DNA of 64,000 bases from positions 610,108-674,107 of the forward strand of contig MKSD01000001.1 of NCBI GenBank assembly GCA_001898075.1. The letters are read 5' to 3'. The notes beneath the pieces are model-generated. The model made no database searches. It was given only the letters and a program-made list of their open reading frames with translations, and was not told the origin of the DNA. Positions 1-64,000 of this stretch are shown here, piece by piece. This DNA is from Alphaproteobacteria bacterium 40-19. GTDB taxonomy: Bacteria; Pseudomonadota; Alphaproteobacteria; Holosporales; Holosporaceae. A program made the translations under genes and the position numbers. Position 1 is the stretch's first letter, and each line of letters opens with the position of its first letter.

Positions 1-115
1 TCTAATAAAAACGTTTTTTAGAAAATATTTGTAAAAATAAATAAACAATGAATTCGTTGTTTATCAAAAATATCAATTCTAAGATGACGTTATACAGCAT
101 TTATTGAGAAGTTTC

Positions 116-1981
116 ATGACAACAACTTTCAAGAGATTTTTATTCACAGCACTTTTTGCAGGCATCTTTTCACAAGTCCAGGCAGTCAAGTTAGAAGGTA
201 CCACAGTCAAAGGATCCCATGATTCAAAAGCAAAAACCTGCCATCTAACACTTTCCCCAGGACCTCATAAGACGGAGGTTTTTAATACTTTTCGCGACAA
301 GTATTTAAAAAACAGCCCTATTCAAATGATCACAATTTCGGATGGACCAGATGGGCAGAATGAAGTAGGAAAAGAATCAGGATATCATCACCTGATAACA
401 ACCATCAAATCTCTTGCCTTGCATAACCCAGGCGTATTAGAAGAAACAAGTATAGAGATTTCTGGACAATCTCCTCTTATTGCAGAGCTATTAAAGGGAA
501 ATAAACTGTACGTAGATATTGTACAGAATTTGATTCATGCCCGTGAAGAATTGGCTAAGACAAAAGCATTAGAAACAAACACAGAACCTGGAATGGTTCA
601 ACGGATTATCAATACAGTTAAACCTAAGCCTTCAATTCAAGAAAAAAATATAGAAGAATCTGAAAAAAGTTCAAAAAAGATTCACGACGATACGCTCCCA
701 TCCGTTCCAGTTCCACACACCCCCGTGGCTCGGCCTTTACCCCCTTCTGGAAATTTTATTTACCTTAACGGAACAACTGCCAAGATTTCAGAATCAAACA
801 TGAGTATCTTTAATTCAATTGGAAACACATATTACAGGGGTATTACTTTTGATAATACGGTAACAGGGTCTACTGCTTTAGTTAACTTGAAATATCTAGA
901 AGACTCTACTTTTGAAGCAGAAGAGAACCCAGGAAAAGTAGCTCATGAGATGATTAAAAGCAATCCGGGCGCTGCCATTCGGTGGTATGGATCTAACGAT
1001 CCCGTAGCTACACAGTTTCCAAATCCTAACACTGAATTGGATGTCATTAATTTGATTAAAGACAATGGCCCAACCGGGCTAGACGAGCTAAGAGTCACTA
1101 TTATAGGCCCTGACACAAGTGGCGGTGATATAGACCACAACACCCAATACGGAAAACATCATACGAGCTTAGAGTACGCAAATGGCAAGTCCCAGCTTTG
1201 CGTTCCTTTTGGACCTCTTTTGGGTGCTGTAGCAACAGATCAACTAACCACCACAGAGATTTACGGGACGCCACAGCCTATAGCTGTTCCTGATGGAGTC
1301 TATTACCCCGTCAGTCCTACTGGCACCCTAGGATCAGACGACCTATTAAAACAAACTAACAAAAGTGCACCGAATGAATACTCTTTCTATTTCAGAAATA
1401 TTGTATTGGACACTACAGAAAACAACGCCAACACAAATACACTGGACAGTACAGGTACATGGAGAACAGAACTTTCAAAGTTATATAACGCTGTAGTTGC
1501 CGATTGTCCACAAGATATTTCTTTTACCAATAACGATCCATCTTATAGCTCAGTGATCGCGGATTTGGAAAATGGCCGTTTGGATCCTACAACAACTTTA
1601 ACCAATCTTAACACAACCACAGCCCCTGCAAATGCGGAAGGCACCACTTCCCAGACTTTAGGCTTTAGTGTCGACGCAGATGGTAGCTACGACGCGACTC
1701 AAAACTCAGGTACTTTTGTACAAGCTTTGTGGTTTATGAACATGCTTCCTAAAGGAAAAGGGGAAATTGTCGTTGGTAACGCTCAGAGTGAACTCTATCT
1801 TACGTCTGACGCATTGACAGATAAGGTAACATTAACAATCGGAGAGGATGAATACAACCTGTGGAATGGGGTAGCCACATTAGATTCTGCTGCTAGCCGT
1901 AAAAGAGTTGGTAGCTTGCTTGATAAGACTATTCCTTTACCAACTAATCTGCAGATTAAAAAACGAACCATCAAGGAATAA
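116..1981 (+). CDS. Exported protein of unknown function
   Basis: A 621-residue protein that I do not recognise. Residues 1-24 look like a Sec signal peptide: a Lys/Arg pair, a hydrophobic LFTALFAGIFS core and a likely cut after VQA. The rest is hydrophilic and has no transmembrane segment. A Lys/Glu-rich stretch near residues 155-195 runs into a Pro-rich linker (PVPHTPVARPLPP) that divides a shorter N-terminal part from a larger Asn/Thr/Gly-rich C-terminal part. I chose ATG 116 because GAGAAG lies a few bases before it; an in-frame TTG at 104 would add only four residues. The gene stands alone and is followed by a strong terminator. A periplasmic, surface or secreted role is inferred from the signal peptide only. 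Confidence 0.75.
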   Translation: MTTTFKRFLFTALFAGIFSQVQAVKLEGTTVKGSHDSKAKTCHLTLSPGPHKTEVFNTFRDKYLKNSPIQMITISDGPDGQNEVGKESGYHHLITTIKSLALHNPGVLEETSIEISGQSPLIAELLKGNKLYVDIVQNLIHAREELAKTKALETNTEPGMVQRIINTVKPKPSIQEKNIEESEKSSKKIHDDTLPSVPVPHTPVARPLPPSGNFIYLNGTTAKISESNMSIFNSIGNTYYRGITFDNTVTGSTALVNLKYLEDSTFEAEENPGKVAHEMIKSNPGAAIRWYGSNDPVATQFPNPNTELDVINLIKDNGPTGLDELRVTIIGPDTSGGDIDHNTQYGKHHTSLEYANGKSQLCVPFGPLLGAVATDQLTTTEIYGTPQPIAVPDGVYYPVSPTGTLGSDDLLKQTNKSAPNEYSFYFRNIVLDTTENNANTNTLDSTGTWRTELSKLYNAVVADCPQDISFTNNDPSYSSVIADLENGRLDPTTTLTNLNTTTAPANAEGTTSQTLGFSVDADGSYDATQNSGTFVQALWFMNMLPKGKGEIVVGNAQSELYLTSDALTDKVTLTIGEDEYNLWNGVATLDSAASRKRVGSLLDKTIPLPTNLQIKKRTIKE

Positions 1982-2026
1982 AGTCAAAAATAGACTTTCC
2001 TTTTAAACCTCCCCCACCTTTCAACC

Positions 2027-2050
2027 CTCCCCCGCCTTAGGGGGAGTTTT
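2027..2050 (+). terminator. Rho-independent terminator of the first gene
   Basis: CTCCCCC (2027-2033) pairs with GGGGGAG (2040-2046) around a 6-nt loop, and TTTT follows directly. It lies 46 bases past the stop of the exported-protein gene. Confidence 0.85.
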
Positions 2051-2100
2051 GTATTGTACAAGTCATACCAATTTATATCGTGCTGGTTATATTGTACCGA

Positions 2101-3399
2101 TTATGTCGAGCTGGTCCCAGCGTCAGGGACCAGCTTTTCATTGGCATGACTGATGATGGGATTGCTTCGGTAATGCAACCGCCTCAAATCCCCCTTCAAA
2201 CGTTCGATGTTTAGGCTAGATGAAGGTGTCTTTTTCAAACACGCCAAGGCCAAATTACGAAAACCCGACTGACCTTGCGGTGTATCGCTGTATTCTATTT
2301 CCAAAACTTGGGGCCCAAGGACCTTACCTTCTTGAACTGCGGCCACATTTCCGATAGCACTGCCATCGACACAAAAGGCTTTGACAGGTTTGACGTATAA
2401 CAACGATGGAGGTTTTTTTATTGTTTTTTTCACAACAGACTTCACAACATCCGTCTTAGCAACTTCCATCTTAGGAGCCTCCCCTGCTGTCCCCGAAGCA
2501 GACTCTGGGGAAGGGGTATCTGAAGGGGAAGGGGTATCTGAAGGAGCAGGATTCGCTAAGGAAACGGATGGATCAGAAGGAGGTGTAGATGTTAAGGAAG
2601 GATCAGAAGGGGGAACCGAGTCTGTTATTAAGGGGGGTGAAACGGGCGTACTTAAATCTGTAGATCCCATCATCGCGGCGTCTGAGGGGGCAGTAGATGG
2701 CGCTGAAGAAGGAGGAGCTGCAAGTTCTGACGGAATGACCGAAGTAGCCGGAACTATAGGATCAGGTGTTGGGACAATAGGTGTAGGCTGCGCCACAGAC
2801 GGCATCATGGGGGCTACCGCCACAGGAGCCGGAGGCATTATAGGCATAGGCATAGGAACAGAAACAGGATCTGAAAACCCGGCCATTCCTGCCATGATAG
2901 GCGCACCAGCCAAAGGAGCAACAAGTCCACCATCAGAAATACCGCCTGCAGAAAAATTGGCAGTACCAGGCAATCCTTGCAAATTTTGCACACCATGATG
3001 CATCTGGTCGCTCTGAGGATGGTTTGTTGAATTGGCCCAGCCCTGATTCCCCAAGTGATGCGTTACACCAGGATGTGAAACATGTCCGCGAACTGGAACA
3101 GAACCTGGAATAACCGAGTGCTGTCTGTTCTGGATAGAAGGAGGTACACCGTGTGATCTTTGCCCTCCTGATCTGTTGGGTGCATGTAAATTTCTGGGGA
3201 TAGGAACAGCCGTTCTAGGCAAGGAAGCTCTGACCTGTGGCGCTACGACTGAATGTGGCACCCGGGCCCGCCCAGAAAACGCAGAAACGTGTCTATGGGC
3301 AGGATGGAAAGCACCCCCAGAATGAGGCCCTGCATGGATTTTACCTTCTTTCAGAGCCATCAACCCGAGCACAATTTGCAAACATATATTTTTTTTCAT
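2101..3399 (-). CDS. Exported Pro/Ser-rich protein with a repetitive linker
   Basis: A 432-residue protein without a family assignment. The N-terminus has a short signal-like segment (KKNICLQIVLGLMALKEGKIHA). Residues about 25-170 are rich in His, Gly and Pro. Residues about 195-320 are low-complexity Pro/Ser/Thr with imperfect repeats of PSDPS and SDTPSP. A compact C-terminal part (about 345-432) has a different composition and holds two Cys (AFCVDGS and LACLKK). The layout suggests a signal peptide, a stretched wall- or periplasm-spanning linker and a small folded tail. The antisense frame over the repeats is open by composition only. The gene stands alone between the first gene and era and converges with the first gene. 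Confidence 0.7.
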   Translation of the reverse strand: MKKNICLQIVLGLMALKEGKIHAGPHSGGAFHPAHRHVSAFSGRARVPHSVVAPQVRASLPRTAVPIPRNLHAPNRSGGQRSHGVPPSIQNRQHSVIPGSVPVRGHVSHPGVTHHLGNQGWANSTNHPQSDQMHHGVQNLQGLPGTANFSAGGISDGGLVAPLAGAPIMAGMAGFSDPVSVPMPMPIMPPAPVAVAPMMPSVAQPTPIVPTPDPIVPATSVIPSELAAPPSSAPSTAPSDAAMMGSTDLSTPVSPPLITDSVPPSDPSLTSTPPSDPSVSLANPAPSDTPSPSDTPSPESASGTAGEAPKMEVAKTDVVKSVVKKTIKKPPSLLYVKPVKAFCVDGSAIGNVAAVQEGKVLGPQVLEIEYSDTPQGQSGFRNLALACLKKTPSSSLNIERLKGDLRRLHYRSNPIISHANEKLVPDAGTSST

Positions 3400-3513
3400 T
3401 TTTATAAAAGTTTTTGTTTATTTTAAACGATAAAAATGAAATGCTTTTGAATTTTTTTACAAGAAATTAGCTTGATTACAAAAAAGAAAAATTATATGAC
3501 AAAATTGATTTGA

Positions 3514-3756
3514 AAAATATATTTCAGGCAAGGGAACCCAAGGCAGATTTCTGGTTATCAAAATAAATTGTTAACTGCTATTACAGAGATGTTGCCCGAT
3601 ATCAAGATACCCTCCAAAAAGACAATATTAGCCCATACCCAGGAATAAATTGAATCCAACTCTCAACAGGACAGCGAATTCAGCGCCCAAGAGCCTTTAA
3701 TAGATCCTGACAAGAAAACAGCAGATAACAAATTGTACTTTAGCGACAACAAATAA
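3514..3756 (+). pseudogene. Possible small gene remnant with one internal stop
   Basis: One forward frame is open from 3514 to a TAA at 3754-3756, interrupted only by TAA at 3646-3648. Its two halves (about 44 and 35 codons) have protein-like composition, for example ISGYQNKLLTAITEMLPDIK before the stop and QEPLIDPDKKTADNKLYFS after it. There is no start with a ribosome binding site and no recognised family, so it could be chance. It is the only coding-like content in the 434-base gap between the Pro/Ser-rich gene and era. Confidence 0.25.
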
Positions 3757-3776
3757 CAGTCTGCATCAATCCACCT

Positions 3777-3813
3777 ACAGAGCGGAATTCTGCGCTCTGT
3801 GCTCTTGTTTTTT
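3777..3813 (+). terminator. Terminator-like hairpin
   Basis: ACAGAGCG (3777-3784) is an exact inverted repeat of CGCTCTGT (3793-3800), and a T6 run follows at 3808-3813. The T run is on the plus strand, so it would end plus-strand transcription from the remnant at 3514-3756. It lies just beyond the 3' end of the converging era gene. Confidence 0.45.
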
Positions 3814-3833
3814 AAAAAATCTCTTTGCGTTTT

Positions 3834-4709
3834 CTATTCAAAATTATATTTTCCAGACCAAGCCGGATCCACTTTGACAAACAAAGTCAGATATACGGGG
3901 CATTGATTAAAATCTTCCATATCCATCCTGGCTAAACTTCCAATATGCTTAATGCGCCTTCCGTGGTGCCCTAACACCAACCTACGATGCCCCTCTTTTT
4001 GAACAAAAATAGCCTGCCAAATTGCCAAGTTTTTTTTGGATCCTGCAGACCATTGAAAATCTTCGGTTTCTACATGCGTTCCATAGGGAATTTCTTGATG
4101 TACGCTGTTAAAAACTTTTTCCCGAGTTATTTCTGCCATGGAAAAAGCCCAAGGAACTTGCGTTACCTCTTCTTTGGGAAACAGCCAAGGCCCTTGCGGC
4201 GTCAACTTCTTCACTTGATCCATCACCACATCAATCCCTTTTCCAGTCTTACAAGAGACAGGAAAATAGCCCACAATCTGATCTTGTAATTCTGCATACC
4301 TCCCAATGAGGGGTAAAATCTGATCTTTGGGAAGTAAATCCATTTTATTCATGACCATCAACAAAGGTTTTTGCCGCTGCAAACATTCTTTAACCAATAA
4401 ATCTGTCACGGCAAAATCAGGTTTTTTACAATCAATCATAATCAAACAAACGTCTGCTTGTTTTGAAGATTTCCAGGCAATACGACTCATGGTTTTTTGC
4501 AAAAGCCCATCGGGTGATAAAATTAATCCTGGTGTATCCACAAAAATGATTTGGTAATCCTCTTGGCACGCAATCCCATAAATAGAATTACGGGTGGTAT
4601 TGGGTTTATCGCATACAATAGCTACTTTTTGTCCCGTAACATAATTAACAAAGGTTGATTTTCCTGCATTAGGTGCCCCTAGGATAGCCACCATAGAACA
4701 AAAATTCAT
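3834..4709 (-). CDS. era: GTPase Era
   Basis: Ribosome-assembly GTPase that binds the 3' end of 16S rRNA; 291 residues, close to the usual length. Visible GTPase motifs are G1 GAPNAGKS (about residues 11-18), G3 DTPG (about 58-61), G4 NKMD (about 121-124) and a G5-like PVSCKTGKG. The C-terminal third fits the KH domain, including FVQKEGHRRLVLGHHGRRIK. The ATG overlaps the rnc stop by one base (TAATG), so era is translated right after RNase III, the common rnc-era order. Confidence 0.97.
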   Translation of the reverse strand: MNFCSMVAILGAPNAGKSTFVNYVTGQKVAIVCDKPNTTRNSIYGIACQEDYQIIFVDTPGLILSPDGLLQKTMSRIAWKSSKQADVCLIMIDCKKPDFAVTDLLVKECLQRQKPLLMVMNKMDLLPKDQILPLIGRYAELQDQIVGYFPVSCKTGKGIDVVMDQVKKLTPQGPWLFPKEEVTQVPWAFSMAEITREKVFNSVHQEIPYGTHVETEDFQWSAGSKKNLAIWQAIFVQKEGHRRLVLGHHGRRIKHIGSLARMDMEDFNQCPVYLTLFVKVDPAWSGKYNFE

Positions 4710-5422
4710 TATTTCTCCTTATCTTGTAAAAAATCTAACGCCAACTTAGCTGCTTGTTGTTGAGCTTCTTGCTTAGAACCAGCTTGCGCTAAAAATTCTG
4801 CCCCACCGTCTAGCACGACTTTAATGGTAAAAATTGGACTATGACTGGGACCTGAAACAGATTCAATATCATAACAAGGCAAAGGACGTTTATTTTTTTG
4901 TAAAAGTTCTTGAAGCGCAGATTTACTGTCCACCGGAGTTTGGCTGTCCAGATTCATAAAAGGTTTCCACCACTCCTTAATAACGTCTGCCAAAATTTTC
5001 CAATCCAGACAGTCTAAATAAATAGCACCAATCAAAGCTTCACAGGCATTAGAAACAATTGTCATACGAGCACTTTCTTGTTTTTTTTCTGTATAAAGGA
5101 AAGATTCCAAATGCAAGGACCGCCCCACCTCGTAAACCCTACCACGGCTGACCAAAAAAGCCAAACGTTTTGTTAACTCCCCTTCACAAGCCTTAGGGTA
5201 AAGCCCATAAAGCCAAAAGCTCATTACAGCCCCCAAAACGCGGTCTCCTAGAAACTCTAGACGTTCAAAATCTTTACCTCCGCTGCTTGAATGCCAAAGC
5301 GCCTGGTGCAAAAACTGTTGATTTTTAAAGCAATACCCTACCTTCTTTTGAAAAGAAAGCAGGCGTCCAGCAGATAAAGTGACAGTCTTCAATCTCTTTT
5401 CCAACAACAATTGATTCTTCAT
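4709..5422 (-). CDS. rnc: Ribonuclease III
   Basis: Double-strand-specific endoribonuclease for rRNA and mRNA processing; 237 residues, normal length. The signature ERLEFLGDRVLGAV holds the first two acidic catalytic positions. The second catalytic segment reads SNACEALIGAIYLD: the Glu matching E. coli Glu117 is present, but the position matching Asp114 is Asn. A dsRNA-binding domain follows (SKSALQELLQKNKRPLPCY ... SKQEAQQQAAKLAL). The gene lies upstream of era with a one-base overlap, so the two should be cotranscribed. The Asn may be a tolerated metal-site variant or may lower activity. Confidence 0.96.
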   Translation of the reverse strand: MKNQLLLEKRLKTVTLSAGRLLSFQKKVGYCFKNQQFLHQALWHSSSGGKDFERLEFLGDRVLGAVMSFWLYGLYPKACEGELTKRLAFLVSRGRVYEVGRSLHLESFLYTEKKQESARMTIVSNACEALIGAIYLDCLDWKILADVIKEWWKPFMNLDSQTPVDSKSALQELLQKNKRPLPCYDIESVSGPSHSPIFTIKVVLDGGAEFLAQAGSKQEAQQQAAKLALDFLQDKEK

Positions 5423-5517
5423 TATATCAAGTCAGATTCTTAGAACAACCAAACTTTTAAAAATCTTATTTTTATGCTAAAAATTGACTCAATCTGCAAA
5501 AGAAAATCCCATTTAGA

Positions 5518-6714
5518 ATGGCCCTGATTCATAAAATTCAAAAACAATATATTTTTATTATTTTGGTATTCCTGTATATTCTTATTTTTTATCCCGGATT
5601 CATGTCTGAAGATTCCATGTCGACTTATGCCTCAGCTCAATCAGGAATATATAAAGATTCAATCCCCCCTACTCTTTCTTGGGTTTGGGGAGTTTTGGAT
5701 ACAGTTTACCCCGGCCCTGCCTTGATGTTTTTAATCAATATGGCTCTGCTGTGGAGCGGTGTTTATCTGCTAGCGTTTCATCTAGTCAGAACAAATAAAC
5801 TATTTTGGATCACCGTTTTAATGCCTTACACACCTTGGATCATGACATATGCAGGCTTTATATGGAAAGACGTTATCTTCACGTTTGGATATGGGCTATT
5901 AGCCATGATTTTGTGCTTCAAAGATGAAAATCAAAAGCGTTTTTCATTTCCAGGAAGTATCCTTTTCTTTGGATTACTTTTTTATGCAACGTCAGTGAAA
6001 TATCAAGCACAGTTTGTGGCACCCTTCATGTGTTTTTGGTTTTGTCGACTACAATGGCCTCGTGACCGACAGGTTTTGAAATTTTTGAAGGCAGTTCTTT
6101 TCAGCGCCTCAATAGGGGCAAGCCTTTTTTACGTTGACCAGAAACTTATACCTGCTGAGGGGCGCACTCATTTTTGGCAATACGTCAAAATTTACGATTT
6201 AGCAGGCATCAGCGTACGTTGTCATAAAATTTTACTGCCAGACTTTTTAGTCCGCACCCACGATCTTAAGGTTATTCGAAAAAAATATGATTTTTTGTGG
6301 GAGCCTTTAATCCGGTATCCGGATTCTCCGCTAAGAGCAACCTACAGCGATGAAGAGCGCACCATTTTACAAAAAACCTGGCAAAAAGCTGTGATCTTTT
6401 ATCCTTTCAGTTATTTGGCGCATCGCTTTTGGGTCTTTTTTCAAGGCACAGTCAATGGTCCCTACCTGAAGTTGATTTTGGGACGCTGGGGTAGGATTTT
6501 TTCTTACTCTTTGTTGTTCCCTTTTCAGGTGTGGTTTGCCTTTTCCAGACATTTTTCTTTTTCCGTACGCTATTTAAATCGCACGGGACTAAGCTTAATG
6601 GCTATTTTGTTTGTTTTTTCCTTGGCTGGAACTCCCCGATACATTTATTTCAGCATTTACTTATTTTTTCTGTCTGTGCCTTTGGCACTGCAATCTTATC
6701 AAGTCAAATCATAA
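5518..6714 (+). CDS. Polytopic membrane protein, GT-C glycosyltransferase-like
   Basis: A 398-residue membrane protein with about nine to eleven hydrophobic helices. After helix 1 comes FYPGFMSEDSMSTYASAQSG, an acidic loop of the kind that follows the first helix in GT-C fold lipid-linked sugar transferases (YPG...DS...Q...G). A WKDV motif sits near residue 117. This supports a GT-C or DUF6020-like membrane transferase, but I cannot name donor or acceptor. No strong ribosome binding site precedes ATG 5518, so the start is less sure than the stop. Its last six bases overlap the end of the converging downstream gene. It stands alone and diverges from rnc. Confidence 0.6.
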   Translation: MALIHKIQKQYIFIILVFLYILIFYPGFMSEDSMSTYASAQSGIYKDSIPPTLSWVWGVLDTVYPGPALMFLINMALLWSGVYLLAFHLVRTNKLFWITVLMPYTPWIMTYAGFIWKDVIFTFGYGLLAMILCFKDENQKRFSFPGSILFFGLLFYATSVKYQAQFVAPFMCFWFCRLQWPRDRQVLKFLKAVLFSASIGASLFYVDQKLIPAEGRTHFWQYVKIYDLAGISVRCHKILLPDFLVRTHDLKVIRKKYDFLWEPLIRYPDSPLRATYSDEERTILQKTWQKAVIFYPFSYLAHRFWVFFQGTVNGPYLKLILGRWGRIFSYSLLFPFQVWFAFSRHFSFSVRYLNRTGLSLMAILFVFSLAGTPRYIYFSIYLFFLSVPLALQSYQVKS

Positions 6715-7125
6715 AGCCCTGTGGCAGATACCCCACTTCCATTCTGCTAGACGACGTAAAGAACGCTTAAGGCGATAAGTAAACGCTACATCCACGGCTT
6801 TTTCAAAATATTGAAAGGCCTCTTTCTTTTTTTCAAACAAAAGGAAATTTCCTATCCCCATATACAACACATACATGGTTTTAGGATCGCAGCCCTTCAT
6901 CTTCTTCAGTAACATAAAGGTTTGTTCAAAATCAAGACCAATCCATGCTTGCAGTAAAATCAATTTTTCTATTTCAGATAATCTGTATCGGGAACGCAGC
7001 GTACTAACTATATGTTCATAAATTTTCTTTCGAAAAGGTCCTCGCTTTTGGATGCCAAATTCTATCAGTTTCTCCAGACTCCAGGACTTTAAATCTTGCA
7101 TTGGGTCAAACATAATCTTCTGCAA
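6709..7125 (-). CDS. Small helical protein of unknown function, TPR-like
   Basis: 138 residues, largely alpha-helical, basic and without a signal peptide. The stretch YMGIGNFLLFEKKKEAFQYF with the following EKAVDVAF resembles one tetratricopeptide repeat, so a protein-protein contact role is possible. It ends six bases into the preceding plus-strand gene (convergent overlap). Its start is nine bases after the stop of the exported protein at 7135-7935, so the two probably form a two-gene operon. Confidence 0.55.
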   Translation of the reverse strand: MQKIMFDPMQDLKSWSLEKLIEFGIQKRGPFRKKIYEHIVSTLRSRYRLSEIEKLILLQAWIGLDFEQTFMLLKKMKGCDPKTMYVLYMGIGNFLLFEKKKEAFQYFEKAVDVAFTYRLKRSLRRLAEWKWGICHRAL

Positions 7126-7134
7126 ACGTCTCCT

Positions 7135-7935
7135 TTAATGAGGCAACCAATAGTGCCAAGGCGCATAAGGTTTGGGAAAAAGATGGTTCGGTTCTTTTTT
7201 GTCTAACAGATGTTCTAACAAATTCATAACTTGATGACCAAGATAAGGTAAAAAATTCTTCTGCATTAAAGTATTGTAAGTATCAAAGTGCTTTTGATGA
7301 TATTTTTTAAATTTTTTTTCCAGGATACTACCTTTGTTTGAAGCTATATAAACTTGCTTTATAGACCCATAAATTTTTTGACAGCCATTTTTTGTTTTTA
7401 CAAAAATCATCACTGTGTAACAAGCAGAAAAAAAGATTTTTCCGTCACAAAAAGTAAAGTTCATTCCACTGCCCTCTGCTTGAATGGGGAGTACGTAATA
7501 AGTGACAGGTGCAATCACAATCAGACTATCTAATCCTTGTTTTCTAAAGAACTCTTCCACTCCACCGACATGAACACTATTGACTTCTACGCCCCAGATA
7601 CCCTCTATCATAGATCCAGACAAATGCGTTTGGGGATCTGAAAAAGTCACAGGTATAAATTGACAGTCTGTTGTGTTCTGAGCTTTGAAAACTTTGGCAA
7701 TAAATTGACCTACAGTCTTATTAACATCATCATAAAAACACAATCCTTTTTCAGGAAAAATGGATTGCCGTCTAGCCCCTTGAACTAATAGAGCCCTTTC
7801 CTGAAAAAACAAACCTCCTTTTTTTGGGAAAACAGATAAAATCCCAATCCTCTTGCCATAATTTTTTTTAAAATCTGAAGCTCGGCTGATATTATAAAAT
7901 AATATCAAAGAAAAAAGTATTTTAAACATAATCAT
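7135..7935 (-). CDS. Exported protein of unknown function
   Basis: 266 residues with a clear N-terminal signal peptide (MFKILFSLILFYNISRAS). ATG 7935 and ATG 7929 are both possible starts and differ by two residues. The mature part has several Cys (GLCFYDD, DCQFIP, FCDGKIFFSACY, NGCQK), which suits an oxidised periplasmic or secreted protein. I see no catalytic motif. It is first in a probable operon with the TPR-like gene. Its 5' end diverges from the exported-family pseudogene at 8049. Confidence 0.6.
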   Translation of the reverse strand: MIMFKILFSLILFYNISRASDFKKNYGKRIGILSVFPKKGGLFFQERALLVQGARRQSIFPEKGLCFYDDVNKTVGQFIAKVFKAQNTTDCQFIPVTFSDPQTHLSGSMIEGIWGVEVNSVHVGGVEEFFRKQGLDSLIVIAPVTYYVLPIQAEGSGMNFTFCDGKIFFSACYTVMIFVKTKNGCQKIYGSIKQVYIASNKGSILEKKFKKYHQKHFDTYNTLMQKNFLPYLGHQVMNLLEHLLDKKEPNHLFPKPYAPWHYWLPH

Positions 7936-7991
7936 AATATAAGTTTTTTATTTTTTAAACATTCAACAATTTTAATGTCAATAAAAATTTG

Positions 7992-8020
7992 TTGACTTTT
8001 ATTTTGATTTTAATTTAAAT
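7992..8020 (+). promoter_or_regulatory. Likely sigma70-type promoter of exported-family copy A
   Basis: TTGACT (7992-7997), 17-base spacer, TTAAAT (8015-8020), 28 bases before the ATG at 8049. The -10 is a moderate match. Copies B and C of the same family have similar TTGA-based promoters. Confidence 0.45.
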
Positions 8021-8048
8021 TATCATTGCGTCATTTTATTGATTTGAA

Positions 8049-9350
8049 ATGTTAAACAAATTATTTCTAATTTTATGTTATTTCGTCTCTTCTTTCACAA
8101 ATGCACAGCACGTCGTCTACAAAAATGACCATGTCTGCCCCAGTTCCGATGATAACTTAGAAAAAATCTATACCCAAATTCTATGTCCTAACGCCCCAAG
8201 TTCTACTCAAGAACTCAACACGATTTTGAAGAATGAATACAAAGAGTATTCCGTAAAATATATGCCCCTGGGCCAATATCAATTGATGGCGTTGGATTCT
8301 TTACAGCACGAAGGCCCCTACGGACAAGAGCCCTGGAAAGAAAAGTCTCTAGAGTTCTATTTTAAGGATCGTTTTTCTGAAGTGTTTCAAGATCCACATA
8401 ACGGCTATATTGCAAACAGTTTGGTAGAAGGTTATTATTCCCACTCTGAAAATACTGAAAAAGATTCTTTATCTTTTTATACAAATTTAAATCGGGGATT
8501 TTTATATCAATTTGGTATCATTCAAGATTATATTGCAGAAAAAGACCGGCATCATCAGACTCCTGCCCAGACTTGGCAAGAAAGTTGCCCTTCCCCGGAA
8601 GACGTCAAAAAAATTCAAAATCCTAAACGTTTAAGTGTTGTAGAAAAAATAAAAAACTGGGCTTGGGGCTTGGATAAAGAAGAAACTTGACATACAAAAA
8701 AAGAGATTTTTCTAAAAATCTGCCAGCATGAAAAGGAAGCTGAAGAAAAAAATCAACTACTTCTAATCCGTTTTTCAAATGGTATCACAAAAAATAACTG
8801 TACTACAGAAAAAGTCAAGATCGATTCTACTAACCAAGGGAAAGAAAATTACGGAAAAAGCCTTTCTTTTGGGGTAGGTTTTTTTCAGTCTCTCATAGCA
8901 GTGGGTTATGGGGGAGGCCCTTGGTTTTACACACATCTTAATATCGGCTATGGATTACCCGTCGATAAAAACGATAGTCGCTTTTTTATTCCTCCTTTAC
9001 ATGCCTTAACTCTTTTAGAATGGAACGGAGAATTTCATGCCCGCAGTAAGCTACCCTGGAATAAAACTTTTGGCCCCTTTGTGCCCCAAGCCGGTAATGC
9101 GTTAAAATTGGGACTGAATCCGTACTCGGATAAAGTCTGCATCCATCCAGATTTTTGCTATATCCCGGAAGAAGGAACCCCTAGTCTAAAGGAATGGTGA
9201 GCTCAACTAGACTACTTTATGATAGATCACGCGATTGCTTTAAAAAATAAAGAGCTCTTTGAACACACTGTTAAAAAGCAAAAGAGAGACAAGTCTCCTC
9301 AAAAGTATCAAACGCGCAGTGTTGTGCGTGGACAAAGAAAAATTTGGTAA
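8049..9350 (+). pseudogene. Exported paralogous family, copy A, with two in-frame TGA codons
   Basis: One forward frame runs from ATG 8049 to TAA 9348-9350 and is broken by TGA at 8688-8690 and TGA at 9198-9200. All three segments align with the intact paralogue at 40945-42213 and the frameshifted one at 43928-45593. The N-terminus has a signal peptide and AQHVVYKNDHVC, like AAHVLFKGQVVC in copy C. The middle holds IDSTNQGKE, nearly the same as in copy C, then SLSFGVGFFQ, YGLPVDKND and GEFHARSK. After the second stop, MIDHAIALKN matches LIRAVPLKD of copy C. The second TGA aligns with a Cys in copy C, one base from TGT or TGC. A short tail homologous in style may continue in another frame to 9432. 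Translation would give only a 213-residue N-terminal piece. The function is unknown. Confidence 0.85.
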
Positions 9351-9428
9351 AAACTTTGTCTTTGTTATGAGCACACATAATCTGGTATGGCAGTTACACC
9401 CTAGAGCAACCCTGCGAATACGGAAAGC

Positions 9429-10292
9429 TTAAAGTCGGCCTAAACCATTCACAGGAATCTTAATGTACTGAAAACCATTCTCTTCTGGCAGACCAAAACT
9501 TCCGGCCCGTAAATTGACCTGCAGGGCCGGCAATAAAAGCTGGGGTACAGGCTTATGAAGATCTCGTTCTTGGCGTTTTTGAATAAATTCTTTACGTGAG
9601 ATATTTTCAGAAGCTAAAATATTGCTTTCTTTCTGTTGCCTTAACGAGCTCACCCAACGAACCTCTCGGCCTTGTGGAGGATAGTCGTGTCCTACATATA
9701 CTTTGATGTCATCAGGTAACTGAAAAAGCTTTTGAATAGAATCGTATAAAATCCCAGCGTTTCCTCCTGGAAAATCAGTCCGTGCTGTCCCTACATCAGG
9801 CATAAACAAAGTATCCCCTACAAAAATCGCATCGTGGACAAAAAAACTGCAGCAAACCGGCGTATGCCCTGGAGTATGTAGAACCTGAATCACACAACCC
9901 CCTACAACAAGAGTCTGGTGATGATGCAATAACACATCAAACTGTGATCCATCCAAAGGCGTGTCTTTTACGCTATTAAAAAAAGGTACCCAAAAATTTA
10001 AAACTTTTTGAATTTGAGCACCAATGGCAATTTTCCCACCTAAATGCTTTTTTAAATAACAAGCTGCCGTCAAATGATCGGCGTGCACATGGGTTTCTAA
10101 AATCCAACGCACCAATAAGTGACGCTCTTTGATAAAAGTAATAACCTCATCTGCTGCCTGTACATCTGTCATCCCTGAGCTCTGATCATACCCCAAAACA
10201 GGATCAATGATCACCGCTTCCCCTGAAGCACTTTCATAAAGCACATATGTCAGAGTTGCTGTTCTTGTATCAAAAAAACTCTTAATTTCCAC
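9429..10292 (-). CDS. MBL-fold hydrolase, persulfide dioxygenase-like
   Basis: 287 residues of the metallo-beta-lactamase fold. THVHADHLTA is the HxHxDH metal motif, HTPGHTPVCCSF holds the next metal His, FVGDTLF gives the bridging Asp, and GHDYPPQGRE the last His. The ETHADHLTAA type, the GTARTDFPGG segment and the GHDY motif are typical of the ETHE1/BlhA group, which oxidises glutathione persulfide or related sulfane sulfur. The start is GTG at 10292, 21 bases after the rhodanese stop, so it is the downstream gene of that operon. The context supports sulfide or persulfide handling. A glyoxalase II-like role is less likely. Confidence 0.85.
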   Translation of the reverse strand: MEIKSFFDTRTATLTYVLYESASGEAVIIDPVLGYDQSSGMTDVQAADEVITFIKERHLLVRWILETHVHADHLTAACYLKKHLGGKIAIGAQIQKVLNFWVPFFNSVKDTPLDGSQFDVLLHHHQTLVVGGCVIQVLHTPGHTPVCCSFFVHDAIFVGDTLFMPDVGTARTDFPGGNAGILYDSIQKLFQLPDDIKVYVGHDYPPQGREVRWVSSLRQQKESNILASENISRKEFIQKRQERDLHKPVPQLLLPALQVNLRAGSFGLPEENGFQYIKIPVNGLGRL

Positions 10293-10313
10293 AATGATCC
10301 CAGTTGATGAGTT

Positions 10314-10850
10314 TTATATCACTTTAGAAGAATTCCATGGCGCTTTCGCTAACACCCGCGCCATTCCACACCATCCCGTGATTCCTGCAAACATCAAGCC
10401 ACAGGCTACAAAAAAAGATAATCCATAAAAATAAGGACTGACTAAATAACCTAACGCGCATCCTAAAAAATTTAAAACTCCTGCAGCTATCTGCGTCTGA
10501 CGATCTAAAGGGATGAAAAAAGATTTTTTTCCCAACACCTCAAACCCTTGACTCTGCCAAGCTTGAATGCCTCCTGTCAGGTTATACACACTGAGGTCAG
10601 GATTTTGCTGAAGAATGTGATGACACGCCACCGCACTTCTTTTACCAGACTGGCAATAAAAAATAATCTTGGACCTGGGAAAAGGTAACCGATCAACAGA
10701 AATAGAACTTAAAGGCATGAAAAGACAGCCTGGAATGTGCATGCTTTCATACTCGAAAGGTTCCCGCACATCGACTAATATGGCATCACCCTGCTCTAAA
10801 AATTGTTTAAGCTGAAAAACATTGACTTCGAAGATCTCTTTTACTATCAG
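10314..10850 (-). CDS. Rhodanese domain fused to DUF2892 membrane domain
   Basis: Sulfurtransferase-type protein. The rhodanese part contains DVREPFEYESMHIPG and the catalytic loop CQSGKRS with the active Cys; it ends with NLTGGIQAWQSQG. The C-terminal DUF2892 part has two hydrophobic helices and the typical GITGWCGMA...APWN ending, as in YgaP. The reading frame needed for a full rhodanese fold starts after a stop at 10857-10859 and contains no ATG, GTG or TTG until GTG 10769, which would remove the first strand and helix (about 27 residues before DVREP). I give the CTG at 10850 as the possible start; the alternatives are GTG 10769 or a damaged start. It lies between recJ and the MBL hydrolase, and membrane-linked persulfide metabolism is inferred. 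Confidence 0.75.
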   Translation of the reverse strand: MIVKEIFEVNVFQLKQFLEQGDAILVDVREPFEYESMHIPGCLFMPLSSISVDRLPFPRSKIIFYCQSGKRSAVACHHILQQNPDLSVYNLTGGIQAWQSQGFEVLGKKSFFIPLDRQTQIAAGVLNFLGCALGYLVSPYFYGLSFFVACGLMFAGITGWCGMARVLAKAPWNSSKVI

Positions 10851-10885
10851 TTTTCTTTAATTGTAATACGATAGATAAAAAAAAA

Positions 10886-12610
10886 TCAATACAACTTATA
10901 GTCTTCCATAAATAAGTTTACCGTTTGCTTACCCCATTTAGTACTCACCTGAGCGCTGACCACGACATCTAAAAGTGCAGGCGAATCGTTTAAAAGCGCC
11001 TTCCCTTTAGGGTGGTGTGTGGCAGAGAAAAAAAGGACTGGATAGGTGAAGGCTCCTTGAATCAAATCCAGGCGCAGATGGTGTTGCCCAAAAGAAAGTG
11101 TTTTTAGAATACTCACCCCCTTGATCAAAAATCGAGGCGCAGGATAGTCCGTCCCAAAGGGCTCTAAAGTACAAAGATCTTGGGCAAAAGCAGGATCTTT
11201 AAACTGTTGCAAAGAAGCCACCATATCAATACCGACAAAAGGTTTGGGTAAGGAACTGACACTTTGTAGCGCTTGACGTAAAAAATCCTTAAAAAGCTCT
11301 AATTTTTCCAAATCAAGCATCAACCCTCCTGCCATCGCATGGCCTCCCCCGGATTTCAAAAGGCCTTTGACGCATCCTTGATGGATCATTTGACCAATAT
11401 CAATCCCAGGGATAGACCGGGCAGAACCTTTAAGAAGGCCCGCTTTACCTGACAGAACAAAAGTTGGTTTATGAAAAAGAGCTTTTAAACGTCCTGCCAC
11501 AATACCCAAAACACCCTCATGCCAATAGGGATCCCACAGAAACAAAAAGGGATGATCTTCTTGCCCCATAGCTTGGACCACAGCCTGTGCAATTGTTTCT
11601 TTTTCAATTTTTTGGCGTTGTTGATTTAAAACCTGTAGTTCTTGAGCCATTTCTAAAGCCGCCAGTTCGTCTTGACAAGACAATAAACGCACGCCCAAAG
11701 AAGAATCGCCAATACGTCCCCCTGCATTAATGCGGGGGCCAATCATATACCCCAGATGGGTCACGTTCGGAGATTCCTGAATACCTACCACATCCATCAA
11801 CCGCGTCAGTCCCACATTCTGGCGTTTGCCCAACACTTTTAACCCTTGAGCTACAAAAGCCCGATTCAAACCCCGCAAAGGCATCACATCACACACCGTA
11901 CTCAAGGCCACTAAATCTAAAAACGGGAAAAGATCGGGTTCTTTGATGGTCTTGAAAAAACCTTTTTCTCTTAAAAAACGATTCACTCCCACCAAAAATA
12001 AAAAAGTCAGCGCCCCCGCACAAAGAGTCTTTAAAGACTCGGGCCCCTTAAAATCCCATCGTTGAGGGTTAAGAAAAGCCCGGCAGATGGGGTACTCCAG
12101 CTCTGTTTTATGATGATCAATCACGGTGACGGCTATCCCCTCTGATGCTGTCTGTTTCAGGACCTCTAACGCTGTACTGCCACAGTCCACGATGACCACG
12201 TCCTGAACCCCTTTTTTTAAAAGCTCTTTCATCCCTTTTATGCTAGGCCCGTATCCTTCTTCAAAGCGATCTGGAATATAAACAATAAAAGGATGGCCTA
12301 TCTGACGGCAATATTGGACCAACAACGCACTGGCACAGGCTCCATCCACATCGTAATCCCCCCAAATACCCAAAGGTCTTTTATGACGAAAAACGTCATA
12401 AAGATGTTCCAAGGCTAAATCGAGGTCTGGTAGTCCACAAGGGTCTGGTAAATGACTCTTTAACAAAGGAGAAAACAAAGAATCTGCTTCTTGCAACGGA
12501 ACCCGCATCACTGCCAAACGTGCCACCAAGTCACTGACGCCGTACTGTTGCACCAAAAAAGCCACATCTTTTTCGCAAGCTTGGTTGAAAAGCCAATCTT
12601 TTTGAATCAT
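10886..12610 (-). CDS. recJ: Single-stranded-DNA-specific exonuclease RecJ
   Basis: 5'-3' exonuclease of the DHH family used in recombination and mismatch repair; 574 residues, full length. DYDVDGACAS (about residues 87-96) and IVDCGS give the first metal ligands, VIDHHKTE is the DHH motif, and GPRINAGGRIGDSSLG is the motif before the linker. The DHHA1 part has SGGGHAMAGGL, and an OB-fold C-terminal part follows. The ATG is clear. It is first in a minus-strand run with the rhodanese and MBL genes. Confidence 0.96.
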   Translation of the reverse strand: MIQKDWLFNQACEKDVAFLVQQYGVSDLVARLAVMRVPLQEADSLFSPLLKSHLPDPCGLPDLDLALEHLYDVFRHKRPLGIWGDYDVDGACASALLVQYCRQIGHPFIVYIPDRFEEGYGPSIKGMKELLKKGVQDVVIVDCGSTALEVLKQTASEGIAVTVIDHHKTELEYPICRAFLNPQRWDFKGPESLKTLCAGALTFLFLVGVNRFLREKGFFKTIKEPDLFPFLDLVALSTVCDVMPLRGLNRAFVAQGLKVLGKRQNVGLTRLMDVVGIQESPNVTHLGYMIGPRINAGGRIGDSSLGVRLLSCQDELAALEMAQELQVLNQQRQKIEKETIAQAVVQAMGQEDHPFLFLWDPYWHEGVLGIVAGRLKALFHKPTFVLSGKAGLLKGSARSIPGIDIGQMIHQGCVKGLLKSGGGHAMAGGLMLDLEKLELFKDFLRQALQSVSSLPKPFVGIDMVASLQQFKDPAFAQDLCTLEPFGTDYPAPRFLIKGVSILKTLSFGQHHLRLDLIQGAFTYPVLFFSATHHPKGKALLNDSPALLDVVVSAQVSTKWGKQTVNLFMEDYKLY

Positions 12611-12821
12611 AAAATTTTCTTAGAAATACATTATTTTTTTCTAATCTATATTAGCACGTATTTTAAAAAATTCAGAACGTATATAAATTTCTTTTAAATG
12701 GTTGCTCTTGAAAGATCGACGAGGTTTGCGCCCATTAAATATGGAGTTTTTTTAAATGACCTGTTTAAATCCCCTATTCATCAAAACAGTCTAATCTAGG
12801 AACACGACTTTAAATCAAAAA

Positions 12822-13145
12822 ATGATGGCTGCTTTTCGTTACATAATCAAAATATTCCGGTGCTTTCTCTTGCCTCAGCCTGCGTATCATCTTGCTTTTG
12901 CAACTTCTGCACCTATGACCCCTTCTAAAATGCCTTTAGCATCATCCCAGTGGGTCAGCATGGTTGAAAAAAAAATTTTCAATCACCCCCAAACTCAAGC
13001 TCTTTATCAGAATTTTACACCTCTGCAAAAAGCCCAATTCCTTCAAAATGTTCTGCGAAAATCTCCCCGCCCTTTTGGAAAGATTGCAGAAATCGATGTG
13101 GTTTTACACGCTTTTTCCAAAGAACTGTCCAAAGAAAATCCTTGA
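12822..13145 (+). CDS. Small protein of unknown function
   Basis: 107 residues. The N-terminus is basic and hydrophobic (FRYIIKIFRCFLLPQPAYHLAFA), possibly a signal or anchor. The rest is a helical segment around FTPLQKAQFLQNVLRKSPRP. There is no family match that I recognise. The start is ATG 12822 or 12825. It lies between recJ, from which it diverges, and the first GT25 gene, which has its own promoter about 20 bases after its stop. It could be a small exported protein or a remnant. Confidence 0.4.
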   Translation: MMAAFRYIIKIFRCFLLPQPAYHLAFATSAPMTPSKMPLASSQWVSMVEKKIFNHPQTQALYQNFTPLQKAQFLQNVLRKSPRPFGKIAEIDVVLHAFSKELSKENP

Positions 13146-13161
13146 ATCTCAGGTAGACCTC

Positions 13162-13191
13162 TTGACAGAATAAAAAAGCTTTTTTCATACT
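13162..13191 (+). promoter_or_regulatory. Promoter of GT25 copy 1
   Basis: TTGACA (13162-13167), 18-base spacer, CATACT (13186-13191), 20 bases before the GTG start. The same arrangement occurs before copies 2 and 3. Confidence 0.6.
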
Positions 13192-13210
13192 CCCTAAAAA
13201 GCCTTTACCT

Positions 13211-14134
13211 GTGAAAAAAAGATTTTACCTACTTCTAGCTATCCTAAGCATTTTGGCACCAGTTTCTGTTCGCTTAGGCTATGTTTTGCCCAAACAATCC
13301 ATAGTCCTGCAGGAAAAAACTTACGAAGCTGGAAGTATTGGGTGTTACATCATCAACTTGGACCGGTCAACAGGGCGTATGAATGCCATGTCTGTGCTCC
13401 TTACGCAATTGCACTTACCCTTTCACCGCATTGCAGCGATTGATGGAAAACAGCATCCAGAAATCCTTCAGGATTCTAAACTAATCAATTTAGAAGGATA
13501 CGCTGATCTTTTAAAAGGAAACATTCCGGGCAGTGGAGAGGCAGCCTGTTACCTCAGTCATGTCAAAGCTTTAGAAACTTTTTTAGAATCTTCTTATGAA
13601 TTTGGTTTCATTTTTGAAGATGATGTGTCTTTTTCGCCTTCTGAGCTTCAAAAACTTTTACCTCTGCTGGTGGACAAAAAAGAACTCTGGGATATTTGTA
13701 GCCTACAGTTGTTGGCGTATCACCCTGGATGGGATTTAAAGATTGCTCCTTTACACGAATATGCTTTATGCCTTTATCGCAGACCTTTTTGGTGCGCCGG
13801 AGCCTACCTGGTCAACCGCGCTGCGGCCCAATCTCTGGTTCAGAAAGCCTTTCCCATGAAAATGCCTTGGGATCTGTATTACTTACGCTTTTGGGAATTT
13901 AAGGGGCAAAACGAACGTATGTTACGCTTTACCGGCATTGAACCTTCTTTGGTTCGACAAACCTACGGAGATTCAGAAATTGAAAACAGTGACTCTCGTC
14001 ACAAAACCCATACCCAAGCCCCCTATGGATCCTGGACCTATATCAAAGGACGCTTATTTGATTGGGCTACCAATATTTGGCAATGTTTTTGGGTGTACTG
14101 GATTTATATCTGGATCTATCTTGGTACCCGGTAA
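13211..14134 (+). CDS. GT25 family glycosyltransferase, copy 1
   Basis: 307 residues of the LPS-type glycosyltransferase family 25. Visible motifs are GCYIINLDRSTGRM (about residues 44-57), the IDGK segment, GSGEAACYLSHVKALETFL, FEDDVSF (the acidic EDD metal/nucleotide-sugar site) and AGAYLVNRAAAQSL. A hydrophobic segment at the very N-terminus (YLLLAILSILAPVSV) would anchor or export it, and the C-terminus is Trp-rich (WQCFWVYWIYIWIYL). The GTG start follows a short leader. It is the first of three tandem paralogues at 13.2-16.2 kb. Family members add galactose or glucose to LPS or, in eukaryotes, to collagen; the acceptor here is unknown. Confidence 0.88.
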   Translation: MKKRFYLLLAILSILAPVSVRLGYVLPKQSIVLQEKTYEAGSIGCYIINLDRSTGRMNAMSVLLTQLHLPFHRIAAIDGKQHPEILQDSKLINLEGYADLLKGNIPGSGEAACYLSHVKALETFLESSYEFGFIFEDDVSFSPSELQKLLPLLVDKKELWDICSLQLLAYHPGWDLKIAPLHEYALCLYRRPFWCAGAYLVNRAAAQSLVQKAFPMKMPWDLYYLRFWEFKGQNERMLRFTGIEPSLVRQTYGDSEIENSDSRHKTHTQAPYGSWTYIKGRLFDWATNIWQCFWVYWIYIWIYLGTR

Positions 14135-14156
14135 CTTTGACTTCTTTCACTAAACC

Positions 14157-14184
14157 TTGACACATAAAACACTTCCCTTATACT
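14157..14184 (+). promoter_or_regulatory. Promoter of GT25 copy 2
   Basis: TTGACA (14157-14162), 16-base spacer, TATACT (14179-14184), 18 bases before the ATG. A near-consensus sigma70-type promoter located in the short gap after copy 1. Confidence 0.7.
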
Positions 14185-14202
14185 GCCTTCAAAAGAAACC
14201 TT

Positions 14203-15138
14203 ATGGGAAAATTTATTGTGATAAAGAAAACCTTTGTTTTCTTGATAGGACTCTTGGGGAGCTTAGGGGTAGGCCTTTTTCAAAGAGGGTACATTCTTCC
14301 CAAACAATCCTTTTGCTTTAAAAATAAACCCTATACGACAAACAGTATAGGCTGTTACGTCATTAATTTAGATCGCTCACCAGGCAGGATAAAAGCGATC
14401 TCAATCCTTTTAGCGCAACTCAACTTACCAGTTCACCGGGTTATCGCTGTAGATGGGAAAAAAAATCCAGAAATTCTCCAAGATCCTCAGTTGGTGGATC
14501 TTCATACTTATGCTCACCTTCTGAAAGGAAAAAGACCTGGCAGCGGAGAAGCGGCCTGTTACCTGAGTCACGTCAAAGCTTTAAAAACTTTTTTAGAGTC
14601 TTCTTATGAATTTGGTTTTATTTTTGAAGATGATGTTTCTTTTGATCCAGAAGTCCTGCAAGGCATCCTTCCTGGGCTTACCCAAAAAAAAGAGCTGTGG
14701 GACGTATGCAGCCTACAACTCAACCGTCAGCAAAAAGGAGGACCTTTAAAAATAACGTCCTTGGGCAGCTACGAATTGTGCTTTTACCGCATCCAAACTT
14801 GGTGTGCCGGGGCCTACCTCGTCAACCGCGCTGCGGCCCACTCTCTGGTGCACAAAGCATTTCCTATGAAGTTACCATGGGATTTGTATTACCTACGTTT
14901 TTGGGAATTTAAGGGACAAAATGAACGCATGTTGCGTTTTACCGGAATTGAACCACGCCTGGTCCATCAAACTTACGGAGACTCTGAAATTGAAAACAGT
15001 GACCAACGTTATAAAACAGATAAGCAAGCCACCTATTGGTCTTGGATCCGTTTGAAGGGTAGGCTCTTCACCTTGTCTACCAATATCTTGCATTACTGTT
15101 GGACTTGGTGGGTTTATTTGACATCTGAAAAAAAATAA
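14203..15138 (+). CDS. GT25 family glycosyltransferase, copy 2
   Basis: 311 residues, very similar to copy 1. The N-terminal hydrophobic segment is FVFLIGLLGSLGVGLF. GCYVINLDRSPGRI, GSGEAACYLSHVKALKTFL, FEDDVSF and AGAYLVNRAAAHSL are all present, so it should be active. The later stretch WEFKGQNERMLRFTGIEP is identical to that of copy 1. The C-terminus is again Trp-rich and hydrophobic. The closeness to copy 1 in both protein and DNA points to a recent duplication or gene conversion. Confidence 0.88.
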   Translation: MGKFIVIKKTFVFLIGLLGSLGVGLFQRGYILPKQSFCFKNKPYTTNSIGCYVINLDRSPGRIKAISILLAQLNLPVHRVIAVDGKKNPEILQDPQLVDLHTYAHLLKGKRPGSGEAACYLSHVKALKTFLESSYEFGFIFEDDVSFDPEVLQGILPGLTQKKELWDVCSLQLNRQQKGGPLKITSLGSYELCFYRIQTWCAGAYLVNRAAAHSLVHKAFPMKLPWDLYYLRFWEFKGQNERMLRFTGIEPRLVHQTYGDSEIENSDQRYKTDKQATYWSWIRLKGRLFTLSTNILHYCWTWWVYLTSEKK

Positions 15139-15215
15139 GCAAAATAGAATCAAATTCAAATCTGAATTTTAATTAAATATTGTAGATTTCTTCCAATAGA
15201 TCCAAAATTCTTCCC

Positions 15216-15245
15216 TTGACAAGCCAAGAAAAGCACTTTCATAAT
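15216..15245 (+). promoter_or_regulatory. Promoter of GT25 copy 3
   Basis: TTGACA (15216-15221), 18-base spacer, CATAAT (15240-15245), 22 bases before the ATG. Third repeat of the same promoter layout in the array. Confidence 0.65.
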
Positions 15246-15267
15246 AAAAAAAAGATAACATTTTTTT

Positions 15268-16212
15268 ATGAAAAAAGGTTTTTATACAGCCGCAGTTTTT
15301 TTAGGAGTTTTAACAGGGCCTTTTTGGTATTTTGGCAAAATATTGCCAGGTAATGATTGGGATACTTCTTCAGAAACTATTTCTGCCGTTTCAGATTCTA
15401 AATGCCGCGGAATAGGATGTTACGTCATCAATCTTGATCGTTCTACAGGCCGAATGAAGGCTATGTCTGGTCTTTTAACGCAGCTGAACCTCCCATTTTT
15501 TCGAATTTGCGCCATAGATGGAACGGCACAGCCCGAAGTCATACAAAACCCACACTACGTCAATATCCAAGGATACGTTCATTTATTAAAAGGTAGACAT
15601 CCAGGGAAAGGAGAAATCGGGTGTTACATCAGTCATGTGAAAGCTTTAAAAGCTTTTTTAGATTCTTCTTACGAATTTGGTCTGATTTGTGAAGATGATA
15701 TCTCTTTTTCTCCAGCCCTTTTTCAAAAGATTTTATTCCTTTTGACCCAGCAGAAAACCTTATGGGATCTGTGCAGTTTTGAACTCAGTGTAAAAAAACC
15801 TGCAGCCCCATTGCCCATTGCATCCTTGGGGAATCATACATTATGTTTGTACCAAAAACAAGCGTTTGGTGCCGGTGCTTACCTAGTCAATCGCGCTGCA
15901 GCCCGATCTTTGGTTCAAAAAGCTTTTCCCATGCAAGTTCCTTGGGACGTCTATTATCTACGTTTTTGGGAATTACAGGGTCAAAATGGAAGGATGTTAC
16001 ACTTTACGGGCGTTGAACCTCGCTTGGTTCGTCAAACTTATGGAGATTCAGAAATTGAAACAACAGACCAGCGTTATCTAAAACGTCATCAAGGGGGCTA
16101 TTGGTCCTGGGTGCGCTTTAAAGGACGACTGTTTCTGCTGTGTGCTGATGTACTGCATTGGGTTTGGACCTGCTGGCAGTATGTGACTTTAAAGGTCATA
16201 CCTTCAAAATAA
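15268..16212 (+). CDS. GT25 family glycosyltransferase, copy 3
   Basis: 314 residues and the most diverged of the three. It keeps GCYVINLDRSTGRM, GKGEIGCYISHVKALKAFL, CEDDISF and AGAYLVNRAAARSL. A hydrophobic anchor or signal is at residues 4-23, with an extra Ser/Thr-rich insert before the catalytic domain. WQNG-type differences (GQNGRMLHFTGVEP) and the change of FEDD to CEDD set it apart from copies 1 and 2. The EDD core is intact, so activity is expected. It converges with tyrS after an 18-base gap. Confidence 0.88.
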   Translation: MKKGFYTAAVFLGVLTGPFWYFGKILPGNDWDTSSETISAVSDSKCRGIGCYVINLDRSTGRMKAMSGLLTQLNLPFFRICAIDGTAQPEVIQNPHYVNIQGYVHLLKGRHPGKGEIGCYISHVKALKAFLDSSYEFGLICEDDISFSPALFQKILFLLTQQKTLWDLCSFELSVKKPAAPLPIASLGNHTLCLYQKQAFGAGAYLVNRAAARSLVQKAFPMQVPWDVYYLRFWELQGQNGRMLHFTGVEPRLVRQTYGDSEIETTDQRYLKRHQGGYWSWVRFKGRLFLLCADVLHWVWTCWQYVTLKVIPSK

Positions 16213-16230
16213 TATTTCTTTTAGAATTTT

Positions 16231-17469
16231 CTACTGAAGTAAAAGAACGACCTTATGCTTACTTCCTAGGCATAGCAATAATCTGCCTTCACAAAAGTCT
16301 TCTTTTTTCAAAAGATCAAAAGCATCAACAGCCTTAGTCCCTGCCAATACAACAGCTCCTTCTTTAACCTTACGCTTTCCTTCAGATCGCGAAGCAACCA
16401 GTTGAGCTCTTTCTAGCGCATCCAGGATCGAAAAGCCGTTCGCAAGCTCTTGGGAAGTCACAGAAAATGTAGGTAACTTTAGGTCTTCTTCGTTCCAGTT
16501 ACCGCTGGTTAAATTTAAGACAGTTTTTTGAATAGCCTCACAAACCTCCGGTCCATGGACTATTTTTGTAACTTCATTAGCCAAAATAACCTTAGCTTCA
16601 TTCAATTCTGCCCCTTGCAAGGCTTCTAATTTGGCCACTTCTTGTAAGGGTAACATCGTAAACAGGCGCAAGAATTGGCCCACATCCCCATCATCGATGC
16701 TCCTCCAAAATTGCCAAAATTGATAAGGCTGACACAAGTCTGCATTCAACCAAACAGCTCCCTGAGCCGTTTTTCCCATTTTTTGTCCCCCAGCAGTGGT
16801 GACCAAAGGTGTTGTAAAAGCATAAACTTGCTGACGTAAGGCCCGGCGGACCAGATCTACCCCTGAAACAATATTTCCCCATTGATCCGAACCCCCAAAC
16901 TGCACCTTACAACCATACCTCTGATACAGTTCCATAAAATCGTAAGATTGCACCAGCAGATAGTTAAATTCAATAAAGCTTAGAGGTTCTTCTTTTTCAA
17001 GACGTTGCGCCATATGCTCAAAGGCGATCATACGATTGACCGAAAAATGTACCCCTACTGTTCGCAGGAAATCCAAATAGCGGATATCAGAAAACCAATC
17101 GTGATTGTTTACAACATCTACCTCTCCCACCACCGCAGAGATATTCTGGGCGATGCCCGCTATATTTTCTTGAACTTTCTGAGGTGAAAGAAGAACGCGA
17201 CTATCGCTACGAAAAGTAGGATCACCAATCTGACTGGTCGCCCCCCCCAACAACGCAATAGGACGATGCCCCAATTCCTTCATCCATTTCAGAACCATCA
17301 ATTGCACTAAGTTTCCCACGTGCAAGCTTAAGGCAGTGGCATCAAAACCACAGTACCCCACCACACCTGATTTTTCACAGGCATGATCCAATTCCTGGGG
17401 GTGGGTCAGCTGGTTTAAGAAGCCCCTTTCACTGAGAATGTGTAAAAACTCGCTGTGATATATCTTCAT
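16231..17469 (-). CDS. tyrS: Tyrosine--tRNA ligase
   Basis: Charges tRNA-Tyr; 412 residues, normal length. The class I HIGH-like segment is within FDATALSLHVGNL, the tyrosine-binding region is VQSYDFMELY and FGGSDQWGNI, and the KMSKS loop is GGQKMGKTAQGAVWL. The C-terminal S4-like RNA-binding part includes RKVKEGAVVLAG. The start is preceded by GGAAGGAATAA. It follows rpoC on the same strand after 59 bases without a terminator that I can see. Confidence 0.97.
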   Translation of the reverse strand: MKIYHSEFLHILSERGFLNQLTHPQELDHACEKSGVVGYCGFDATALSLHVGNLVQLMVLKWMKELGHRPIALLGGATSQIGDPTFRSDSRVLLSPQKVQENIAGIAQNISAVVGEVDVVNNHDWFSDIRYLDFLRTVGVHFSVNRMIAFEHMAQRLEKEEPLSFIEFNYLLVQSYDFMELYQRYGCKVQFGGSDQWGNIVSGVDLVRRALRQQVYAFTTPLVTTAGGQKMGKTAQGAVWLNADLCQPYQFWQFWRSIDDGDVGQFLRLFTMLPLQEVAKLEALQGAELNEAKVILANEVTKIVHGPEVCEAIQKTVLNLTSGNWNEEDLKLPTFSVTSQELANGFSILDALERAQLVASRSEGKRKVKEGAVVLAGTKAVDAFDLLKKEDFCEGRLLLCLGSKHKVVLLLQ

Positions 17470-17528
17470 TTATTCCTTCCACCCCGTTCTTTTGCCTTTT
17501 AAGACCCATCGGATATTTTTTGTTTGCG

Positions 17529-20500
17529 TTACTGTGCTTCCGAAAGACTTTTTTCCCTAGAAGCTTCTAACAGATTTTGATCTTGTTGGCGCGCTTCCTG
17601 GCGTAAAATACGTTTGATAAAGCCCGTTCCCGCCGGAATCAAACGCCCTACAATCACGTTTTCTTTCAAACCTTTCAATTTATCCACTTTCCCATACACT
17701 GCTGCATCAATCAAAGCTCGTGTGGTTTCCTGGAATGAAGCAGCGGAAATAAAGGAATCTGTTTGCAAGGACACTTTTGTAATCCCTTGCAAGATACGGA
17801 CACCAATAGCTGGTTTTTTACCGGCATGACGTATCTCTGCATTTGCAGCTTCCAATTCTTCTACGGTGACGTGATCCCCGATCAAGAAAAGTGTGTGCCC
17901 AGGATCAACAACTTCCACCCGTTGCATCATCTGTTTCAAGATCACTTCTACGTGTTTAGCGTTAATAGGCACACCTTGTAAACGATACAAGTCTTGTACG
18001 GAAGTGACAAAGTATTTAGACAACGCTTCAAAACCTAAAATCACCAAGATATCGTGAGGCACGATATTTCCATCTACCAAAAAGTCTCCTTTACGAACTA
18101 CATCTCCTTCTTGCACTAAGACGTGCCGGTCTTTAGATATGGTGTATTCTACGGGCTTTTCGTTAGGATCATGAGGAATAACCGAAAAACGCCGCCGCGA
18201 CTTGTAATCTTTTCCAAACTCAATCACCCCATCAAAAGGACTCATCACAGACGGATCCTTAGGGCGTCGTGCTTCAAAGAGCTCAACAATGCGGGGTAAA
18301 CCACCCACGATGTCTTTAGACTTAAAGGCTTCTTTGGCTAAACGAGCTAACACATCTCCGCGCTTAACCTCTTCCCCGTTATTAACCATGATCACCGAGT
18401 CTACACCCAAGAAATACCGTCCTCCTGTTCCTTTGCGATCTGCGTCCAGAGCAATTATTAAGGTAGGCCTTAACTCGACTCCTTTAAGGGTAGAACGCGC
18501 AGCTATAACCGTACGCTGCGTAATTCCGGTCACTTCATCCACAGTTTCTTGGAAAGAAACCCCTTCAATCAAGTCTACATACTGAACTTTTCCTTCTTGT
18601 TCCGCAATGATAGGCAAAGTATAAGGATCCCATTCGGCCAGCTTTTGTCCTACTGCAACGGTCTCTCCTTTACGCACCAATATACTAGAACCATGAGGAA
18701 TCCTAGAAACCATCAGTTCTTTTCCTTCTTTATCAAGGACCACAATTTCCATAGAACGTCCCAAAACAATAAGGTGCCCATGGCGATTTTCCACCACGTT
18801 TTCATGACGAAAATCAAGCACACCATCATGTCGAGCTTCCAAATAAGACGCTTCAGAAGCGTGTAAAGAAGCGCCTCCGGTATGGAAGGTTTTCAACGTC
18901 AACTGCGTTCCCGGTTCTCCGATAGACTGCGCGGCAATAACACCAACTGCTTCTCCAGGAACGACTAAGTGTCCTCGGGCCAAATCAAGACCGTAACACA
19001 TACTACAGACCCCATCCTTAGTCGTACAAGTCAGAACAGAACGGACTGGAACAGAGGCAATTTCATCATCCTCAATCGCACAAACCTGTTCTTCTGCCAA
19101 TAAAGACCCTGCTTTGATCACGCGATTGTTTGAAAGCGTTAGATCTTGTGCAAGCACACGACCCAAAATCTTTTCACGCAATGATGCTTCAACCCCTGAA
19201 GAATCTTCAGCGACCGTCATCGTTGTAAACTGATCTGTTCCGCAGTCATGCATCCGTACCACACAGTCTTGCGCGACGTCCACAAGACGTCGGGTGAGGT
19301 ATCCTGCACTGGCCGTTTTTAACGCTGTGTCCGACAAACCCTTACGAGAACCGTAAATAGAGTTAAAGTACTCATCAGGTTCCAAACCTTCTTTAAAGTT
19401 AGCTGTAATAGGATGTTCCACGATACTTCCATCGTGACGCGTGATCAAACCTCTCATACCTGACAGCTGCCTCATCTGGGCCACCGAACCTCGGGCTCCG
19501 GAATCAAACATCATGTACAACGAATTCAAAGGCTTTCCAGGAACTTCTTTGGACAAATTAGCTTCCATCAATTCTGTAACCTGTTCGGTACACTTGGTCC
19601 AGGCATCAGTGACACGGTTATAACGCTCACCCACAGTAATCAACCCATCTAAAAATTGTTGGTGATATTCAATCACTTGGGCAGTTGTTTCTTTAATCAA
19701 AGCTTGTTTTTGTTCCGGCACTAAAAGATCGTCTTTTCCAATAGAAATTCCCCCCACAGTGGCATACTTAAAGCCCAATTGAACCAAACGATCCAAAAAT
19801 AAGGTCGTAGCGCAAGCCCCCCCCAAACGATGGACCAACCCTACAATTTTCCCGACATCTTTTGATTTTAATTTACAATTTGCCAGGTCAAAAGTTATAC
19901 CATCTATTTTAGGCACTGCTTCCCAGAAAATAAGACGCCCAATAGTGGTTTCAACACGCTGATATCCCTCTTCTTCAAGATTATGACCAAATTCCTTATT
20001 TGTCATACGCACAAAAATTCGGGTATTCAAAGAAATTTGCTCTGTTTCTAAAGCCACCAACGCTTCTTCAAAAGTTGCAAAAGAACGCCCTTCTCCCTTA
20101 GAGCCTTCTCGGCACAAAGTCAGATGATATAATCCCAAAACCATGTCCTTGGAGGGAACAATAACAGGTTCTCCGCTGGCAGGGCTGAGAATATTGTTGG
20201 TTGACATCATCAAAACCCTAGATTCAATCTGAGCTTCTAAGGACAGCGGCACGTGAACCGCCATCTGGTCTCCGTCAAAGTCCGCGTTATAAGACGCACA
20301 AACCAAAGGATGCAGCTGTATGGCTTTGCCTTCCACCAATATAGGCTCGAAAGCCTGAATACTCAGACGGTGTAAAGTAGGTGCACGGTTTAAAAGCACG
20401 GTCCTTTCTTTAATCACTTCTTCTAAAATACCCCATACTTCTGGCTTTTCTTGCTCCACCATGCGCTTGGCCATTTTAATGGTACTGGCCAAACCGTAAC

Positions 20501-21713
20501 GCTCTAGCCGCGCATAAACATAAGGTTTAAATAACTCTAAGGCCATCTTTTTGGGTAAACCACACTGATGAAGCTTCAATTCTGGCCCCACCACAATCAC
20601 CGAACGTCCTGAGTAATCTACGCGCTTTCCCAATAAGTTTAAACGGAAACGCCCCTGCTTTCCGCGCAACATGTCAGACATGGACTTAAGGGGTCTCTTG
20701 TTGCTGCCCAAAATAGGACGTCCTCGGCGACCATTGTCAAAAAAAGCATCCACCATCTCTTGTAACATGCGCTTTTCGTTGCGCACAATAATTTCAGGGG
20801 CTCCCATTTCTAATAAACGTTTCAAACGGTTGTTTCTATTCAGCAAACGACGATATAAATCATTCAAATCTGAAGTTGCAAAACGTCCCCCATCTAACGG
20901 CACCAAAGGACGCAACTCCGGAGGCATCACAGGAACCACATCTAAAATCATCCACTCTGGGCGCGTACCAGAAGACAAAAAGGCCTCTACCAACTTTAAA
21001 CGCTTAATGATTTTTTTCCGTTTTAATTCGGAAACGCCGCCATCCAGTTGGTCTCGTAACTGATGACGAAGCTCTGCCAGGTCCAAAGCTATTAACATCT
21101 CTTTAAGGGCTTGAGCGCCTGATCCTACAACGAAATTTCCCTGGCCGTACTCTTGGCACGCCTTCATGTATTCGTCTTCACCAAGGACTTTTCCATAATG
21201 CAGCGCCGTCATACCCGGGTCCAAAACCACATACCCTTCAAAATAGAGAATGCGATCCATCGCCTTGGTATTGAGGTCTAGCAAAGTTCCAATACGACTA
21301 GGCAAAGAGCGCGCAAACCAAATGTGGGCCACCGGACAGGCCAGTTCAATATGCCCCATGCGTTCGCGTCGCACCCGGGTCAAGGTCACTTCTACCCCAC
21401 AACGTTCACACACCACACCGCGGTATTTCATCCGCTTGTACTTGCCACAAAGACACTCATAGTCCTTAATAGGACCAAAAATACGGGCACAAAAAAGCCC
21501 ATCTTTTTCAGGTTTAAATGTCCGATAATTGATGGTTTCAGGTTTTTTGACTTCCCCAAAAGACCATGAACGAATTTCTTCAGGACTGGCAATTTTGATA
21601 CGAATCTGATCAAACTGCGTAGAGGTATTTAAACGATTTACCAAAGAAAGCATGGGGTGCATTCCCTCATACCCTGCCCCTTGGAATCCGTAATCTAACT
21701 TCCTGCTTTCCAT
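17529..21713 (-). CDS. rpoC: RNA polymerase subunit beta'
   Basis: 1394 residues. The N-terminal zinc ribbon is [20 protein letters not shown], the catalytic Mg motif is [12 protein letters not shown], and the trigger-loop region includes [16 protein letters not shown]; a second Cys cluster is [12 protein letters not shown] prefer the ATG at 21713 because GGAGAGG precedes it; an ATG at 21725 would add four residues. rpoC starts 18 bases after the rpoB stop, so the two form one unit. The genes are separate, not fused. Confidence 0.98.
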
Positions 21714-21731
21714 TTTCCTCTCCATAAATAA

Positions 21732-24700
21732 CTACGCGTAAGTGGGTAATAAGGCCTCAGGATTGGAAGGTAATTCTCCAATCTCGTCCTGAGCATCTTG
21801 GATGTATTCGATGTTCAAACACAGTGTCTGCAATTCCTTGACTAACACGTTGAATGATTCAGGAACATCCGATCCAAAAACTTCCATGCCCTTAATAATG
21901 GATTTATAAACTTCCATACGGCCCTTGAGGTCATCTGATTTGACGGTTAATAGCTCGGACAATACATGGGCAGCTCCATAAGCTTCCACAGCCCACACTT
22001 CCATTTCACCAAAACGCTGTCCACCAAATTGAGACTTACCACCCAAAGGCTGCTGAGTCACCAAACTGTAAGGACCCACCGAACGGGCGTGAATTTTATT
22101 ATCGACCAAGTGATCCAACTTCAACATATACAGAATTCCCACCGTCACTGGACGTTCGAAAGCTTGTCCAGTTCGACCATCAAACAAAATTTCTTGCCCA
22201 CTGGAATTAACCCCAGATCGCTTTAAAATCTCTTCAATATCTGGCACTTTTGCCCCTTCAAAGATTGGTGTTGCCACAGGCATCCCCCGAGTGGTTTCTT
22301 GAGCGAGTTCAATTAAATCTTGGATAGGCATACGATCTAATTCCTGGCGAATTTCTTCTTGTTGGTATAAATCTTTCATGCCATCTCGTAACAACCGCTC
22401 TCCCTCCTCTTCTGGGGCTAAAGCTGCTTTTTTCAGAACTCCTTGCATTTGCTTTCCGAAGTTTAAGGCCGCCCATCCCAAGTGTGTTTCCAAAACCTGT
22501 CCCACGTTCATACGGGAAGGAACACCCAAAGAGTTCAACACAATGTCTACTGGTGTTCCATCCGCCAAGTAAGGCATATCTTCTTCAGGCACAATAATAG
22601 AGACCACACCCTTGTTTCCGTGACGTCCCGCCATCTTATCGCCGGGCTGCAATTTGCGCTTGACCGCTAAAAAGACCTTCACAATTTTCAGAACTCCAGC
22701 TGGAACCTCATCGCCCCGGCCAATCTTCATCACTTTTTCTTCAAAGCGCTTTTCCAGATTTTTTAAGTCTTTTTCGTACTGCCCTGAAAGCGCCTTTAAT
22801 TTTTTCGAGACCTCAGAATCGTCTACCACAATCTTATCCCAACCCAATCTTTCCAGCTCAGTCCAAATTTCTGCAGTAATCACTGTTCCAGCAGTCACTG
22901 TCCCAGCCCTATAAAGCAGCTTTTGTCCCAAAACCAAATTTCCGGTATGCCACTTAAAGTTGTCCCTTAACGCTTCCTTTTCTGCATCTTGGTCTTGAGT
23001 AATCTGCGCAATCTTTTCGTGCTCGATCAACAAAGCGCGTTGATCCCTTTCCACACCAACCCTAGAGAAAATTTGTACATCGACCACAACACCTCCCATT
23101 CCTGAAGGTACTCGTAAAGAGCTATCCTTCATGTCTGAGGCTTTGTCTGCAAAAATAGAACGTAACAATTTTTCTTCTGGGGTCAACGGAGCATCCGGTT
23201 TAGGGCTGACCTTTCCTACCAAAATATCTCCTGGCTTGACTTCCACACCAATACGGACTACCCCGGTTTCATCTAAATTACGAACCTGTTCTTCCGAAAC
23301 ACCCGGAAGATCTCGAGTAACTTCTTCATACCCAAGCCTCGTATCCCGGGCTACAGACTCAAAGGATTCAATATGAAAAGACGTATAAGCATCTTCTCGA
23401 ACCAATTTCTTGGAAATAATAATAGAGTCTTCAAACCCATAACCATTCCAAGGCATAAAGGCCACCAAAGCGTTATTACCCAAGGCCAATTCACCGCGAT
23501 CAATAGCATGACCGTCTGCAATCAGATCCCCCTGACAAACTCTTTGACCGACTCGGACTAAAGGCTTTTGGTGAATACATGTTCCCGCATTCGATTTACG
23601 ATATTTGACCAAATTATAAATATCGACAACCGATTCACCACTTCCAGGTAAAGCATCTCGTCGCACCACAATACGACGCGCATCCACTCGGTCTACTACG
23701 CCGTCCCGCAAAGCTTTAACAACTGCCCCTGAATCTTTGGCGACCAAAGCTTCCATCCCTGTTCCCACCAAAGGAGCCTGCGGCTTAACCAAAGGCACCG
23801 TTTGGCGTTGCATGTTCGAACCCATCAGAGCACGATTTGCATCATCGTTTTCTATAAAAGGAATCAAGGAAGCAGCCACCGACACAATCTGTTTCGGGGA
23901 AACGTCAATATAGTCCACCTCAGCCGGAGAAACCAACACGTAATCCTGAGAGCGTCTGGCTCGTACCACTTCTCCTTGAATATAACCATCCTTATCTAGC
24001 AGTGTAGAAGCCTGGGCAATCACCTTACCCTCTTCTTCCATCACAGAAACGTATACCACTTCTTGAGTCACACGACCTTGAACCACGCGGCGGTAAGGAG
24101 TTTCCAGAAAACCGTATTTATTGACCCGAGCATACACAGCCATCGAGTTAATTAACCCAATGTTACCTCCTTCTGGTGTTTCAATAGGACAAACACGACC
24201 ATACTGAGTCGGATTGACGTCACGAACTTCAATTCCGGCCCGATCCCTTGTTAATCCTCCAGGACCCAACGCGGATAAACGCCGTTTGTGGTTGATTTCT
24301 GCTAAGGGATTGGTTTGATCCATAAACTGAGATAACTGAGAGGTTCCAAAGAACTCACGAATGATCGAAGACAGAGGACGAGCATTTAAAAAGTCACTAG
24401 GCATGGCGTTTTCCCAATCTACCGAAGACATCCTTTCCCGCACGCTGCGCTGCATACGGGCCAAGCCTGCACGATACTGGACCTCTAAAAGCTCTCCGAC
24501 TGAACGTACTCGACGGTTTCCTAAACTATCGATGTCGTCCAAAGTACCTCGACCTTCTCGCAGGTCCAATAAGCGCCTCATAATCAAAATAAAATCTTTT
24601 TTATGCAAGACCACTTCGGACAATGGAATATCTGAATTCAAACGTAGATTTGTCTTTAAACGTCCCACCTCTGAAAGACTATAACGCTCGGGATTAAAGA

Positions 24701-25937
24701 AGAGATTTTCGAAAAAGTGATAGGCTATCTTTAAACTCGGTGTCTCGCCTGGTCTTAAAATCTGATAAATTTCCTTCAACGCTTCTTCACGACTCAGATT
24801 TTTTTCCATCTCTAAAGTATTGCGCAAGCAAGGCGTTACCGTTACATGATCGATGTCCAGGATAGAAAGCTGATCTTGTCCACAACTTCTAAAAACTTCC
24901 AACATTTCTGCAGTCATCTCTTGTCCTGCAGCCCCATAAATTTCTCCGGTTTCTGGGTTTATCAAATCAGAAGCCAAGTAAGCTCCTATCACATAATCTA
25001 GATCGACTTGAAAATTTCGCAGCCCTTGATCTACAAATTGCCTCACCATTCGGGCTGTTAAGCGCTCTCCCTTCTGAGCTAAAATCTGACCCGTGTCCCC
25101 GTCCATCAAATCAAAAGAAAGACGCGTATTTTTCCAACGTTCTGGTAAAAATGGTAACACCCAATAAGTCTGGAAAAAAGTTAATGAAACAGATTCATAA
25201 AAAGCAGATAAGATCTCTCCCCGTCCCATTCCTGGACGTTCCCACATGGGTAAATCGGCATATTTTCCTTCAGGATCTTCAGCTTCTAGCGCCATTAACA
25301 AAGTTGTCGCTAAAATCTTACGCTTACGATCTATCCGGGCACATAAAACATTCTTAGAAGTAAATTCAAAATCTAACCAAGCCCCCATAGACGGGATCAC
25401 TCTGGCCGTCACTTCACCCAAAGAAGTTCCCCTCTCACGATCGAAAAATACCCCTGGAGATCGGTGCATCTGCGAAACCACAACCCGGTCCACCCCGTTG
25501 ATTACAAAAGTTCCTTCCTCTGTCATTAACGGAATATCACCTAAATAAGTCTCTTGCTCTCGGGCAGCTTTAATAACTTTTTCTCCTTCTTTTTCTTCCC
25601 AAATAACTAAGCGCAAACGCACTTTTAATGCGGAAGTATAGGTTAAACTTTTTTGACGCGCCTCATCCGCATCATATTTAGGCTCTTCTAAAACGTATTG
25701 CACCAATTCTAATTGAATCTTTTCAGAAAAATCCTTGATAGGAAAAAAGCTAGACAAAGCGCCTTGTAAGCCTACTTTTTCTCTTTTATCCGCAGGAACA
25801 TCTTTTTGCAAAAAATCTTCATAAGATTTACGTTGAAGAGCAATGAGCCCAGGAATTGGAATGCTTTCTCGTTTAGAACGCGACAAGTTGTAGCGAGGAC
25901 GTTTTTGCATTCCACACAATCGCTCTTGATCTCTCAT
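21732..25937 (-). CDS. rpoB: RNA polymerase subunit beta
   Basis: 1401 residues, full length. Visible are the rifampicin-pocket segment FFGTSQLSQFMDQTNPLAEI with HKRRLSALGPGG, the nucleotide-site Lys region PGDKMAGRHGNKGV, and the C-terminal FGGQRFGEMEVWA. The pocket has the usual rifampicin-sensitive residues as far as I can align them. ATG 25937 follows GGGAGAG. The 309-base gap to rplL contains three hairpins with T-rich 3' sides, so rpoBC expression probably depends on read-through or on a promoter in the gap that I could not fix. Confidence 0.98.
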   Translation of the reverse strand: MRDQERLCGMQKRPRYNLSRSKRESIPIPGLIALQRKSYEDFLQKDVPADKREKVGLQGALSSFFPIKDFSEKIQLELVQYVLEEPKYDADEARQKSLTYTSALKVRLRLVIWEEKEGEKVIKAAREQETYLGDIPLMTEEGTFVINGVDRVVVSQMHRSPGVFFDRERGTSLGEVTARVIPSMGAWLDFEFTSKNVLCARIDRKRKILATTLLMALEAEDPEGKYADLPMWERPGMGRGEILSAFYESVSLTFFQTYWVLPFLPERWKNTRLSFDLMDGDTGQILAQKGERLTARMVRQFVDQGLRNFQVDLDYVIGAYLASDLINPETGEIYGAAGQEMTAEMLEVFRSCGQDQLSILDIDHVTVTPCLRNTLEMEKNLSREEALKEIYQILRPGETPSLKIAYHFFENLFFNPERYSLSEVGRLKTNLRLNSDIPLSEVVLHKKDFILIMRRLLDLREGRGTLDDIDSLGNRRVRSVGELLEVQYRAGLARMQRSVRERMSSVDWENAMPSDFLNARPLSSIIREFFGTSQLSQFMDQTNPLAEINHKRRLSALGPGGLTRDRAGIEVRDVNPTQYGRVCPIETPEGGNIGLINSMAVYARVNKYGFLETPYRRVVQGRVTQEVVYVSVMEEEGKVIAQASTLLDKDGYIQGEVVRARRSQDYVLVSPAEVDYIDVSPKQIVSVAASLIPFIENDDANRALMGSNMQRQTVPLVKPQAPLVGTGMEALVAKDSGAVVKALRDGVVDRVDARRIVVRRDALPGSGESVVDIYNLVKYRKSNAGTCIHQKPLVRVGQRVCQGDLIADGHAIDRGELALGNNALVAFMPWNGYGFEDSIIISKKLVREDAYTSFHIESFESVARDTRLGYEEVTRDLPGVSEEQVRNLDETGVVRIGVEVKPGDILVGKVSPKPDAPLTPEEKLLRSIFADKASDMKDSSLRVPSGMGGVVVDVQIFSRVGVERDQRALLIEHEKIAQITQDQDAEKEALRDNFKWHTGNLVLGQKLLYRAGTVTAGTVITAEIWTELERLGWDKIVVDDSEVSKKLKALSGQYEKDLKNLEKRFEEKVMKIGRGDEVPAGVLKIVKVFLAVKRKLQPGDKMAGRHGNKGVVSIIVPEEDMPYLADGTPVDIVLNSLGVPSRMNVGQVLETHLGWAALNFGKQMQGVLKKAALAPEEEGERLLRDGMKDLYQQEEIRQELDRMPIQDLIELAQETTRGMPVATPIFEGAKVPDIEEILKRSGVNSSGQEILFDGRTGQAFERPVTVGILYMLKLDHLVDNKIHARSVGPYSLVTQQPLGGKSQFGGQRFGEMEVWAVEAYGAAHVLSELLTVKSDDLKGRMEVYKSIIKGMEVFGSDVPESFNVLVKELQTLCLNIEYIQDAQDEIGELPSNPEALLPTYA

Positions 25938-26013
25938 ATGAACTCTCCCAAATTTTGAATAACCTCATAAAAATGTATACTTCTTTTCAATTTTTCAATG
26001 TTTAGACCGTACA

Positions 26014-26059
26014 ATAAAAAAAAGAGCGTACCAAAACATCTTAGCAAGATACCGCTCTT
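26014..26059 (-). terminator. Terminator or attenuator hairpin 3 before rpoB
   Basis: On the minus strand AAGAGCG (26059-26053) pairs with CGCTCTT (26028-26022). An inner hairpin of ATCTT and AAGAT lies inside the loop, and a run of T follows down to 26014. It lies 77 bases before the rpoB ATG. Confidence 0.75.
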
Positions 26060-26111
26060 AAAACTTGGACAAAACCTAGCCCATGATCAAAAAAGAAAAT
26101 AAAAAAGCAGA

Positions 26112-26130
26112 GCGAAAGATTTTCTTTCAC
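26112..26130 (-). terminator. Hairpin 2 in the rplL-rpoB gap
   Basis: On the minus strand GTGAAAGA pairs with TCTTTCGC around an AAA loop (8 pairs including one G-U). TCTGCTTTTTT follows. It is weaker than the other two hairpins in this gap. Confidence 0.45.
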
Positions 26131-26210
26131 CCTGAAAAAATTCATAACTTCTCGATGATTTTTCAGCACTGCTTAACTAATAAAAAAACAATAATAATAA
26201 AAATTCACCC

Positions 26211-26236
26211 AAAACAAAAAGGGGGCATTAGCCCCC
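26211..26236 (-). terminator. Strong terminator hairpin 1 directly after rplL
   Basis: On the minus strand GGGGGC (26236-26231) and GCCCCC (26226-26221) pair around a 4-nt loop, then TTTTTGTTTT. It starts 10 bases after the rplL stop and should end most rplJL transcripts. Confidence 0.85.
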
Positions 26237-26246
26237 TTTCTTTGGC

Positions 26247-26618
26247 CTATTTTAATTGAATAGTAGCCCCTGCTGCTTTCAATTTTTCTTGAATAGAAGT
26301 TGCTTCCTCTTTAGAAACTCCGGTTTTCAGAACAAAACCAGCTTGCTCAGATGCGTCTTTAGCTTCTTTCAAACCTAAAGTTGTAACCTCTCTGATAGCC
26401 TTAATGACAGCCATCTTGTTGGCACCGGCATCAGATAACACGACATCAAACTCGCTCTTCTCTTCTGCAACTTCAGCAGCACCACCGGCAACAGCAGCAA
26501 CTGCTACAGGAGCCGCCGCAGAAACGCCCCACTTTTCTTCCAGAACTTTAACCAGTTCTGCAGCTTCCAAAATGGTCAAAGCACTTAACTGCTCAGACAA
26601 CGACATCAACTTTTCCAT
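26247..26618 (-). CDS. rplL: 50S ribosomal protein L7/L12
   Basis: 123 residues. It has an N-terminal dimerisation helix pair ([20 protein letters not shown]), an Ala/Val-rich hinge (about residues 35-50) and a C-terminal domain with SEFDVVL and [14 protein letters not shown]. The usual TGLGL reads TTLGL here. It stalks the ribosomal GTPase centre with L10. It lies 21 bases after rplJ, and a strong terminator follows. Confidence 0.97.
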
Positions 26619-26639
26619 AACAACCTCCTAAATAAAGAC

Positions 26640-27146
26640 TTACTGACGACTGCGAGCATCTACCACCCGCGCAAGAGCGCTGGCGGGCTCGGCAAAAATA
26701 CGAACCAAACGCGTTGCGGATCCCTGAATCGCACGCAACAACTGAGAGCGCAACTCTTCCAAAGAAGGCAAAGAAGATAATCTCATAACTTCATCCTTCT
26801 TCAAAACAACGCCATCTAAACATCCCATAACAATCTGAATCTGACTTTCACGTTTTTTACAAAAATCAGCCACAACTTTAGAGGACCCAACGGCATCTGA
26901 TCCTAAAACGACCCCCACAGGCCCACGAAAAGCCCGCACAATCTCATCTGATTGACCACGAAGAGCTTTGCGTACCAAACTATTCTTAACCACCTGAAAA
27001 ACGGCACCAGAACCACGTACACCTCTTCTAAAAGAAGCAAGATCCCCTGCGTTCAAACCAGAATGCTTGACAACGATCATGAAAGATTCCGCATTAAAAC
27101 GCTTATCGAAATCTTCAAGAAATTTTTCTTTTCCTAAGCGATCCAC
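26640..27146 (-). CDS. rplJ: 50S ribosomal protein L10
   Basis: 168 residues. The N-terminal rRNA-binding part includes FRRGVRGSGAVFQVVKNSLV, followed by GPVGVVLGSD, and the C-terminal helix that carries L7/L12 dimers ends in VARVVDARSRQ-like sequence. It starts 72 bases after rplA. That leader may hold the usual L10 autoregulatory site, but I could not fold it with confidence. Confidence 0.96.
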   Translation of the reverse strand: MDRLGKEKFLEDFDKRFNAESFMIVVKHSGLNAGDLASFRRGVRGSGAVFQVVKNSLVRKALRGQSDEIVRAFRGPVGVVLGSDAVGSSKVVADFCKKRESQIQIVMGCLDGVVLKKDEVMRLSSLPSLEELRSQLLRAIQGSATRLVRIFAEPASALARVVDARSRQ

Positions 27147-27218
27147 AGAACCCCCCTTGTTTTAAAACTTCTTCTTCCCAGTAAAACATGTTTCCACATC
27201 AAAAACAACCCCCTCCTC

Positions 27219-27902
27219 TTAAGACTGCACTGCAACAGGCAATGCAAAACCCATAGTTGTGGACAATAAAATTTCTTTAACAAAAACACTTTTTACTGTC
27301 TCGGGCTTTAAACGAAGCAATTCATGATACAGAGCCATAAAATTTTCTTCTAAATGGTTTAATGAAAAACTCACTTTACCAATCACACTGTGAACAATAC
27401 CAGCTTTTTCATTGCAAACAGAAGCTTTTCCGAATTTGATCTCTTTCACTACTTTAGCCACATCAGCAGTGACAGTTCCCAACTTAGGATTAGGCATCAA
27501 CTTCTTAGGTCCCAAAATTTTAGCCACTGTACGACTAAGCAGAGGAATCATAGCCGGAGTCGCCACGCAACTTTGAAAATGAACCTGTCCTGCAACGACT
27601 TGATCGATCAAATCTTGAGCTCCCACAATATCAGCCCCCGCATCCCGAGCAGCTTTCGCCTCATCTCCTTCTGCAAAAACCGCTACTGTCACCTTTTTCC
27701 CCGTTCCATGAGGCAAGATCACTGAAGCCCTGACCCCCTCTTTACGAGCGTCTATATGACATTTAAAAACAGCTTCCACGGTTTCATCAAACTTCTTGCT
27801 GGCACGCTCTTGGAGCAGCTCCAGCGCCTGAGGCACAGAGTAGACTTTAGAAAAATCAACTCCTTCATCTCTCAGTTTTAATCTTTTTGTTATTTTACTC
27901 AT
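27219..27902 (-). CDS. rplA: 50S ribosomal protein L1
   Basis: 227 residues, normal length. It forms the L1 stalk at the E site. The family segment ILGPKKLMPNPKLGTVT is intact, as are VILPHGTGK near residue 62 and the FGKASVCNEKAGIVH segment. It follows rplK after 12 bases. Confidence 0.97.
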   Translation of the reverse strand: MSKITKRLKLRDEGVDFSKVYSVPQALELLQERASKKFDETVEAVFKCHIDARKEGVRASVILPHGTGKKVTVAVFAEGDEAKAARDAGADIVGAQDLIDQVVAGQVHFQSCVATPAMIPLLSRTVAKILGPKKLMPNPKLGTVTADVAKVVKEIKFGKASVCNEKAGIVHSVIGKVSFSLNHLEENFMALYHELLRLKPETVKSVFVKEILLSTTMGFALPVAVQS

Positions 27903-27914
27903 CTTCCTATACCC

Positions 27915-28355
27915 TTAGTTCACCACTTCAATACCGGCTGAACGCGCCGAGCCCACCAACATCTTGACCGCAGCGTCTAGATCATAAGCATTCATATCTA
28001 CCATCTTGCCTTTTGCAATTTCTTGCAACTGAGCACGCGTAATAGTCCCGACACTCTTTCCTTTACCTGGAGTTTGACTGCCTTTTTCTAATTTTGCAGC
28101 TTGCATAATAGAATAGCTGGCAGGAGGTTGCTTCATTATAAATGAAAAACTCCGATCTGCATAAACAGTAATCACAACCGGCACCGGCGTTCCCGCAGGC
28201 AAACTGGCACTAGCTGCGTTAAAAGATTTACAGAATTCTGGAATATTGACCCCGCTCTGACCTAACACAGGTCCGATAGGCGGCGCAGGAGTTGCCTTCC
28301 CTGCTTTGATCTGTAGATTAATTAATCTTGTAATCTTCTTTTTTGGCTTAGACAT
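27915..28355 (-). CDS. rplK: 50S ribosomal protein L11
   Basis: 146 residues. The N-terminal part has the proline-rich [20 protein letters not shown] loop that binds the GTPase centre. The C-terminal part contains [19 protein letters not shown] with the GSARSAGI ending that contacts 23S rRNA. It follows nusG after 11 bases in the standard secE-nusG-rplK-rplA order. Confidence 0.97.
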
Positions 28356-28366
28356 TTTTTCTCTCC

Positions 28367-28900
28367 TTACTCCACTTGTGAAAATTCTAACTCTACGGGC
28401 GTGGGGCGTCCCAAGATATCAATAGAAACCTTTAAACGCTGCTTAGGAACGTCTACATTTTCAACAACACCCTCCATCCCCGCAAACAAACCGTCTCGCA
28501 CACGAACAATCTGGCCTATTTCAAAACAACTTTGAACTCTAAGAGATTCAGAAAGTTTTTCGACTTGACCAATCAATTTTTTCACCTCTTCATCCGCCAG
28601 AGGCTGCGGCACTCCCTGCACTGTTGCGCCCAAAAAGTCTAGCACTTTGGGCAAACTTTTAATCATTGTAAACGATTGCGGGGAAAAACGCATCTTAACA
28701 AAGACATATCCTGGAAAAATTTTTTCCTGCACCTTCACTCGGGCACCCCGACGCACAGATTCGGCCTCTTTGCTGAAAACCAAAACTTCTTCTAATAAAT
28801 CCGAAAGTTCTTCTTTTTCAAACTTTTTTTTCATTTCGGCAACAACTTGTCTTTCGCTGCCTGCCGCAACATGGACAATATACCAGCGCGCTTCAACCAC
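28367..28900 (-). CDS. nusG: Transcription antitermination protein NusG
   Basis: 177 residues. The NGN domain covers about residues 3-118 ([23 protein letters not shown]), and the KOW domain includes [17 protein letters not shown]. It binds RNA polymerase and couples to Rho or S10. Its start overlaps the end of secE by eight bases, so the two are translationally coupled. Confidence 0.97.
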
Positions 28901-29099
28901 CGTACTCTCCTCCTAAGACCAACTGCAATATCATAATCAGAAAACTGTCCACGAAAAAAAAGTACCCAGCAGAAGCTCCTGCCAAAATTCCAACCAGCAC
29001 GCTGCTAAGCAGCACATCCCGATGAGTGGGCCAAGTCACTTTACGCATTTCCTGGCGCACGTCTCTAAGAAACTTAACCCATTGCTGAAGCCAATGCAT
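28893..29099 (-). CDS. secE: Preprotein translocase subunit SecE
   Basis: 68 residues, the short single-helix form common in alphaproteobacteria. The amphipathic helix FLRDVRQEMRKVTWPTHRD carries the conserved KVTWP motif, and one transmembrane helix follows (VLLSSVLVGILAGASAGYFF). It is part of SecYEG with SecA, which is encoded at 38-40.8 kb. It is first in the minus-strand ribosomal/RNA polymerase cluster. Confidence 0.95.
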   Translation of the reverse strand: MHWLQQWVKFLRDVRQEMRKVTWPTHRDVLLSSVLVGILAGASAGYFFFVDSFLIMILQLVLGGEYGG

Positions 29100-29126
29100 A
29101 GTAACCGAAACAACTAGTATTTTTTT

Positions 29127-29154
29127 ATTCTAAGGAAAAAACCTTATTTGTCAA
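29127..29154 (-). promoter_or_regulatory. Promoter of the secE-nusG-rpl cluster
   Basis: On the minus strand TTGACA (29154-29149), 16-base spacer, TAGAAT (29132-29127), 28 bases before the secE ATG. A near-consensus sigma70-type promoter. Confidence 0.75.
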
Positions 29155-29265
29155 GTCTCAGAAAAAGCTCTGTGCAACGCCGGTACACTTTCATCCTTGA
29201 AGCGATTTTTGACTTTTTAATCATTTTCTTATAGGATTTCTAAGTGAGTATCAAAAATTGTCGTG

Positions 29266-29457
29266 ATGACAAAGCATTCCTTAAAATTAATCACCACAGG
29301 ATTTGAAATTTTTGCCTCTTTCTTGGTTTCTATGGGACTAAGCTGGCTTATAGGTCAGTGGCGTGGATGGCCCAAGGTGTATATATTACTTTTAGGAATG
29401 GGGTTGGCTGCGCTAACCAATGTCTGGATCCTGATCAAAACTTTTAGAAAACTATGA
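29266..29457 (+). CDS. atpI: ATP synthase protein I (AtpI-like)
   Basis: 63 residues with two transmembrane helices (FEIFASFLVSMGLSWLIG and VYILLLGMGLAALTNVWIL) joined by a short basic loop. It is the small protein that opens the alphaproteobacterial F0 operon and assists c-ring assembly. The start is ATG 29266, with a GTG one codon earlier. Its TGA stop overlaps the atpB ATG (ATGA), so translation is coupled. Confidence 0.88.
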   Translation: MTKHSLKLITTGFEIFASFLVSMGLSWLIGQWRGWPKVYILLLGMGLAALTNVWILIKTFRKL

Positions 29458-30173
29458 AACCGTTACAACAGTTTGAAATTCGTTCTCTTCTGCCCTTGAA
29501 ATTATGGGGATGGGATATCTCTCTTACAAATTCAGCTCTATTCATGATATTAGCGGTGGTATTGCTGACTATTTTTTTTACGATTGCCCTTCGAAAATCT
29601 CAAGTTGTTCCTTCAAAAACACAGAGCTTAGCAGAAGTACCCCTAGATTTTTTATCTCATATGGTCAAAGAGACCAACGGCGTTGTAGGGCTTCCTTATC
29701 TTTCTTTAATTTGTTCGATCTTTTTTTTCGTTTTTATGGGAAACTTTTTAGGTCTTTTTCCTTATGCTTTCACTTTTACCAGTCAGTTAATTGTCAACTT
29801 CGCTCTGGCTTTAATTGTGATCGGAGCCATTACTGTTATTGGTGTGATCAAGCAAGGATTTGGCTACCTTAGAATTTTTTGGCCTTCCGGGGTTCCAGCT
29901 TTGGTAGCCCCCATTTTGGTCCCCATTGAAATCATTTCGTACTTCTCAAGACCTGTCAGCCTAGCCATCCGATTATTTGCCAATATGGTGGCGGGACACA
30001 GCATGATGAAGATTTTTGGATACTTTTCCGTGATGTTAGGGATTGCTGGGGTGTTACCTCTGGCGATCAACATCGCACTTATCTTGTTTGAAGGCTTGGT
30101 TGCCTTTCTTCAAGCCTACGTTTTTGCTATACTTAGTTGCATCTATTTAAACGATGCACTACACGGACATTAG
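29454..30173 (+). CDS. atpB: ATP synthase F0 subunit a
   Basis: 239 residues, multi-spanning. The key helix SLAIRLFANMVAGH carries the essential Arg that faces the c-ring, and the C-terminal helix has EGLVAFLQAYVFAIL. It forms the proton half-channels. The operon is atpI-atpB-atpE-atpF'-atpF; the F1 genes are not in this window, as is usual in alphaproteobacteria. Confidence 0.97.
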   Translation: MKPLQQFEIRSLLPLKLWGWDISLTNSALFMILAVVLLTIFFTIALRKSQVVPSKTQSLAEVPLDFLSHMVKETNGVVGLPYLSLICSIFFFVFMGNFLGLFPYAFTFTSQLIVNFALALIVIGAITVIGVIKQGFGYLRIFWPSGVPALVAPILVPIEIISYFSRPVSLAIRLFANMVAGHSMMKIFGYFSVMLGIAGVLPLAINIALILFEGLVAFLQAYVFAILSCIYLNDALHGH

Positions 30174-30182
30174 GAGGTTTAT

Positions 30183-30410
30183 ATGTTAGATTTAGCGTCT
30201 TCAAAAGTTTTGGCTGCGGCTATTGCGTCTCTTTCTTTGGGGGCCGTCGGGCTTGCAGTAGGAAAAATTTTCACCACATTAATCCAATCCATTGCGCAAA
30301 ATCCCAGCGCCAGAGATAAGATTTTCAGTGTGGGCATCTTAGGTTTTGCGCTAACGGAAGCAGTGGCACTTTTTGCCCTTTTGGTCGCCTTTATGATTCT
30401 TTACGGATAA
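30183..30410 (+). CDS. atpE: ATP synthase F0 subunit c
   Basis: 75 residues forming a helical hairpin. The polar loop is ALIQSIAQNPSARDKIF-like (TLIQSIAQNPSARDK), and helix 2 contains LGFALTEAVALFALLVAFMI with the proton-carrying Glu. The motif looks like the proton type rather than the sodium type. GGAGG precedes the ATG. Confidence 0.97.
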   Translation: MLDLASSKVLAAAIASLSLGAVGLAVGKIFTTLIQSIAQNPSARDKIFSVGILGFALTEAVALFALLVAFMILYG

Positions 30411-30419
30411 GGTCGTTCG

Positions 30420-30851
30420 GTGCCACAGTTTGATCCACGCTTTTTTTCGTCTCAAATTTTCTGGCTATGTGTCTGCTTTTTTATGCTGTGGGGATTTATG
30501 CATTTTTGGGTTTTACCTTCTTTAATGCATATCCAGCAAAAAAGACGACAGAAAATTGAAGAAGTGATTCATACAGCCAAAGAACTGGAAGTGAAGGCTC
30601 AAAAAATGATGCAGGAAACATACCAGGCGCATCAAGATTTAAAGCTTACGCTTCAAGAACGCCTGCGTCAAACCGAAGAAAAAGCTCAAAAAGACTATGA
30701 AGAGTACACCCAAAAGATTGATCAGGGAATAGAAGAGCGCTTGACGGCCTTTAAGCATGATTTAGAGCGTTTAAAACAGAACTTCACAGGCAATTTAGAA
30801 ACCGACATCAAAAATTGCGTTGCGGTTCTGCAAGAAGTTATCAAACGTTAA
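30420..30851 (+). CDS. ATP synthase F0 subunit b' (AtpF')
   Basis: 143 residues with one N-terminal transmembrane helix (QIFWLCVCFFMLWGFMHFWVL) and then a long charged coiled coil that forms half of the peripheral stalk. The start is GTG 30420, nine bases after atpE. It begins PQFDPRFFSSQIFWL, which is typical of b' chains. It pairs with the b subunit encoded next. Confidence 0.93.
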   Translation: MPQFDPRFFSSQIFWLCVCFFMLWGFMHFWVLPSLMHIQQKRRQKIEEVIHTAKELEVKAQKMMQETYQAHQDLKLTLQERLRQTEEKAQKDYEEYTQKIDQGIEERLTAFKHDLERLKQNFTGNLETDIKNCVAVLQEVIKR

Positions 30852-30861
30852 GGAGGAGTAT

Positions 30862-31347
30862 ATGGAAAGTTTTTCTTTTATAGACCCCAGCTTTATGGTT
30901 GCTCTGGCTTTTGTAGGCGCTTTCATTCTATTAGGAAGAAAAGGATACTCTCATCTTTCTAGTGCTCTTTCTAGTCACAAACAAGAGGTTAAAAATCGCT
31001 TTCAGCACTCTCAAGAACTCTTAGAAAAAGCTCAATTGTTTCTTGAAGAAGCCATAGCAGAGTCGAACAAATTTCAAAAGCATGCTCAGCTGGCAGAAGA
31101 AGAGTATCAATCCCTGATTCAAGGTATTCATCGTGACATGCAGAATCAAAAAAAAGCCTACGAAACAGGAAAACATGTGGTATTCCAAAATCAAACTGCA
31201 GTTTTGACCCAGCAATACAGACAGAAATGTATCTTAAATTTTATGAACTCCCTTAAGCACACGTGTCGCAAACAGGGATTTACTGAACAAGAAGTGGGTC
31301 ATTTTACTCAAAAAACCCTCTTAAATATCAAAAAATCTTCTCTTTAG
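30862..31347 (+). CDS. atpF: ATP synthase F0 subunit b
   Basis: 161 residues with one transmembrane segment (PSFMVALAFVGAFILLG) and then a coiled coil rich in Gln, Glu and Lys. The ATG at 30862 follows AGGAGG, which makes it much better than an upstream in-frame start that would overlap the b' gene. Two b-type genes side by side are characteristic of alphaproteobacteria and photosynthetic lineages. Confidence 0.94.
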   Translation: MESFSFIDPSFMVALAFVGAFILLGRKGYSHLSSALSSHKQEVKNRFQHSQELLEKAQLFLEEAIAESNKFQKHAQLAEEEYQSLIQGIHRDMQNQKKAYETGKHVVFQNQTAVLTQQYRQKCILNFMNSLKHTCRKQGFTEQEVGHFTQKTLLNIKKSSL

Positions 31348-31382
31348 GCGATGCTAGAGTCACTTTTTGATCGGGTACTCTA

Positions 31383-31411
31383 TTGCACAAACCGTGCTTT
31401 TGGGCCATAAT
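31383..31411 (+). promoter_or_regulatory. Promoter of tRNA-Ser
   Basis: TTGCAC (31383-31388), 17-base spacer, CATAAT (31406-31411), nine bases before the tRNA 5' end. Confidence 0.65.
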
Positions 31412-31420
31412 GATAGGAAT

Positions 31421-31508
31421 GGAGAGGTGGCCGAGCGGCTGAAGGCAACAGTTTGCTAAACTGTCATACACCAAAAGTGTATCGAGGGTTCGAATCCCTC
31501 TCTCTCCG
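31421..31508 (+). tRNA. tRNA-Ser (anticodon GCU)
   Basis: 88 bases with a full cloverleaf. The acceptor 5' GGAGAGG pairs with TCTCTCC (one G-U). The anticodon arm ACAGT-TTGCTAA-ACTGT presents GCT. A long variable arm (ATACAC with GTGTAT) is as expected for serine, and the T arm is GAGGG-TTCGAAT-CCCTC. The discriminator is G, and CCA is not encoded. It reads AGC and AGU codons. It has its own promoter after atpF. Confidence 0.97.
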
Positions 31509-31532
31509 TCAGGTTCTGAAATTTTTATTCAT

Positions 31533-31978
31533 ATGTTTAATTGGGACATCACTGTCAGCAATGAAAAAGAAACACAAATTTTAAACGATAAAATTATTTC
31601 TTTTAATAAGAACTGCACTCCGTTTACACAGAATACTCCTTTTATCAATTTGAATTTTCACATCAAAAATAAGCAAGGATCCATCATAGCAGGAATTCAA
31701 TCCCTTCTGTATTGTTGGGGAATGCTTTATGTTGATATTCTTTTTGTTGAAGAGGCCTATCGCCATCAACACCTTGGCAGTCTTTTACTAAGTAAAGTTG
31801 AAGCCGAGGGAAAATCATTGGGGGCAAGTCTGTGTCATTTAGATACCTTCGATTGGCAAGCCAAAGATTTTTATTTAAAGCAGGGATATGAAATTTAAAG
31901 CAGGGATATGAAATTTTTGGTATTTTAGAGGATTGTCCGCCAGGACATCAGCGCTATTACATGAAGAAAATATTATAG
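31533..31978 (+). pseudogene. GNAT acetyltransferase truncated by a 20-bp tandem duplication
   Basis: The frame from ATG 31533 encodes a GNAT N-acetyltransferase with the acetyl-CoA motif region FVEEAYRHQHLGSLLLSKVEA and the segment LDTFDWQAKDFYLKQGYE. It stops at 31898 after 121 residues because a 20-base unit (31874-31893) is repeated directly at 31894-31913, shifting the frame. If one copy is removed, the frame reads on through EIFGILEDCPPGHQRYYMKK to TAG 31976-31978, the normal family ending. The lost part is the last strand, so the short product is probably inactive. Confidence 0.88.
31874..31913 (+). repeat. Perfect 20-bp tandem duplication
   Basis: Two identical adjacent 20-base units, tttaaagcagggatatgaaa, at 31874-31893 and 31894-31913. 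The length is not a multiple of three and disrupts the GNAT gene. Confidence 0.95.
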
Positions 31979-32128
31979 AAAATAATCCTCTTTTTCACAT
32001 ACGTGAGTTTTTTAATACCAGGTAAAAAGACTAAGATCTTGGCCTCTGTGCCTTCGATACCTGCGAACCATCCGATCAGAAATGCAGGTCTAATCAACGC
32101 CTTGCTTGACCCAAGGTTTCAGGAGTTA

Positions 32129-32150
32129 AGGAGTTTTTGACTCCTCACTT
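32129..32150 (+). terminator. Terminator-like hairpin after the GNAT remnant
   Basis: AGGAGT (32129-32134) pairs with ACTCCT (32140-32145) around a 5-nt loop, and CACTTTTT follows. The rest of the 220-base gap 31979-32198 holds no gene that I recognise. Confidence 0.5.
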
Positions 32151-32198
32151 TTTAAAGAACACAAAACGGAGTCGAAAGGAGCATGCGAAATTTTAATT

Positions 32199-32765
32199 TT
32201 ACAAGATGACCTGACGAAACGTAAGTGAAATACGCCTTTGTCTCTTGACTCTGTTATCACTTTTTCTTGCGGCAATACCATGTTTCCATTTATATCTAGC
32301 GTCTCCTTTAAGAATTAATAAGCTTCTAGGCTCAAAATATATAGACTTTTTGACATGACCATTTGTCATATCAATCATACATCCAGATGCTAGACCTAAT
32401 GAACAAATCGCATCTCCAAAACATGGAACGCAATCTACATGAGGAGCTATACCCTGACCAGGCAGATATTCGTTTATTATGACTTGATTTGGCTTATCTA
32501 TAAATATAGTATCGCGATGTACTTTACTGCATAACTCATCGACCCAATACGGCATTTGGCCAAGATAATAGGACGCATCCACGGATCTAGCCATATAATC
32601 ATATTTATAACCATAATGCTGAGTTCTGCGTTTTAAATCTAAATTCCACTGCTGAATATCAATGAGTTTTAGCAATTTTTCTTCGTATTCTGAAGAAATA
32701 TAGTTTGGGACATATGCAAGTCCAGGAATATTAATAATATCGTTCAATAAATAGTCCTGATTCAT
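32199..32765 (-). CDS. AlkB-type 2-oxoglutarate/Fe(II) dioxygenase
   Basis: 188 residues. The N-terminal GLAYVPNYISSEYEEKLLKLI is the opening seen in AlkB/ALKBH8-like proteins. The iron ligands are HVD (about residues 108-110) and the distal His in KWKHGI; the 2-oxoglutarate Arg is in RRISLTFR. NEYLPGQGIAPHVD matches the nucleotide-side strand. The family removes methyl groups from N1-methyladenine, N3-methylcytosine and N3-methyluridine/thymine, or hydroxylates tRNA wobble uridines. Its ATG overlaps the stop of the DUF2431 methyltransferase gene (ATGA), so the two are coupled. Which nucleic acid it acts on is not shown by the sequence. Confidence 0.9.
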   Translation of the reverse strand: MNQDYLLNDIINIPGLAYVPNYISSEYEEKLLKLIDIQQWNLDLKRRTQHYGYKYDYMARSVDASYYLGQMPYWVDELCSKVHRDTIFIDKPNQVIINEYLPGQGIAPHVDCVPCFGDAICSLGLASGCMIDMTNGHVKKSIYFEPRSLLILKGDARYKWKHGIAARKSDNRVKRQRRISLTFRQVIL

Positions 32766-33365
32766 ATTCCAAACTCATAAGTTGCAAATTTAGAATAATT
32801 ATCAATTCCACTTTCGTCTTGATGAGTCATTTTATGTTCATATTCTGGATAACCTTTGGGATCGAATCTGTACTTTACTGGATGGCTTATTCCTAATTCT
32901 TCAGCCAACTCACCAAAGCGAAACATATTATTATAAAAACCAGAATCAACGATAGTTATTAACACTACCCCATCTCTTTTTAAAATATAGGAAGCAGATA
33001 TTATAAATTTTTTCACTAAAAGATAATTTACATTTATCCCATTGATACCTTCTCTGCTACCAGAATGTGGAAATTGAAAAATGATTGTATCAAAAGCATT
33101 TGAGTAGAAATTTTTGTGCAATTTTGTTGCATCCAGCTCATGCAAAACTTTTATTCCAGCTTGCTTCAATACCCTAGCATTAAACTCTGTATACTCAGAC
33201 AATTCTGAATAACGTTCATATGTAGAAGTTATAAACTTAGGTAATACTTGTAATTTTTTTTATCAAGCTCATAGTAAAGCTTAAATTTCCTTCACCTACT
33301 AAAAGTGCATGATCTTCTTTTATTTTAGATACCAAATCGTATTTGGTGATGCTTTTATAAAACAT
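32762..33365 (-). pseudogene. DUF2431 (BMT5-like) methyltransferase with a homopolymer frameshift
   Basis: A Rossmann-type methyltransferase. From ATG 33365 the frame gives MFYKSITKYDLVSKIK and HALLVGEGNLSFTMSLIKK, the DUF2431 SAM motif, then stops shortly after an A8 run (plus-strand T8 at 33254-33261). With seven As the frame joins to SELSEYTEFNARVLKQAG, LHELDATKL, FDTIIFQFPHSG and the C-terminal part ending at 32762, all standard for this family. The family includes yeast Bmt5, which makes N3-methyluridine in 25S rRNA, and is found mostly in eukaryotes. The A8 run may be a real mutation, a slippage site or a sequencing error. Without correction the downstream frame alone gives a 146-residue fragment lacking the SAM loop. 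Confidence 0.85.
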
Positions 33366-33593
33366 GTACAATTTATGGTCTAAAGATTTCAATTATTTTA
33401 TTTGTTTTTAATAAAATTGATTAATTTGCTTTAAATTAAGACCAAATAATTTTGTTCTTAATTCTAATATTTTCAAATGACAGTGCATACCTTCCTTATT
33501 TATCATATACCTCCATATTAACAATTTACTTGATATAATATCATTATAAACCATGCACGCTAATCATCGAAAATAATGAAAAATAATTTTTAT

Positions 33594-34040
33594 TCACTTG
33601 CAAGTCTGCAAGTTACGAAAACACTCCAGAAGCAACTGCTCTAATAAAACTTTGTGATCTTCACTAAGGGTCAAGGTCATATGATCTTCAACTTTACGGA
33701 TCACGTGGTGAGCCTGCTGAACAGCTTGCATACCATCTTTTGTTAATACAATACGTAAAATTCTTCCGTGTTGTGGGTCGCTTTTTCGTTCTATAAGGTG
33801 CCTTTTTTCTAAATTGAAAACAATACCCTGCATGGTTTGAGCAGTGATAAACGAAAAGCGTGCTAAAGCCGCATTAGAGATTCCAGGTCTTAATTCTAAC
33901 TGAGCAAGAACCGCATATTGGGGCGTTGTCAGATCAATAGACCTTAAAGCTTCATCCATATGAAGGCGCAGCGCATGTTGAGTTTGCTTGAGCTTATACC
34001 CCAACAATCCTGTCACATTAAGTTCTTTATCTGTTGACAT
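33594..34040 (-). CDS. MarR family transcriptional regulator
   Basis: 148 residues with a winged-helix core: LTTPQYAVLAQLELRPGIS, recognition helix region NAALARFSFITAQTMQGIVFNLEK, wing RKSDPQHGRILRIVLT, and flanking helices for dimerisation. The ligand is unknown. It is divergent from the SnoaL-like pseudogene at 34096, and the 55-base gap between them contains a promoter overlapping an imperfect palindrome, the usual layout for a MarR repressor and its target. Confidence 0.92.
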   Translation of the reverse strand: MSTDKELNVTGLLGYKLKQTQHALRLHMDEALRSIDLTTPQYAVLAQLELRPGISNAALARFSFITAQTMQGIVFNLEKRHLIERKSDPQHGRILRIVLTKDGMQAVQQAHHVIRKVEDHMTLTLSEDHKVLLEQLLLECFRNLQTCK

Positions 34041-34050
34041 GTCAGTGCCC

Positions 34051-34080
34051 TTACATTATAGTATCAGTGTACTTATAATA
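34051..34080 (+). promoter_or_regulatory. Promoter with a putative MarR operator
   Basis: TTACAT (34051-34056), 17-base spacer, TATAAT (34074-34079). TATAGTA (34057-34063) and TACTTATA (34070-34077) form an imperfect inverted repeat over the spacer and -10. Binding by the adjacent MarR protein is inferred. Confidence 0.5.
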
Positions 34081-34095
34081 TAGTAGGATTTTAAG

Positions 34096-34482
34096 ATGAA
34101 GACAACTTGTTTTGGAAAAGATCATCACTTAAAAATAGCTGCAAACTACTACAATGTTATGCTTGCAAAAGACTGCGATAAGATGGCCAGCTATTTGCAT
34201 GAAAATATCCATTTTATTGGACCTCTTGCGGAAATGCACGGAAAAGACCCAGTTGTTTTAGCAGCAAAAAATTTCAGCCAAATAGTGTAAGATATCAAAA
34301 TACGATCAAAATTTGAACACCAAAATCAAATTATTTTTGCCTATGATTTTATGTTTCCCTAACCTATTGGTCACCTTAGATCAGCAGTTCTGATGGAATT
34401 TACCGATCAGCTTATTTCCAAAATTGAGTTGTTTTATGATGGCAGACCCTTCGAGGAAAAGAAAAATGAAATTCTTTCATAA
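34096..34482 (+). pseudogene. SnoaL/NTF2-like protein with two TAA codons
   Basis: One frame from ATG 34096 to TAA 34480-34482 with two internal TAA codons (the first at 34288-34290, the second shortly before PIGHLRSAVLMEF). The pieces KIAANYYNVMLAKDCDKMAS, LHENIHFIGPLAEMHGKD, QIIFAYDFMF and FTDQLISKIELFYDGRPF follow the order of a SnoaL-like (NTF2-fold) domain. The intact gene would be about 128 residues. It is divergent from marR and was probably its target. Confidence 0.8.
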
Positions 34483-34562
34483 AATATTAATTAACCCAAT
34501 AATTATTTAATTACAAATCTGAATACAATAATAAAAATCAGTTTTTTCAGAATTCATCCTTA

Positions 34563-35075
34563 TTATTCATGCCCTACAAAGCGCCATAATTTATCTGTAG
34601 CTTTTGAAATACCAATACGTGGAGTTTTTATAATACGACGGAAATTCGTTCCTTGAGTCAGATAAAAATGTTCATGCTGCAGCAGATTGATTCCGTATTC
34701 ATGTTTTGTAATGCCAAGATGCTTACAGATTTTACCAGGCCCCTTTAAATGAAGATCGATTAATTTTAACCCCCGGATCAAAACCGCACTGGGGGCCCCC
34801 TCTTCTTCTGTTACAATATTCAAACAATAATGCATCCCATAAATCATATAGACATAGATATACCCTGGAGGGCCAAACATAGCTCTATTACGATCCGTTA
34901 TTCCCCGATAAGCATGAGAGGCCGGATCGTCCTTTCCCCTGTAGGCTTCTGTTTCTGTAATGATTCCACAAAAATGACGAAAAAACAGCATGCTCCCCAC
35001 AAGCTCTTCAGCCACTTGAACGGCATGACGGCCAAAAAAGCTAGGATCTGTTATCCTGTTAAAAGAGCCATTCAT
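34563..35075 (-). CDS. DNA-3-methyladenine glycosylase (AAG/MPG family)
   Basis: 170 residues, slightly short but complete in motif content. It removes alkylated purines in base excision repair. Visible are GIITETEAYRGKDDPASHAY with the catalytic Glu, MFGPPGYIYVYMIYGMHYCLN, the substrate pocket, and GAPSAVLIRGL. The final GPGKICKHLGI segment is also normal. It sits on the opposite strand to ada and alkD and close to the AlkB gene, which together make an alkylation-repair cluster. Confidence 0.94.
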   Translation of the reverse strand: MNGSFNRITDPSFFGRHAVQVAEELVGSMLFFRHFCGIITETEAYRGKDDPASHAYRGITDRNRAMFGPPGYIYVYMIYGMHYCLNIVTEEEGAPSAVLIRGLKLIDLHLKGPGKICKHLGITKHEYGINLLQHEHFYLTQGTNFRRIIKTPRIGISKATDKLWRFVGHE

Positions 35076-35419
35076 AAAGAAGAGTCTTTACAGCCATCTT
35101 ATTGAAAGCATAACGCATTCAATACAATATGTATGCCACTCTCTACGACAATATTTAGAGTTTCTTATCTGGTAATTCGATCATAACCTGGGAAAACTTG
35201 TACAAGAAGGCAGTGAAGTAAACGTTTTACTCTTTTTATTGGGACTCCCCAAAACGCTGTACCTACAGTCTAAGACCTTTTTAAATTTTTTCACTTCTTT
35301 TTAGAATAGAAGGAATCCTGTGAAGTAAAAAATCAATGCCTGAATTTCGACCCCAATTTTTTTTAAAAGTCCGTATAATCATTATAAATAACAGACTAAC
35401 AGACCCTTTTTAATATAAG
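35076..35419. other. Gap between the AAG-type glycosylase and ada
   Basis: 344 AT-rich bases with no gene that I can support. It presumably holds the divergent promoters of the glycosylase and ada genes. I could not fix an Ada box. Confidence 0.4.
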
Positions 35420-36480
35420 ATGCGCCCTATTACAGAAACCCAAAAAAAGGAGTTCTATCAAGCCCTTCTTGAAAAAAATAGCCATTTTGATGGGGTCTTT
35501 TTTGTGGGCGTTAAAACAACTGGTGTATTTTGTCATCCAACCTGTCATGCCCGAAAACCAAAATTTAAAAACTGTGAATTTTATAGAACAGCCCAAGAAG
35601 CCCACCTGGCGTATTCCAGGCCCTGTAAGCGCTGCAGACCTCTTTGTGCCCCGCATCAAGTCTCAGATTTAATCCGTACACTGGTTCATGCTGTTGAAAC
35701 AGAAAGCATTGGAAAGATCGTGATTTTGAAGTATGATCTGTTGATACCTCCACAGCCCGGCGTCAATTTAAAAAACGCTTTGGAATGACTTTTGTAAAAT
35801 ACGCCAGAGCCCGCCGCATAGGACTTGCCATGAAACAAATTCGTGCCGCAACCCCTGTCATTGATATTCAGCTGGATACAGGTTACAGGTCCAGTAGCGG
35901 CTTTAGGGATGCTTTTTCTAAAATCATGGGTGCACCACCTAGCAAATTGCGCCAAGATCATAACCAACCTCATAAAATTTTAAAAGTATCTTGGATAGAT
36001 ACCGTTCTGGGCCCCATAATAGCCATCGCAGATGATGCAGGCCTTTATCTTTTAGAATTTGTGGACAGGCGCGGTTTAGAAGCAGAAATTCAAAGACTAA
36101 GATTAAAGACCAAAGCAGCCATGATCCCCGGTCACACCCAACCTATAGAGTCCATCACTTTGGAACTTAAAGCTTATTTTGATGGGGATCTAAAAGAGTT
36201 TGCCACCCCTATTCATCTGTTGGGAACTCCTTTTCAAAGGCTTGTTTGGAAAGAACTGCTGCGCATTCCCTATGGTCAGACCAAAAGCTACGCCTTCCAA
36301 GCGCAGGCTGTTGGAAAACCCACAGCTTACCGGGCGGTTGCCAATGCCAATGGCACAAACCAGCTGGCCCTTATAATCCCATGTCACCGTATCATCAATA
36401 GTAATGGTGACCTTGGTGGTTATGGCGGTGGAATGATGCGCAAAAAATGGCTCATAGATCATGAACAATACCATGCCTAG
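35420..36480 (+). pseudogene. ada: Ada alkyl-transfer protein and regulator, frameshifted
   Basis: The first frame (35420-35788) encodes the methyl-phosphotriester domain with its zinc Cys: GVFCHPTCHARKPKFKNCEF and RPCKRCRPL. The second frame, ending at TAG 36480, encodes the AraC-type HTH (STARRQFKKRFGMTFVKYAR, DTGYRSSSGFRDAF) and a complete O6-methylguanine transferase domain with PCHRII. The frames meet near 35700-35710, where the second frame reads HWKDRDFEV before a TGA and then SVDTSTARRQ. So there is one frameshift plus one nonsense codon. The open second frame from about 35785 could still give an HTH-transferase fragment. Full Ada would repair DNA and induce alkylation genes. Confidence 0.88.
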
Positions 36481-36787
36481 CATCATTCAAAGCGTACGAG
36501 ATGTTTTACAAGAATCCATTGATTCTACCCCAGAACAAGCCTCGCGCTTCTTTAAAACCAACGTCGGGGATTACGCAGCCCACGATCAGTTTATGGGAAT
36601 CAGCGTACCCAAACTAAGGAAAATTGCAAAAAAATTCAGGTCATTAAACTTAGAAGATTTAGCACTGTTGTTACAATCTGTCATCAATGAAGAACGCTTA
36701 TTGGCTCTTATTATACTGAACCTTTTGAATTTTACTCATTCGCACCTCAGTTTTGGCTCATTCAATATGACCAATACCACCAACTGA
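36473..36787 (+). pseudogene. AlkD-like DNA alkylation repair protein, N-terminal fragment
   Basis: About 104 residues. FFKTNVGDYAAHDQFMGISV followed by PKLRKIAKKF and LLQSVINEERLLALIIL is the N-terminal HEAT-like region of the AlkD glycosylase family, which is normally near 220-240 residues. After NLLNFTHS the sequence no longer matches and stops, so more than half is missing. The start ATG 36473 overlaps the ada stop by eight bases; ATG 36461 would add four residues. The ada-alkD overlap suggests an operon. Confidence 0.8.
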
Positions 36788-37174
36788 AAGATCGAATATC
36801 AATCATTATTGAGTGTTTAGCGTGATTTTGTGTCTTGTCAAAAATCTTTGCTAGATGTTCGAAATAGCTTGCGCTAACACGCATCCCTGCCGCATTGTGG
36901 GTATTCACCAGGTCTGGTATTGGATTCCTAATCAAAGCAGCGATCTCACAGGCAGTGCCACCTTTTTTTCATGTCGTTATATTTTTTATCCGTAAACTTA
37001 TAAGGTGCGCTGTCCTAAGCTATAAGACAAACTTTGCCAAAAGAAATACAAAGGCCAATTGTTAAACATAATCCATGAGTCATTTTTATTAAACGGGCTC
37101 ATTTCTTGAAATTTGAATACTTTTTAAAAAAGGCTGGGAACCATCCTCTATAAGTCAATTCAATAACTCAATTT
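36788..37174. other. Gap with coding-like debris between alkD fragment and prmC
   Basis: 387 bases without an intact gene. The minus strand holds an open stretch reading EIAALIRNPIPDLVNTHNAA and VSASYFEHLAKIFDK, which looks like protein but has no start and no known family. It is probably a gene remnant. Confidence 0.35.
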
Positions 37175-56121: not shown

Positions 56122-57123
56122 CTATAAAAATAAACTCAACGCTTCTTCAATTTCTTGAGTAACATTCTGTTGCACCATATCATAGGCCATTTGCAAAGCA
56201 TGAGCAAAACCGACGCTGTCTGTGCCTCCATGGCTCTTGACTGCAACACCATTAATTCCTAACCACAAAGCTCCATTATAACGGCGCGGATCAAATTTAT
56301 CTTTCATATTTTGTAACACCGGACGCAACACAAGACCTAACAAACGTCCTCTAAAACTGCTTTGTAAAGAACTTTTTAGATTCCCCAGAATCATCTTCAT
56401 AATCCCTTCCCCAGTCTTCAAAGCAATATTTCCAGAAAAACCATCTGTCACAATGACATCTACGGTTCCTTTTGCAATATCAGTACCTTCAATAAAGCCA
56501 CTAAAATTTAAGGATTCTCTTTCCTTCAGCATACTGCAAGCAGCCTGCAAACTGTCCGTTCCTTTACCCCCTTCTGACCCTACATTCAATAGGCCAATAG
56601 AAGGTCGTTCAATTTTCAAGATTTTTTGGGCAAATAAATTACCCATAATGGCAAAGTTCACCAAATTCTGAGCACTGGCTTCTAGATTCCCCCCCAGATC
56701 CAGCATCACACTTTCCCCCCGATCTGTGGGCAGCTGAGAAATAATAGCCGGACGATCAATGCCCACCAAAGTCTTTAAAATCACACGAGACAAAGCCAAA
56801 TAGGCCCCCGTATTTCCTGCAGAAACAGCCCCTTGGCTTTCACCGCGTGCCACAGAAGATAACGCTACCCACATACTGGAGTTTTCCCGCAACCTCAAGG
56901 CAGCAGACGGTTTATCAGTAGGAGAAACAAAAGAAGGGGCAGGACTAATAACAGAAACAGCTCGCAGCTTCTTATCAACAGCCAGCTCTTTTTCAAGCAC
57001 ATCTTGTTGTCCGCACAACAAAAACGTACAAGAAGGATGTTTTTCATAAAACAGACTCACCCCTTGCAGCAACGTGCTGGCAGGTTGGTCGGCTCCCATC
57101 ACGTCCACTGCAAGTCTCATCAC
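56122..57123 (-). CDS. plsX: Phosphate acyltransferase PlsX
   Basis: 333 residues, normal length. It makes acyl-phosphate from acyl-ACP for phospholipid synthesis. The N-terminal RLAVDVMGADQ, GAVSAGNTGAYLALS, MLDLGGNLEA, IGLLNVGSEGGKG and VIVTDGFSGNIALKTGEG are the family motifs. It starts one base after the rpmF stop, the classic rpmF-plsX pair. Confidence 0.97.
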   Translation of the reverse strand: MMRLAVDVMGADQPASTLLQGVSLFYEKHPSCTFLLCGQQDVLEKELAVDKKLRAVSVISPAPSFVSPTDKPSAALRLRENSSMWVALSSVARGESQGAVSAGNTGAYLALSRVILKTLVGIDRPAIISQLPTDRGESVMLDLGGNLEASAQNLVNFAIMGNLFAQKILKIERPSIGLLNVGSEGGKGTDSLQAACSMLKERESLNFSGFIEGTDIAKGTVDVIVTDGFSGNIALKTGEGIMKMILGNLKSSLQSSFRGRLLGLVLRPVLQNMKDKFDPRRYNGALWLGINGVAVKSHGGTDSVGFAHALQMAYDMVQQNVTQEIEEALSLFL

Positions 57124-57124
57124 T

Positions 57125-57349
57125 CTACTCCCGAGCTTTTGCAGCTTCTTTTAAACGAGTCTTTACAGCTTTTGTGACCATAACTTGACGCCCGTTATAA
57201 AGCCCACACTCAGGACACATATGGTGAGGTCTGCGAACCCCAGAACACGCCTTATCTTCGCACGTCACTAAATGATCGTAACTTAAATGATGCCCTGAAC
57301 GGCGCATCCCCACGCGAGACGGAGACGATTTTTTCTTTGGAACTGCCAT
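57125..57349 (-). CDS. rpmF: 50S ribosomal protein L32
   Basis: 74 residues from ATG 57349 (MAVPKKKSSPSRVGMRRSGH), preceded by AAAGGAAAG; a longer frame to 57376 lacks family support. Two Cys pairs (CEDKAC and CPEC) could bind zinc, as in the zinc form of L32. It is immediately upstream of plsX. Confidence 0.96.
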   Translation of the reverse strand: MAVPKKKSSPSRVGMRRSGHHLSYDHLVTCEDKACSGVRRPHHMCPECGLYNGRQVMVTKAVKTRLKEAAKARE

Positions 57350-57462
57350 TTTTCTTTCCTTTTTCCTTTCTGGCATTCTACTCTATTTTCTAAAATGGCG
57401 CAAGAAATGGGTTGCACCTTCTGGATTTTTTTGCCAAAATTTAAAGAAACATCGTTATTTTT

Positions 57463-57918
57463 TTGAATCAAAAATTTTTTACTCTTTTAAAAGTCTTAGG
57501 AGCCACTTGTTTCGTCACAGCTTGCCAACATCATGAGACTTTAAAAGGACGCGTCGTGCGAACAGAAGACCTGAAATTATTGAAAGTTGGACTTTGCCGT
57601 AAGGAAGAGGTCCACAAGATTTTAGGGGTTCCTTCTTGTGTTTTAAATTACGATCCTTTGGTGTGGTATTACCTAAATTTTTTAAGTAATCAATCTTTGT
57701 TTTTTCGTCCTGAAATCAAAGATAATCGATCTTTTGCTCTTTTATTTGATCCCAAAGGTGTTTTACAAAAAATTGTTCTTAGTGAAAACAACTTACCTTT
57801 CTATCAAGCTCTAGATTATCAAAAATTACCCTGTGAACATCGAGGCGGTTTCTGGCCCCAATTGTTACGCAACGTAGGACGCTTTTCCAGTAAAACCGGT
57901 AAACAGAAAGCACGTTAA
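57463..57918 (+). CDS. bamE: Outer-membrane assembly lipoprotein BamE
   Basis: 151 residues. The signal peptide ends in a lipobox (FVTAC), so it is a lipoprotein. LKLLKVGLCRKEEVHKILG, PSCVLNYDPLVWYYLNF and LLFDPKGVLQKIVL fit the BamE/SmpA fold; the family helps the BAM complex insert beta-barrels. The start is TTG 57463, with a weak site before it. It diverges from the rpmF-plsX operon, as in many alphaproteobacteria. Confidence 0.85.
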   Translation: MNQKFFTLLKVLGATCFVTACQHHETLKGRVVRTEDLKLLKVGLCRKEEVHKILGVPSCVLNYDPLVWYYLNFLSNQSLFFRPEIKDNRSFALLFDPKGVLQKIVLSENNLPFYQALDYQKLPCEHRGGFWPQLLRNVGRFSSKTGKQKAR

Positions 57919-57975
57919 TTTTTGGGTCAAATGTAGATCCTAACGTATTGGTATCCATGAAAGATTTTGAAAAAG

Positions 57976-58584
57976 TTATTTCAAGGCCGTAAGGCGAATT
58001 CGACAGGGCCCCTTCAAGACCAGGGAATCTTTTTTTAATACAAAGCCTTTACCCCAAAACTGTCCATAAGGGCACCGTCCCCGGACATCTTGCGCACCCG
58101 CAACTTTTTTTAAAGTAAAATACATCAGGGCTCCAGGAGTCTGCACATAGTACTGAGCACCATTACTGACTTCAACATTACCCTCTAAAGCAAACACTTT
58201 TTCTTTTCCTTCATAAAAGCCATGTTTACCTTTACCATAAAGATCTATATTCTGCTTTCCCTGAACTGCGACAGTAGGAGAAGAAAAATCATATCCCTGA
58301 TCACATTTTTGCACTACTTTTTCTGCTTTCACACGATAATTCAAGCCCTGAGGACTCACCGAGAAAAACTCGGGTCTTTCAAGAATATTACCAGATATCT
58401 GAAAAGACAATTTAGTAAGATGCGACATCGTAAGAAAGTACCGCGCCGACAAAATAAGTCCAACCAGTAAACAGCCCCCCACCATATATCGTATTGTTCT
58501 AACAAAAGCATGTGTATACAAAAAACCTAACAGCATAATATCTTTTGTCCTATAAGTACATTGTGTCTTTACTTCTTTGTACAT
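57976..58584 (-). CDS. lptC: LPS export protein LptC
   Basis: About 202 residues. One N-terminal transmembrane helix (YMVGGCLLVGLILSARYFL) is followed by a periplasmic beta-jellyroll region with RPEFFSVSPQGLNYRVKAEK, typical of LptC (..P.F.G.D..G..Y...A..). The start is uncertain: ATG 58584, ATG 58536 (nearer the helix) or TTG 58596. LptC links the LptBFG transporter to LptA. The gene follows ddl on the same strand after 22-34 bases, depending on the start. Confidence 0.75.
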   Translation of the reverse strand: MYKEVKTQCTYRTKDIMLLGFLYTHAFVRTIRYMVGGCLLVGLILSARYFLTMSHLTKLSFQISGNILERPEFFSVSPQGLNYRVKAEKVVQKCDQGYDFSSPTVAVQGKQNIDLYGKGKHGFYEGKEKVFALEGNVEVSNGAQYYVQTPGALMYFTLKKVAGAQDVRGRCPYGQFWGKGFVLKKDSLVLKGPCRIRLTALK

Positions 58585-58617
58585 CAAAAAAGTCAAAAAA
58601 TAAAAAAAAACTCTTAT

Positions 58618-59736
58618 TTAAAAACATAGGCCATCTTCTTTGAAAGTAAACATTCCCTGCTCTACTGGCACTAGGGAGTATTGTTGTTCTTTTTCCCAAC
58701 GCTGCTGTGCCCCCTGTAACAATTGAAACACCACCTGACTAGCCTCTAATCCCACGGTCTGCAACATCCTTAGGTAAAGACTAATTTCCGTAAAACCTGG
58801 AATGGTGTTGAGTTCACTGACGTAGATGTCAAAATTCTTTGAAATTAAAAAATCAACCCGCGCCATTCCAAAACATCCCAAAGCTTGAAAAGCCTTTTTG
58901 GAAAGATCCCTGACCAGCTCTTCAATGGGCAGAGGTAAACGGGCGGGCAGATGGAATACAGCGCCTTCAGGATCCAAATACTTGGCATCATAAGAATAAA
59001 AATCATGTCGACACTCAATTTCTGCCGGCCTAGAAGCGACCAATTCTTGTCCTTGAAAAACACTGCACTCTACCTCAAAACCTTGGATAAAACGTTCGAT
59101 CAAAACTTCATCATCATATTTAAAAACTGCCAAAATGGCACGGTCATACTCTTGAGCACTTCTGACTTTAAAAACGCCTACTGAAGATCCTTGGCGACAA
59201 GCCTTTACAAACAGAACTGAACTTTTTAAACAAGCACACGCTTCTGAATAAGAAGGAACATCCAAGGGAGTCACGGGCATAAAAGGAAGCACAGGAATAT
59301 TATGGTAGACCATAATCTCTCGGGCCAAACGTTTATTCATACATAAGGCAGAACTTGACACATTGCATCCTACGTAAGGGACATTTAAAAAATTCAAAAA
59401 ACCCTGCAAAACGCCATCTTCCCCCATCAATCCGTGGATCACAGGAAAGACCACATCAATAGCAACGGCCTCACCTGTTCTTGCATTTTGTAATACTGCA
59501 GAACTTCCTTGACGTGTTAGAAAAGCAGAAGCCAAGTCGTCACCTCCAGTGATTTCAGATAAACGCTCTAAATCTTCTTGCTCTAAGCAATATCCTTCAC
59601 CCTGGCGGTCAATTCCCCAAACAAACACATCATAACATGTCCGATCAATCAGCTGGGCAATGTGTCGACATGACCTCAGAGAAACCTCATGCTCTACCGA
59701 ACGCCCACCACACACCAACAGTATTTTTTTTTTCAC
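58618..59736 (-). CDS. ddl: D-alanine--D-alanine ligase
   Basis: 372 residues, the longer Ddl form. ILLVCGGRSVEHEVSLRSC opens the N-terminal domain, HGLMGEDGVLQGFLN is the D-Ala site region, KACRQGSSVGVFKV the ATP loop, and FLISKNFDIYVSELNTIPGF holds the metal site. It makes D-Ala-D-Ala for peptidoglycan. It is on the minus strand before lptC. Confidence 0.96.
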   Translation of the reverse strand: MKKKILLVCGGRSVEHEVSLRSCRHIAQLIDRTCYDVFVWGIDRQGEGYCLEQEDLERLSEITGGDDLASAFLTRQGSSAVLQNARTGEAVAIDVVFPVIHGLMGEDGVLQGFLNFLNVPYVGCNVSSSALCMNKRLAREIMVYHNIPVLPFMPVTPLDVPSYSEACACLKSSVLFVKACRQGSSVGVFKVRSAQEYDRAILAVFKYDDEVLIERFIQGFEVECSVFQGQELVASRPAEIECRHDFYSYDAKYLDPEGAVFHLPARLPLPIEELVRDLSKKAFQALGCFGMARVDFLISKNFDIYVSELNTIPGFTEISLYLRMLQTVGLEASQVVFQLLQGAQQRWEKEQQYSLVPVEQGMFTFKEDGLCF

Positions 59737-59904
59737 AATTTTTCCTTACATCCCCTTACTATTAGAATACCCCCGAGGTTTTTCATTCTGCAACCCTTAT
59801 TTTAAGGAAATGATTCTCTCTTCCTGATCTATTTTATTTCTTTATTGCTGTATTTAGCAAAAAAATCCGGTAGAATAAAATTATCTTTAAAAAAGGTCTT
59901 ATTC

Positions 59905-60933
59905 ATGAACGCCCAAGTGGCTGGCTCTGAAGCGCACAAAAAAAGAAAAAGTAAAGAAGATACAAATCCCTTACCTCTAGCACACAACTTCCAAGGGTTA
60001 TGCTTGGGACAAGATCATTTTTTAACTTTATTCCAACAAAGCATTGAAAGTGGAAAAATACCCAATAGCTGGCTTTTTACAGGTCCTTTTGGTATTGGAA
60101 AGCGAACTTTATGTTATGCTTTAGCTTGTAAAATCTTTGGTTACAAAGGAACTTTTTCTGGTTCAGATATCCAAACTTTACAACAAAGTGTTCTTTTCAA
60201 ACAACTTACTGTTGTAGGTCATCCTGATCTTTTGGTTTTTTCATCCCCAGTATACTTAGATCAAATCCGGGATTTACGCCAACGACTTTCTTATACTTCC
60301 CTTTCTTCTTCTTGGAAAATTATTACATTCCTAGATATTCACCACATGCGCCCAGAATGTCTGCATGCGCTTTTAAAAGTTATTGAAGAACCTGGACAGC
60401 GTACTCTTTTCTTACTGACTTCAGCTCATAAAAATCTTCCCCCAACGATCATCTCTCTGTGCTGTTACCACACACTTTCCCCTTTCTCACAAGAGTCTTT
60501 CAACAATCATCTTCCTCAAATTCTTCAATTTAAATCATTGACAATACCTGAAAACACTTCCTTACAAGACCTTTTCTTTTTTTCCCAAGGACGCCTAGGA
60601 CGAGCAATTCAGTTATTAGAAAATGACTCTTTAGAACAATTTAAAATACTTTGGAAAGGACTAGATAATATTTGGGATCATAAAAAAATTTGCGCACTTT
60701 CCGAAATTCTTCAAATATTTACTGGCAATTTACCTTTTTTTGAAGAAATTTTTTCATTCTGGATTTTTGGCAAAAGACAAACGTCTTTTCAAGACAAAGA
60801 TCGTTTTTTGACCTTAGACTTGATCTGGGAAAAAGTAAGTACCTGGCTTAAAACGGCCCAGACTTACCACGTTGACACGGATTTCATTATTTGCAAATCT
60901 CTGTCTTACATTGCTCACTTGTCTTGCCCTTAG
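59905..60933 (+). CDS. holB: DNA polymerase III subunit delta'
   Basis: 342 residues from ATG 59905; an upstream TTG (59845) would add 20. GQDHFLTLFQQSIESGKIPN and WLFTGPFGIGKRTLCYALA give the P-loop-like region of the clamp loader. IRDLRQRLSYTSLSSSWKI, HHMRPECLHALLKVIEEPG, and LTSAHKNLPPTIISLC are the delta' hallmarks. The usual zinc Cys cluster near residues 80-100 is absent here. It works with DnaX and delta to load the beta clamp. Confidence 0.9.
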   Translation: MNAQVAGSEAHKKRKSKEDTNPLPLAHNFQGLCLGQDHFLTLFQQSIESGKIPNSWLFTGPFGIGKRTLCYALACKIFGYKGTFSGSDIQTLQQSVLFKQLTVVGHPDLLVFSSPVYLDQIRDLRQRLSYTSLSSSWKIITFLDIHHMRPECLHALLKVIEEPGQRTLFLLTSAHKNLPPTIISLCCYHTLSPFSQESFNNHLPQILQFKSLTIPENTSLQDLFFFSQGRLGRAIQLLENDSLEQFKILWKGLDNIWDHKKICALSEILQIFTGNLPFFEEIFSFWIFGKRQTSFQDKDRFLTLDLIWEKVSTWLKTAQTYHVDTDFIICKSLSYIAHLSCP

Positions 60934-61105
60934 AGCTCAAAAGATCTATTTTATCAATCATTTTTAAATCTTTTATGTTCTAAAGATGAACCTTATTTTC
61001 TGAACCTCAGATTATCCTAAACAAAGATAAAGCTTATTCAAAATAAGCATAGATAAGACAGGCCTGAAATATTTCTTCAGGCCGCCAAAATATACTTGGA
61101 TCAAG

Positions 61106-61696
61106 CTAATGAGAGGCTGCTTTAGATACTTCTTTCAAGTAAACTTCTACACACTTCACCACCAACATCGAGCCTTGCTTATTCAACCACTCTTGAACTA
61201 GGACTTCTAACTTTTGGGCTAAAACATCTTGAAGCACTGCAGGCAAATGCTTTTGAAGATATTTTTCCACTTCTTGCTGTAAGACAGGAGAAATCAACCC
61301 ATGTAAAAACTCCTCTAAGCCCAATGGACCTTGGGCTACTGCTTTTAAAGGTTCAGCACTGCTGCCTTCAAAAACATCTCTAGACGAACGAACGTTCACT
61401 TTTTCCTCCTTACCCGGCCTGTTGTGCAGGTGGTGAAAAAAAGAAGACATGGCTCCTACCGCATCTTTAGATGCAGACACATCAGAGTCTTGGCGACCGA
61501 CAGTCGTGCTTTCAAAGGAACTCTGTATTACAACTTCCTCTTCTGCCACCGGACGATTCAAATCAATAATTGGACTCCGAACAAATGACGCTTCTTCTTT
61601 TTCAGAATACACTAAATTCCGGATTGACTTCAAAATATCGTCAATACTTTCTTCACCGCCATCATAATCAGAATGCTTTTCTCTATCTTCTAACAC
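61106..61696 (-). CDS. PopZ-like DUF2497 protein
   Basis: 196 residues. The N-terminal EESIDDILKSIRNLV is the DUF2497 signature helix. The middle is acidic and low in hydrophobic residues. The C-terminal region LEEFLHGLISPVLQQEVEKY with later helices is an oligomerisation-like block. PopZ organises the cell pole and anchors the chromosome in Caulobacter. Its start overlaps the TolC-family gene by 14 bases, the usual alphaproteobacterial pair; valS, the common third partner, is not next. Confidence 0.75.
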   Translation of the reverse strand: MLEDREKHSDYDGGEESIDDILKSIRNLVYSEKEEASFVRSPIIDLNRPVAEEEVVIQSSFESTTVGRQDSDVSASKDAVGAMSSFFHHLHNRPGKEEKVNVRSSRDVFEGSSAEPLKAVAQGPLGLEEFLHGLISPVLQQEVEKYLQKHLPAVLQDVLAQKLEVLVQEWLNKQGSMLVVKCVEVYLKEVSKAASH

Positions 61697-63386
61697 TTCC
61701 TGTCTCCTTCATCATAGGGTTACCTTCAAACAACGAAGTCCTTTCCTGACTCTGTCCAAAATTGAAGATACTCGCATCATATTTCTTATAGTACGCTGCG
61801 GGATCTAACTCAAGAGGCACACAAATTTTCAACTCTTTTGGTGTCAATATCCCCGTGTGTAATGCTAAAGAAAAAGAGTTCCGAACCAAGTTTATGCTTT
61901 CTTCAATATGAGTTGTGGCAGATTCAGTCCAATATTGCAGATACTGCAAAACATCACTAAAACTGCCAAGCCCGATGGTATATTCATTAAATACCGAATC
62001 CAAGGCCACAGTACTGTCCCTTAAAGCAGCCCAAGAAGCAGGTGCCCCCACCAGAGAAGCTGAAAAATCTGCGTAAGCAGCACGGCATGCTTCCAAAACT
62101 TGACGCTTCGTTCCTTCTAGCTCTAAACGACTGTTTTTAAAAGCTACTTCTGAAGCTCTGACTTCAGGAAAGTGTGCAGCTTGATACAGAGGCATCGTCA
62201 TCTTGACCATAACACTCATATCCCCATCATACGAACGAGTCGCAGTGTCAAACTGCCGCAAGGATGAGCGTAGATATTCACCCTCATAACGCTTACTAAT
62301 CTGCCCTTCTGCCGAAACTTGGGGTGCAAAAGCAGACATCCGACGCATCACATCATAACGCGCAGCCTTTACTTTACACATCCCAGAACGAATCAAGGGA
62401 TGAGACTTCAATGCTTGGGCTTCAATTTTTTTCAGACTTCTTTGATTTTTCTTAAAAAACTGAGGAACCGGGAGATCTTGGGCCACAGACATTCCTGTTA
62501 ACATCTGTAATTTAGCCCGCGAGGAAGCAACTCTGGCCCTAGTACTGGCCAAACGGCGCACCGCATCTTTATACTTCTGGCGCGCAGCTGCTGCATCCGC
62601 CAATTTTTGATCTCCAAGACCATAGCGAAGCGTGGTTTGTTCTAATAATTTCTGGACATAAATTTCAAACATTTTGGCAATTTCAAAATTTTTCTGTGAT
62701 TTAATGATATCTGTGTAAGACTCTACAATACGAAAAATAACTTCTTGTTCTTTGCCGGCTAAAGAAAAAGTGGCTGAAAAAAACTCTTGCAGAGCCTTTT
62801 CAACCTCTGACACAATACGACCCCCGGCAAATAACACTTGCCTTACTGTCAAACCTACAGTTCCTGAATTCCGTCCCTCTGATGTATTATTAGTAATATT
62901 AGGAACACCACTGTCATCAAATGTTCTAGGGTTATTACCAGTTTGATTTTGACGTTTACGTCTTCCTGCCGCATCTGCATAAGCTTCTACACTAGGACGC
63001 CAAGCCGCTGCTGCTGTAAAAACCGCTTCTGCAGCCATTTTGACTTTATTACGCTCTACTTCCAGGTCTTTATTAGAGACTAACGCTGCCGCACACGCTG
63101 TTGATAAAGAATTAATTTCTAAAGGTAATTTACGGCAATCCGTCATTTTTGCCCCCACATATTCAACCTTTAGCTTTCGAAATAATGTTGAGTCTACCCC
63201 CTGAGGTAAAACTCCCCCTAAACTCTCGTCCATACCTTGAGGCAAAAGACTATTTTTTGTCTCAAGCTCTTTTGCCAGATTTTTTTCCTCTTCCAATAAA
63301 CCATCCCCCGTCTTAACATCTACAGAGGTGGAAAATGCCTTTGAACAAAATCCACAAAACAATATCATACAGACAATTTTATTCAT
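61683..63386 (-). CDS. TolC-family outer membrane efflux protein
   Basis: 567 residues with a signal peptide (KIVCMILFCGFCSKAFS). Two repeats of long helices and beta-strand regions fit the outer membrane efflux protein domain: ALVSNKDLEVERNKVKMAAE, GLTVRQVLFAGGRIVSEVEK, AAARQKYKDAVRRLASTRAR, TMPLYQAAHFPEVRASEVA. It is somewhat longer than E. coli TolC and has an N-terminal extension of about 70 residues before the first repeat. It would form the exit duct of type I secretion or drug efflux. It overlaps the DUF2497 gene. Confidence 0.92.
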   Translation of the reverse strand: MNKIVCMILFCGFCSKAFSTSVDVKTGDGLLEEEKNLAKELETKNSLLPQGMDESLGGVLPQGVDSTLFRKLKVEYVGAKMTDCRKLPLEINSLSTACAAALVSNKDLEVERNKVKMAAEAVFTAAAAWRPSVEAYADAAGRRKRQNQTGNNPRTFDDSGVPNITNNTSEGRNSGTVGLTVRQVLFAGGRIVSEVEKALQEFFSATFSLAGKEQEVIFRIVESYTDIIKSQKNFEIAKMFEIYVQKLLEQTTLRYGLGDQKLADAAAARQKYKDAVRRLASTRARVASSRAKLQMLTGMSVAQDLPVPQFFKKNQRSLKKIEAQALKSHPLIRSGMCKVKAARYDVMRRMSAFAPQVSAEGQISKRYEGEYLRSSLRQFDTATRSYDGDMSVMVKMTMPLYQAAHFPEVRASEVAFKNSRLELEGTKRQVLEACRAAYADFSASLVGAPASWAALRDSTVALDSVFNEYTIGLGSFSDVLQYLQYWTESATTHIEESINLVRNSFSLALHTGILTPKELKICVPLELDPAAYYKKYDASIFNFGQSQERTSLFEGNPMMKETGSVRR

Positions 63387-63620
63387 TAAAAATACACTCT
63401 TAACAGCCCGAACTCATTATGACAGTTTCGTTTATTTTGCCCAGATACCACAAAAAAGACTTCGCTTATCTTGATTAACCATTGCAAAAAAGTCACAAAT
63501 GATTCATATTTTTTTACGATTTGCTTTACAGTATTTTCATTCTTAAAAAAAACCTTTTTTTGCCTTGTAAACTATTCCAGAAGCCTTTACCTTAAAAGAA
63601 TCATTTGAAGTTGAGGTAGG

Positions 63621-64000
63621 ATGCAACAAAAAAATCTTTGGAAACACTCTTTTGGATCACCACAAGCTTGGGTGCTTTGGATCCTGACCAGTGCCTTTTA
63701 TGCTTTTCAATTTTTCCTACGCAGTTGTCCCAACGCCATGGCACCTCAATTGATGGAAGAATTTAATATCGGAGCCCAAGGGCTAGGATATTTCTCTGCC
63801 GCTTACTACTGGTTTTATTCTTCTTTACAAATTCCCTTAGGTTTAGCACTGGATGCGTTAGGTCCTAAGCGAGTTTTACGCGTGGGAACGGTAGTCTGTG
63901 TTTTAGGAGCATTACTGTTTGGGCTTTCTTCCAGTCTTAGTGTAGCCATTGCAGGACGCTGTTTAATTGGTATCGGAGCAGCTGTGGCTTTTATTGGCAG
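63621..64000 (+). CDS. MFS transporter, N-terminal part (runs off the window)
   Basis: 126 codons are visible from ATG 63621, with TTGAGGTAGG before it. QAWVLWILTSAFYAFQFFLR is helix 1, then MAPQLMEEFNIGAQGLGYFS, and the A-like loop LGLALDALGPKRVLRVG, which is the MFS G-x-x-x-D-x-x-G-x-x motif, followed by two helices. Opening residues PNAMAPQLMEEF resemble major-facilitator sugar or organophosphate carriers and proteins common in intracellular alphaproteobacteria. The substrate is unknown. The 234 bases before it show no gene. Confidence 0.85.
   Translation, partial: MQQKNLWKHSFGSPQAWVLWILTSAFYAFQFFLRSCPNAMAPQLMEEFNIGAQGLGYFSAAYYWFYSSLQIPLGLALDALGPKRVLRVGTVVCVLGALLFGLSSSLSVAIAGRCLIGIGAAVAFIG

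Follow-up and report, generated by a model that had tools for sequence, protein, structure and literature searches.

A BMT5-like methyltransferase gene paired with an ALKBH8-type alkB gene across Alphaproteobacteria: a candidate RNA-modification cassette

All BMT5-like methyltransferase genes found in Alphaproteobacteria are followed, on the same strand, by an alkB gene of the ALKBH8 type. This was observed in 33 out of 33 distinct loci, including that of the window (the whole stretch of 64,000 nucleotides analysed here, positions 610108-674107 of one 988-kb contig), where the methyltransferase copy is broken. The reading that we prefer, with a probability of roughly one in two, is that the pair constitutes a horizontally moving two-gene cassette for RNA modification. 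Neither a joint description of DUF2431 and AlkB nor an earlier account of a BMT5-like gene paired with an ALKBH8-type alkB was found in the literature searched, which covered few subscription journals.

A scan of genome contigs for BMT5-like genes returned 61 loci: 48 gammaproteobacterial ones, with no alkB beside the BMT5-like gene in any of them, and 13 (L021-L033) from Alphaproteobacteria or Micavibrio-like MAGs, each with alkB directly downstream. An Azospirillum brasilense strain (L029) is among those whose pair is intact. In an even draw of 385 Alphaproteobacteria genomes, 9 carried a gene that scored as BMT5-like above the Pfam cut-off, always next to an ALKBH8-type alkB, and the AlkB profile detected the subfamily (over 200 bits) in 15 genomes, among which all 9 are included (Fisher P about 1e-14). 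Further loci were obtained from a phylum draw (one, G626) and from the order of G119 (twelve, one being L033 again). The two genes are directly adjacent in 31 of the 33 pairs, with intervening sequence in L086/L118 and L163, and they overlap by exactly 4 bases in 12 of the 16 pairs measured, namely those with a readable methyltransferase stop. When the ORFs of 21 neighbourhoods were clustered, alkB and the methyltransferase gene were the only genes in common. The pairing exceeds chance and extends far beyond this genome, so that restriction to a single genome, which the original prediction had named as a refuting finding, does not apply. The dependence is one-sided, since ALKBH8-type AlkBs were also found without a BMT5-like gene.

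The two protein trees mirror one another (r 0.71 with 21 pairs and 0.79 with 17; Mantel P 0.0002), which may have no other cause than that linked genes were transferred together. The pairing is old within Alphaproteobacteria, and among the bacterial and viral sequences searched the closest relatives belong to other members of the class, such as Azospirillum, Micavibrio and Rhodospirillaceae. An origin in a protist host, as initially proposed, was thus not supported by this search. No relatives of the methyltransferase were found in viral contigs, and a giant virus or a phage was rejected as its source.

Intact METHYLTRANSFERASE homologues (n=12) have in common a GEGNxSF motif, in frame with the rest of the protein, and the FQFPxxG region. 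One of them, from L004, scored 118 bits against PF10354, and its structural model (pLDDT 86) is that of a class I methyltransferase, with diverse nearest solved folds, including TrmB and MnmM, whose similarity is weak (TM 0.5-0.6) and indicates no substrate. Yeast Bmt5, which makes m3U (m3U2634) in 25S rRNA, shares the PF10354 domain with the bacterial proteins over the curated cut-off; unlike Bmt5, these are predicted enzymes of about 200-260 amino acids encoded in an operon with AlkB, and the window copy is broken. Among the gammaproteobacterial BMT5-like proteins, which stand alone, one (L034:4977-5759) shows a weak C-terminal zinc-finger-like match.

The AlkB of the window is, judging from its sequence and predicted fold, of the bacterial ALKBH8 type and not of the E. 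coli repair type. In a phmmer comparison with solved structures, the L004 AlkB matched human ALKBH8 best (1.4e-31), against about 5e-4 for E. coli AlkB; a Foldseek search with the model of the window AlkB (mean pLDDT 92.6) gave ALKBH8 as top match, and ALKBH8 and ALKBH6 as the best folds. Models of DNA-repair AlkB were failed by the window protein, with 28.5 bits for NF011930 (cut-off 267) and 19.7 bits for TIGR00568 (cut-off 231). The ORF has the HxDxnH iron triad (H109, D111 and H162), the RX5R arginines (R178 and R184) and, in agreement with the original prediction, RISLTFR; the five numbered residues are invariant across the AlkB alignment. E. coli AlkB, of the Ada regulon, shares this HxD...H and RX5R core, and an ada-like gene lies near the window AlkB; nevertheless, apart from failing the repair model, the window protein has Val at the base-pocket position of E. 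coli Asp135, which we take to be the residue four after the first iron histidine (H+4). Nearly all paired AlkBs have Val, Thr or Ile at H+4, and an acidic residue was found only in some viral-contig members of the subfamily. As a marker of pairing this residue was rejected, since Val occurs in unpaired AlkBs too.

The 195-aa AlkB of Roseobacter denitrificans pTB4 (L006) is a close relative placed inside the tree of these proteins, and corresponds to the "RD" protein of an earlier biochemical study (PMC4051686) in species as well as in length. In that study RD acted in vitro on m3C and etheno adducts, as did other bacterial proteins of the ALKBH8 type, but showed no repair activity in vivo; the R. 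etli AlkB, for which in vitro repair of m3C or etheno adducts is described, works in vivo too, and an Agrobacterium homologue has no role in tRNA-Gly(UCC) modification. Its authors favour a role in RNA modification, leaving the substrate open. RD and the Rickettsia felis protein RF belong to the same subfamily as the paired AlkBs, but RD has no BMT5-like neighbour and pairing is not described in the available part of the study (PMC4051686). The gene upstream of the pTB4 AlkB, considered as a candidate methyltransferase, was discarded for giving no family match over cut-off.

The occurrence of ALKBH8-type AlkBs without a BMT5-like gene counts against an RNA-modification cassette, and so do the in vitro activities of the RD and R. 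etli proteins. These activities suggest that AlkB could instead be an alkylation-damage repair enzyme, and the methyltransferase a passenger gene, or else an RNA enzyme of the same operon with an unrelated task. The in vivo activity of the R. etli protein points in the same direction, as does the presence in the window of genes for MPG, Ada and a truncated AlkD within 5 kb. However, these three genes are absent from the 20 further neighbourhoods with which the window was compared, so that the repair cluster was rejected as a conserved context of the pair; moreover, the score against the repair model is about a tenth of its cut-off, RD lacks repair activity in vivo, and no BMT5-like gene was found in Alphaproteobacteria that lacks a linked ALKBH8-type AlkB. 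We therefore consider a repair function doubtful. The AlkB groups with ALKBH8 and not with E. coli-type repair AlkB, so the second finding by which the original prediction would have been undone does not apply either.

In the RNA-modification cassette that we favour, the BMT5-like class I methyltransferase would methylate rRNA or tRNA at a base that is probably a uridine, and the ALKBH8-type dioxygenase, produced by coupled translation from the same message, would then oxidise the same or a neighbouring nucleoside. We infer that the substrate is RNA and the target uridine, that AlkB takes a second step instead of removing the methyl group, and in which order the enzymes act. The constant presence of AlkB with the methyltransferase, and the frequent occurrence of AlkB alone, fit a methyl mark whose maturation or undoing depends on AlkB. 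An RlmN/Cfr-like gene next to AlkB in two related viral contigs (L128 and L129) was also counted in favour of this reading.

Animal ALKBH8 combines RRM, AlkB, zinc finger and Trm9-like methyltransferase domains in one protein, and its target is the wobble uridine of tRNA-Gly(UCC). By analogy, the pair is best read as mechanistically similar, with a methyltransferase and an AlkB enzyme acting on one RNA and the methyltransferase coming from an unrelated family. In both cases the AlkB domain derives from the same branch and the two enzymes are made together, whereas the bacterial pair consists of two separate overlapping genes, its methyltransferase is BMT5-like and not Trm9-like, and RRM and zinc finger are missing. 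The likening to ALKBH8 in the original prediction was therefore apt, given that the AlkB groups with it. If the enzymes act in sequence, the combination of a methyltransferase with AlkB, as in ALKBH8, would have been invented twice. The pairing offers a first lead to the target of bacterial ALKBH8-type enzymes, a question left open by PMC4051686: the strictly linked gene codes for an RNA methyltransferase whose activity in eukaryotes is known, so that the substrate search is narrowed to one methylated nucleoside.

If, on the contrary, the enzymes oppose each other, the methyltransferase would make N3-methyluridine and AlkB would remove it, either for regulation or as a poison-antidote pair, and bacteria would possess an RNA mark that can be reversed. 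Three observations were counted for such antagonism: no alphaproteobacterial methyltransferase of this family was found lacking its AlkB, AlkB being often alone; seven loci (WIN, which is the window, L028, L031, L086, L087, L088 and L165) have a damaged methyltransferase frame, and only L033 a damaged AlkB; and the settings are mobile, close to tRNA genes and integrases. Nevertheless, the asymmetry of decay is not significant (6 vs 1, P 0.125) and some of the damage may be due to assembly errors, so the methyltransferase-first pattern is suggestive only. Furthermore, BMT5-like genes exist without AlkB in Gammaproteobacteria, and no test of m3U removal by an ALKBH8-type AlkB was reported in the literature searched. 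Removal of the methyl group by AlkB appears to us quite unlikely. A still bolder version, which we regard as a long shot, is a mobile system in which the methyltransferase harms host or invader RNA by methylation and the ALKBH8-type AlkB reverses the harm. It would explain why the methyltransferase is never found without AlkB in Alphaproteobacteria and tends to decay first; in that case, the AlkBs of this subfamily that phages carry would serve as counter-measures. Overall, two-step modification of one RNA is favoured, followed by repair and then by removal.

The features of the window locus are listed in Table 1. The overlap of the methyltransferase stop and the alkB start as ATGA, reported beforehand, was confirmed in the sequence, and the two genes probably share one transcript. 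The methyltransferase, taken originally as intact up to 33365, is not a single ORF. Its footprint spans 32762-33506, and three-frame translation shows that GEGNLSF does not share the frame of DATKL and FQFPHSG, so that the SAM motif, in frame in the 12 intact relatives, is out of frame here. The Pfam search likewise returned two pieces in different frames (profile 1-21 and 19-167), the 3' ORF alone scoring 79.7 bits against PF10354 (cut-off 24.7 bits).

Table 1. Features of the window around the methyltransferase-alkB pair
Feature	Position	Strand	Evidence or remark
tRNA-Ser(GCT)	31420..31510	+	689 bases from alkB end
GNAT-like ORF	31533..31920		Apparently shortened by a ~20-base tandem duplication around 31880-31910
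alkB, ALKBH8-type Fe(II)/2OG dioxygenase, 188 aa, intact	32199..32765	-	PF13532 5e-16; closest structure and fold matches human ALKBH8
L033-homologous block containing pair and leader	32237..33599	-	81% DNA identity; alignment stops at both sides
3' portion of BMT5-like methyltransferase, 146-aa ORF from TTG, without SAM motif I	32762..33202	-	PF10354 4e-22, profile 45-167
A8 homopolymer (T8 on + strand), site of the methyltransferase frameshift through one extra base	33254..33261	-	Three-frame translation; DNA alignment to L033
5' portion of methyltransferase, other frame, with GEGNLSF; originally assumed ATG 33363-33365	33262..33365	-	Pfam pieces, three-frame translation
N-terminal extension remnant; ancestral ATG 33504-33506 preceded by GGAGG; in-frame TAA 33408-33410 and 33393-33395	33366..33506	-	Alignment to L033 247-aa protein
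Alkylation-repair genes	34563..36787
MPG glycosylase	34563..35075	-
Two overlapping ORFs of a split Ada-like gene	35420..35788 and 35785..36480	+
AlkD-like ORF, truncated	36461..36787	+

The lesions were identified by comparison with L033, an uncultured alphaproteobacterium that matches the window over 1363 bases and whose methyltransferase is intact, although the C-terminus of its own AlkB is damaged. Relative to L033, the window shows one additional A in the A8 run and two in-frame TAA codons. With respect to the same locus, dN/dS values of 0.18 (methyltransferase, 3' part) and 0.19 (AlkB) were obtained, indicating that both genes were under selection until recently. On these sequence features, we read the window methyltransferase as a young pseudogene; being broken, the cassette may no longer work in this genome. 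A methyltransferase that still functions, starting at the internal ATG of the 5' portion and with its frame restored by slippage at the A8 run or by correction of a sequencing error, would leave that run as the sole lesion and would agree with the dN/dS value; slippage at long A runs occurs in AT-rich symbionts. However, the two TAA codons remove an N-terminal extension that is retained in the closest relatives, and genes near the pair (GNAT, AlkD and SnoaL-like) likewise appear truncated, making continued function rather improbable.

Several observations bear on mobility. The surroundings of the tRNA-Ser(GCT) gene are likely an integration neighbourhood. The same tRNA gene lies nearby in L161 and L165, and a tRNA gene, for different isoacceptors, was found within 1 kb in 8 of 22 loci (P 2e-4 at 8% expected and 3e-3 at 12%, the expectation being rough). 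An integrase-family ORF recurs in L023, L024, L027 and L088 (one checked with Pfam). Relatives of the window lack the pair at this site, other genes being located between the GNAT remnant/tRNA-Ser(GCT) and MarR, and the distribution of the pair is sporadic. AlkBs of the ALKBH8 type are present in viral contigs too, several beside a phage portal-like gene (one checked with Pfam).

In the provirus-like contigs L120, L121, L123, L125, L126, L130-L133 and L137, the portal-like ORF lies upstream of the ALKBH8-type AlkB (Pfam checked in L120), and several of these AlkBs have Glu at the H+4 base-pocket position. The RlmN/Cfr-like radical SAM enzyme of the two viral contigs (L128:4998-7332 and L129:4968-6409) is encoded by the next gene on the AlkB strand, and directly abuts AlkB in L129, a 448-kb contig. 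On Picosynechococcus plasmids (L007:2034-3558 and L008:2025-3549), AlkB follows a different class I methyltransferase, whose L007 protein matches the PADLOC candidate defence family C3a159 (4e-118); profile comparison rejected it as BMT5-like. In G269 (L111:2371-3788), AlkB overlaps an upstream protein that is weakly methyltransferase-like (25% identity to that of Picosynechococcus over 102 aa), and G286 (L115:5764-8007) encodes a 748-aa ORF with a C-terminal AlkB domain and a remainder without family match. Finally, in a Micavibrio MAG (L028:6838-10093) the pair is followed, as judged by eye, by RtcB-like and PrfH-like genes.
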